Assembly (NCBI GenBank): GCA_017431105.1
Contig: JAFRLS010000003.1
Span: 62,001-126,000, forward strand
DNA: 64,000 nt
Source of the DNA: Candidatus Saccharimonadota bacterium
GTDB taxonomy: Bacteria > Patescibacteriota > Saccharimonadia > Saccharimonadales > Saccharimonadaceae
Direction: 5' to 3'
A program made the translations under genes and the position numbers. The notes beneath the pieces were generated by a model. The model was not told where the DNA came from, did not search any database, and worked only from the letters and a program-made list of their open reading frames with translations. Positions 1-64,000 of this stretch are shown here, piece after piece. Positions within the stretch are counted from its first letter, which is position 1; every line of letters starts with the position of its first letter.

Positions 1-609
1 ACTTTGATTCGTTTTATTATATCTATCGTTTTGATTGTCTTGGCAGTTTTTAATAGTCAAGCCGATATCGGTACTGGGTTTTTGCTATTTGCCATCGCTG
101 AACTTACAGACGCTTTTGATGGTACATGCGCCGCTAGATGGCCGTTTCCTAAAAATAAGACACCAAAATATCGCAAATATGCGGCACAGTATGATATGTA
201 TGCCGATGCCCTTACAGCTATAGCAGCAATCCTTTTCTTCATTTTACGCGTTAATCTTGTAGCGGGGCTAATAATCACCATTAGCTACGGCATAATAGCT
301 CTCGCTGTTGAGGCAATTGTCTACGGCCGATTGTTTGGTCATCCGGACAATTGCACACCGAATTCTCTTGCTAAACGTAATTTTAAACTCGCTAAAAAAA
401 TTATTCTCGCTCGTCGCATGCTTTACATTGCGCTTATCGCATTAGTTACGTTTTGGTTACTTTACGCTTCCAATTGGCTACTTACTGTCAAAATCGCCAT
501 CACGGTTGTCGTGCTGATAATCGGTGTTTTTCTTTGGATATTCTTATCGCAACGTCGTCATAATATTTCCCGCGACGCTGTTCATATCGAGAAAGAATTA
601 AGCAAATAA
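1..609 (+). CDS. CDP-alcohol phosphatidyltransferase family membrane protein (5'-partial)
   Basis: Integral membrane enzyme family that joins a CDP-activated lipid to an alcohol (for example PgsA making phosphatidylglycerol phosphate). The frame is open to the first base of the window, and the usual N-terminal leader before the first helix is missing, so the gene starts upstream; the TTG at 4 is only the first possible in-window start. The family signature is visible but loose: DAFDGTCAAR carries one residue more than D(x)2DG(x)2AR, and YDMYAD supplies the last two metal-binding Asp, with Ala where Gly is usual. About five hydrophobic helices follow and the tail is basic. It converges on the next gene with a 12-nt overlap of the 3' ends. 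Family call is good; the substrate cannot be told. Confidence 0.7.
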   Translation, partial: TLIRFIISIVLIVLAVFNSQADIGTGFLLFAIAELTDAFDGTCAARWPFPKNKTPKYRKYAAQYDMYADALTAIAAILFFILRVNLVAGLIITISYGIIALAVEAIVYGRLFGHPDNCTPNSLAKRNFKLAKKIILARRMLYIALIALVTFWLLYASNWLLTVKIAITVVVLIIGVFLWIFLSQRRHNISRDAVHIEKELSK

Positions 610-1377
610 CGCCGTCGTCGTGGTTACTAGGAAATTATCTGGGTTATAGAGATTAAGTGCGACAATTTTAGCTGCCAATTCTCCATTCCAGATTGTAATT
701 GGTGAATAGCCGGATTTCTCTAAAGGCACCACGTTCACATTACCATTTTTAGCAACCAAAATCTGCCCACTATGGAACGTAATAATCGATATTGGATAAC
801 TTAAAGTAAATTTATGTAAAGCCTCAGCTACCTGCACTAGAGATTGCGACAGTAGTAAAACTTTTGGATAGTACACCGCACGGAATAACTTTTGTAGCTG
901 TGCCATCGAAGCAAATATAATTAACTTTTCATTCATCAAAGTTTTTTCCGTAACTTCTGTCGCCAACAAATCTGCGCTATCGCGAGTAATTAACAGGGGT
1001 TTTTCGGAATTTTGGCACGCGCTCCTTACAGCCTTAGCTGTGATAGAATTTTTAGACAAATCACCAATCATTAAGCTAAAATCCGTCGCATTGATGGCTT
1101 CAGTTAAACTTTTGTCATCCGCAAACGAACCGGAATCAGTTGATGGTAAAAATATTAGTCCATCAAATGGTGGCAATGTGGTTCTTAGGGCGTCCGGCAA
1201 GATCAAATTCACAGTTTTAATTGGGTACTTAGCTGCGAATATTTCGGCTGCACTTACCGGAGTACGAAAACTCTGTGAATTCCCGCCTACTATACCAACT
1301 GCACCCTGCTTTTGCTCTGGAATATTCCAGTATAGGTCCTGGCAAGGGTTCTCTTCAATCTTATGCAAATAATCCAT
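598..1377 (-). CDS. Degenerate YjeF C-terminal / ribokinase-fold-like protein
   Basis: 259 residues. I do not recognise a close family. The opening GAVGIVGGNSQSF followed by an Ala-rich helix resembles the start of NAD(P)H-hydrate dehydratases (YjeF C-terminal, ribokinase fold), and ITRDSADLLA could match the 'D-A-D-A-L' segment, but the catalytic GxGD-type loop is not visible, so activity is doubtful. The ATG at 1377 is preferred over the TTG one codon upstream because it overlaps the stop of xth as TGATG, giving a coupled third gene of the smpB-xth operon. Convergent with the phosphatidyltransferase-like gene. Confidence 0.45.
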   Translation of the reverse strand: MDYLHKIEENPCQDLYWNIPEQKQGAVGIVGGNSQSFRTPVSAAEIFAAKYPIKTVNLILPDALRTTLPPFDGLIFLPSTDSGSFADDKSLTEAINATDFSLMIGDLSKNSITAKAVRSACQNSEKPLLITRDSADLLATEVTEKTLMNEKLIIFASMAQLQKLFRAVYYPKVLLLSQSLVQVAEALHKFTLSYPISIITFHSGQILVAKNGNVNVVPLEKSGYSPITIWNGELAAKIVALNLYNPDNFLVTTTTALFA

Positions 1378-2159
1378 CAAAACTCCAATTCAATACTGAC
1401 CGGGCAATGATCTGACCCCATCACGTCTTCGTAAATTTCTGCCGATTTTAGTTTTTTTTCTAACAATTTTGAGATAAAGAAATAATCGATTCGCCAACCA
1501 ACGTTATTTTCCCTAGCGTGACCCCAATGACTCCACCAAGTATAACGTACGGAATTTGGATTTAAAAAACGAAAGGTGTCTATAAAACCAGCTTTAATTA
1601 AATTCGTAATTCCCTGGCGTTCTTCATCAGTAAATCCAGCCGAATGATGATTGGTTTTTGGCCGCGCAATATCAATTTCTTCATGTGCGGCATTAAAATC
1701 ACCACAAATCACTACTGGCTTTTTTTCCTCTAATTGTTTTAGATACTCCAAGACCGCTGGATCCCACATTTTTTCTCGTAAATTTAATCTCTCTAGTGCA
1801 TTCTTAGAATTTGGCGTATAGATATTTACTAAATAAAAATTTTCGAATTCTGCAGTCAAAACACGACCTTCGGTTAATGGGTCTCCAAATTGATCGGCAA
1901 AATCTTGTCCGGTAGGTAATATATTGTTTACAGAAATTGGTTTAATTTTTGTGAAAATTGCAGTACCAGAATATCCCGGACGTTCTGCTGAATTCCATAA
2001 TTCTTCATATTCTGGCAAGTCGATCTCTGCTTGACCTGGCTTAGCTTTGGTTTCTTGCAAACACAAAATATCTGGGTTTTCGTCAGAAATAAATTTTTGC
2101 AGTGCGCCTTTATTAATCACAGCACGCAGACCATTTACGTTCCAAGAAAATATTTTCAT
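1377..2159 (-). CDS. xth: Exodeoxyribonuclease III / AP endonuclease
   Basis: 260 residues, normal length for the ExoIII family, which cuts DNA 5' of abasic sites in base excision repair. Family motifs in order: SWNVNGLRA (metal-site Asn), LCLQETKA (catalytic Glu), YSGTAIFTK, CGDFNAAHEEID (Asp and Asn of the active site), WRIDYFF, and the C-terminal GSDHCPV with the catalytic His. It overlaps smpB by 4 nt (ATGA) at its start and is overlapped by the next gene at its stop, so expression should depend on the smpB promoter. Confident call. Confidence 0.96.
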   Translation of the reverse strand: MKIFSWNVNGLRAVINKGALQKFISDENPDILCLQETKAKPGQAEIDLPEYEELWNSAERPGYSGTAIFTKIKPISVNNILPTGQDFADQFGDPLTEGRVLTAEFENFYLVNIYTPNSKNALERLNLREKMWDPAVLEYLKQLEEKKPVVICGDFNAAHEEIDIARPKTNHHSAGFTDEERQGITNLIKAGFIDTFRFLNPNSVRYTWWSHWGHARENNVGWRIDYFFISKLLEKKLKSAEIYEDVMGSDHCPVSIELEF

Positions 2160-2572
2160 GTGTATCTCCCGCGCTCGATGTCACGTTTTTTGATCGTTTC
2201 GCGCTTGTCGTATTTTTTCTTACCTTTGCCTACAGCAATCACTAATTTAATATATCTTTCGCCACCGAGTAGTTTTACTGGCACAATGGTAGAACCGAGT
2301 ACTCGTTCTTTAGATAAATTAGCAATTTGCTTTTTCGTAGCCAATAGTTTGATGTTGCGCACCGTATCTGCGCCTAAAGTTAGATTATTTAGCCAAAGTT
2401 CATTATTCCGAATCGTCACAAAAGAACCTTTTAGCTGCACATGATGGTCGCGAATCAAGCGTACCTCTGGGCCACTCAAATTCATGCCCACAGTAAGCTC
2501 ATCGCCAAGCCGATAATCATAGTGCGCTTTGCGATTGACCGTAACCGAATTTTGGGGTTTCTTTTGTTTCAT
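2156..2572 (-). CDS. smpB: SsrA-binding protein SmpB
   Basis: 138 residues. SmpB binds tmRNA and delivers it to stalled ribosomes (trans-translation). Seen: the N-terminal NRKAHYDYRL, GMNLSGPEVRLIRD, GSFVTIRNNELWL and the basic C-terminal tail GKKKYDKRETIKKRDIERG that enters the decoding centre. First gene of smpB-xth-yjeF-like. There is no Shine-Dalgarno sequence; instead a TGATATAAT box ends 6 nt before the ATG, so the mRNA is probably leaderless. I saw no recognisable tmRNA gene in this window. Confidence 0.96.
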   Translation of the reverse strand: MKQKKPQNSVTVNRKAHYDYRLGDELTVGMNLSGPEVRLIRDHHVQLKGSFVTIRNNELWLNNLTLGADTVRNIKLLATKKQIANLSKERVLGSTIVPVKLLGGERYIKLVIAVGKGKKKYDKRETIKKRDIERGRYT

Positions 2573-2578
2573 AAGGTA

Positions 2579-2587
2579 ATTATATCA
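2579..2587 (-). promoter_or_regulatory. Extended -10 promoter of smpB (leaderless type)
   Basis: Read on the minus strand, TGATATAAT with the TATAAT at 2579-2584, 6 nt before the ATG. A start about 6-7 nt downstream of the box would put the mRNA 5' end at the start codon. Confidence 0.7.
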
Positions 2588-5500
2588 CTATTTTACCTTA
2601 ACTTTGTCTTCCCCTAGGAGCTCTTTAAGTTTTTCCAATAATTCATTAGAAATCTCTACCCTGAACGGCATTTTAAGCGGACGTTTAGCTTCGCCATCTT
2701 TTAATACTAACACTACATCTTGAACGCCAATATTAATGTCGGCCAAACGCCGAATGGCGGCCAACGTTTCGGTATCCTCTGGATTTTCAACCAATAGGTA
2801 TAACCTTTCTTTGCGTGGATCTTTCGGTGGTGCGGTTATTATGTGTGGCGTATCATCTTTCGGAACGTTATTGTGTTTGGCGCCATAAACCTTCTCGGCC
2901 GAAGATTTTCCATAGCGACGTTTATTATCACCAGGTGCCAATACCGGAGCTGCTAATTTTACACCGGTTGGTTTGTATGCTTCAAGTACTTCGTCTGAAA
3001 CCAGCTCTATCATTTCGGCCAGTACTTTCGCATCCGATGTTAGATTACCATCTTTGTCGGCTGCATTAATTTTACCCTGCACGCGTACTACATTATCTAC
3101 CATCAACTTAGCGCCATGTTCTGCGAATACACTCGGAAAAACAATAAGTTCTGTCTCGTCAGATTTATTCTCAATTTTAACGAAAGCCATTTTGTCGCCT
3201 TTTTTAGTTAAAATTGTTCGTACCGCCGTCACGATACCGCCAACAGTCACAATTTTACCGTTATTTTCTGGCGTAATTAGGCCCATCGGGTGGGTTTGTT
3301 CATCGAAATAAACATCGTATTTGTCGAGTGGATGGGCAGATAAATAAAGCCCCATCAAATCGCGCTCCCACAAGAGCTGCTCTTTATCAGAATATTGTGT
3401 TGGCGCAGGCTTAATTTCTACCTCCGGAATCGCACCAGCCTCGCCCATCATCGCAAAAAGATCGGTCTGTCCAGAGCCAACATCTTTTTGACACTTAGCC
3501 CCATATGCTTGAATCGCCTCGAGATTAAACAGTAAATCTGAACGTGTGCCGAATCTGTCGAATGCTCCAGTTTTAATTGCTGCTTCCCAGGATTTTTTAT
3601 TAAATTTAGTTGAATCCACTCGTTTTGCGAAGTCACAAACCGATTTAAACGGCCCATTATTATCGCGCTCTGGTATCACGATGTCTTCTATTAAAGCTTT
3701 CCCCATATTTTTAACGCCGGAAAGTCCAAATCGAATCGTGTTCTCTCCGCCCACAATACCAAAATCGCCATAGGATTGGTTGATATCGGGTCCAAGTACT
3801 TTAAGCCCCATACGTTTACACTCGGCAATTTCAATGGCAAGACGATCCGTCCAACGCATATCAGCCGTCATCAAAGCCGCCATAAAAGCATCTGGGTAAT
3901 GCGCTTTTAAGTAGGCCGTCCAATATGCAATCAATGCGTAACATGCGGCGTGGGACTTATTGAAACAATAATTTGCAAACTCTAGTAACTGCTCCCAGAA
4001 AGTTTCGGCAATCTCTTTGGTGGCACCACCTTTTTCTACGGCTCCAGCAATAAATTTTGGCTTTAGTTTTTTCATAAGATCGACTTTTTTCTTGCCTACT
4101 GCCTTACGCAAAGTGTCCGATTCGCCACCTGTAAATCCGCACCATTCGCGCGAAATCTGCATGAATTGTTCTTGGTAAATCATAATTCCATAAGTGCTCT
4201 TCAAAGAATTTTCTAGCCCGGGATGCAGATATGTAATTGGTTCTTCTCCGTGTTTGCGTTTAATAAACGAATCGATAAACTGCATTGGTCCAGGGCGATA
4301 CAATGCCACCATAGCGATAATATCCTCAAACGAGGACGCTTTTAAATCCTTGAGATAGCGTTTCATGCCGGCGGACTCTAACTGGAACACGCCAGTCGTT
4401 TCAGCCCGTTGCAAAAGCTCAAAAGTTTTTTTGTCATCCAAAGGCAAATCCGAAAGATTAATATCGTCATGATAAACCTTACGAATCATTCTAAGTGCGT
4501 TATTAATTACGGATAAGTTCGAGAGACCAAGAAAGTCCATTTTGAGAAGACCAAGTTCTTCTACTTGCCCCATCGGAAATTGTGCTGCAATTGGGCCTTT
4601 AGCAGAAACTTCTAGAGGCAAGAATTTTACAAGATCATCTGGTGCAATAATCACACCACAAGCATGTACGCCATGGTTTCTAATTGTACCTTCTAGCCTA
4701 GAAGCAAAATCAATTACCTCTTTTGCAGTTGGGTTTGTTTCATATTCATACTTTAAATCTGGTACATCGCGAATTGCGTCTTTCAAATGAATATGGTGGC
4801 CCTGTACCGGGTCTGGTACCATTTTAGCTAAACGGTCTGCTTCGGCGTACGGTACCTCCAAAACTCTTGCTACATCACGTACGGCGTTTTTGGCCATCAT
4901 CTTACCAAAGGTTACGATATTAGATACTCGTTCAAAACCATATTTATTAGAACAATATTCAATTACCTCATCGCGCCTAGTATCTTGGATATCAGTATCA
5001 ATATCTGGCATACTAATACGATCTGGGTTCAAGAATCTCTCAAAGAGCAAATCATACTTGAGTGGATCCAGTTCTGTAATGCGCAACGCATAAGCCAAAA
5101 TCGATCCTGCTGCTGAACCACGCCCAGGCCCGTAAACAATACGCTGATTTTTGCCCCAATTAATAAAGTCCTGCACAATCAAGAAATAGCCATTATAACC
5201 CATTTTGTCTACTACGGACAATTCGTAATCGATACGAGGCAAAATTTTATGTGCTTCATCACGATCCTTATCGACCTTTTCCAAAAGCTTACGGCATTCC
5301 GGCACCGTAAGATTGGTGGTTTCGTCTAATTTTTTCCCACCATAACGATAGACTAAACCCTGAAAAACTAACTTGTCCAGAAAAGTTTTTTCATCCTCGC
5401 CTTTTGGTACTGGGAACTTTGGAATTAAGACTCTTCCCAACTGTAAATCTACATTACAGCGGTCTGCAATCTTTTTTGTGTTCAATATTGCTTCTGGACA

Positions 5501-6304
5501 AGTATCTTGCCAGTGGTCGATAATTTCTTGCGATGGGATTACGTGCAAATCAAAATCTCTCAAGGTCATCCGGTTTTTATCAGACAAATTCGATGCCGTG
5601 CCCACACAAAGTAAAACTTCATGCGCGTCTTGATCGTCTTTGCTTAGATAGTGAGCGTCACAAGTTACAACTAAAGGTAGTCCCAATTCTTTGGCGTGGG
5701 CCATATGCCAATCATTTACGCGTTTTTGCTCTTCCGAATGTGTACTGGATTTTGGGTGCCCGTGATCTTGCATTTCCAAGTAGAAACGATCCTTGAAGAC
5801 ATTGCGATACCAATCAATGAGCTCTAGTGCACGTTTATCGTCGCCGGCTCGAATCGCCTCCGAAATTTCCGAGCCCATACAGCCAGACAAACAAATAATT
5901 CCATCGTTATATTTTTTAAGATCATCATGATCGGTGCGCGGCCGATAATATTTTCCATGCTCTTCGGCGTTACTCATGATGCGACAAAGGTTTTCATAGC
6001 CCTTATTATTCATCGCAATTAACGTAATATGAAATCTTTGTTTATCGTGTGCTGGATCACGGTCGGTCATCTTACGTGCCGCCACATAAGCCTCTAGCCC
6101 AAGCAATGGTTTAATGCCGGCGTCGTTGCAGCATTTATATAATTCCACCAATCCACTCATGGTGCCATGGTCGGTTACCGCCACGGCTTCCATACCATCG
6201 TTTTTCACAAAGTCCACTAATTCCGGCACCTTAGTTAAACCATCCAGCAATGAATAGTGCGTATGGTTATGCAAGTGTACGAAATCACTAGGCTTTAATT
6301 TCAT
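2588..6304 (-). CDS. dnaE: DNA polymerase III alpha subunit
   Basis: 1238 residues, replicative polymerase of the DnaE type. Domains in order: N-terminal PHP domain starting HLHNHTHYSLLDG (about 1-210), palm/fingers with PGRGSAAGS (about 395-405), the two metal Asp in PDIDTD (about 430) and the third in LLKMDFLGLSNL (about 585), thumb/fingers with QEQFMQI and the HhH region, and a C-terminal OB fold around VGGIVTAVRTILTKKGDKMAF (about 1010). The PHP metal residues are largely kept, so a proofreading role is possible. It starts 10 nt after a small membrane gene with only a weak ribosome site, so it may be read from that transcript. Confidence 0.97.
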   Translation of the reverse strand: MKLKPSDFVHLHNHTHYSLLDGLTKVPELVDFVKNDGMEAVAVTDHGTMSGLVELYKCCNDAGIKPLLGLEAYVAARKMTDRDPAHDKQRFHITLIAMNNKGYENLCRIMSNAEEHGKYYRPRTDHDDLKKYNDGIICLSGCMGSEISEAIRAGDDKRALELIDWYRNVFKDRFYLEMQDHGHPKSSTHSEEQKRVNDWHMAHAKELGLPLVVTCDAHYLSKDDQDAHEVLLCVGTASNLSDKNRMTLRDFDLHVIPSQEIIDHWQDTCPEAILNTKKIADRCNVDLQLGRVLIPKFPVPKGEDEKTFLDKLVFQGLVYRYGGKKLDETTNLTVPECRKLLEKVDKDRDEAHKILPRIDYELSVVDKMGYNGYFLIVQDFINWGKNQRIVYGPGRGSAAGSILAYALRITELDPLKYDLLFERFLNPDRISMPDIDTDIQDTRRDEVIEYCSNKYGFERVSNIVTFGKMMAKNAVRDVARVLEVPYAEADRLAKMVPDPVQGHHIHLKDAIRDVPDLKYEYETNPTAKEVIDFASRLEGTIRNHGVHACGVIIAPDDLVKFLPLEVSAKGPIAAQFPMGQVEELGLLKMDFLGLSNLSVINNALRMIRKVYHDDINLSDLPLDDKKTFELLQRAETTGVFQLESAGMKRYLKDLKASSFEDIIAMVALYRPGPMQFIDSFIKRKHGEEPITYLHPGLENSLKSTYGIMIYQEQFMQISREWCGFTGGESDTLRKAVGKKKVDLMKKLKPKFIAGAVEKGGATKEIAETFWEQLLEFANYCFNKSHAACYALIAYWTAYLKAHYPDAFMAALMTADMRWTDRLAIEIAECKRMGLKVLGPDINQSYGDFGIVGGENTIRFGLSGVKNMGKALIEDIVIPERDNNGPFKSVCDFAKRVDSTKFNKKSWEAAIKTGAFDRFGTRSDLLFNLEAIQAYGAKCQKDVGSGQTDLFAMMGEAGAIPEVEIKPAPTQYSDKEQLLWERDLMGLYLSAHPLDKYDVYFDEQTHPMGLITPENNGKIVTVGGIVTAVRTILTKKGDKMAFVKIENKSDETELIVFPSVFAEHGAKLMVDNVVRVQGKINAADKDGNLTSDAKVLAEMIELVSDEVLEAYKPTGVKLAAPVLAPGDNKRRYGKSSAEKVYGAKHNNVPKDDTPHIITAPPKDPRKERLYLLVENPEDTETLAAIRRLADINIGVQDVVLVLKDGEAKRPLKMPFRVEISNELLEKLKELLGEDKVKVK

Positions 6305-6313
6305 AGCCTAGGC

Positions 6314-6559
6314 TCAAGCTTCTTTTTTAGTGGTTTTCTTGTCTGCTTTATCAGTTGTTTTAGTTTTTTCAGCTACCTTTTCTTCGCCTTTATCGCAAGT
6401 GGCTTTTTTGTCACACTCACATTCCCCTTTACAAGCACAGCCTTCATTCTCTTCCTTATTGGAGATAAATTTACCAGCAATTGCCCCTGCTAAAGCACCT
6501 AGCGCTGCACCTAAAAAGAATTTACCAGCCCCACTTTTATTTTTCTTTTCTTCTGTCAT
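6314..6559 (-). CDS. Small glycine-zipper protein with a cysteine cluster
   Basis: 81 residues, unknown function. A Gly/Ala-rich hydrophobic segment (about residues 10-32, GKFFLGAALGALAGAIAGKF) resembles the YtxH/glycine-zipper type. It is followed by a tight cysteine cluster (Cys41, 43, 47, 49 and 55, in the segment CACKGECECDKKATC) and a Lys/Glu/Thr tail of low complexity. The cysteine spacing could bind a metal. It overlaps the preceding membrane-protein gene by 23 nt and has its own ribosome site (AGGAAAG) inside it, and lies just upstream of dnaE. Confidence 0.65.
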   Translation of the reverse strand: MTEEKKNKSGAGKFFLGAALGALAGAIAGKFISNKEENEGCACKGECECDKKATCDKGEEKVAEKTKTTDKADKKTTKKEA

Positions 6560-6827
6560 CTTCTTTCCTTTCTTTAGTTTTTTCTTTCAGCTTGGGATTA
6601 ATATATTTGTCCACAAACGCTTCTACTGCCCCACCGATCGATGTCATGCCTTTAATATTAGAAACAACTCCATTTGCATTGTCGGCAATATCTTGCCCCT
6701 TGATAACTACCTTGTTTATTTCTCCAGCAATACCAAGTAATTTCACGATCAAGATAATTCCTAAAATTAGAAAAACCAGAAGCGTGAGACTTAAAATTGC
6801 TACGAGAATCCATTCTGCTACATCCAT
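6537..6827 (-). CDS. Small membrane protein, DUF948-like
   Basis: 96 residues: one strong N-terminal membrane helix (about residues 5-32), then an amphipathic stretch and a highly charged tail rich in Lys/Glu/Arg. The arrangement resembles DUF948-type proteins (helix plus predicted coiled coil), but there is no diagnostic motif. AAGGAGAGG lies 6 nt before the ATG and a TGTTATAAT -10 box at 6847-6852 lies upstream, so this is probably the first gene of a unit with the cysteine-cluster protein and perhaps dnaE. Confidence 0.6.
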   Translation of the reverse strand: MDVAEWILVAILSLTLLVFLILGIILIVKLLGIAGEINKVVIKGQDIADNANGVVSNIKGMTSIGGAVEAFVDKYINPKLKEKTKERKEDDRRKEK

Positions 6828-6857
6828 AATTCCTCTCCTTTTCTTTATTATAACACA

Positions 6858-7730
6858 CTAGTTTTCGGCTATAAACTTCCTTACATCGTCAGCATAGTCG
6901 GTATTTTTTAGTACGTAGTTAAGATGTGCCATGAAATAATTTTTTGGATCACCCGTTGTCATCCATTTACCAGAAGTTTCTTTTACGAACACTTTGCCGG
7001 TTGGGATTAAGTGCGCAATTGCATCGGCTGTCCACAACTCACCATCGAGCCCAGTGAAATCAGGGTTCAGATATTCAAACACAGCCGGAGTTAGTAGATA
7101 ACGCCCATATGATGCAAGATCCGAGGCAGCTTCTTCTGGTTTTGGTTTTTCCACTAATCCACGAAGCACCCCAGTCTCTTTATCGTAATCAATAGAAGCG
7201 TATTTTTTTATTTCCTCATGTGGCACTAACTGGCCAGCAATAATCGCAGTAGCATCTGAGTGTTGTTCATAGGCTTCGATTAACTCTTTAACGGCGGATT
7301 TTCCAAATACTAAATCATCGGAATAAAGTACCACAAATGGTTCGTTCTCATCGATGAACCCTTTTGCTGTTGCAATTGGCGAACCATTACCATATGGCAA
7401 ATTGGTATCCTGTTCGATAATTGTGATTTTTGGAAAATTCAAAACCTCCTCGACCGGTTCGAAACGTGACGACTTCCCTTGCTTATCGAGCAGCGTTTTT
7501 ACGTTTTCAGATTTGTTATGAAAATAATCGTCATATATCTCACGCGATTTCGTGTTTGGTGTCGCCACAATTACGATTTCTTCAATCCCGGCCTCTACAC
7601 ATTCCTCTACGCAAAACTGCATCACCGGCTTCGCCCCCACCGGAATCATCGCCTTTGGAATAGTTTTAGTGATAGGCAAATATCTGCTAGCGAAACCAGC
7701 ATCTGTAATAATTGCTTTTCTAATAGTCAT
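6858..7730 (-). CDS. galU: UTP--glucose-1-phosphate uridylyltransferase (GalU-like)
   Basis: 290 residues, nucleotidyltransferase fold that makes UDP-glucose (or a related NDP-sugar) from a sugar 1-phosphate. Seen: KAIITDAGFASRYLPITKTIPKAMIPVG, a variant of the nucleotide-binding signature in which GxGTR reads GFASR; VEECVEAGIEEIVIV; VVLYSDDLV with the metal Asp; GLVEKPKPEEA; and GRYLLTP. The start has AAGGAG 6 nt upstream and a TGTTATAAT -10 box at 7750-7755. UDP-glucose would feed envelope glycans, which fits the cell-wall genes upstream. The exact sugar is not certain because of the altered loop. Confidence 0.88.
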   Translation of the reverse strand: MTIRKAIITDAGFASRYLPITKTIPKAMIPVGAKPVMQFCVEECVEAGIEEIVIVATPNTKSREIYDDYFHNKSENVKTLLDKQGKSSRFEPVEEVLNFPKITIIEQDTNLPYGNGSPIATAKGFIDENEPFVVLYSDDLVFGKSAVKELIEAYEQHSDATAIIAGQLVPHEEIKKYASIDYDKETGVLRGLVEKPKPEEAASDLASYGRYLLTPAVFEYLNPDFTGLDGELWTADAIAHLIPTGKVFVKETSGKWMTTGDPKNYFMAHLNYVLKNTDYADDVRKFIAEN

Positions 7731-7824
7731 ATTTTCTCCTTGAGATTTAATTATAACATAGAAGTATGTTTCTTGGATGCAAAAGTATAATCTTAAACTT
7801 CTCTATTAAAACCCTAAGTACGAT

Positions 7825-8427
7825 TTATTTTTTGCGAGTATGTTTTTTCTTAGCCGATTCACTACGCGCAATTTTGTCTTCAATATTTTGTGAACGATTG
7901 TGCACGCCATATATCATGCTAGTAACACCGACAATCAACATGTAAACACCGAAGAAACGGATAAAAGTCATCAGCTCGAAGTTCCCAGCATTGAGAATCA
8001 CAAATCCTACAACACATCCCATAATCCCAGCTAACGCGCGAATAAAGCGGTCTGTTGGGTCAACCGTAGAAAGAAAGCCATGGAAGATGTCGATGATGCC
8101 AGATACAAAAGTATAAGAAGCGATAATTATCAAGCTCGCAATCAAATCGCTTTTTGCAAAAAATAAAAGCGCCACAGCTGCCACTACATCTATGAGAGCA
8201 TCGATAACCGAATTAATCCAGCCATGTTTTTTAGTTGAGCTATAAAGTGCGCTGACAGAATCTACGATCCCCATCGCCAACAAGAATACGCTGACCATCG
8301 CGATTACAGATTCTAGGTTTGTCAGTGCTCCAAATAGGGCCAAGCAACCAAAAATTAGTGCTAACCCACCCCGTAAAACAAACACAATCCAGTGCTTATC
8401 AATATATTTACGATTAATACGTGCCAT
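7825..8427 (-). CDS. HdeD/DUF308 family membrane protein
   Basis: 200 residues with six hydrophobic helices in pairs and a basic C-terminal tail, the layout of the HdeD/DUF308 family (function poorly known; HdeD is linked to acid resistance in E. coli). The start at 8427 (MARINRKYIDKHW) is chosen over longer frames because AAGGAA sits just before it and a longer form would run into the FemAB gene. Its TGATATAAT -10 box (8453-8458) ends at the last base of that FemAB gene. Last gene of the envelope cluster. Confidence 0.75.
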   Translation of the reverse strand: MARINRKYIDKHWIVFVLRGGLALIFGCLALFGALTNLESVIAMVSVFLLAMGIVDSVSALYSSTKKHGWINSVIDALIDVVAAVALLFFAKSDLIASLIIIASYTFVSGIIDIFHGFLSTVDPTDRFIRALAGIMGCVVGFVILNAGNFELMTFIRFFGVYMLIVGVTSMIYGVHNRSQNIEDKIARSESAKKKHTRKK

Positions 8428-8458
8428 AATTTTCCTTATATTACTTATGTTTATTATA

Positions 8459-9478
8459 TCACACGTGACGGATTTTTTTGCGAGTTGTCTCAACGACCTT
8501 GGTGATTTTGTATTTTAGTGGTTGTAAAATTAAGTCATGGGCCGGGGTATATTTTAATTCTTCACAACCAAATGAGCGTTTAAATTCAGACACACCATAA
8601 AAACGATGATAAGTTTCGTCTTGCCCCACAATTCCCCATAGGTTGTAACGTGTCATACCGCGCTTTCTAGCTTCACGCATTGCTTCAAGATGTAAGAGTG
8701 GCGCCGCAGAATATTTGGTGCCGAGTTCAGATGATACGCCATAGTGATAACTTGCTTCCGGGCCATAAAAGATCATAAAATTTTGTGCTAAAATCTCACC
8801 GTCCTTTTTGGCGGTATAAATTAACACTTCGTTATTTTTCGCAAATGCTTCAAATTGTTTTTTCAAAAAATCACTCGAGAAAGCAACATACTTTTGTCTT
8901 TCGGCGTGCTTCTTTTCGAGCCGGCAAAACTCTTTAATCGATTCTGGATTAGTATCTGCCGTAATCTCGATATCGTTTTTCTCGGCTTTACGTAATTTTC
9001 TTCTAAAGCCCTGAGATGCGCCAGCAAGAATTTCTTCTTCGGTTTTAGATAAATCTAAAATTCCAGCATATTCTACCGACAGATACATTGGCGCTTTTTT
9101 AAGCCCTAAATTTTTCATGAGATTTAGAGATTTTTCGGATAATTCAAGTTGCGGCCGCACTCTTACAAATACGCATTTCTCTCGTTTGCCAATTTCCTTG
9201 ATGTCAGCAAAAATTTCTTTTACTACTGCAGTTTTGGTAAAGTCCATAATCGGTCCGCCAGCGATTGCGAGATAAGTACCGCGTTTCGCAGTTTCTACTA
9301 CGCCAGCGTAGGCTGCGATAATTTTATTCTTATCGTCTACCGCTGCCCGTCTTACTACTTTCTTGCCTCGGCTTTTGTGAAATTCGTAAAAATCCCAAGA
9401 TTGCAAAAAGTTCGATTCTGGATGTGATTTGATAAAACTATCCCATTTTTCGCGGTCGGTAATATCGATAATTTTCAT
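8459..9478 (-). CDS. FemAB/FemX-like peptidoglycan branching enzyme (copy 2)
   Basis: 339 residues, FemABX family with two GNAT-like halves. Known members add amino acids from aminoacyl-tRNA to the stem peptide of lipid II or its precursor, building the cross-bridge. Seen: SNFLQSWDFYEFHKSRGKKVV, KRGTYLAIAGGPIMD, CVFVRVRPQLELSEKSL, FRRKLRKAEKN, and YHYGVSSELGTKYSAAPLLHLEAMREARKRGMTRYNLWGI. Overlaps copy 1 by 4 nt. The two copies share the same architecture and many segments but are clearly diverged, so they may add different residues or act in sequence. The amino acid donor is not predictable. Confidence 0.9.
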   Translation of the reverse strand: MKIIDITDREKWDSFIKSHPESNFLQSWDFYEFHKSRGKKVVRRAAVDDKNKIIAAYAGVVETAKRGTYLAIAGGPIMDFTKTAVVKEIFADIKEIGKREKCVFVRVRPQLELSEKSLNLMKNLGLKKAPMYLSVEYAGILDLSKTEEEILAGASQGFRRKLRKAEKNDIEITADTNPESIKEFCRLEKKHAERQKYVAFSSDFLKKQFEAFAKNNEVLIYTAKKDGEILAQNFMIFYGPEASYHYGVSSELGTKYSAAPLLHLEAMREARKRGMTRYNLWGIVGQDETYHRFYGVSEFKRSFGCEELKYTPAHDLILQPLKYKITKVVETTRKKIRHV

Positions 9479-10449
9479 AGATGCCTCTTTTTCTTTCTTA
9501 CAGCTTCCACCAAATAATCTTTCAAATAACCAACTCTTGAAATCACTAAATCATGAGCTGGCACGAATTCTACCACATCACCGCCAAAACCGGTTTTAAA
9601 AGTTGTTACACCGGCATAGCGGTGGTTAGGTTGCCCAGCTGGTGCAAGTCCCCAAAGATTAAAACGCTCATATGAGGCGGCTTTGAAGTCGCGCATAGCC
9701 TGCCAAAGTAGCGCATAGGCACCCGGTAGTTTGCGGTTTAATTCGGTCGACGCAGCTTCATAGTAGTCTGCTTCTTTGCCAGAACAAATCATCATACCGT
9801 AAGCAATCTTTCTCCCGTCTTCAGTTTCGGCCAAATATACAGAAATCTGATTGCCAAAAGCTTCTTTTTCGGCAAGCAAAGTTTTTAAGTTTGGCGGAAT
9901 AAAACCTTGACGCTTGGCAGTTTCGGATTGAATTTTGTGAAACTCTTTAAAAATTGCTTCGGAATTGTCTTTTGTAACTTTGATCCCATGTTTTTCGGCT
10001 TGCCTTACTTCATAGCGTGTTTGTCGTCGCATAGCGGCTAAAAGTTCTTCTTCGGTTTTAGTTAAATCTATAATTACGGTGTGTTCAGCTGCAAGATGCA
10101 TCGGCGATTTCTTTAATCCCAACTCTGTCAATAGTTTCAAATTCTTTTCGTTGGCCAAAAGTTGCGGACGAATCCTTACAAACACACACTTTTCTTGTTT
10201 TGCAATTTCGCAAATTCTATTGAACACTTTTTTCACGGATGTTTTATTATTCCAATCGATCAATGGCCCGCATGGTATTTCGAGGTAGCGTCCACGTTTG
10301 GCATCTCGCACAATCATTAATGCGTACTGATTATCGCCAAATTTTTCCATTATCACTTTGGATCCAAGTATCTCATTCATTTTGCCGTATTCTGGTGATT
10401 GCAAAAAGTTTGCTTCAGGGTATTTTTTTACTATTTCACTCCAGCTCAT
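9475..10449 (-). CDS. FemAB/FemX-like peptidoglycan branching enzyme (copy 1)
   Basis: 324 residues, same family as the next gene. Seen: ANFLQSPEYGKMNEILGSKVI, KRGRYLEIPCGPLIDW, CVFVRIRPQLLANEKNL, TRYEVRQAEKHGIKV, and a C-terminal half with YYEAASTELNRKLPGAYALLWQAMRDFKAASYERFNLWGLAP. There is no long coiled-coil insertion of the kind FemA has, so it looks more like FemX or MurM-type enzymes. The gene overlaps the aminotransferase and the second copy by 4 nt each (ATGA), as expected for a translationally coupled operon. Confidence 0.9.
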   Translation of the reverse strand: MSWSEIVKKYPEANFLQSPEYGKMNEILGSKVIMEKFGDNQYALMIVRDAKRGRYLEIPCGPLIDWNNKTSVKKVFNRICEIAKQEKCVFVRIRPQLLANEKNLKLLTELGLKKSPMHLAAEHTVIIDLTKTEEELLAAMRRQTRYEVRQAEKHGIKVTKDNSEAIFKEFHKIQSETAKRQGFIPPNLKTLLAEKEAFGNQISVYLAETEDGRKIAYGMMICSGKEADYYEAASTELNRKLPGAYALLWQAMRDFKAASYERFNLWGLAPAGQPNHRYAGVTTFKTGFGGDVVEFVPAHDLVISRVGYLKDYLVEAVRKKKRHL

Positions 10450-11600
10450 AAATACTCCTTTATGATTTCTCGCGCCTTAGCCAATTCTTTTTTATTATAA
10501 TAAGTTGGTAAATTTACGATTCTTTTCGCTACTTCAGTTGCTACTGGGCAAGCTTCTTCGGGGAAATTTACTTTTTTATAATATCTTTCTGGCGATACCG
10601 GCCTTTCATACCAGAATCCATCAAAGAAATAACCAGCTTTACGTAGTTTGCTCAGCACTTCTTCGCGGTTATTAACTAGATAAAATTCGCGTAACGGTTT
10701 TTCACCACGGCTATTTAGTTTTTTTAATTGTCGCAGAGCCAACTTAGCTTCAAATTTATTGATTCTACAATTTAAATCTAACTTATTGTCAGCGGATTTT
10801 TCTACAAAATGGATTTTGACCAAAAGTCGCATCAATGGACCGCCTAAATGTATATACGATAGGCCTCTGCAGATTGCGCCAAAGAGCGGATAAAATCGAC
10901 TCCTTAGAGTATCAGAAACTCGTGGTCTTTTGCTCGGCGCTTTAATTGAATTTTTAATCGCCTTACGTAAAATCAATGCTCCGCCAGAAATCGTATCGAT
11001 GGCTTTGTCTTTGCCAAACGACAAAATTGTAGCAGATCCCACCGTTCCAGCTTCACGTCCATCGGCGTATTTTACTCCGACTGAATGCGCCAAATCCTCA
11101 ATTATTATCAAACTATGCTTTCTCGCAAACTTCTCCACCGCGCCAATATCTACCGGATTTCCGAGGGAGTTTTGAATTATAATCCCTTTAATATCTGAGG
11201 GGCTCGAAGGTACTCTATTTGGGACCGTAGACTTGGGCGAGCGCCCCGGAGCGTGTCCCAAATAGAGTGCCTCGAGCCCCCGCAATGTCTTGGCATCATA
11301 ATTCAAATCCCCCTCGGAAATATCGGCCCATATTGGCGTGAGTCCAGCAGCTTTGATGGCTTCATAGACTGCATAACAAGTGAATCCATTGACGATAATT
11401 TTGTCTCCACGATCAAAATAGGCCTTGAGCGCTAGCGCCAGAGCCGATCGGCCATTTTTAGTTAACATCACTTCTCCACCGTATTTTTTTTTCAAAAATT
11501 CTGAAAGCTTTACACAATCTTCTTTTGTCCCGTGCGTGAATAGCTGTTTGGAGCTTTCCTTTCTACCAGCTGCCAAACCTAAGAAATAATGTTTGCCCAC
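10446..11600 (-). CDS. DegT/DnrJ/EryC1-type PLP aminotransferase with an in-frame palindromic insertion
   Basis: 384 residues. DegT-family enzymes are PLP-dependent transaminases acting mostly on nucleotide-linked keto-sugars. Seen: LTKNGRSALALALKAY (cofactor phosphate region), NGFTCYAVYEAIKAAGLTPIWADI, IIIEDLAHSVG, and SFGKDKAIDTISGGALIL with the likely Schiff-base Lys. GTG start at 11600, one base shared with the preceding stop and GAGG upstream. Between the DAKTLRG helix and the IIIQNSLGNP strand there are about 27 extra residues encoded by an 82-bp inverted repeat (11199-11280) that the fold does not need. Substrate unknown; an envelope sugar or amino acid is likely from the context. Confidence 0.85.
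   Translation of the reverse strand: MGKHYFLGLAAGRKESSKQLFTHGTKEDCVKLSEFLKKKYGGEVMLTKNGRSALALALKAYFDRGDKIIVNGFTCYAVYEAIKAAGLTPIWADISEGDLNYDAKTLRGLEALYLGHAPGRSPKSTVPNRVPSSPSDIKGIIIQNSLGNPVDIGAVEKFARKHSLIIIEDLAHSVGVKYADGREAGTVGSATILSFGKDKAIDTISGGALILRKAIKNSIKAPSKRPRVSDTLRSRFYPLFGAICRGLSYIHLGGPLMRLLVKIHFVEKSADNKLDLNCRINKFEAKLALRQLKKLNSRGEKPLREFYLVNNREEVLSKLRKAGYFFDGFWYERPVSPERYYKKVNFPEEACPVATEVAKRIVNLPTYYNKKELAKAREIIKEYL
11199..11280. repeat. 82-bp palindromic element inside a coding sequence
   Basis: Left arm 11199-11225 and right arm 11255-11280 are inverted copies (27 versus 26 nt) that differ by one indel and one base; the 29-nt loop holds a small GGGC/GCCC hairpin. It keeps the reading frame of the aminotransferase and falls between two secondary-structure elements. 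This is the behaviour known for Rickettsia palindromic elements; no relation in sequence is claimed. Confidence 0.8.
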
Positions 11601-12286
11601 TATTTAATCCTCGAAATTAAAGTTGTAATGGCGCGCGCTAGCTCGTTCGGGTTCGAAATATATGGTGCATGGTTCCAATTGGCGTAAAATTTGAGCTCGG
11701 CGTTCGGCAATTCTTCATACATTTTGGTGGCTTGGCGTGGCGGTGTAATCTTATCGTTTTTACCCCACAATATGAAAGTCCTAGTAGTCACATCCTTAAG
11801 ATTTAAATCTTTATCTGACTCTAGCATATTAGTTAAAGTCTTCTTCATATTATCTGGCGCCTTCGAATAATCGGTCGTACCGGTAATTTTATGAAAAACT
11901 TTATTTAAAAACGGTATTTTCTTGAGCGGCCGACCAATCTTAGCTAAACCACCTACGACTTTCTTTTTCATAGAAGGTTCATATATACCAGCCGAATCCA
12001 GTAAAATCAAAAACTTCAGTTTCTGTGGTTTTTTAGCACAGAGATTTAATAGAATTCTTCCACCATTAGAATGTCCCAGCGCGATTGCTCCATCCGGAAT
12101 GTTTTGGTTGGCCCATCGCATATAATCGGTAATTGTAAAAACTTTTTTACTTTCCTCAGTTAACCCCGGCACTTTTAACATATGAACATTAATGTTATTT
12201 TCTTTTAAAATCTCCAAAGTCTTCTTCCATGGCTCAACCGTGTAAGTCCACCCATGTATAATGTATAAATCAGTTTTCTTGCTCAT
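11600..12286 (-). CDS. Alpha/beta hydrolase
   Basis: 228 residues, alpha/beta-hydrolase fold. Seen: YIIHGWTYTVEPWKKTLEIL (HG oxyanion motif), the nucleophile elbow ALGHSNGGRILLNL (Ser), LLDSAGIYEP, ILWGKNDKITPP (acid Asp) and NWNHAPYISNP (His), so the triad looks complete. The ATG at 12286 is preferred over one 15 nt upstream because it overlaps the stop of the preceding gene as ATGA. It sits between a Mur-ligase-like gene and an aminotransferase, so an esterase or amidase acting on a wall precursor or its carrier is possible. Substrate unknown. Confidence 0.82.
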   Translation of the reverse strand: MSKKTDLYIIHGWTYTVEPWKKTLEILKENNINVHMLKVPGLTEESKKVFTITDYMRWANQNIPDGAIALGHSNGGRILLNLCAKKPQKLKFLILLDSAGIYEPSMKKKVVGGLAKIGRPLKKIPFLNKVFHKITGTTDYSKAPDNMKKTLTNMLESDKDLNLKDVTTRTFILWGKNDKITPPRQATKMYEELPNAELKFYANWNHAPYISNPNELARAITTLISRIK

Positions 12287-13554
12287 GAGTCTAACCCCCA
12301 ACTTTTTCGCCTAGCCACTGCGGCTTTTTCGCGCCGGCAAAGTTTCTTCGCATCAGCTGGGTCGGCCAAAAGCTTCTCAATTACCCATTCTAAGTAATGG
12401 CTACCCTTAAAAATCAAAGTTTCTTTACCGGTGATATGTTTTTCTAGATAAGATAATGCTTTACGCGGATCATTCGTGGTCACGGCTGATATGCCAAGCT
12501 CCTTTAATTTCGGCGCGGTATATTGCTTGGTTCTGCGTCCCACCAATATAACATTTTCCGGTTTAACATCGGCAATCAACTTTGCCAATTTTTCGTGTTC
12601 TTCTTTTTCAAGTGAACCCTGGTCGACAATATCGCCGATAATCAACCATTTACGATCAGCATGCATCCGTCTGGCCATATCTAGAATCGACGCTACCGAA
12701 ATCATATGGGCGTTATAGCTACTATCTACGATATCGACGCCCTTTTTGCCCTTAAAATAAGAACTACGGCCAGGTGCAATTTTTAGATTTGAAAAATCAG
12801 ATTTAAACGGTAATTTCAGATACTTCATTAAGTCCTGCAAAACGAACAGGTTGAAAGCCACATCTTTTGGCTCCGGATGGTCGAAATGAAAAGTCGTATC
12901 ACCATAGGTGAAATCAGTCGAATCCGGATACACGACATACTTTTTCAGATTCGATTTTTTGATTGGAATCACTTTTGCCTTAATACCACTAGTAGCCTCC
13001 ACCATCAATTTCGAGTCGGCATCAATATAAACACGTTTGGTGGTATTATTCGGTAGATTGGCAAACTCGGCTGTAATCGCCTCGCTCAAGCTGTCGAATT
13101 GGCCCTCTTCTACCACCTTTTCAAATTGTACAGCGTGTGAAAGCCCGATTGACACCCAAATTGTCACCTCTGGCTTTAGCCATTCGGCCAAAAATTCTGC
13201 CTCGTGCGGCCTTTCACCGTCAATCTCTACTACATAAAACGGCTCTTTGTGTCGGTAGCATAGTCCTCTGAAGGGAGCGGCAATTAAAAGCCAAATCCAG
13301 CGTAGCTTAGAACCTCGAATCCCCTTCAAGCCCAGCATATCAAAAGATATGCCAAAAGCCGAGTTTGCATCATGAGAATAATGGGCTTTTTTACCAATTT
13401 CATGCTCAAGTAAATTTAGCATCGTGGTCTTCCCGGCTGAGCCAGTCACCGCAATCACTCTTGGTTGCCAGCGTCGGAAGGCTCTATTTGCAAAAAAACG
13501 AAAATATTTCGCAGCTACGAAATAAAACCGTTTCTTTAGCTTACTAACAGTCAT
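12283..13554 (-). CDS. Mur ligase family protein (MurF-like, lacking the N-terminal domain)
   Basis: 423 residues. Mur ligases join an amino acid or peptide to a UDP-MurNAc intermediate using ATP. Seen: ATP loop AVTGSAGKTTMLNLLEHE (about residue 34), VVEIDGERPHEAEFLAEWLKPEVTIWVSIG (the central-domain motif around the carbamylated-Lys/metal region), APGRSSYFKGKKGVDIVDSSYNAH (MurF-like third-domain entry) and FKGSHYLEWVIEKLL at the end. MurF normally has about 80-100 residues before the P-loop for UDP-substrate binding; here there are only about 30 basic, aromatic residues. It may act on an unusual acceptor. First gene of the envelope operon, with no Shine-Dalgarno sequence. Confidence 0.82.
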   Translation of the reverse strand: MTVSKLKKRFYFVAAKYFRFFANRAFRRWQPRVIAVTGSAGKTTMLNLLEHEIGKKAHYSHDANSAFGISFDMLGLKGIRGSKLRWIWLLIAAPFRGLCYRHKEPFYVVEIDGERPHEAEFLAEWLKPEVTIWVSIGLSHAVQFEKVVEEGQFDSLSEAITAEFANLPNNTTKRVYIDADSKLMVEATSGIKAKVIPIKKSNLKKYVVYPDSTDFTYGDTTFHFDHPEPKDVAFNLFVLQDLMKYLKLPFKSDFSNLKIAPGRSSYFKGKKGVDIVDSSYNAHMISVASILDMARRMHADRKWLIIGDIVDQGSLEKEEHEKLAKLIADVKPENVILVGRRTKQYTAPKLKELGISAVTTNDPRKALSYLEKHITGKETLIFKGSHYLEWVIEKLLADPADAKKLCRREKAAVARRKSWGLDS

Positions 13555-13560
13555 AAGAAT

Positions 13561-13569
13561 ATTATATCA
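13561..13569 (-). promoter_or_regulatory. Extended -10 promoter of the envelope operon (leaderless type)
   Basis: TGATATAAT on the minus strand, with TATAAT at 13561-13566, 6 nt before the ATG of the Mur-ligase-like gene. Probably drives the five overlapping genes down to 8459. Confidence 0.7.
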
Positions 13570-13602
13570 CAGATTGACCTCATGGTAAAAATATGGCATA
13601 AA

Positions 13603-13632
13603 CAAAAATCCCCCGGTAGACCGAGAGGATTT
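13603..13632 (-). terminator. Rho-independent terminator after rpsJ
   Basis: Hairpin at 13607-13631 (AATCC-type arms with one bulged base and a 4-nt loop) followed on the minus strand by a T run. Confidence 0.8.
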
Positions 13633-13642
13633 TATAAATTAT

Positions 13643-13981
13643 TTACATCTTGATTTCAGCGTCGACACCAGCTGGGAGTGAAAGATTTTGCAAACTTTCA
13701 ATCGTCTTTGGATTAGCATTCGAAATATCGATTAAGCGCTTGTGGACTTTCATCTCGAAAGCTTCGCCACCAGTCTTATAGACGTGTGGTGACTTCACTA
13801 CAGTGAAAGTACTCTTCTTGGTTGGTAGAGGGATTGGCCCACTTACGCTTGCCCCGGTACGAATTGCAGTATCCACGATCTGACGTGCACTTTGGTCGAT
13901 CACGCGGTGATCATAGGCTTTGAGGCGGATACGAATCGTAAGCCCTTCAGTTTTGGCTGGTTCAGTTTTTGCTTTAACCAT
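13643..13981 (-). CDS. rpsJ: 30S ribosomal protein S10
   Basis: 112 residues. Binds 16S rRNA in the small-subunit head; also the NusE antitermination factor in E. coli. Seen: [47 protein letters not shown] and [15 protein letters not shown] 12-residue N-terminal extension precedes the usual start. It is a single-gene unit with its own promoter, leader hairpin and terminator, not the head of an S10 operon. AGAGGAGAAGGG lies before the ATG. Confidence 0.97.
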
Positions 13982-14040
13982 TGTTTTCCCTTCTCCTCTA
14001 TAATCTTAGGTTTACACTTAGATGGTAGCCGTTAAGTTTT

Positions 14041-14072
14041 TAGAGGTAGATGATTAATTAATATATACCTCT
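14041..14072 (-). promoter_or_regulatory. Stem-loop at the 5' end of the rpsJ leader
   Basis: AGAGGTA (14042-14048) pairs with TACCTCT (14066-14072), enclosing an AT-rich loop. It begins right at the predicted transcription start, so it may protect the 5' end or serve autoregulation by S10. Confidence 0.5.
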
Positions 14073-14101
14073 ATTATACCACGCTTTACCTTAAAAATCA
14101 A
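14073..14101 (-). promoter_or_regulatory. rpsJ promoter
   Basis: On the minus strand TTGATT (14096-14101), a 17-nt spacer, then TGG-TATAAT (14073-14078). Near consensus. Confidence 0.8.
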
Positions 14102-14107
14102 GATAAG

Positions 14108-14134
14108 GAAAAAGCCGGGTCATTAGACCCGGCT
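14108..14134 (-). terminator. Rho-independent terminator
   Basis: AGCCGGGTC / GACCCGGCT stem (14113-14121 with 14126-14134), loop ATTA, then TTTTTCC on the minus strand. Ends the 14142-14651 gene. Confidence 0.9.
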
Positions 14135-14141
14135 ACGTACG

Positions 14142-14651
14142 TTATTTGTCTCCTATTCTTCCGTTATAAGCGATGGCGTTGCCATCCGGGATATAAAAGT
14201 CGATTTTATGGGTAACACTTTCTTTTGTTATTCCATATAAGAAGAGAAATTGAAGGCGCCATTGTGTAGTCTTTTCGCAAACAACCACGCGAGCAGAATC
14301 TTCTCCCACGTGTATGTTAACATCTTCTATATCGACTTCATTAATTAAGATCTTTCCGTCTTTCGTGTACAGATATTTTAGGGTTGTCCCGTTTTGAATC
14401 AGATAATAATCTGAATCTTCATCTGTAAACTTTGCCAACTGATAAGTGGTTGGTTTTGATTCGACCTCCTTCAATATGGCCTTTTGCCCCATTGCACCAA
14501 GAATCATTGTTAAAGCACAAACGATAACTATAACAACGGCGGTAATTACCGGCCAGATTGGAGCTTTATCAGACGACTTTGTAAACACGATATATAAAAA
14601 GGCAAATACTACAGACGCGATAAAGACAATAATTGGCACTAAAATAGACAT
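14142..14651 (-). CDS. Membrane protein of unknown function
   Basis: 169 residues, not recognised. Two N-terminal membrane helices (about 4-24 and 33-54) are followed by a roughly 110-residue soluble domain of alternating beta-type segments (YYLIQNGTTLKYLYTKDG, DVNIHVGEDSARVVVCEKTTQW, KIDFYIPDGNAIAYNG). Single gene with its own terminator; GGGGGATATTC before the ATG is a fair ribosome site. It lies head-to-head with the acyltransferase-like gene. Confidence 0.6.
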   Translation of the reverse strand: MSILVPIIVFIASVVFAFLYIVFTKSSDKAPIWPVITAVVIVIVCALTMILGAMGQKAILKEVESKPTTYQLAKFTDEDSDYYLIQNGTTLKYLYTKDGKILINEVDIEDVNIHVGEDSARVVVCEKTTQWRLQFLFLYGITKESVTHKIDFYIPDGNAIAYNGRIGDK

Positions 14652-14752
14652 GATGAATATCCCCCTCTCAATGTATTTTTAACGTACGTCTTTTAATTAT
14701 AGCACATTAGATAATTTTTGTCAAAACAAAGAAGCCTAAGTACCGTTTATGT

Positions 14753-14758
14753 TATAAT
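14753..14758 (+). promoter_or_regulatory. Extended -10 promoter (leaderless type)
   Basis: TGT-TATAAT, with TATAAT at 14753-14758, 7 nt before the ATG at 14766. No Shine-Dalgarno sequence. Confidence 0.7.
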
Positions 14759-14765
14759 AAAAACT

Positions 14766-15635
14766 ATGAAAAAATATGGAGGCGCCCATAGGGTCAAAAA
14801 AGTCACAGGTTTATCTCAAATCAGTATTGATTTGAAACCCAATCGCAGCGTTAGTGATGTTTTTATTAATCAAAAGATGGATCTTACGAATCTATCAAAA
14901 TATATCGAAAAAAAGAAGAAGGCCGGTGAAAATGTCACTTATTTTCACGCTTTTCTTGCTGCTATTGGCAAGACGGTTTATAATCGTCCCAAATTAAATT
15001 ATTTTGTAGCCAACCGCCACATATGGGAACACGAAAAGATTGTTTTGTCTTTTGTTGCTAAAGTTAGCTTTGACGACCATTCAGAAGAGATGATGGTAAT
15101 GGTGCCAATCGAAAAAAATGACACTATTTATACTATTGGCGAAAAAGTTGTGAAAAAAGTGGAAAGTTTTCGTAATAGGCGCAAAGATGGCGTTGCAAAA
15201 GAAGGCGCCAACTCCGCTATTGATGTACTTGGCAAACTCCCTAATATCATCCGTGTTCCTATTGTAGGAATTTTTAAATGGTGCGACAAAAAAGGCATTT
15301 TGCCCGCTTCCCTATCTAAAGACAACCTTTACTACAGTACTATGATTGTCTCAAATCTCGGTTCAATTGGTTGCGGCGCCATTTTCCATAACATTACTGA
15401 TTTTGGCAATTCTTCATCGCTTCTCACGATGGGTGAGATTAAGGACGAAGAAGTTATCATAGACGGCAAAAAAGAAGTCCGTAAAATTTGCGAATGGGGG
15501 ATGAATTTTGATGAACGCACCGCCGACGGTTATTATTTTGCCAAATCCGCCAACTTACTCCAATATCTTCTAGATAATCCTGAAGAGCTCGAAAAACCCG
15601 CCAGCGAAAAAATTGAACTTAAAGAAATTCGTTAA
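14766..15635 (+). CDS. Orphan CoA-dependent acyltransferase-like protein (E2/CAT fold, catalytic His missing)
   Basis: 289 residues matching the catalytic domain of 2-oxo acid dehydrogenase E2 subunits and chloramphenicol acetyltransferase (YFHAFLAAIGKTVYNRPKLN, MMVMVPIEKND, STMIVSNLGSIGCGAIFHNITDFGNSSSLLTMGEI, then DERTADGYYFAKSANLLQYLL). In E2 and CAT the last motif carries the catalytic His (HxxxDG); here that place holds Glu250, while the Asp-Gly remains. There is no lipoyl or E3-binding domain and no E1 or E3 gene nearby. It may therefore be a binding protein or use another mechanism. The ATG at 14766 is chosen because the -10 box sits 7 nt upstream. Confidence 0.75.
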   Translation: MKKYGGAHRVKKVTGLSQISIDLKPNRSVSDVFINQKMDLTNLSKYIEKKKKAGENVTYFHAFLAAIGKTVYNRPKLNYFVANRHIWEHEKIVLSFVAKVSFDDHSEEMMVMVPIEKNDTIYTIGEKVVKKVESFRNRRKDGVAKEGANSAIDVLGKLPNIIRVPIVGIFKWCDKKGILPASLSKDNLYYSTMIVSNLGSIGCGAIFHNITDFGNSSSLLTMGEIKDEEVIIDGKKEVRKICEWGMNFDERTADGYYFAKSANLLQYLLDNPEELEKPASEKIELKEIR

Positions 15636-15638
15636 ATC

Positions 15639-15920
15639 CTAACGTTTTTCACTAAAAATACGTAGTTCGTGATAATAATAAGCATTCCCTAAGATAAATA
15701 ACCCCAGGAACAAGAAGAACGTTCCCGTGATTGGGAAGAATAAATCTTCGGTTGTAAAGAAGGCTGCTACCACCAATCCACAGAATACTAGAAAGGCCAT
15801 TGCGGGCAAAAAATACGCCAGGAAAAACACTGTTCTGCCATACAATGTACCACCAAATTCTAACAATAATTTTCTCATTTCCCCGATGTTTAGTTTATAA
15901 ATATTCTTTTTTTCGCTCAT
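15639..15920 (-). CDS. Small two-helix membrane protein
   Basis: 93 residues, not recognised. Charged N-terminus, two membrane helices separated by an acidic-aromatic turn (FFTTEDLFFPIT), and a short basic tail. AAAGGAGTACG precedes the ATG. Convergent with the acyltransferase-like gene, 3 nt apart, with no hairpin between them. Confidence 0.55.
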   Translation of the reverse strand: MSEKKNIYKLNIGEMRKLLLEFGGTLYGRTVFFLAYFLPAMAFLVFCGLVVAAFFTTEDLFFPITGTFFLFLGLFILGNAYYYHELRIFSEKR

Positions 15921-15968
15921 CGTACTCCTTTATCAATATCTTAGCATAAACCTAATATGTAATGAGGC

Positions 15969-15996
15969 TTGACTTTTAATAAATATTTGCTATAAT
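15969..15996 (+). promoter_or_regulatory. Promoter of the 16037 surface-protein gene
   Basis: TTGACT (15969-15974), 16-nt spacer, TGC-TATAAT (15991-15996). The leader ends AAAAAAGGAACACAAAAATG, almost the same as that of the papain-like surface protease at 49582. Confidence 0.8.
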
Positions 15997-16036
15997 CGTA
16001 AGCGTAAAACAGGTCACACAAAAAAGGAACACAAAA

Positions 16037-17638
16037 ATGAATATTAAATTTAAGAAATTGGCGATTCTTTTAGCGATTGCTTCTATTGTGCCGTCTAGTA
16101 TAGCGATTGCATCAAACGCCTACAATATCGAATATGAAGGCGGCGCACCATTAGGGGCGGATAATGTCCATATAGACCCGACTTTAGTTAATAGCCTCAC
16201 TACGTTGATGCAAATGGATGATGTCACTGTCAGGTCTTCAGCATCGAACCTCTGGAAAAATGGTTTTGTAAAAGATAAAGGCGATGATGGTACCAGCATT
16301 TGTTTACCGTTTAGATATTTTTCCGTACCGAGAACAAATCTTGTAGCTTCTGGTGATGAACTTGGTGTCACAATCTCCAAAAACCAATATAAAGCCGAAG
16401 TCATATTTAATAAAATTACCCTAGAAATGTCGGCGGAAGACACTAGTGATTCACTATATACAGTTGGGTATACACCGAATCACAGCTTCATCTATGGTGG
16501 GTTTGAAGTTTTCTCCGATAACTCCTGTGAACAACCAGCCGCGGGCCTCAGAAAGCTTATGTATAACGATGATAATAGGATGTTTATAGAGATGAAAATA
16601 AAGCTCTATAAAAACAATCAAGACTCAGCTTTTGTTACTGATGGCTTGTACTTTGGCATTACAGATATAGATGCGGCACAATCATATAAAATTCTTAATA
16701 CTGACAACAAATTGTCTCCAACAAATATGTATGCTAAGTCTGCCGAAGATTTGCAACCCGACGAAAGCATGAACCTGAAAAATATGTTTGTCAGCAATGG
16801 TAACTATATCTATTCGCAATATGACAAGAATGCGAGCCCCGCTTTCTTTGACACCCTGAATACCGCGAATATATATCTAAACCTAGAAAGAGATACCCAG
16901 CAAAATGGTCTAGATTTAGTGTTCGGATTTGCGCATGCTGCGGCGAGTGGTGTCGAATATTATGCTAAGCAACTTAATGTGACCTATAAATCCGACGAAA
17001 ATGGAAGAATTACAGGCATTAGACAAGAAAAGGTTATCACTGGCGACAATCCATCCGGTTCAAAGTCTACACCAAATGAGGGTTATGAGTTTGAACACTG
17101 GGTAGCAGATAAAGATGTAGTACTTGAAGATGGTACCGAGATTAAGGCCGGTGACCATATGACTAGCGAGCAAGTTAAACAAGTTGTAGTTACCGAAGAT
17201 CTCGAATTCACCGCTATCCATGAAGGAATCCAGCTAAAAGTGACTTATGAATCCGACAAGAACGGGAAAATTACTGGCATTGAAGAAGAGGAAGTCACTA
17301 GTGGTAATCACCCATCCGGTTCAGAATCTAAACCAAATGATGGCTACGGGTTTAGATACTGGATAGCAGATAAAGATGTAGTGCTCGAAGATGGCACTGA
17401 AATCAAGGCCGGTGGCCATATGACTAGCGAGCAAGTTAAACAAGTTGTAGTTACCGAAGATCTCGAATTCACCGCTATCCATGTCGCATCAAAAAAGCCT
17501 AATACGCCATACACTGGTGCTAGCACTGGAGAAATCAATGCGATTCAGATATCAGTATCTATCATTTGTATATTAGCCTTTGTTGCTCTAGCTTATGTTG
17601 CTTCTCGCTTAGCACATAAGAAAGTGAACTTTAACTAA
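16037..17638 (+). CDS. Secreted, wall-anchored repeat protein with a TPYTG motif
   Basis: 533 residues. A signal peptide (about 1-26, ending IAIASNA) leads to a roughly 280-residue domain I do not recognise. Two tandem 87-residue modules follow (about 312-485), each with a GYxFxxW...DKDVVLEDGTEIKAGxHMTSEQVKQVVVTEDLEFTAIH core like InlB/MucBP-type wall repeats. The C-terminus has TPYTG (490-494), a membrane helix and a basic tail (HKKVNFN), the layout of a sortase signal with Thr in place of Leu. Strong promoter, AAGGAACA ribosome site and strong terminator. Likely displayed on the cell surface; ligand unknown. Confidence 0.75.
   Translation: MNIKFKKLAILLAIASIVPSSIAIASNAYNIEYEGGAPLGADNVHIDPTLVNSLTTLMQMDDVTVRSSASNLWKNGFVKDKGDDGTSICLPFRYFSVPRTNLVASGDELGVTISKNQYKAEVIFNKITLEMSAEDTSDSLYTVGYTPNHSFIYGGFEVFSDNSCEQPAAGLRKLMYNDDNRMFIEMKIKLYKNNQDSAFVTDGLYFGITDIDAAQSYKILNTDNKLSPTNMYAKSAEDLQPDESMNLKNMFVSNGNYIYSQYDKNASPAFFDTLNTANIYLNLERDTQQNGLDLVFGFAHAAASGVEYYAKQLNVTYKSDENGRITGIRQEKVITGDNPSGSKSTPNEGYEFEHWVADKDVVLEDGTEIKAGDHMTSEQVKQVVVTEDLEFTAIHEGIQLKVTYESDKNGKITGIEEEEVTSGNHPSGSESKPNDGYGFRYWIADKDVVLEDGTEIKAGGHMTSEQVKQVVVTEDLEFTAIHVASKKPNTPYTGASTGEINAIQISVSIICILAFVALAYVASRLAHKKVNFN
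16970..17491 (+). repeat. Tandem 261-bp intragenic repeat
   Basis: Two in-frame copies, 16970-17230 and 17231-17491. The last parts (17156-17222 and 17417-17483, 67 nt) are identical in DNA, while the first parts have diverged at many codons. This suggests recent gene conversion or a slipped duplication of part of the module. Confidence 0.85.
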
Positions 17639-17660
17639 AATCCAGTAATAACACATATAC

Positions 17661-17694
17661 AAAAAACACCCGCACTTAAAGTGCGGGTGTTTTT
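17661..17694. terminator. Bidirectional terminator between the surface protein and tuf
   Basis: ACACCCGCACTT / AAGTGCGGGTGT stem flanked by an A run on the left and a T run on the right, serving both convergent genes. Confidence 0.9.
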
Positions 17695-17706
17695 AGATGA
17701 GCTATA

Positions 17707-18891
17707 TTACTTTATAACTTTGGTGATGACGCCAGAGCCCACGGTCTTGCCACCTTCACGAATAGCGAAGCGGTCTTGCTCGTTCATAGCGACTGGAGCG
17801 AGAAGTTTCACCTTGAAGGTTACCTGATCACCAGGCATGACAATTTCCTTGTCAGCTGGGAGCTCAACTTCGCCAGTGACATCCGTAGTACGGAAGTAGA
17901 ATTGTGGCTTGTAACCCTTGGAAAATGGAGTGTGGCGACCACCTTCCTCTTTCTTCAAGACATAAACCTGAGCCTCAAATTCAGTATGTGGAGTAATTGA
18001 ACCTGGCTTAGCAATTACCTGGCCACGCTCAATTTGATCACGCTCAATACCACGAAGGAGTAACCCGGCGTTATCGCCAGCTTGACCTTGGTCGAGAGTC
18101 TTGTGAAAGGCCTCAATACCAGTCACAACTGATTTTTGAGTGTCTTTAAGACCAACGATTTCAACTTCATCATTCAATTTACCAACACCTTGCTCAATAC
18201 GACCTGTAGCAACAGTACCACGGCCTTTGATCGAAAAGACATCTTCGATTGGCATGAGGAATGGTTTGTCGAGATCGTGTTCTGGAATGTCAAAGTATTC
18301 ATCCATAGCCTTGACGAGTTCCATAATAGCATCTTCGTTTTCCTTGTCACCCTCAAGAGCCTTAGTAGCAGAACCCTTGATGATTGGAGCGTTGTCGCCA
18401 TCGAAACCATATTTGTTAAGAAGTTCACGGACATCCATCTCTACGAGCTCAACGAGTTCTGGATCAGCAAGATCCATCTTGTTGAGAAAGACGATGATTT
18501 TTGGTACGTTCACCTGGTGAGCGAGAAGTACGTGCTCACGAGTCTGTGGCAACGGACCATCGTTCGCAGCAACTACGAGGATAGCACCATCTACCTGTGC
18601 AGCACCGGTAATCATGTTCTTGATATAGTCTGCGTGACCTGGCATATCTACGTGCGCATAGTGACGCTTTTCGGATTCATACTCCTGGTGAGAAGTAGCG
18701 ATGGTGATACCACGAGCCTTTTCTTCTGGAGCGTTATCGATTTGATCATAAGCAACCGGCTTGTTTACGTCCGAAGGAAGTCTCTTCGCGAGGACGCTAG
18801 TGATAGCGGCGGTTAAAGTGGTTTTACCATGGTCGACGTGACCCATGGTGCCGACGTTAATGTGCGGCTTGGAACGGTCAAAATTTGCCAT
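17707..18891 (-). CDS. tuf: Elongation factor Tu
   Basis: 394 residues, full length. Delivers aminoacyl-tRNA to the ribosome as a GTP complex. G motifs: GHVDHGKTT (G1), RGITI (G2), DMPGHADY (G3; Met for Cys in the usual DCPGH), NKMD (G4) and GSATKAL (G5). Domains 2 and 3 are complete ([46 protein letters not shown]). AAAAGGAGAATGA before the ATG. It stands alone, away from the usual rpsL-rpsG-fusA-tuf string; fusA lies upstream but with another gene and terminator between. Confidence 0.98.
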
Positions 18892-18916
18892 TCATTCTCC
18901 TTTTAATTGTTATTAT

Positions 18917-18949
18917 GTTTGGAGCGCTAATAAAAACCAGCTCCAAAAC
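18917..18949 (-). promoter_or_regulatory. Stem-loop in the tuf leader
   Basis: TTTGGAGC (18918-18925) pairs with GCTCCAAA (18940-18947), between the tuf promoter and its ribosome site. No T run follows, so it is a leader structure and not a terminator. Confidence 0.5.
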
Positions 18950-18960
18950 TCTACCCTACT

Positions 18961-18989
18961 ATTTTAGACTATTTTTAGTAAATTGTAAA
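18961..18989 (-). promoter_or_regulatory. tuf promoter
   Basis: Minus strand TTTACA (18984-18989), 17-nt spacer, TAAAAT (18961-18966). Confidence 0.65.
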
Positions 18990-19010
18990 GGGGGTTTTCT
19001 CGTCTCTATA

Positions 19011-19039
19011 TTGACATTTTTACGAATGTATGGTATAAT
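19011..19039 (+). promoter_or_regulatory. Consensus promoter of the 19090 orphan gene
   Basis: TTGACA (19011-19016), 17-nt spacer, TATAAT (19034-19039) preceded by TGG. A full consensus promoter; its -10 region GGTATAATTAA is shared with that of the GH13-like gene at 45206. Confidence 0.88.
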
Positions 19040-19089
19040 TAAGGCAGTGGCATTTGCGTGGCCATAAAAAATCATAGGAGGATGAAAAA

Positions 19090-19617
19090 ATGAACAACGC
19101 AACGTATCTTAAAAATGTCAGCACAGGAGTAGACTCTTCAGAGAACGTCCAGATTAAAACCTTCGGCGTAATCGTTTCTTTCTGCACGGAAGATCGTCGA
19201 AGCAATATCGAGCTGAACGTCCCAAAGATTTTCGAAATGGATATCACCGGAAGAGAATTTTCTCGTCAACCCCAGCCGTATAGCAAATATTTCACTGATA
19301 AGCTCGCCAGATTTATATTTGGCAGGTATTGGGAAAAATATTCGTTCGGCGTCGTGCCAGGAAGTTACTTCTACGACCGCGGCACACTTTGCTTTAATGG
19401 CGAAAAACAGCCATCCATGCAGACCACTGGCATACTCATGTATGCTAATGGGTCGATGGTGGCGTGCGCTCGTCAGTACGGTTTGACCTCATTCAATATT
19501 GGTAGTACCGGTATGTTTGGAATTATCCTTCCGATGGACTATCTTAAGAAAGTATTTCGTACGTCTTCTTCGACGGGCCTCTTCGACATAATGAAAGCTA
19601 CTCAAAAATCCAGTTGA
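19090..19617 (+). CDS. Orphan protein of unknown function
   Basis: 175 residues, not recognised. No signal peptide or membrane helix. The sequence looks globular and mixed alpha/beta: KTFGVIVSFCTEDRRSNIELNVPKIFEMD, then an aromatic stretch YSKYFTDKLARFIFGRYWEKYSFGVVPGSYFYD, and a Gly/Ser-rich second half GILMYANGSMVACARQYGLTSFNIGSTGMFGIILP. AGGAGG lies 8 nt before the ATG, behind a consensus promoter and ahead of a strong bidirectional terminator, so it should be well expressed on its own. Codon choice looks richer in C-ending codons than in the neighbours. Confidence 0.7.
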   Translation: MNNATYLKNVSTGVDSSENVQIKTFGVIVSFCTEDRRSNIELNVPKIFEMDITGREFSRQPQPYSKYFTDKLARFIFGRYWEKYSFGVVPGSYFYDRGTLCFNGEKQPSMQTTGILMYANGSMVACARQYGLTSFNIGSTGMFGIILPMDYLKKVFRTSSSTGLFDIMKATQKSS

Positions 19618-19621
19618 CACC

Positions 19622-19653
19622 AAAAATCCCCCGATTAACCCGGGGGATTTTTC
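19622..19653. terminator. Bidirectional terminator between the orphan gene and fusA
   Basis: AAATCCCCCG / CGGGGGATTT stem with a 7-nt loop and A/T runs on both sides; the two genes converge on it. Confidence 0.9.
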
Positions 19654-19658
19654 TTAGT

Positions 19659-21758
19659 TTATTTTGAGTTACGCGCTTCGATAATTTCCGCTGCTACGTT
19701 TGGTGGTACTTCTTCATAGGCAAAGAGCTCCATTGAAGAGGCCGCACGTCCCTGTGTCATGCCACGAAGGTCGCCAGTATAACCAAAGAGGTTTGCTAGT
19801 GGGCAGAATGCCTTGATTAGCTTGGCGCCACCATTCAAGTCTTCCATTTCGTCAATGCGACCACGGCGCGAGTTGATATCGCCGATTACGTCACCCATAA
19901 ATTCTTCTGGGGTGGTGATTTCAAGTTTCATCACAGGCTCGAGAAGTACTGGACGAGCCTTCTTAATGCCTTCGCGAGTTGCAAGTGAACCAGCGAGCTT
20001 GAAAGCGAGTTCAGACGAGTCAACATCATGGTAGCTACCATCATAGAGTGTAGCCTTAATATCGACTACCGGGTAACCAGCAATCACGCCACCATTCAAA
20101 GTTTCTTCAACGCCCTGCTGGACCGGCTTACGATATTCTTGTGGAACTACGCCACCCTTAATCATATCAATAAATTCGAAGCCCTTACCTGGTTCGTTTG
20201 GCTCAAACTTGATCCAAACGTCACCATATTGACCACGACCACCAGACTGCTTGATGTGTTTACCTTGTGCCTCGGCAGTACCACGAATCGTTTCGCGATA
20301 GGCCACTTGTGGGGCGCCAGTATTAGCCTCTACACCGTGTTCCCTCTTTAAACGATCGATAATGATTTCAAGATGAAGCTCACCCATACCAGAAATAATG
20401 GTTTGTCCGGTTTCTTCATCAGTGTGGACGCGGAAGGTTGGATCTTCTTCGGCCAACTTAGAGAGTCCGATACCCATTTTTTCCTGATCAGCTTTGGTTT
20501 TTGGTTCCACGGCAATCGATACTGGTGGATCCGGAAAATCAATCGACTCGAGTAAAATTGGATGTGCTGGACTACAAATCGTAGTGCCAGTCGTACAGTT
20601 CTTTAAGCCCACCACGGCAGCAATATCACCAGCTTTAATCTCAGAGATATCATTACGTTCATTGGCATACATACGAACCAATCGTCCAATACGCTCCTTG
20701 TCACCAGTCGTAGCATTCATTACGGTGTCGCCAGACTTCAGTGTACCAGCGTAAACGCGAATAAATATTAATTTGCCCACAAATGGATCGGTTGCAATCT
20801 TGAATGCAAGTGCAGTCAACGGCTCAGAATTGTCGGCTTTGCGTACGATTTGATCGCCAGTCTTTGGATCGGTACCAACGGTTTGACCTTGATCACGATC
20901 AAGCGGGCTTGGCAAATAATCGGTCATAAGATCGAGCACCTTCTCAACGATTACGCCACGACCATCGCCACCGGTTACAAGGAAGAAATCGCCTTCAAGT
21001 ACACGTTTGCGGAGAGCGGCTTTAAGTTCAATCTCTGTAATAGCGTCTTCGCCCTGATTGAAATACTTATCCATCAGAGCTTCATCGGCTTGCACGGCTT
21101 CTTCAATCAACATTGAACGAGCATTTTTGGCTTTTTCAAGCATGTCAGCCGGAATCTCGCCTACAGTGAGCTCATGATCAGCGTAATCCTTGTAGGTGTA
21201 AGCTTTCATGTCGACCAAATCTACTACACCACAAATATCTTTTTCAAAACCAATTGGTAAATGAATGGCTACTGCGTTCTTTGATAAACGCTTATGGATT
21301 GAATCAAGCGATTTATAAAAATCGCCACCAATTTGGTTAATTTTGTTCACGAAGCAAATACGCGGAATACCATATTTGGTAGCCTGGCGCCACACGGTTT
21401 CAGATTGAGCTTCGACGCCCATCTTGCCATCAAACACCACCACTGCGCCATCGAGCACGCGTAGCGAGCGCTCAACTTCAGCGGTAAAGTCGATATGGCC
21501 CGGAGTATCAATAATATTGATCTGATGGTTTTTCCAGTAAACAGTTACGGCCGCGGAAGTAATTGTAATGCCACGTTCCTTTTCTTGTTCCATCCAGTCA
21601 GTTTCAGCGCCGCCAGTGCCGCCCTTAACTAGATCAATTTTGTGTTTAAGCCCGGTACGATAAAGAATCGCCTCGGAAGTAGTAGTTTTACCAGCGTCAA
21701 TATGCGCGATAATACCAATATTGCGCAACTTCGCTAGATCCTTAATTTCAGTAGCCAT
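19659..21758 (-). CDS. fusA: Elongation factor G
   Basis: 699 residues, full length. Ribosomal translocase GTPase. Seen: AHIDAGKTTTSEAIL (G1), RGITITSAA (G2), DTPGHIDF (G3), NKINQIG (G4; Ile for the usual Met), domain II with FVGKLIFIRVYAGTLKSGD, and domains III-V ending GYTGDLRGMTQGRA. The start at 21758 (MATEIKDLAKLRN) is chosen because AAGGAG lies 5 nt upstream; longer frames only add leader sequence. The 110 nt between this start and the RNA-gene terminator at about 21870 hold the leader. Confidence 0.97.
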   Translation of the reverse strand: MATEIKDLAKLRNIGIIAHIDAGKTTTSEAILYRTGLKHKIDLVKGGTGGAETDWMEQEKERGITITSAAVTVYWKNHQINIIDTPGHIDFTAEVERSLRVLDGAVVVFDGKMGVEAQSETVWRQATKYGIPRICFVNKINQIGGDFYKSLDSIHKRLSKNAVAIHLPIGFEKDICGVVDLVDMKAYTYKDYADHELTVGEIPADMLEKAKNARSMLIEEAVQADEALMDKYFNQGEDAITEIELKAALRKRVLEGDFFLVTGGDGRGVIVEKVLDLMTDYLPSPLDRDQGQTVGTDPKTGDQIVRKADNSEPLTALAFKIATDPFVGKLIFIRVYAGTLKSGDTVMNATTGDKERIGRLVRMYANERNDISEIKAGDIAAVVGLKNCTTGTTICSPAHPILLESIDFPDPPVSIAVEPKTKADQEKMGIGLSKLAEEDPTFRVHTDEETGQTIISGMGELHLEIIIDRLKREHGVEANTGAPQVAYRETIRGTAEAQGKHIKQSGGRGQYGDVWIKFEPNEPGKGFEFIDMIKGGVVPQEYRKPVQQGVEETLNGGVIAGYPVVDIKATLYDGSYHDVDSSELAFKLAGSLATREGIKKARPVLLEPVMKLEITTPEEFMGDVIGDINSRRGRIDEMEDLNGGAKLIKAFCPLANLFGYTGDLRGMTQGRAASSMELFAYEEVPPNVAAEIIEARNSK

Positions 21759-21865
21759 ATACTCCTTTATATTATTATTTTTCTGCTGTAAGAGTTTCAC
21801 ACTCAAAAACAAGAGCAGCTTTTTTATAGTCTATCATATTTTTTCGAAAAAGAAAAGCGGTTTTG

Positions 21866-21897
21866 AAAAAGAAAACCCCGGTGCTATTGCACCGGGG
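21866..21897 (-). terminator. Rho-independent terminator of the 21876-22186 RNA gene
   Basis: CCCCGGTGC / GCACCGGGG (9 bp, loop of 4) at 21876-21897 followed on the minus strand by TTTTCTTTTT. Confidence 0.9.
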
Positions 21898-22186
21898 TAA
21901 GGTCAGGCCCGAACCATAATTGTTCGGTATCGCGTGCGTCTTCCTGGACGCAATGGATCGGGCCCTTGAGGGTGTGGGGTGTCGTCTGTTGATTTGGACT
22001 GGACATTTATATTGTTTAGGAGGATCAGGAACATCGAAGGTTCGCACTGGGATTCTTGCTCTTTGCCTTGGTAATAAGATTTCGCTTGTTTTTTACGACA
22101 CCCCACGTTAACGTACTTTAGCGGCTAACTCACCACCACGAAAGCCACTAAATCAACACGGAAAAACAACGCTGCTTATCCGTGGC
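21876..22186 (-). ncRNA. Putative structured RNA gene of about 310 nt, family not identified
   Basis: A 460-nt stretch between gatB and fusA without a believable protein gene. On the minus strand it has a promoter (22190-22218), a terminator, and dense complementarity in between: AAGCCAC with GTGGCTT near the 5' end; TTTAGTGGCT with AGCCGCTAAA; a 12-bp perfect long-range stem GTGGGGTGTCGT / ACGACACCCCAC enclosing about 110 nt; and 3' hairpins GCGTC/GACGC and CCGAAC/GTTCGG, the latter in competition with GGCCCGA/TCGGGCC. I looked for the hallmarks of RNase P RNA, tmRNA, SRP RNA and 6S RNA and could not match them. It could be a very divergent member of one of these, or new. Confidence 0.65.
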
Positions 22187-22189
22187 TTA

Positions 22190-22218
22190 ATATTATCATC
22201 TTTTGAATATATAGTCAA
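22190..22218 (-). promoter_or_regulatory. Promoter of the structured RNA gene
   Basis: Minus strand TTGACT (22213-22218), 17-nt spacer, TAATAT (22190-22195). The predicted start is at about 22183-22187. Confidence 0.65.
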
Positions 22219-22221
22219 GAT

Positions 22222-23634
22222 TTATGATAATTTTTTTCTCAAAATCTCTTGCACGGCAGACGGATTGGCTTTGCCACGAGACTCTTTCATTACTTGTCCC
22301 ACCAAGAATCCAATGACCTTTTCTTCCCCGTTTCTAAAATCAGCTTGCGCCTTCTGCGTTTCTGGTTTGGCTAGTACGATGTTTACGATAGCTTCGAGCG
22401 CGCCCAAATCATTTTCTTGAATTAGCCCTAATTCTTTAGCGATAGCTTTAGTTTCATGATTCCTCATCTGCGGATCAAATAATCTCAAGAAAACTTCTTT
22501 AGTAGCAGTTGAGCTTAGCTCCTTTTTAGCGTTCATTTCGGCTAAATCATTCAAGTGCGTGGCGTCTGGTAAATCGTTTAGATACTCAGCCGATTTCTCT
22601 TCAGCCAAAAGTACAGAAGCAAACAAATTAGCAATCATATTAACGTATTTCTTGTCGATTCCATCTAAAGCATGCATTAATTCTGGATAATCTAGCAAAA
22701 TTTCCAAAATATCACCAGCAAGTTGCTTGCTAAACTTAGCACGATAATCAACCGGCATTAATGGCAATTTATCAGATTCTGTTTTAATAAACTCATCAGA
22801 TAATTCAATCGGCGGAAGATCAGGTTCTGGCATATAACGATAATCTTTAGCTTCTTCTTTGGATCTTTGTCCGGTAGTCTTGCTAGTGCTATCATTCCAA
22901 CCACGAGTTTCCTGAATTACCTTTTCGCCAGCTTCTAATAATTTTGTCTGGCGTGCAATTTCATATTCTACTGCGCGCTCCACACTTCTGAACGAATTTA
23001 GGTTTTTCACTTCTGCCCGCGTGCCAAGCTTTTCGGAACCGTCTGGCGCAATTGAGACATTTACATCGAAACGCATATTACCATTGTATAAATCACCATA
23101 AGTAACTTCGGCATATCGCATCAAGCGCCACAATTCTTTACAATAATCATGTGCATCGTGAGCGCTATGAATATCTGGCATCGAGACAATTTCGATTAAT
23201 GGCGTATCAACGCGGTTTAAATCAACTAACGAGTAGTTATCAAAATGTGTAAGCTTACCAGCATCACCCTCCAAATGCGCATGCTCAATTCGAATTCTTG
23301 TACCAGACGGTAATTCTACGTAACCTTCACCAATAATCGGATGATAAAACTGAGTAATCTGATAGCCTTTTGGCGAATCTGGATAAAAATAATGTTTACG
23401 GTCAAAACGTGAATAAGGATTAATCTTGCAGTTCATTGCACGACCAGCACGGATTGCAAATTTAATCGCTTCACCATTTAATCTTGGTAACATGCCAGGG
23501 AGAGCATAGTCTACTGGAGAAACACAGGAATTTGGTTCTTTGCCACGCGCATCATTATCCACTTCTGAAAATAATTTAGTTTTTGTTGAAAGTTGCACAT
23601 GGCATTCAATACCGATAGTGGGAATATATTTCAT
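22222..23634 (-). CDS. gatB: Aspartyl/glutamyl-tRNA(Asn/Gln) amidotransferase subunit B
   Basis: 470 residues. With GatA and GatC it converts misacylated Glu-tRNA(Gln) and Asp-tRNA(Asn) to the correct amides. Seen: GIECHVQLSTKTKLFSE, PGMLPRLN, SRFDRKHYFYPDSPKGYQITQ, EHAHLEGDAGKLTHF, LVDLNRVDTPLIEIVSMPD, RFDVNVSIAPDGSEKLGTRAEVKNLNSFR and a C-terminal YqeY-like tail that holds tRNA. Overlaps the preceding HEPN-like gene by one base (TAATG). Last gene of the gatC-gatA-x-gatB operon. Confidence 0.97.
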   Translation of the reverse strand: MKYIPTIGIECHVQLSTKTKLFSEVDNDARGKEPNSCVSPVDYALPGMLPRLNGEAIKFAIRAGRAMNCKINPYSRFDRKHYFYPDSPKGYQITQFYHPIIGEGYVELPSGTRIRIEHAHLEGDAGKLTHFDNYSLVDLNRVDTPLIEIVSMPDIHSAHDAHDYCKELWRLMRYAEVTYGDLYNGNMRFDVNVSIAPDGSEKLGTRAEVKNLNSFRSVERAVEYEIARQTKLLEAGEKVIQETRGWNDSTSKTTGQRSKEEAKDYRYMPEPDLPPIELSDEFIKTESDKLPLMPVDYRAKFSKQLAGDILEILLDYPELMHALDGIDKKYVNMIANLFASVLLAEEKSAEYLNDLPDATHLNDLAEMNAKKELSSTATKEVFLRLFDPQMRNHETKAIAKELGLIQENDLGALEAIVNIVLAKPETQKAQADFRNGEEKVIGFLVGQVMKESRGKANPSAVQEILRKKLS

Positions 23635-24056
23635 TAGATTGCTCCTAAATCTTTTAAGGCTTGTTTGTAAATTGCCAACGCGTTGCTAGCCTGCTGATAA
23701 CCGATCTCTAAATCCGTTTCGTGTGCAATTGCATTGCGCAGTTTATGTGCACGCCACACTGCATTTATATCGGTAAATCTATCATTGGATTTTTTTAGTC
23801 TTTCCCCCATTGTTTTGCCAGCAATGCCCATTTCGTGCATTGCTCTGTCGAGCAATTTATCGGCGTTAATAATAGTAGTTACAAAAGTTGCCGGGTTGCT
23901 CTTGTTTAATTTGTTTTCAATCACCAAAAACCTAGTTTGATATTCCTCAACATTAAATTTATGTTCATGTTTGCCAGTTAGAACAATTGCAAAGAAAACT
24001 AATATTGCAACGATTATAATCGCTAGGATAAAGGTTACTACTCCACCATCAATCAT
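23634..24056 (-). CDS. Membrane-anchored protein with a HEPN-like RxxxxH motif, inside the gat operon
   Basis: 140 residues. One N-terminal membrane helix (about 7-27), then an all-helical domain. RAHKLRNAIAHETD carries R107-x4-H112, the pattern of HEPN domains (often RNases, sometimes only binding domains). HEPN membership is inferred from this short motif and the helical character. It overlaps gatA by 4 nt and gatB by 1 nt, so it is made together with the amidotransferase; a role in tRNA handling at the membrane is speculation. Confidence 0.6.
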   Translation of the reverse strand: MIDGGVVTFILAIIIVAILVFFAIVLTGKHEHKFNVEEYQTRFLVIENKLNKSNPATFVTTIINADKLLDRAMHEMGIAGKTMGERLKKSNDRFTDINAVWRAHKLRNAIAHETDLEIGYQQASNALAIYKQALKDLGAI

Positions 24057-25423
24057 TGTAACTCCTTTGCAAAATTAATCAGTGATTTGTCGCTACGCCT
24101 TGGGCCGACCAACTGCAAACCGAGCGACAAACCAGTTGCACTTTTACCAACCGGAATAGCTAAACCTGGTATTCCAGCAAGATTAAGGGACACGCTCATC
24201 AAATCTTCCAAATACATCGCTACCGGATCATTGACTTTTTCACCGAGCTTGAAAGCTGGGTTTGGCGAAACTGGTGTTAGTATGAAATCGCATTTTTCAA
24301 AAGCTTTTTCATATTCTTTTACGATTAACGTGCGCGCTTTGGCAGCTTTCAAAAAGTATGCATCATAAAAACCAGACGATAACACGAAATTTCCAATCAT
24401 AATTCGGCGTTTATTCTCCGGCATAAACCCTTCGCTACGAGTATCTTTGTATAGTGAATATAAGTCTTTTGAATCATTTGAACGAAAACCATAACGCACG
24501 CCATCATAACGCGAAAGATTGCTCGCGACTTCTGCTGGTTGAATAATATAGTATGCTGCCAGGGCGTATTTTAACACTGGCATTTCAAGATTTACAATCT
24601 CGTAACCCTTAGATTTTAATAACTCGGTTTTTTCATTTAACGCTTTGCGAATTGCAGCGTCTACCGAATCATTATCAAAATCTTTTATAATGCCAATTCT
24701 CTTTGCAATTTTTGTTTCGCTTTCATTATAATAATCCGGTAAGGTCGTCATGTCTTTTGGGTCTTGCCCACTCGCGATAGACATCAAAAGATCCATATCT
24801 TCTGGAGTCTTAGTGAAAAATCCAATACAATCTAAAGATGAAGCCATTGCCACCACGCCATAGCGCGAAACCGTACCATAAGTTGGTTTTAACCCATATA
24901 CACCATTGAACGAAGCCGGCTGCCTAATTGAACCGCCAGTATCGGAACCAGTGGCAAATTCTACGATATCTAAGGCTACCGCAACTGCCGAACCACCAGA
25001 CGAACCACCCGCCACCCTAGTTTTATCAAACGCATTTGAGGTTGGCCCGAAATATGAATTTTCTGTCGATGAACCATGCGCAAAAGCATCTAGATTGGTG
25101 CGACCAATCATAATTGCACCTTCTTGTTCGAGTTTTTTTACAGATGTGGCGGTTACCGGAGAGACGAATCCTTCTAAAATATGTGCTGATGCTGTCGTTT
25201 GACCTTCCGGGCTCAAGAAATTGTCCTTAAGAGCATATGGCACACCAGCTAGTCGCCCTACTTTTTCACCACGCGCAATTTTTGCGTCAATTTCGGCAGC
25301 CCTTTTCAGAGCGCCTTCTTCATTGATAAAAGTAAAGATATTGTAATTCTCAAAATGTTTGGCTTTGGCCAAAGCATCTTTTACAAGCCTAGTTGCGGTA
25401 ACATTTTTATTAGCTATTTTCAT
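24053..25423 (-). CDS. gatA: Glutamyl-tRNA(Gln) amidotransferase subunit A
   Basis: 456 residues, amidase-signature family; releases ammonia from glutamine for the GatB active site. The Ser-cisSer-Lys triad region is visible: GVPYALKDNFL (Lys), then VAGGSSGGSAVAVALDIVEFATGSDTGGSIRQPASFNGVYGLKPTYG, with the Gly/Ser-rich signature and the nucleophile in DTGGSIR. The C-terminal half has LTPVSPNPAFKLGEK and GIPGLAIPVG. Overlaps gatC by one base and the HEPN-like gene by four. Confidence 0.97.
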   Translation of the reverse strand: MKIANKNVTATRLVKDALAKAKHFENYNIFTFINEEGALKRAAEIDAKIARGEKVGRLAGVPYALKDNFLSPEGQTTASAHILEGFVSPVTATSVKKLEQEGAIMIGRTNLDAFAHGSSTENSYFGPTSNAFDKTRVAGGSSGGSAVAVALDIVEFATGSDTGGSIRQPASFNGVYGLKPTYGTVSRYGVVAMASSLDCIGFFTKTPEDMDLLMSIASGQDPKDMTTLPDYYNESETKIAKRIGIIKDFDNDSVDAAIRKALNEKTELLKSKGYEIVNLEMPVLKYALAAYYIIQPAEVASNLSRYDGVRYGFRSNDSKDLYSLYKDTRSEGFMPENKRRIMIGNFVLSSGFYDAYFLKAAKARTLIVKEYEKAFEKCDFILTPVSPNPAFKLGEKVNDPVAMYLEDLMSVSLNLAGIPGLAIPVGKSATGLSLGLQLVGPRRSDKSLINFAKELQ

Positions 25424-25710
25424 TACAACACCTTCGGAACTTTTACTTGATTATCTTTCTCTTCTTTAGTAAGGGCTAGTAGTCCATCGCGTTTTGTATC
25501 CTGCAATCTAATTTCATCCCCTCGCCAAACATTTTTCATTTCGAAAACTTGATAAGTCGGCTCGATATTTTCGGTATCTAATTCATCTAATTGCGAAATA
25601 TAGTTGATTATATTTTGTAAATCACCAGTTAGTGCTTCGGTTTCGGTGTCATCCAAAACAAAATCCGACAAATCCGCCAGATGCTTAATAGTCTCGCAGT
25701 TTACTTCCAT
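25423..25710 (-). CDS. gatC: Glutamyl-tRNA(Gln) amidotransferase subunit C
   Basis: 95 residues, normal length; wraps around and stabilises GatA-GatB. Seen: KHLADLSDFVLDDTETEALTGDLQNIINYISQLDELDTENIEPTYQVFEMKNVWRGDE. First gene of the operon and without a ribosome site: TGC-TATAAT (25718-25723) ends 7 nt before the ATG, so the transcript is probably leaderless. Confidence 0.93.
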   Translation of the reverse strand: MEVNCETIKHLADLSDFVLDDTETEALTGDLQNIINYISQLDELDTENIEPTYQVFEMKNVWRGDEIRLQDTKRDGLLALTKEEKDNQVKVPKVL

Positions 25711-25717
25711 ATCTTAA

Positions 25718-25726
25718 ATTATAGCA
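25718..25726 (-). promoter_or_regulatory. Extended -10 promoter of gatC (leaderless type)
   Basis: TGCTATAAT on the minus strand, 7 nt before the ATG, overlapping the tail of the murJ gap. Confidence 0.7.
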
Positions 25727-25727
25727 A

Positions 25728-27368
25728 TTATTTGACGTTTTTAAAGAGGATTTTTTTCACATAATCCAAAATTGGTTTGGCTTCATCCAGATCTAGGAAG
25801 AAGCTAGCAATTATGTAGGCAATAATTGATGCGGAGGCAATTAATAAAAACTTCGGGACAGTAATCACAAGAGATGAATCGGTAACCATCAAAGGAATAA
25901 ACTTAGTCAATGAGAAAGCTACGCAGCCGGCGATTAGTGTTGCAAATGACATTTTGAACATGGTTTTCCAAAAACTACGATCCAGAATTTCATGATTTGA
26001 GCGTCTTTGTAGAATAAACAGTAAAATCGAGATTTCAATAATAGCTCCCAACGATTGAGCCAACCCTAGTCCATCTACTCCCCAACCCAGTAAAAAGAAC
26101 CCCACAGACATAGCAATTGTTAATCCAATTGCCACTATCGAAACTCGGAATGGGGTCTTAGTATCTTGGTAGGCATAGAACCCACGCGAGGCTATATGAA
26201 AAACTGAACGGCCGAAAATCGCTATACATAGCATACCGAGCGTAGACGCAATAGTGCCGTTGCTGTCATTGTTGCCGATATTTGATATAAAGCTAGTTAC
26301 ATAACCCCTAGTAAAGAAAGCGATAACCGAAATAGGCAGAGCAATCCATATAATCATCCGAAGTGCTTTGCGAAATGTATTGTAAAATTCCCTCTTGTCG
26401 CCCGTCCCCAATTCTTCGGTCAATTTTGGGAAGAAAGCAGTTGAAATTGCTACGCCGATTAAATTTACTGGCATTTGGTGCAAAGATGAAGCTTGATTAA
26501 ATGATCTCAGGGTCCCAGCCCCCATTCTAGATGAAAGATTGGTATTAACTATGCCATTTATATAATCAATCCCTTGGTCAAGTGATCTTGGTGGCAATAA
26601 TTTGAGAATAGTACGAAAACCCTGGTTTTTCCAGTTAATTTTAAATTCGTAATCAAACCCAAGACCAAATAAACCAATCAAGGAGACGATTAATTGCATG
26701 ATAGCGCCAAGGATAACACCGAGAGCTACACCCATGATACCACCTTCAAAAATTTGCACACCGAATAAGTTGATGCCGCCAGTAAACCATGTGATGCCAA
26801 TAATGATACCTATATTATATATGGCTGGAGCAAAAGCATAAAACACGAATCTGCCTACCGACTGTTGTATAGAAGTGATTACAGTCGCAATTGAGAACAA
26901 AAATGGATTAATGGCGATGACACGTGTCATATTGATAGCTAAAATCATACCAGATTCATCTAGGCCAGGGCTTACTATATACCGGATTAATGGATCAGCG
27001 AAAATCATAATTAATACGCTCGTAATCAAAGTTAAAATTGCTAGTAAATTCAGCAAACTAGATGAGAGCTCCCACGCAGACTTTTTATTACCAGTCACCA
27101 GGCGTTGATTGAATACCGGGATGAAAGAAACTGCTAGTGCGCCAGACGTTAATATAAAAAACATAAAGTCAGGGATCGTAAATGCTGCAGTATAGGCATC
27201 GATGCCAGTTGGATACGTTCCAAGATAATAAGAGTTTAAAAGCCGGTCGCGAAATAATCCAAGTAAAGCAGATATTAAGGTTGAACTTGCCAAAATAATA
27301 GCGGCCGATTTTATCGACAATTTCATATTTGCAAGCTGAACTACAGAACGAAACCGGAATTTTTTCAT
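25728..27368 (-). CDS. murJ: Lipid II flippase MurJ
   Basis: 546 residues, MATE/MviN superfamily with about 14 membrane helices; moves lipid II across the membrane. Seen: ASSTLISALLGLFRDRLLNSYYLG (the N-terminal GxxRD motif), FTIPDFMFFILTSGALAVSFIPVF, SSRMGAGTLRSFNQASSLHQMPVNLIGVAISTAFFPKLTEE, and ASRGFYAYQDTKTPFRVSI. ATG at 27368 lies 6 nt from a TGTTATAAT box within a 20-bp palindrome shared with the divergent PBP gene. No Shine-Dalgarno sequence. Confidence 0.93.
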   Translation of the reverse strand: MKKFRFRSVVQLANMKLSIKSAAIILASSTLISALLGLFRDRLLNSYYLGTYPTGIDAYTAAFTIPDFMFFILTSGALAVSFIPVFNQRLVTGNKKSAWELSSSLLNLLAILTLITSVLIMIFADPLIRYIVSPGLDESGMILAINMTRVIAINPFLFSIATVITSIQQSVGRFVFYAFAPAIYNIGIIIGITWFTGGINLFGVQIFEGGIMGVALGVILGAIMQLIVSLIGLFGLGFDYEFKINWKNQGFRTILKLLPPRSLDQGIDYINGIVNTNLSSRMGAGTLRSFNQASSLHQMPVNLIGVAISTAFFPKLTEELGTGDKREFYNTFRKALRMIIWIALPISVIAFFTRGYVTSFISNIGNNDSNGTIASTLGMLCIAIFGRSVFHIASRGFYAYQDTKTPFRVSIVAIGLTIAMSVGFFLLGWGVDGLGLAQSLGAIIEISILLFILQRRSNHEILDRSFWKTMFKMSFATLIAGCVAFSLTKFIPLMVTDSSLVITVPKFLLIASASIIAYIIASFFLDLDEAKPILDYVKKILFKNVK

Positions 27369-27374
27369 AAGTTC

Positions 27375-27394
27375 ATTATAACACGTGTTATAAT
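27375..27394. promoter_or_regulatory. Palindromic divergent promoter of murJ and PBP1A
   Basis: ATTATAACACGTGTTATAAT, a perfect 20-bp palindrome. Each half is an extended -10 box (TGT-TATAAT) pointing outward and ending exactly 6 nt before an ATG (27368 minus, 27401 plus). The whole gap between the two start codons is 32 bp, so any -35 contact for one gene lies inside the other gene. Confidence 0.8.
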
Positions 27395-27400
27395 ATTTAC

Positions 27401-30190
27401 ATGGTTAAAACGGAATCAGAAGTAATTTTGCCGTCCAAAGATCCTGAAAAACCTATAGAACCCGACGAAAATACTGAAAATAATGAGAAGCATAAGGACC
27501 CTGAAATGGCAAAAAATACTAAAAAAACTGCGAAAAAAACTAATAAAAAGAAAATAAGTTTTTTTGCAAGGATAAATGATAGGCGCAAGGCCAAAAAAGA
27601 AGCCAACGCGCGACGCCGAGCTGAAGATCTTGCCACTCTCCCTAAAGAGCCAATTAAGAGATTCTTCGCTCGCCTGCACCCAAAACGTGTTTTTAAATGG
27701 TGGTTTTCTTGGCGTGGCCAAAAGGCTATTTTGAAAACCATCGGCATACTTTTTCTTTTGATGGTAATTGGTATTGGTGGTCTTTTCTTGTATTACAAGA
27801 ACGACCTTGATGAGATTCGTCTTGATCAAATGACGATTTCAGAAACCGTCAACACATACTTAGATCGTAATGGTGTGGTGCTTTGGAGAGATACCGGTAG
27901 TGAAAACTATAGATTAGTGGTTGATGGCGACGAAATTCCAGAAAATATGCGTAATGCCACTATTGCCATCGAAGACCGTAATTTTTATAGTCATATAGGT
28001 GTTGATCCAGTCGGTTTAATTCGCGCAGTGTTTTCTACGATATCTGGCAAACAAGTCCAGGGTGGTTCTACGCTCACTCAACAGCTGATTAAACAAGTAT
28101 ATTTTGCAGACGAAGCAGCCAGCGCCGATCGTGGTGGTATTGCTCGTAAAATTAAAGAATTAATTCTTGCGGTCGAGCTTGAGCGTATGTATTCAAAAGA
28201 AGAAATTCTGACGATGTATTTAAATCAATCCCCATATGGTGGACGTCGTAATGGCGTAGAATCTGCTGCGCAAACATATTTTGGTAAGCCTGCCAAAGAT
28301 TTGAATCTCGCAGAATGTGCCCTACTTGCTTCGATTCCAAACAATCCAGCAGTTTTCAACCCATACAATCCATACGGCCATGAACAATTACTTTGGAGAC
28401 AGCAATATACACTGGACGTAATGGCTGAAATGGGTTTTATCACTAAAGAAGAGGCTGAGGAGGCTAAGCAGATTGCGATTTTAGACACCATCAAACCAGA
28501 GGCAAGTCAGTATGCAGATGCAAAGGCACCACATTTTGTACTAGAGGTCAAAAAGCAGCTTGAAGATAAATACGGCATTTCTACTATGCGCACCGGTGGC
28601 TGGACAATCACCACTACCCTAGACTATCGCGCACAACAAATTGCCGAAGACGCCATTGATGTTGGCACCGAGCATTTATATAAGAACGGTACAGATAACT
28701 TAGCTTTAGTCTCGCTTGACGTAGAAACTTCGCAGGTTATCGCCATGGTCGGTTCCGCTGATTTTTCCAATCCTACTTATGGCGAACTTAACGTTACCAC
28801 AGACGGCCTAATCGAGCCAGGCTCATCAATCAAGCCAATTTTGGACTATGCCCCGCTATTCATGCAACGCGAAGGCATTAATTATGGACCAGGGTCAATC
28901 TTGCGAGACGAAAATATTAATAGAATTTATTGTGCTGGCGCATCCGGTTATTGTTCCATGACCAATGCCACCAACACGTTCTATGGCGATGTTACGATTC
29001 GTTTCTCATTAGGGCATTCGCTTAATATTGCCGCCGTCAAGGCCCTATATATTAATGGTATTGATAATTCACTTGAAATTGCACACGCACTTGGGGATGT
29101 CACCTATTGTAGTACTGCTAGAAACTATGGTCTTTCAATTGCAATTGGCTCGGGTTGTAATGTCCGCATGGTTGAGCATGCCAATGCCTACGCCTCATTA
29201 GCTAGAGGGGGCTCCTACAAGGATATATCTTATATACTTGAAGTTAAAAACTCTGCCGGAGACGTAATTGAATCATGGACTGATTCACCGGCCAATCGTG
29301 TAGTAGATGAACAAATTGCATACATGATTTCCGATATTTTGAGCGATCGTAGCGCACGTTGGTCTAATAGTACGGTTGGTTTCAATATCCCAGATGTTTG
29401 GACTGCTACTAAAACTGGTACTACCACTACTGATAACGCCGCCATAGTTAAAGACTCGCTTATTGAAAGCTATTCCACAGCTTTGTCTACTTTTGTTTGG
29501 AATGGCAATCATGATGGGGCGGGTTTTGATAATAGTGGCACTGGCTCAGGTGACCCAGTGCGTTATGTCGTGCATGAATATATGGAGCGCGTACATAAAG
29601 AAGTCTATGAGCCAGATGGTAAATGGCACTATGGAGATGAGCCAACTCGTCCAGCCGGCCTCCAAACTCTGACTATCAACGGTAGAACTGATATTTGGCC
29701 AAGCTGGTTTAATAAAGATAAAAATTCCGGCGTCGCGAAAGAGACCATGACTTTTAACCGCTATAATCACCTATTGGCCGCAAGCTGTACGCCTGAATCT
29801 TATAAAATTGAAATTGAAGTTTCTAAAATTACCGATCCGATGACAGGTGAAAACACTTATGATGTGCCAGAACCCTATGATTACGAGAATAGTGATACAT
29901 GTAATTATATCCCACCACAAGTATCACTATCTACTAGTGGCGATTCCATCATTGCCGTCATCCGTAAAGGCACCTATGAAATCTATGGGTATACACTCTA
30001 TATTAATGGCGTAGAAAAGGATGGCATATCAATTAGTGACTCCGGCATCATCAATGGATACACGCTGAACGGTACGGAATCGTCCATTAAGCTTATGATT
30101 TCTGACACATCTGGTTATACTGATGTAGCTGAACTCCATTTAACTCCTACAGTTACAGAACCAGATCCTCAGTCAGAAGCAGGCAGTTAA
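27401..30190 (+). CDS. Class A penicillin-binding protein (PBP1A type)
   Basis: 929 residues; glycosyltransferase plus transpeptidase that builds and crosslinks peptidoglycan. A roughly 105-residue Lys/Glu-rich cytoplasmic tail precedes the membrane helix (about 107-131). The GT51 domain has NATIAIEDRNFYSHIGVDPVGL (catalytic Glu) and GGSTLTQQLIKQVYF. The transpeptidase domain has EPGSSIKPILDYAP (SxxK), SLGHSLNIAAVK (SxN-type, SLN) and TATKTGTTTTDNA (KTG). A C-terminal Ig-like extension of about 150 residues follows. Leaderless-type start. The 3' end overlaps the convergent PIN/TRAM gene by 4 nt. Confidence 0.95.
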   Translation: MVKTESEVILPSKDPEKPIEPDENTENNEKHKDPEMAKNTKKTAKKTNKKKISFFARINDRRKAKKEANARRRAEDLATLPKEPIKRFFARLHPKRVFKWWFSWRGQKAILKTIGILFLLMVIGIGGLFLYYKNDLDEIRLDQMTISETVNTYLDRNGVVLWRDTGSENYRLVVDGDEIPENMRNATIAIEDRNFYSHIGVDPVGLIRAVFSTISGKQVQGGSTLTQQLIKQVYFADEAASADRGGIARKIKELILAVELERMYSKEEILTMYLNQSPYGGRRNGVESAAQTYFGKPAKDLNLAECALLASIPNNPAVFNPYNPYGHEQLLWRQQYTLDVMAEMGFITKEEAEEAKQIAILDTIKPEASQYADAKAPHFVLEVKKQLEDKYGISTMRTGGWTITTTLDYRAQQIAEDAIDVGTEHLYKNGTDNLALVSLDVETSQVIAMVGSADFSNPTYGELNVTTDGLIEPGSSIKPILDYAPLFMQREGINYGPGSILRDENINRIYCAGASGYCSMTNATNTFYGDVTIRFSLGHSLNIAAVKALYINGIDNSLEIAHALGDVTYCSTARNYGLSIAIGSGCNVRMVEHANAYASLARGGSYKDISYILEVKNSAGDVIESWTDSPANRVVDEQIAYMISDILSDRSARWSNSTVGFNIPDVWTATKTGTTTTDNAAIVKDSLIESYSTALSTFVWNGNHDGAGFDNSGTGSGDPVRYVVHEYMERVHKEVYEPDGKWHYGDEPTRPAGLQTLTINGRTDIWPSWFNKDKNSGVAKETMTFNRYNHLLAASCTPESYKIEIEVSKITDPMTGENTYDVPEPYDYENSDTCNYIPPQVSLSTSGDSIIAVIRKGTYEIYGYTLYINGVEKDGISISDSGIINGYTLNGTESSIKLMISDTSGYTDVAELHLTPTVTEPDPQSEAGS

Positions 30191-30873
30191 TTCTTCTTAG
30201 CCAATTTTGCAAAAATCATTTTGCCGGCTGAAGTGTTGTAAAATTTGACGAATTCGACAGTAATCTCTTTACCTATTTTATTTGCTGCGTTATCTACGAC
30301 TACCATAGTGCCATCTTTTAAATGGCCAACACCTTGGCCGCGGTTAGATCCTTTTTCTAGAATTTTTAATTTAATCTTTTCACCTGGTAAAAATTCATTA
30401 CGCACTGCAAGAGCAAGATCGTTTATGTTAAGGGTTTCAATTTTTTCAGCCTCTGCTACTTTTATTAAGTTATAATCTAAGGTTAAGATTGATCCGCGTG
30501 TAGCTTTAGCTATTTTCAGTAATTCATCATCTACTTTTTTATGACCAGGCCCATCATCCACTATATCAGTATTAATATTCACTACTCGTTCTAATTCCGA
30601 AGCGGTTTCTAATCCAGCTCTTGCCCTATTTCGTTTCTCCGAATCTTTGCCATCGGCAAGTAATTGCAATTCTAAAAGTACGCTTTTCAAAATAATCAAA
30701 TCACCATCTAAGAAACCACTTTTTGCAATATTTAATATGCGACCATCGATTAAAACCGAAGTATCAACATATATTTTACGTTTGCTATTCAAAGTTGGCC
30801 TGTATTTTTTAAAAGTTAAAATAGTAGTCTCAGACAAAATTACTAAGACAATTAATAAAATAAATAATTCCAT
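30187..30873 (-). CDS. PIN/TRAM-domain membrane protein (YacL family)
   Basis: 228 residues: an N-terminal membrane helix (about 2-19), a PIN nuclease-like domain beginning YVDTSVLIDGRILNIAKSG with further acidic residues in VDDELLKIAKATRGSILTLDYNLIKVA, and a C-terminal TRAM RNA-binding domain (GEKIKLKILEKGSNRGQGVGHLKDGTMVVVDNA). The layout matches the B. subtilis YacL type, but with one membrane helix instead of several. A weaker box (TGA-TAAAAT) lies 9 nt before the ATG, with no ribosome site. RNase activity is likely but unproven for the family. Confidence 0.88.
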   Translation of the reverse strand: MELFILLIVLVILSETTILTFKKYRPTLNSKRKIYVDTSVLIDGRILNIAKSGFLDGDLIILKSVLLELQLLADGKDSEKRNRARAGLETASELERVVNINTDIVDDGPGHKKVDDELLKIAKATRGSILTLDYNLIKVAEAEKIETLNINDLALAVRNEFLPGEKIKLKILEKGSNRGQGVGHLKDGTMVVVDNAANKIGKEITVEFVKFYNTSAGKMIFAKLAKKN

Positions 30874-30898
30874 AATAATGTTATTTTATCAGAACAAA

Positions 30899-32071
30899 TT
30901 ATTTAATCAAATCTTCACCATATTCTACGGCGTATCGATGGTTCATGTCCAAGATACCACGATATTTTTCAGTCAATTTAGTTCTACCAAGTATTTCAGC
31001 CACATCGATCGCTAAATCGTAGCGCGATGCAGCATTATGACGTAGCATTTCAAATGGCGTAGTAGTAGAGCCCTCTTCGTTAAAACCATGCACTCTTAAT
31101 CTACGTCTTTCGGTATAATTTTCCAAGATATTTTCCAATGTTTCCGGATAGCCATGGAAATTAGCTATAATTGGGCAAACATCGGTAAACATTTCGCTGA
31201 AGTTTTCCTGTGACAACTTGTTATTTGTAGTACCGATTGCCCTATATGATAGAGCGTTTATTCCAACAAAACGCATTCTTAAAATTGGCAAATCTTCGCG
31301 GAGAATTTTTATCGCTTCTAGGGCCTCACGCGTTGGAATGTCTCCTGCAGCCGTGAAAACAATATCTGGTCTTTTGTCTGATGCAAACTGATAGATCGAT
31401 GCTCCACCATTATCAAATTGGAATTTCGCATGGCCAGAATCTATATAACGTGGCTCAGGATTTTTATTAAATGTTGTAAGATTTACAACATTCTTTGATT
31501 CCAACATAAAATCAAAAGCCGCTTCAGCCGCAACATCATCTACTGGAAAGATACAATTTGCAAGGTTAGATGGCAACGACAATAGCTGAGAGATTAAAGC
31601 TGGAGACTGGTGAGTAAAGCCATTGTGATCTTGACGCCAGCATGTGGAAGTCGAAAGTAAATTCACTGCCGGTAACGGTTCGCGCCACTTTACCTTTTTA
31701 GCTTGTTTAATAAATTTAATTTGTTGCAAAAGCTGAGCTGTGATAATTGGGAAGAAGGCTTCGTAACTCCCCATCATAGCTCGCTCACCATTTGTTAGAT
31801 GACCGGTCATCATCGAAAATAACACATTTTCAGAAAGCATTTCTACAACATGGCCATTTTCATTTTCTGGCAAATCCCAATTCTTTTTTTCTAAATTACC
31901 CCAAGCACGTTCCGCAACATCAAATACCGCATCAAATCTATTGGAGGTTGTTTCATCCGGAGAAAAGAAATAAAAATGTTTATCTTCGCGTAATTTTTGC
32001 GCCAACAACTCACCGATTCTTTCTGCTGGCGAGAAGAGTTCTTTGCCGGGCTGTTCAACTTTACCTATCAT
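30899..32071 (-). CDS. Phosphoketolase, C-terminal part as a separate gene
   Basis: 390 residues corresponding to the second half of xylulose-5-phosphate/fructose-6-phosphate phosphoketolase (XFP). Seen: LLAQKLREDKHFYFFSPDETTSNRFDAVFDVAERAW, LSENVLFSMMTGHLTNGERAMMGSYEAFFPI, TSTCWRQDHNGFTHQSP (family signature), VGINALSYRAIG and NFHGYPETLENI, then HGFNEEGSTTTPFEMLRHN. It starts with an ATG that overlaps the stop of the N-terminal gene as ATGA. Together with that gene it should form one enzyme that makes acetyl phosphate and a triose or tetrose phosphate, an energy-yielding route in sugar fermentation. Confidence 0.88.
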   Translation of the reverse strand: MIGKVEQPGKELFSPAERIGELLAQKLREDKHFYFFSPDETTSNRFDAVFDVAERAWGNLEKKNWDLPENENGHVVEMLSENVLFSMMTGHLTNGERAMMGSYEAFFPIITAQLLQQIKFIKQAKKVKWREPLPAVNLLSTSTCWRQDHNGFTHQSPALISQLLSLPSNLANCIFPVDDVAAEAAFDFMLESKNVVNLTTFNKNPEPRYIDSGHAKFQFDNGGASIYQFASDKRPDIVFTAAGDIPTREALEAIKILREDLPILRMRFVGINALSYRAIGTTNNKLSQENFSEMFTDVCPIIANFHGYPETLENILENYTERRRLRVHGFNEEGSTTTPFEMLRHNAASRYDLAIDVAEILGRTKLTEKYRGILDMNHRYAVEYGEDLIK

Positions 32072-33003
32072 ATTTTGAACCCTCCAACTGGGTCAAATAA
32101 TTCACCAAAATTATATGATTTGAGCCACTTTTCTAATTCTTCTAATTCTTTAAAATTATTTGACGGGTTTTTAAGAGGAATTTGATGAGCCAAATGATAA
32201 CGATTTGGCCCTGTTTCACCCTTTTCGGTCTGCAAAATATAAAACGGTGCTTCGACTTTTTTACGTAATGCTTCTTGAAAATCTTCTGGGTTATTGCCAT
32301 GAATCCATATCGGCGTAAAACCGAACCCACGTATTAGCTCATTCAATTCTCGTTCAGACTTGCGCGCATAAATTGATGGAGCCGAGATTTTGTAACCATT
32401 TAGGTGCAAAATCGGTAGCACCTTGCCATTATTTGGGCCATCCATCAAATTTCGCAAATTCAATGAATCAATTGCGGTGGCTGTTTCTAACTCACCATCA
32501 CCAATTAAAACGGCCAAAGTTTTTTCTGAATGCCCCAGGGCTACGCCGTAAGCATTAGCAAGGGCATAACCTAGTTCTCCGCCCTCAGTGATAACAGTTG
32601 GTGTTATTGGGCTAGCGTGTGAAGGAAATCCATCTGGCCAAGAAAAGTTCTTACAAATATAACTTAATCCAGCATAATCCAGTGTTGCTTCTGAATCGAT
32701 TTTTAGCAATTCTCCGTCTATGAAAAGGTTAGCTTGCAAAGCCGGAAAACCATGCCCTGGCCCCAATACAAAAACAAAATTCGGATTATCACCAAAATAG
32801 CTTTTAAGATTTGCATAAGCTACATTAATCCCATGGCAAGTCCCCCAATGCCCAAGCAAGCGTGGCTTTATATCATCATAGCTAAGTGGATTTTTTAGCA
32901 AAAAATTATCTCTTAAATAAAGTTGGGCTACACACAAATAATCGCACGCGCGGATGCGTTTTTTTATTCTTTCAATTGTTGCGATATTAGCTTGCCCACT
33001 CAT
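32068..33003 (-). CDS. Phosphoketolase, N-terminal part as a separate gene
   Basis: 311 residues covering the thiamine-diphosphate-binding half of XFP. Seen: YLCVAQLYLRDNFLLKNPLSYDDIKPRLLGHWGTCHGINVAYANL, FVFVLGPGHGFPALQANLF, SHASPITPTVITEGGELGYALANAYGVALG, IGDGELETATAIDS (ThDP/metal motif, with Leu after GDGE), and LHLNGYKISAPSIYAR. It ends at ELFDPVGGFKI, about where the interdomain linker of one-piece enzymes starts. A TGA-TATAAT box lies 9 nt before the ATG with no ribosome site. The two parts total about 700 residues against roughly 800 for usual XFP, the loss falling in the linker. Confidence 0.88.
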   Translation of the reverse strand: MSGQANIATIERIKKRIRACDYLCVAQLYLRDNFLLKNPLSYDDIKPRLLGHWGTCHGINVAYANLKSYFGDNPNFVFVLGPGHGFPALQANLFIDGELLKIDSEATLDYAGLSYICKNFSWPDGFPSHASPITPTVITEGGELGYALANAYGVALGHSEKTLAVLIGDGELETATAIDSLNLRNLMDGPNNGKVLPILHLNGYKISAPSIYARKSERELNELIRGFGFTPIWIHGNNPEDFQEALRKKVEAPFYILQTEKGETGPNRYHLAHQIPLKNPSNNFKELEELEKWLKSYNFGELFDPVGGFKI

Positions 33004-33055
33004 ATCATATATATTATATCATAAGCTTAATTATAGGATAAAAGGCTATCTATTA

Positions 33056-35023
33056 TTAATTTAGAAATTCCCTAATTTTTTCAATTTCATCTCTGATTAG
33101 CGCTGCTTTTTCAAATTCCAAATTAGCTGCCGCAAGCTGCATTTCGGATGATAACGATTTGATTAGTCCTGGTAGTTCATCTTTCGGGATGCGTTTAATA
33201 TCCAACTTATTTTCAACTTGTTTTTCTGGAATAATCGCGCGGAGTCCAGCTGAAATATCTTTCTTAATTGAGGCAGGCGTAATGTCATGTTCAAAATTAT
33301 ATTGCTTTTGGATTTCACGCCGACGATTAGTTTCTGAAATCGCTTTTTCCATACTCTCGGTAATAAAATCGGCATACATGATGACTTTACCCTCTACATG
33401 TCTAGCCGCGCGTCCGATCGTCTGGATTAAAGCCGACTCAGAACGCAGGAAACCTTCTTTATCGGCGTCTAGGATTGCCACTAAGGATACTTCTGGCAGA
33501 TCAAGACCTTCGCGCAATAAATTAATGCCGACCAATACGTCATATACACCACTACGTAAATCTCTTAGAATATCACCACGTTCCAAGGTATCAATATCGG
33601 AATGAATATACGCGGTCTTGATTTCACGTTCTTTCAGATGATCAGTTAAATCTTCTGCCATACGTTTAGTTAAAGTCGTGATAAGGGTTCTTTGGCCCTT
33701 AGCGATACGTTTATCAATCTCCTCCATTAAATTATCAATTTGCCCATCAGAACCACGCACTTCAATTTCTGGGTCTAGCAGACCAGTCGGTCGAATTACT
33801 TGTTCGGCCGGTTTCGGACTATGTTCAAGTTCATATTCGCCTGGCGTCGCCGAAACATAAATCGCTTGGTTAATATGTGCCTGGAATTCGCCATAAGTAA
33901 GCGGACGATTATCTAAAGCGGATGGCAAACGAAAACCGTACTCTACCAGAGTTTCTTTCCGTGCATGATCACCATTATACATACCACGCACTTGTGGCAA
34001 TGTCATATGTGACTCATCGACAATTAACAAAAAATCATCTGGGAAGAAATCTAATAATGTTGCAGGCGGTTCGCCCGCTTTGCGCCCATCTAGATGTCGA
34101 GAATAATTTTCAATCCCCTTTACGAAGCCAGTGCTAGCTAACATTTCTAAATCATATTTAGTGCGTTGACTTAATCTTTCTGCTTCTAAGTATTTTTCGT
34201 GTTCACGGAAATATGCTAGTCTTTCATCAAATTCCGCTCGAATCGTGGTTAGCGCTCTTTCAAGTTGGTCTTGCGGGGTGGCATAATGCGTGTTTGGGAA
34301 AATATGTATTTGTTTTGGTTTTTCGCGCACCTCGAAAGTTAAAGGATCTACAATTTTAATTTCTTCCAAGGTATCAAAGCCAAATTCAAATCTATAGGCA
34401 TATTCCCCGTTCGCTGGATATAAATCAATCGTATCTCCCATTACTCGGAAATTCCCACGCTCAAACGCTAGGTCATTTCTATGATATTGGATCGAAACTA
34501 ACTTCCTAATGAAGTCTATTTGTGAAACTGAATCGTTGCAAGAAATTTCAAATGACATTTCCAAATAATGCTCTGGTGAGCCAATACCATAAATACATGA
34601 AACTGACGCTACCACTATTACGTCTCGTCGCGTTAATAGTGCTTCTGTTGCCCCGTGGCGTAAACGGTCGATTTCGTCATTAATCGCGGAATCCTTTTCG
34701 ATATAGGTATCAGTCGAGGCGATGTATGCTTCTGGTTGGTAATAATCGAAATAACTTACAAAATAATGCACTTCATTTTCTGGGAAAAATTCACGGAACT
34801 CTGAATATAATTGTGCAGCCAAAGTTTTATTGTGCGCCAAAATCAAAGTTGGTTTTTGAACATTGTTGATAATATTAGCCATCGTGAATGTTTTGCCAGA
34901 GCCAGTTACGCCAAGCAAAGTTTGTTCTTTGACACCAGAAAATATGCCATCCGTAAGTTGACGTATAGCTTGCGGCTGGTCACCGGTTGGTTGATATTTC
35001 GATACTAATTTGAATTTAGCCAT
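33056..35023 (-). CDS. uvrB: UvrABC excision nuclease subunit B
   Basis: 655 residues, normal length; the DNA damage-checking helicase of nucleotide excision repair. Seen: [17 protein letters not shown] (Walker A), [26 protein letters not shown] (beta-hairpin region), [13 protein letters not shown] (DEAD-like), [50 protein letters not shown], and a C-terminal UVR motif ([18 protein letters not shown]) for UvrC. Leaderless-type start with TATAAT at 35031-35036. uvrC lies 24 kb away, with the same promoter type. Confidence 0.97.
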
Positions 35024-35030
35024 ATCTAAA

Positions 35031-35039
35031 ATTATACCA
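35031..35039 (-). promoter_or_regulatory. Extended -10 promoter of uvrB (leaderless type)
   Basis: TGGTATAAT on the minus strand, 7 nt before the ATG; it overlaps the stop codon of the giant surface-protein gene upstream. Confidence 0.7.
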
Positions 35040-53131: not shown

Positions 53132-53782
53132 GTGACAGAGATGCCATACGATATACCGGACAAGCTCATCCATCTTGATACTACGGTAACCAATTTCGAC
53201 ATCTTAAAGGATGCAAAAGAGAGGAGAATATATCTCACCTACGAAATTTTGGCCTTGGACGATGACGAATACCGGACTGGTGAATTATCGCATCTTGGAC
53301 AAGTGGTTAAGTTTATCTTTGATTGTAATCGCGAAGATAAGGATTTGCCGTCAGCAGAACGAAAACCAATCAAAATCTATATCAATTCTCCAGGCGGCGA
53401 TTTGAGTGAGGGTTTTCCACTAGTCTCTACTATCGAGCTTAGCAAAACACCAGTTTACACTATCAATATCGGGCAATGGAGTTCAATGTCATTTTATATC
53501 GGTATTACCGGGCACAAACGTTTTTCCCTGCCCAATATGACATTTCTGCTCCACGATGGTTACGCCGGTCATTTCGGTTCTACTAATAAAGTCCAAGACC
53601 GGGCTAAATTTGAAGAACGTCTCGAAACCGAAGTGATAAAAGAGCATGTTTTAAAACACAGCAACATGTCTAGCGCCGAGTACGATGCTTTGGCTCGCGT
53701 AGAGTACTATATGTTGCCAGACGACGCTCTGCGCCATGGTTTTATAGACAAAATCGTGACCGACATCAATGAAATCCTATGA
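53132..53782 (+). CDS. Divergent ClpP-like serine protease
   Basis: 216 residues, ClpP fold. Seen: KIYINSPGGDLSEGFPLVSTIEL, then NIGQWSSMSFYIGITGHKRFSLPNMTFLLHDGYAG and a long helical handle. Catalytic Ser115 (in GQWSSM, usual GQAASM) and His138 (LLHDG) are kept; the third residue is Glu188 where ClpP has Asp. The N-terminus is about 30 residues longer than usual (YDIPDKLIHLDTTVTNFDILKDAKERRIYL) and the loop after ALDDDEYRTGELSH differs. AGGAGG lies 9 nt before the ATG. No clpX or clpA nearby. Probably a second, specialised ClpP; activity is uncertain. Confidence 0.85.
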   Translation: MTEMPYDIPDKLIHLDTTVTNFDILKDAKERRIYLTYEILALDDDEYRTGELSHLGQVVKFIFDCNREDKDLPSAERKPIKIYINSPGGDLSEGFPLVSTIELSKTPVYTINIGQWSSMSFYIGITGHKRFSLPNMTFLLHDGYAGHFGSTNKVQDRAKFEERLETEVIKEHVLKHSNMSSAEYDALARVEYYMLPDDALRHGFIDKIVTDINEIL

Positions 53783-53792
53783 CAAATACCCC

Positions 53793-53820
53793 AAAGGCGG
53801 ACGTTTGACGTCCGCCTTTA
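53793..53820 (+). terminator. Terminator after the ClpP-like gene
   Basis: AAAGGCGGACGT / ACGTCCGCCTTT perfect stem with a 3-nt loop, 10 nt after the stop; the short T run is weak. Confidence 0.8.
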
Positions 53821-53863
53821 CCATTTACTTTTTTTAAAATCTCTGATATAATAGGCAACAATT

Positions 53864-54193
53864 ATGAGTAAAAAAGAATTACACCCTAAAGATTATCGTG
53901 CTGTTGTCTTCATGGATGAAGCCGCTAATTTCTCGTTCCTCACGAAATCTACTGCGAAGAGCGAAGAGACCATCAAATGGGAAGATGGTAATGAATACCC
54001 ATTAGTTAAGGTACAAATTTCTTCTGCTTCACACCCATTCTTTACTGGTGAAGAAAAGATTATCGATACCGAAGGCCGCGTTGATCGCTTCAAGGCTCGT
54101 GCTGCTAAAGCCGCCAAGATGAAAGAAGCTCTTGAAAACAAGGCTAAAAAGGCCAAAAAAGAAGCCGAGAAAAAAGCTAAAGCCGATAAGTAA
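53864..54193 (+). CDS. rpmE2: 50S ribosomal protein L31 (type B) with a Lys/Ala-rich extension
   Basis: 109 residues. The L31 core is [25 protein letters not shown]...[35 protein letters not shown]. It has no CxxC zinc cysteines, so it is the zinc-free type. Residues about 72-109 form a charged, likely helical tail of Lys, Ala and Glu that ordinary L31 lacks. A TGA-TATAAT box lies 11 nt before the ATG, with no ribosome site. A terminator follows. Confidence 0.92.
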
Positions 54194-54200
54194 ATCAAAT

Positions 54201-54236
54201 ATGGACGCCCTCGCAGTTTAGAGCGTCCATTTTTTG
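54201..54236 (+). terminator. Terminator after rpmE2
   Basis: ATGGACGC (54201-54208) pairs with GCGTCCAT (54223-54230), then TTTTTTG. Confidence 0.85.
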
Positions 54237-54254
54237 TGTAGAGCTTATTTAAAT

Positions 54255-55151
54255 TTAACGTTTCTTCTTATTATGATTCTTTGTTTTTCTACCACCTCTT
54301 GCGACAATCCCAAATGCTACGACGCCAAATATAAAGAATATTAACAAACCAGTTATTAAATAATCCTCCTTTGAAATATTAAGCCCCTCAAAGAATTGCC
54401 CAGTATAAGACGTATCCGGCACATAGATATCTTCTTCATATTCTAATGGTTTCTCGGTTGGTTTATATAATTGTTCACCATCTCCATTTCTAGCTATAAA
54501 AGTTACTGTATAATCACCAGATTCATACCCATCCATTGGTATTTCAATTTCACCATCCAGCTCATCCTTAGGCACAGTTTTGACTAGTTTGCCATCAATA
54601 TAGATGTCTACAGTCTCAACATTATCATCGTATTCTTCTACCCTAGCAATAACCTTTCCATCTTCATCTTCATCTTGAACCACGGGACCAACAATAATTG
54701 GTACATACTTAATCATTACTTCATCAAACTCTACTTCGCTACCTTCGGCCCCAGTGCCATAGAGCGAAAACACAAATTCACCATAACCATAATTCCCGAG
54801 ATTAACATTTGTTCCTCTCTCGCCCGCTTCATAATTCAAATTAGTATAATTTGCGAACTCATATTCCTGTGTGCTATCATCCGCACGTTTGTATTCTAAT
54901 TCTATTCTTACAGAATCAACGTTCTCATATGTGACCAATATTGTTCGTGATGGTTCGGTAGTGACAATATTTTTGTCGGGTTCTTTGAACTTTACATTTG
55001 GCACACTACTGACAACTCGTACCTGTATTGTGTCTGTTACGCTTGTGATAGCGGAGGTCTCTGGGCCTGGAATAGCAGTAGCTATACAAGTCATTGCAGC
55101 TACTAACGACAAGCCAAAGAAACCAAGAAGCCTCTTTTTTTGTCTTTTCAT
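54255..55151 (-). CDS. Membrane-anchored surface protein with a TSYTG motif
   Basis: 298 residues, not recognised as a family. Signal peptide (about 1-33, LLGFFGLSLVAAMTCIATAIPG), beta-rich Ig-like segments (TIQVRVVSSVPNVKFKEPD, VTYENVDSVRIELEYKR, VETVDIYIDGKLVKTVPKDELDGEIEIPMDGYESGDYTVTFIARNGDG), then an acidic Tyr/Glu stretch, TSYTG (247-251), a membrane helix and a very basic tail (GRKTKNHNKKKR). This matches the layout of the two PYTG proteins, with Ser for Pro. It follows the DUF916-like gene, 70 nt away. Confidence 0.7.
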   Translation of the reverse strand: MKRQKKRLLGFFGLSLVAAMTCIATAIPGPETSAITSVTDTIQVRVVSSVPNVKFKEPDKNIVTTEPSRTILVTYENVDSVRIELEYKRADDSTQEYEFANYTNLNYEAGERGTNVNLGNYGYGEFVFSLYGTGAEGSEVEFDEVMIKYVPIIVGPVVQDEDEDGKVIARVEEYDDNVETVDIYIDGKLVKTVPKDELDGEIEIPMDGYESGDYTVTFIARNGDGEQLYKPTEKPLEYEEDIYVPDTSYTGQFFEGLNISKEDYLITGLLIFFIFGVVAFGIVARGGRKTKNHNKKKR

Positions 55152-55187
55152 ACTCTACACTCTTACTTATGTTTAATGTTTATTTTG

Positions 55188-55207
55188 GTTTTGCAAAGAC
55201 CCGCTCC
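55188..55207 (-). terminator. Weak hairpin after the DUF916-like gene
   Basis: GACCC / GGGTC stem with a 10-nt loop; only TTTGC follows on the minus strand, so termination, if any, is partial. Confidence 0.35.
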
Positions 55208-55220
55208 ACACGGGGTCGGC

Positions 55221-56222
55221 CTAGGCCATGAATCTAGACCGGCGCTCTTTGCGCTTCCTAACTATAATTATAATCCAAACTATAATAATTGTCAATAGTA
55301 AAATCATAACCACAATAATTGGTGCTGGTAAAATCAATATAAGTCGAGATATTGATTCTTCTTCGCCAGCCGCCATTACTGTCCAGGTAACATTAAATAA
55401 ACCAAAGTATGGCGTATCCTCCCATGCGTCAGAAACCGTTAATTCGACCTCAGGAATTACGGATACTCGCCCCCTATTTGATGGCGTCTCGTAGTACACT
55501 CTCCCGAAAATACCAGTGACTTTGAGTTGGCCACTAGCCATGAAATCTACATTGCCGGTATTTTTTGCCTTCGCAGAAGCGTTAATTACATTTTTAGTTT
55601 CCTCTTCGCTTTTTAGAGTCTTATTGATATTAAGATCAGAAACTTCACCAGTAATGACAGTTTCGCCATGAGCGCGTCCATAAACTATTAGACCAGGGCT
55701 GGCTTCAGTTCTAATACCACTAGTGATAGTCGATTCGGATATAGTATGCGCAAAAAGCACCGCATATTGGCCACCCGCCGGAATGCTTGGGGGGGTAGAG
55801 ATTCTATAGGTAATTTCTACGGTTGTCCCAGGTTCAGCTGTGAAAATCGGGTTTTCGACGTATTCTCCAGCTACATTTTTAAAAGTTATCCAACGAGTTA
55901 TCTGTGTGTAGGTACTCTCTTGATTAAAACCAAGCCTATATTCATCATCTTCCTCTGAATAAGAATATGAATAAGGCGAAGCATAAACTTCAAACTTCAA
56001 TGGACTTTTGCCATTATTGGTAATTTTAAATAAATCCTCGTAAACCGTATTTGGCTCCAGTTGTAAAATTTTACTAACAGGGCTGATGCTAATACTAGTT
56101 GCGGCTTCAGTAATTTCTTCGTTAGCCTCATCACCTTCAACCTCTTCTGCTAGTACGCTGGTAGAAAAACAAAAAACTGACCCTAAAAACAGTGTCAGTA
56201 TAAACAACGAAATTTTTTTCAT
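55221..56222 (-). CDS. Secreted membrane-anchored protein, WxL-interacting (DUF916)-like
   Basis: 333 residues. Signal peptide (1-25, ending SVLA), acidic spacer, then an Ig-like region ISPVSKILQLEPNTVYEDLFKITNNGKSPLKFEVYASPYSY and PGTTVEITYRISTPPSIPAGGQYAVLFAHT, similar in layout to DUF916/WxL-protein peptidoglycan-binding domains of Firmicutes. A second beta domain, one membrane helix (about 296-320) and a basic tail (RKRKERRSRFMA) follow. AAGGAGGT is a full ribosome site. Family assignment is by pattern only. It may form a surface pair with the next gene. Confidence 0.68.
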   Translation of the reverse strand: MKKISLFILTLFLGSVFCFSTSVLAEEVEGDEANEEITEAATSISISPVSKILQLEPNTVYEDLFKITNNGKSPLKFEVYASPYSYSYSEEDDEYRLGFNQESTYTQITRWITFKNVAGEYVENPIFTAEPGTTVEITYRISTPPSIPAGGQYAVLFAHTISESTITSGIRTEASPGLIVYGRAHGETVITGEVSDLNINKTLKSEEETKNVINASAKAKNTGNVDFMASGQLKVTGIFGRVYYETPSNRGRVSVIPEVELTVSDAWEDTPYFGLFNVTWTVMAAGEEESISRLILILPAPIIVVMILLLTIIIVWIIIIVRKRKERRSRFMA

Positions 56223-56264
56223 ATTACCTCCTTACTCAACTTATTCGAGTCACAGAAGTGATTC

Positions 56265-56355
56265 TGGTGCGCCTGACTAGACTCGAACTAGCACAGCCGT
56301 GAATCTGGCCACTACCACCTCAAGGTAGCGTGTCTACCAATTCCACCACAGGCGC
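56265..56355 (-). tRNA. tRNA-Leu (anticodon GAG)
   Basis: 91 nt including an encoded CCA. The acceptor stem GCGCCTG pairs with CAGGCGC, discriminator A; D-arm TGGAATTGGTAGAC; anticodon stem CTACC with loop TTGAGGT (GAG) and GGTAG; long variable arm as usual for Leu; T-arm with GTTCGAGTC. Reads CUC and CUU codons. Confidence 0.97.
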
Positions 56356-56369
56356 ATAGATATATTATA

Positions 56370-56864
56370 TCACATACTTAGGCCAGAAACCAGAATCAAT
56401 TCACGGATTCTGAGACAAGCTACAAAAATAATAATAGTGATTGCTACGTTAATTAATGGTGTAAATAATTTTTTACGGGTTTTGACTGAATAGATTATAG
56501 CTTCTATGGCAGCAAAAATTGCAGAAAGAGCTGGGATATCTACTAGTATGAGGCGAATAAACTCCTCGATTTTCGACGGAACCATGTCGGCCAACCCAGC
56601 GTGTGAATTTGCTAATACGAAGGTTGCAATAGCATCAAGTATCACACCTAAAATTATTGTTACCAAACATATGCTAGAAATCTTCTCGCTACTAGCCCGA
56701 TACGCCTCGGGATCTCGCGAAAATGTTCCCTTCTGTACGGCAAAGGCTTTCGAGTCTAAATATTGTAGATTGGCTTTATTTTCAGCAATGTCACCATGGC
56801 GTGCTTTTTCAACTTCAGCCTTAATACGCTTCTGCTTTTCCCAATCTTCTGTTTTGTCGTCCAT
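56370..56864 (-). CDS. Membrane protein of unknown function
   Basis: 164 residues, not recognised. A charged N-terminal third (EDWEKQKRIKAEVEKARHGDIAENKANLQYLDSKAFAVQKG) is followed by three or four membrane helices (about 65-90, 108-126, 135-152). Eight nt after the substrate-binding-protein gene, probably the same transcript; no clear ribosome site. The tRNA-Leu gene follows. Confidence 0.6.
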   Translation of the reverse strand: MDDKTEDWEKQKRIKAEVEKARHGDIAENKANLQYLDSKAFAVQKGTFSRDPEAYRASSEKISSICLVTIILGVILDAIATFVLANSHAGLADMVPSKIEEFIRLILVDIPALSAIFAAIEAIIYSVKTRKKLFTPLINVAITIIIFVACLRIRELILVSGLSM

Positions 56865-56872
56865 GTCGTAGC

Positions 56873-58609
56873 CTATGGAGTTTTATTTCTACCCGCTTTT
56901 ACGGCTGCAAAATTCAAAATATCCGAGAATCTATCAATCGTCGATACCAACCTCACGTCGTTGTTGTAAGTTCTAACATTTTTATTATATATATATGTCA
57001 AGTTTGCTTGGTATAACCCAATTGCCGGTACATCAGAAATCCAGTAGTCCAAGAAAGATTCATACTTCTTAGCTCTTAGGGCCGGGTCGAGTGTTTCCCT
57101 GGCGCCAACTAGAAGATCATCTACCAATGAATTACTGTAATTGGATAAATTTAAACCAGACGTTGAAGCTTGTGATGAGTGATAATACGGCAATGGATCT
57201 GGGTCGGCGCCCAATTCAATTTCATAAATTAAAATATCATAGCTACGTTTAGAAATCACATTGGCGATAAAATCCTGCGTCTCATCATAAACGGTTACCT
57301 GTGCTTCAATACCCAACGCTTCAAGTTGTTCTTTTGTAACATTCGAAACATCCGGCAGATATCCAGACTTCACGGTGGCAATATCAAGATGAAATTGAGT
57401 CTCACCCTTTATTTCATCGATTTTAGCTTTTGCAGCGTCAAAATCATAACCTGGAATTTGTGGATAATCTGATAACTGAATCTGCGAACTAATCAGTGGA
57501 TAATTTAATGCGATCGTGTCTGGCGCGGCGGCTCGAACTGCTGATATATCAATCCCTCCGCGAATTGCCGAACGCAAATTTACGTTTTTTAAATTAGCAC
57601 TGGTCGTGTTAAAGAACATAAAAACACCAGCCGCAATACCAGAATCTTTTTTGTAAAAAGCACTAGAAGTGACTTTATTTGCGTCAATCCCAGAAAGCTC
57701 CGCTGTTGCCGTAACTACGCCGTTATTAATAGCATCTATAATGTCTTCTCTATCGGCGTAAGTGTGAACGGCAAAACTATTTAGCATTGGTCTACCCAAA
57801 TAGTAATTTGGGTTAGCCGTTAGATAAACCACTTCTTCATCACTAGCAGCCACTGATTGCAAGGCATTAAAAGTAAAGGCCCCGGAAGTTACCGGCGTAG
57901 TAGAAAAATCATCCTCAACTAGATTTTTAATTATTGCATCTTCTAATTCATGCTTAGGCACCACTGGTATTTCTAAAGCAGTAGCGAAATCTGCATAAGC
58001 TGCAGCCAACGTAAAGACGATTTCCCCGTTTTCATTTTCGGCAACCTTTACTCCCTTCAAGTTGGGCTCGTAAATGGATTTGACAGCTGGATCCTGAATC
58101 AAATTAATAGTAAATAAAACATCTTCGTTGGTTAAAGGCTCGCCGTCAGACCACTTGAGGTTGTCGCGTAGTTTGATTTTCCAAACCTTACCATCTTCCT
58201 CTGCTCGAAGCGATTTTATCAAACCTAGACCTGGATTGCCAGAATAGTCAATTTCAGTGAGAGTAGCAAACATTAGTTTGCTAAGCACCTTCTCGCTACT
58301 GGTTGTAGCAAAAAGCGGATTCATCGAGTTTACTTTGCCAATAGTGGCTTCAGTGTAACTACCGCCATCCACAAACACATCGCTAGCGTATGAATTACCA
58401 AACCAGAAAGCCTGGGTCGCGGCAATCATTATTAACGCCAACACTAAAAGTGACCATTCCAGCACTAACAAACGTATATTCTGGATATGAGAAAGCCTCT
58501 GGATTAAATTTTCTTTGATATGCTCTTTACCTTCGGTACTAGCTTTTACAGAGACACGCGAAAATTTCCTTAGAAACTTTTGCCCACGCTTTTTGAAAGA
58601 GTCTACCAT
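56873..58609 (-). CDS. Peptide-type ABC transporter substrate-binding protein (SBP family 5), orphan
   Basis: 578 residues. The N-terminus is cytoplasmic and basic, with one membrane helix (about 48-72) rather than a lipobox, so the protein is anchored by a signal anchor. The SBP_bac_5 fold is clear: ATIGKVNSMNPLFATTSSEKVLSKLMFATLTEID, WKIKLRDNLKWSDGEPLTNEDVLFTINLIQDP, NPNYYLGRPMLN and YDILIYEIELGADPDPLPYYHSSQASTSGLNLSNYSN. No permease or ATPase gene is nearby. Its ATG lies 1 nt after the secG stop. Peptide scavenging is the likely job; the partner transporter must be elsewhere. Confidence 0.9.
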   Translation of the reverse strand: MVDSFKKRGQKFLRKFSRVSVKASTEGKEHIKENLIQRLSHIQNIRLLVLEWSLLVLALIMIAATQAFWFGNSYASDVFVDGGSYTEATIGKVNSMNPLFATTSSEKVLSKLMFATLTEIDYSGNPGLGLIKSLRAEEDGKVWKIKLRDNLKWSDGEPLTNEDVLFTINLIQDPAVKSIYEPNLKGVKVAENENGEIVFTLAAAYADFATALEIPVVPKHELEDAIIKNLVEDDFSTTPVTSGAFTFNALQSVAASDEEVVYLTANPNYYLGRPMLNSFAVHTYADREDIIDAINNGVVTATAELSGIDANKVTSSAFYKKDSGIAAGVFMFFNTTSANLKNVNLRSAIRGGIDISAVRAAAPDTIALNYPLISSQIQLSDYPQIPGYDFDAAKAKIDEIKGETQFHLDIATVKSGYLPDVSNVTKEQLEALGIEAQVTVYDETQDFIANVISKRSYDILIYEIELGADPDPLPYYHSSQASTSGLNLSNYSNSLVDDLLVGARETLDPALRAKKYESFLDYWISDVPAIGLYQANLTYIYNKNVRTYNNDVRLVSTIDRFSDILNFAAVKAGRNKTP

Positions 58610-58610
58610 A

Positions 58611-58838
58611 TTATACCGGGATTAATAATAAACCTAAAATTGAAGAAACAAACACAACGGCAGAAATAATAGTCGTGACGAAAAGAGATTTTTCTAAACC
58701 TCTGCGTGTAGTATAAAGCTCACCAGAGCTACCGAACCCAGCACCAAGTGACGCACCGCGCTGTTGTAACAAAATCAATAATATCGTCAAGAAAGCTGAG
58801 ACAAACGTAACTACTTCCAGAAAATTTCCTAATTGCAT
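58611..58838 (-). CDS. secG: Preprotein translocase subunit SecG
   Basis: 75 residues with two membrane helices, the usual SecG size: LGNFLEVVTFVSAFLTILLILLQQRGASLGAGFGSSGELYTTRRGLEKSLFVTTIISAVVFVSSILGLLLI. LLQQRGASLGAGFG and the RRGLEK turn are the family marks. The ATG at 58838 is preferred over a GTG six codons upstream because GAGGAG lies between them as its ribosome site. Cotranscribed with the peptide-binding protein. Confidence 0.92.
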   Translation of the reverse strand: MQLGNFLEVVTFVSAFLTILLILLQQRGASLGAGFGSSGELYTTRRGLEKSLFVTTIISAVVFVSSILGLLLIPV

Positions 58839-58898
58839 AAAATAACTCCTCTTCACCTTATTATAAACAAAACTACGTAAAAAGTAAAGAATGGTGGG

Positions 58899-60155
58899 TT
58901 ATTTTAGCATCTTTTTACGCTTTAATAACGAGTGGTAGGTGATTGCGAAGCGATGCGCTTCTTCATCAATACGCGCGATTAACTTTGCTACATGCGAATT
59001 ATCATCAAGCGGCAGTAAACCTTTACCCGGTACGACGATTTTAACCCCAGCCGATTTAGAATGATTGCCAGATTTGTCTCGGCCAATCACCGGTATGTTA
59101 TACGGCTTAGTTAAAAACATAACTGCGTTTACTTGATTTATACTCCCGTCTAAAATGATTAAATCGGGCAAATTCCACTCTGCATGTTTCAAACGGCGCG
59201 AAATTACTTCAATCATACTTTTAACATCATTATTTGTACTCGTACGAATTTTAAATTTACGGTATTCATTTCGCGCTGAAGCACCATTAATAAACACCAC
59301 CATGCTAGCAACCGTATTAGTACCGGATTGATGCGAAATGTCATATCCCTCAATGCGTTTTGGCGGTTCTTTTAGCCCGAGCATTTCCTGAAGTTGTTTT
59401 AAGGCTTGGTCAGAAGAAATATCTAGAAATTCTTTATCCGAAAAAACAATTTTTCGTTTTAATTCTTTTAATCCAAATAGTTGATCTCTTGCTTCAGCAG
59501 CCAATTCGTAATTCCCTTTGCTTGCTTCATCATGCATAGTTTTTTCAAGCTCTTTGATCAACTTTTCACGGTCGCCTTCCAGATAACGAATTAGTCTGCG
59601 TAGATTTTTCTTATAATCTTTGGGCGTAGTTTTGCCAACTTCAATACCGGGTGTTAAGTTTAAGTCGGTATTTAATGTTTTTTTACCATCATAAGGGCGG
59701 CTGTAATAAGGAAAAACTTTTCTCAAAGACCTCACCGCTCGCTCGATGGCGGTTTTTCCGTAAAACGGCCCGATATAAGTAGCTTTATCGTCGATAGGAT
59801 TACGCGTAAAAGAGACGTATGGCACTTCGTCGTTCATATTGATACGCACATAGGATACGGTCTTATCATCGCGAAGCAAGATATTCCATTTTGGCATATA
59901 ACGTTTGATCATTTCGGATTCCAAAAATAGTGCGTCAATTTCTGTGTCAACTACAATCCAGTCGGTATCAGCTATTTCGGCCACCAATGCAGCCGTTTTA
60001 ATATCCTTTTTAGAATTTTGAAAGTATTGTCGCACCCGATTTTTTAAAATCGCGGCTTTCCCTACATAGATAATCTCGCCTGCTGCATTTTTATGAAAAT
60101 AAACTCCCGGTTTTGCCGGAAGTTTATTTAGTTTTTGTTTCAGCAAAGCATCCAT
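58899..60155 (-). CDS. uvrC: UvrABC excision nuclease subunit C, shortened
   Basis: 418 residues against about 600 usual. Present: GIY-YIG nuclease (PGVYFHKNAAGEIIYVGKAAILKNRVRQYF, about 15-45), the UVR motif region (YELAAEARDQLFGLKELK, about 215-235) and the RNase H-like nuclease domain (IEGYDISHQSGTNTVASMVVFING, LIILDGSINQVNA, EEAHRFAITYHSLLKRK). Missing: the C-terminal tandem HhH domain that binds the bubble DNA, and part of the Cys-rich linker. Leaderless-type start. It should still make both cuts with UvrB, perhaps with altered DNA binding. Confidence 0.93.
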   Translation of the reverse strand: MDALLKQKLNKLPAKPGVYFHKNAAGEIIYVGKAAILKNRVRQYFQNSKKDIKTAALVAEIADTDWIVVDTEIDALFLESEMIKRYMPKWNILLRDDKTVSYVRINMNDEVPYVSFTRNPIDDKATYIGPFYGKTAIERAVRSLRKVFPYYSRPYDGKKTLNTDLNLTPGIEVGKTTPKDYKKNLRRLIRYLEGDREKLIKELEKTMHDEASKGNYELAAEARDQLFGLKELKRKIVFSDKEFLDISSDQALKQLQEMLGLKEPPKRIEGYDISHQSGTNTVASMVVFINGASARNEYRKFKIRTSTNNDVKSMIEVISRRLKHAEWNLPDLIILDGSINQVNAVMFLTKPYNIPVIGRDKSGNHSKSAGVKIVVPGKGLLPLDDNSHVAKLIARIDEEAHRFAITYHSLLKRKKMLK

Positions 60156-60161
60156 TTACTT

Positions 60162-60170
60162 ATTATATCA
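60162..60170 (-). promoter_or_regulatory. Extended -10 promoter of uvrC (leaderless type)
   Basis: TGATATAAT on the minus strand, with TATAAT at 60162-60167, 6 nt before the ATG. Confidence 0.7.
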
Positions 60171-60178
60171 CAAATTAC

Positions 60179-62948
<2,770 letters not shown>

Positions 62949-62951
62949 AAA

Positions 62952-63659
62952 CTATCTTTTCAACATACTAGCTTCACGAAAACCGTCGTAAAAATTCTCT
63001 GAAATTTTGGGGTGGCCAATTTTGTTAGCCGCTTTTACTACCTCATTGATATCGTCAGTAATCTTAAAAATCTTAGTATCTGTCATAGAAATGGTATTTA
63101 ATTCGAGCATTTTACTGATAATTTTGTCGAAGCTTTTCCAATAACTTTTGCCAATTAAAAACACCGGCATCTTTGGCATTTTATCTTCCTGCATTAAGCA
63201 TAAGATTTCAGACAACTCATCCATCGTGCCAAAACCGCCCGGGAAAAACACAAAAACCTTTGCCGCCATAGCCAGAGATACTTTGCGCGCAAAGAAATAT
63301 TCAAAAGTAATGCAGTCGGTCAAATATGGATTTGGGAATTGCTCGTGTTTTAGTGTAATATTTAGCCCTATAGTACGCCCACCAATTTCATAAGCGCCAT
63401 GTGAAACTGCTTCCATAATGCCAGGTCCACCGCCGGTCACCACAGCGTGTCCGTTTTTAGCGAGTATATTACCTAGTTCGTATGCCATTTTGCAATATTT
63501 AGAATTTTGTGGCAATCTTGCAGAACCAAAAATCGTCACGCCTTGTGGAAATGAACGTACAATTTGTAGACCTTGGCCTAAATCCTTTGCATACGCATTA
63601 GCCCTCTCGATGTCAGCAATTGATAACTTTTTTAAAATTTCTTCCTCTATCTTTAGCAT
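62952..63659 (-). CDS. LOG family protein (TIGR00730-type nucleoside monophosphate phosphoribohydrolase)
   Basis: 235 residues. The family (wrongly called lysine decarboxylases at times) splits ribose phosphate from AMP or cytokinin precursors. Seen: VTIFGSARLPQNSKYC, HAVVTGGGPGIMEAVSHGAYEIGG (nucleotide loop) and VFVFFPGGFGTMDELSEILCLMQ (PGGxGTxxE signature). AAGGAAAAG lies before the ATG. It follows the PfkB kinase gene by 8 nt and converges on eno. Confidence 0.92.
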   Translation of the reverse strand: MLKIEEEILKKLSIADIERANAYAKDLGQGLQIVRSFPQGVTIFGSARLPQNSKYCKMAYELGNILAKNGHAVVTGGGPGIMEAVSHGAYEIGGRTIGLNITLKHEQFPNPYLTDCITFEYFFARKVSLAMAAKVFVFFPGGFGTMDELSEILCLMQEDKMPKMPVFLIGKSYWKSFDKIISKMLELNTISMTDTKIFKITDDINEVVKAANKIGHPKISENFYDGFREASMLKR

Positions 63660-63667
63660 ACTTTTCC

Positions 63668-64000
63668 TTATAATTTTTGAATTGGCATTGGGTGTAGCCC
63701 TTCGGCACCAGTCAATGCTCCACGATTAGCCCCAATTCTACTAACAACAGCAGTCGAATTGGCCGAAGCAAAAATCAACGAATTTTTAAATGAATGCCCA
63801 GCTGCTAGATGTGCTAAGAAACCAGAGCCAAAAGCATCTCCAGCACCAGTAGCATCTTTCATTTTTATATCTTCATAAATTCCAAAACGATATATTTCAT
63901 TGGTTTCACGGTTCCCCGCAATTCCACCCATTGGACCATCAGTAATAATTACAATTGGAACATAATTATTAAGATGGTAGAGCAGCTCAGACAATAATAC
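63668..64000 (-). CDS. PfkB-family carbohydrate/nucleoside kinase, C-terminal part (5' end beyond window)
   Basis: The C-terminal 110 or so residues of a ribokinase-like sugar or nucleoside kinase: VPIVIITDGPMGG and the PfkB signature MKDATGAGDAFGSGFLAHLAAG, with the catalytic Asp in GAGD. The frame is open to the last base of the window, so the N-terminus lies outside. Substrate cannot be told. Upstream partner of the LOG gene. Confidence 0.88.
   Translation of the reverse strand, partial: VLLSELLYHLNNYVPIVIITDGPMGGIAGNRETNEIYRFGIYEDIKMKDATGAGDAFGSGFLAHLAAGHSFKNSLIFASANSTAVVSRIGANRGALTGAEGLHPMPIQKL

Follow-up and report, generated by a model that had tools for sequence, protein, structure and literature searches.

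Between the genes gatB and fusA of a gut Saccharibacterium, both of them ordinary flanking genes, lies what looks like a genuine transcription unit; the folded RNA that it would yield is non-coding and about 315 to 320 nt long. Our leading but tentative reading is that this unit is a shortened, peptide-less ortholog of the gatB-fusA unit of related Saccharibacteria, and that its product would be a non-coding folded RNA of ~315 nt. The unit spans positions 22218-21866 on the minus strand of the window, by which we mean the whole stretch of 64,000 nucleotides that was analysed, and runs in the direction from gatB to fusA. Listed in that direction, its features and their surroundings are as follows.

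22222 to 23634, minus strand: gatB, the upstream gene, for which homologues were found.
22190 to 22218, minus strand: promoter TTGACT-17-TAATAT, with the -35 element beginning 4 nt past the gatB stop codon.
22157 to 22184, minus strand: P1, the hairpin CACGGA...TCCGTG of the predicted fold, sitting at the expected transcript start.
22148 to 22156, minus strand: linker TTGATTTAG between P1 and P2, by eye like the TTGGYTTA of the relatives' slots L108, L110, and L123.
22117 to 22152, minus strand: P2, the hairpin TTTAGTGGC...GCCGCTAAA of the predicted fold.
22095 to 22106, minus strand: 5' arm GTGGGGTGTCGT of the 12-bp long-range stem.
22070 to 22104, minus strand: element like the relatives' pre-RBS hairpin (GGGG-TCGT...CGAAATCTTA-CC), seen in local alignments with L023, L014, and L025 and overlapping the 5' arm of the 12-bp stem.
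22055 to 22069, minus strand: site at which relatives have AAGAAGGGAGG and the candidate has AAGGCAAAGAGCAAG, without a usable ribosome-binding site.
22015 to 22026, minus strand: putative anti-Shine-Dalgarno-like word GATCCTCCTAAA, within the loop of the 12-bp stem.
21974 to 21985, minus strand: 3' arm ACGACACCCCAC of the 12-bp long-range stem.
21906 to 21965, minus strand: P4 stem region GGGCCCGATCC...GGTTCGGGCC of the predicted fold.
21866 to 21898, minus strand: intrinsic terminator ACCCCGGTGC-AATA-GCACCGGGGT, a 10-bp hairpin followed by a T run.
21826 to 21838, minus strand: presumed -10 element TATGATAGACTAT of a separate fusA promoter, picked by eye and not returned by the promoter scan.
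19659 to 21758, minus strand: fusA, the downstream gene, whose listed ORF starts further upstream, at 21812.

The initial annotation had placed a unit with its own promoter and terminator at 21876-22218. Both elements were confirmed on the minus strand between gatB and fusA, and the upstream end held, but the unit runs slightly further downstream, to 21866, and the terminator hairpin, given as 9 bp, comprises 10. The promoter TTGACT-17-TAATAT is present as described (22218-22190), is sigma-70-like and matches 9/12 consensus positions; it is weak on its own, because six sites scoring like it occur in 901 nt, compared to 1.9 in shuffled sequences. The perfect 12-bp long-range stem was likewise recovered exactly (22106-22095 with 21985-21974), and only 2 of 1,000 dinucleotide shuffles of the unit, taken without its terminator, contained a long-range helix equalling or exceeding it. 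The overall fold beats chance only modestly: the good folding z-score (-3.96 over 321 nt, terminator included) is owed mainly to the terminator, without which z is -2.25 and 5 of 200 shuffles fold equally well. Furthermore, no ORF with a ribosome-binding site was found within the unit, where a 67-aa GTG frame is present without one.

The size of the unit and its stand-alone promoter and terminator would suit a highly divergent RNase P RNA or tmRNA, as had been proposed, or a divergent 6S RNA, but this reading is close to refuted. An Rfam search found nothing above the gathering threshold at the unit, the sole such match in the whole window being a tRNA-Leu, and with permissive filters the top match reached 24.2 bits, where the cut-off is 49.5. 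Within the window, there was no covariance-model match to RNase P class A (RF00010) and neither a covariance-model nor an ARAGORN match nor a tag ORF for tmRNA (RF00023). 6S RNA (RF00013) had no match in the window, nor in the assembly at E<=10, and bacterial SRP RNA had none in the Rfam scans of the window. Full-length matches to both lie elsewhere in the assembly, on contigs C41 and C9, at 235 and 224 bits for RNase P class A and at 95 and 91 bits, above the cut-off, for tmRNA, so that the candidate is not needed for either role; moreover, it is missing from all genus relatives, unlike a housekeeping RNA. The exclusion of RNase P RNA and tmRNA is strong but not absolute, since the window lies on contig C36 and these copies sit on other contigs of a MAG with 7.69% contamination. 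What agrees with the sequence in the earlier interpretation is a structured RNA gene with its own promoter and terminator and without an assigned family, and not its RNase P or tmRNA identity. With bacterial intergenic small RNAs, the candidate shares the stand-alone promoter, the folded non-coding transcript, and the intrinsic terminator, but it differs from them in lacking an Rfam family. As a separate observation, contigs C9 and C41 of a single assembly (G000) carry RNase P RNA and tmRNA in two copies each, which suggests that this assembly probably mixes two organisms.

The position of the unit was compared across the genus in 175 stretches downstream of gatB (122 distinct; 85 reaching fusA), which cover 98 of the 173 other genus genomes as well as named genome records, with a few places at contig ends or with low-ranking matches left out. 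A promoter matching at least 10/12 consensus positions and starting in the range of -15 to +20 relative to the gatB stop was present in 47 of the 122 distinct slots, a few of which, in slots of ~115 nt or shorter, are fusA's own promoter. Such a promoter occurred in 20 of 2,440 shuffled sequences (0.8%), and at offsets of 100, 200, and 300 nt in 0/105, 0/101, and 2/98 slots, respectively. With its 9/12 matches, the candidate promoter occupies the same position but falls outside the 47. What follows the promoter varies by species and includes structured peptide-less RNAs, longer protein genes, a promoter with an immediate terminator, and ~600-nt units with an ORF of 52-68 aa behind a strong ribosome-binding site; 76 of the 122 slots have no similar partner at all. 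The gatB-fusA interval is a hypervariable slot, of which the candidate is a member by position. Among 27 loci from further genera of the same order (L158-L184), none had fusA in the fetched flank, and the slot is therefore useful inside the genus only. Rfam searches of 16 relatives' loci gave no match at the gathering threshold, and a permissive search of slot unit L115 gave no convincing one. The literature listings searched yielded nothing on the gatB-fusA locus, which is not proof of its being unpublished.

Five slots (L040, L088, L122, L124, and L150) carry a 12/12 promoter after the gatB stop, then, within ~10 nt, an intrinsic terminator hairpin and, just downstream, fusA; the predicted transcript has ~30 nt. 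This arrangement, together with the direction of the unit toward fusA in every slot examined, would be in line with a cis-acting fusA attenuator, in which transcripts started at the promoter after gatB either stop at the terminator or continue into fusA. We consider such an attenuator very doubtful, however, as fusA seems, by eye, to own a promoter past the terminator and as L037, L073, L078, and L079 carry another promoter between the unit and fusA.

Covarying RNA structure was observed in some of the relatives' slot RNAs. Eight relatives of one type and the shorter L037 share a long-range stem of GTGTTATTTAAAACGAT with ATCGTTTTARTAACAC, and variants thereof, that encloses 360-411 nt (136 in L037); among its outer six pairs, three are changed on both sides across the nine sequences, the arms having been picked by eye. 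In L108, L110, and L123, in which no peptide ORF was recognised, the pairing of P1 and P2 is kept, and 7 of the 26 predicted pairs show changes on both sides, which indicates that versions without a peptide can be conserved at the RNA level. The 14-17-bp long-range stems of L107, L144, and L249 beat all 60 shuffles each and end 39-40 nt before the end of the unit, and in many other units (e.g., L013, L015, L073, L109, L136, and L154) the long-range helix is no better than in shuffles. Separately, the 3' parts of L013, L015, and L154 contain repeated CTCCTTTCT/ACCTCC words, which we take to resemble the anti-Shine-Dalgarno end of 16S rRNA.

Two kinds of slot unit invite direct comparison with the candidate. 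The RNAs of L108, L110, and L123 (~290 nt) share with it the promoter at the gatB stop, P1, a TTGRYTTA-like linker, P2, and the terminator, but there is no significant sequence match between them, and the 12-bp stem is not common to both. R3, a covariance model of their P1-linker-P2 region, scored the candidate in register at 4.7 bits (E 0.78 in 801 bases, ranked second there), a result that is not significant and leaves the likeness of the linker without significance under this model. The peptide-bearing units L013, L014, L015, L023, L025, L153, L154, and L156, which are not in Rfam, nor are the L108, L110, and L123 RNAs, have in common with the candidate the slot, the strand, P1, the pre-RBS hairpin, and the terminator before fusA, and in L014, L023, and L025 the first 140 nt are similar. 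Six measured units of this kind have 587-707 nt and a peptide of 56-67 aa with a clear ribosome-binding site, whereas the candidate has about 320 nt and neither ribosome-binding site nor peptide ORF; the L013/L014/L015 type also has one extra gene between gatB and the unit.

Alignment of the first 140 nt of the candidate gave z-scores of 7.3 with L023, 6.1 with L014, and 5.4 with L025 (0/300 shuffles each), but three further members of that group, L013, L015, and L154, aligned poorly (z 2.0, 1.6, and 0.1), and local alignment of the middle and 3' parts of the candidate showed no similarity to relatives. With lax gap costs, the best score against 121 other slots was reached by 6 of 60 shuffles and is not significant. 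A leader model built from L013, L014, L015, and L153, with the candidate left out (R2), independently recovered L023 and L025 (E 6e-8 and 2e-6). It matched the candidate over the full length of the model (22190-22056), on the right strand and in register, at a marginal E of 0.0096 in 801 bases, and missed it in 447 kb of its own genome and in the genus search. R1, a model of the GTGTTDTTTAAA slot unit, gave 3.5 bits, which is not significant, so that the covariance models overall comprise one marginal match (R2) and two failures (R1 and R3). Outside the slot, an R2 match in G045 (L273) was examined and judged to be chance, and further matches in G211, G125, and G119 had E of about 0.02. The failures of R1 and R3, along with the radically different slot contents between species, would be in line with a species-specific small RNA of independent, recent origin that is driven by the slot's promoter. 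Such an origin is unlikely in our view, given the leader likeness to L014, L023, and L025 and the R2 match in register.

At the DNA level, none of the 173 other genus genomes (174 including the candidate's own) contained a match at E<=0.001; the best match (E 0.00118) was short and covered query positions 318-349, which correspond to the terminator region. Searches of 98 other relatives and of phage and plasmid records gave no match. Used as a pattern in viral contigs, the long-range stem had one match, which was unrelated, coding-like by eye, and judged to be chance. Since the genus search gave no match, compared to 57/60 genomes for the dprA-topA transcript described below, the candidate does not amount to a conserved RNA family as the term is normally used; it is a species-specific sequence at a conserved position. 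The proposal of a new RNA family agrees with the lack of an Rfam match but is weak as regards a family. Regarding the conservation of the stems in relatives, on which the initial annotation had made its proposal depend, the 12-bp stem is largely not conserved, with no counterpart by sequence, while the promoter position is kept and the leader, less surely, as well.

The main and serious rival explanation is that the unit is a decayed, functionless remnant of a peptide-bearing unit, in which promoter and terminator survive and the rest drifts. The lack of sequence relatives in the genus, the absent ribosome-binding site and ORF, the modest z-score without the terminator, and the many slots without a similar partner are all consistent with decay. 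We nevertheless regard it as somewhat unlikely, as a perfect 12-bp stem is not readily obtained by chance and both promoter and terminator are intact.

The reading as a shortened, peptide-less ortholog, tentative as it is, is favored because of the promoter position shared with relatives, the leader alignments, the R2 match, and the lack of an ORF with a ribosome-binding site, and also because L108, L110, and L123 show that peptide-less RNAs can be conserved. The promoter, the non-random 12-bp stem, the terminator, and the absence of a usable ORF were observed directly. The ortholog reading is weakened by the poor alignments of L013, L015, and L154, the outcome of the lax scan, the R2 misses in the genome and genus searches, the non-significant R1 and R3 scores, and the lack of similarity in the middle and 3' parts. 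According to this ortholog reading, an RNA would be made from the unit, its first 140 nt would descend from the leader of a peptide-bearing unit, and the ribosome-binding site and ORF would then have been lost; judged from sequence, descent from the L014/L023 type is probable but unproven. Any function of what is left would be that of an RNA, and its most plausible form is a stable transcript in which the 12-bp stem may hold open a mostly unpaired loop offered to a partner RNA or protein. The exposed loop would include the anti-Shine-Dalgarno-like GATCCTCCTAAA (22026-22015).

The orphan transcript used for comparison above lies outside the window (G000:C36:46670-47000, minus strand; L278 and L286), between genes named dprA and topA from a reading of the flanking translations. 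It has ~312 nt, a 12/12 promoter, a terminator, a folding z-score of -5.49, and no Rfam match. Besides its presence in 57 of 60 genus genomes, short matches occur in 6 genomes of other genera (99 order genomes searched), and in an alignment of 19 sequences, 19 of 60 predicted pairs are changed on both sides in at least 1 sequence. It has a strong claim to being a structured RNA family not yet described and is a far stronger case than the gatB-fusA candidate.

The peptides encoded in slots were examined in 16 cases (L013, L014, L015, L018, L023, L024, L025, L028, L038, L073, L078, L079, L087, L099, L115, and L154). They have 15-68 aa; their bodies vary, and the C-terminus resembles YxKxxPx-stop, with lysine at -5 in 14/16 and a penultimate proline in 16/16, the latter count being biased because the ORF family was partly found by a pattern requiring the C-terminal motif. 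For six pairs, dN/dS was 0.20, 1.08, 0.40, 0.21, 0.18, and 0.51, and it was undefined for a seventh. The slot peptides are suggestive of a regulatory or arrest peptide.

A broader and rather unlikely proposal is that this promoter-anchored slot directly upstream of fusA, the elongation factor G gene, is dedicated to a fast-evolving structured RNA that is particular to each species of the genus and in many cases comes with a short peptide ending in Y-x-K-x-x-P-x-stop; the candidate would then be an RNA-only version, and the slot may sense or tune translation. Taken alone, the candidate is one species-specific small RNA of low interest, and the slot as a whole is of moderate interest. Together with its relatives, the unit marks a fixed genomic position at which the promoter persists and most species have a replaced or remodelled transcript, and the slot thus forms a natural series for studying the gain and loss of bacterial RNAs and short peptides in reduced genomes.
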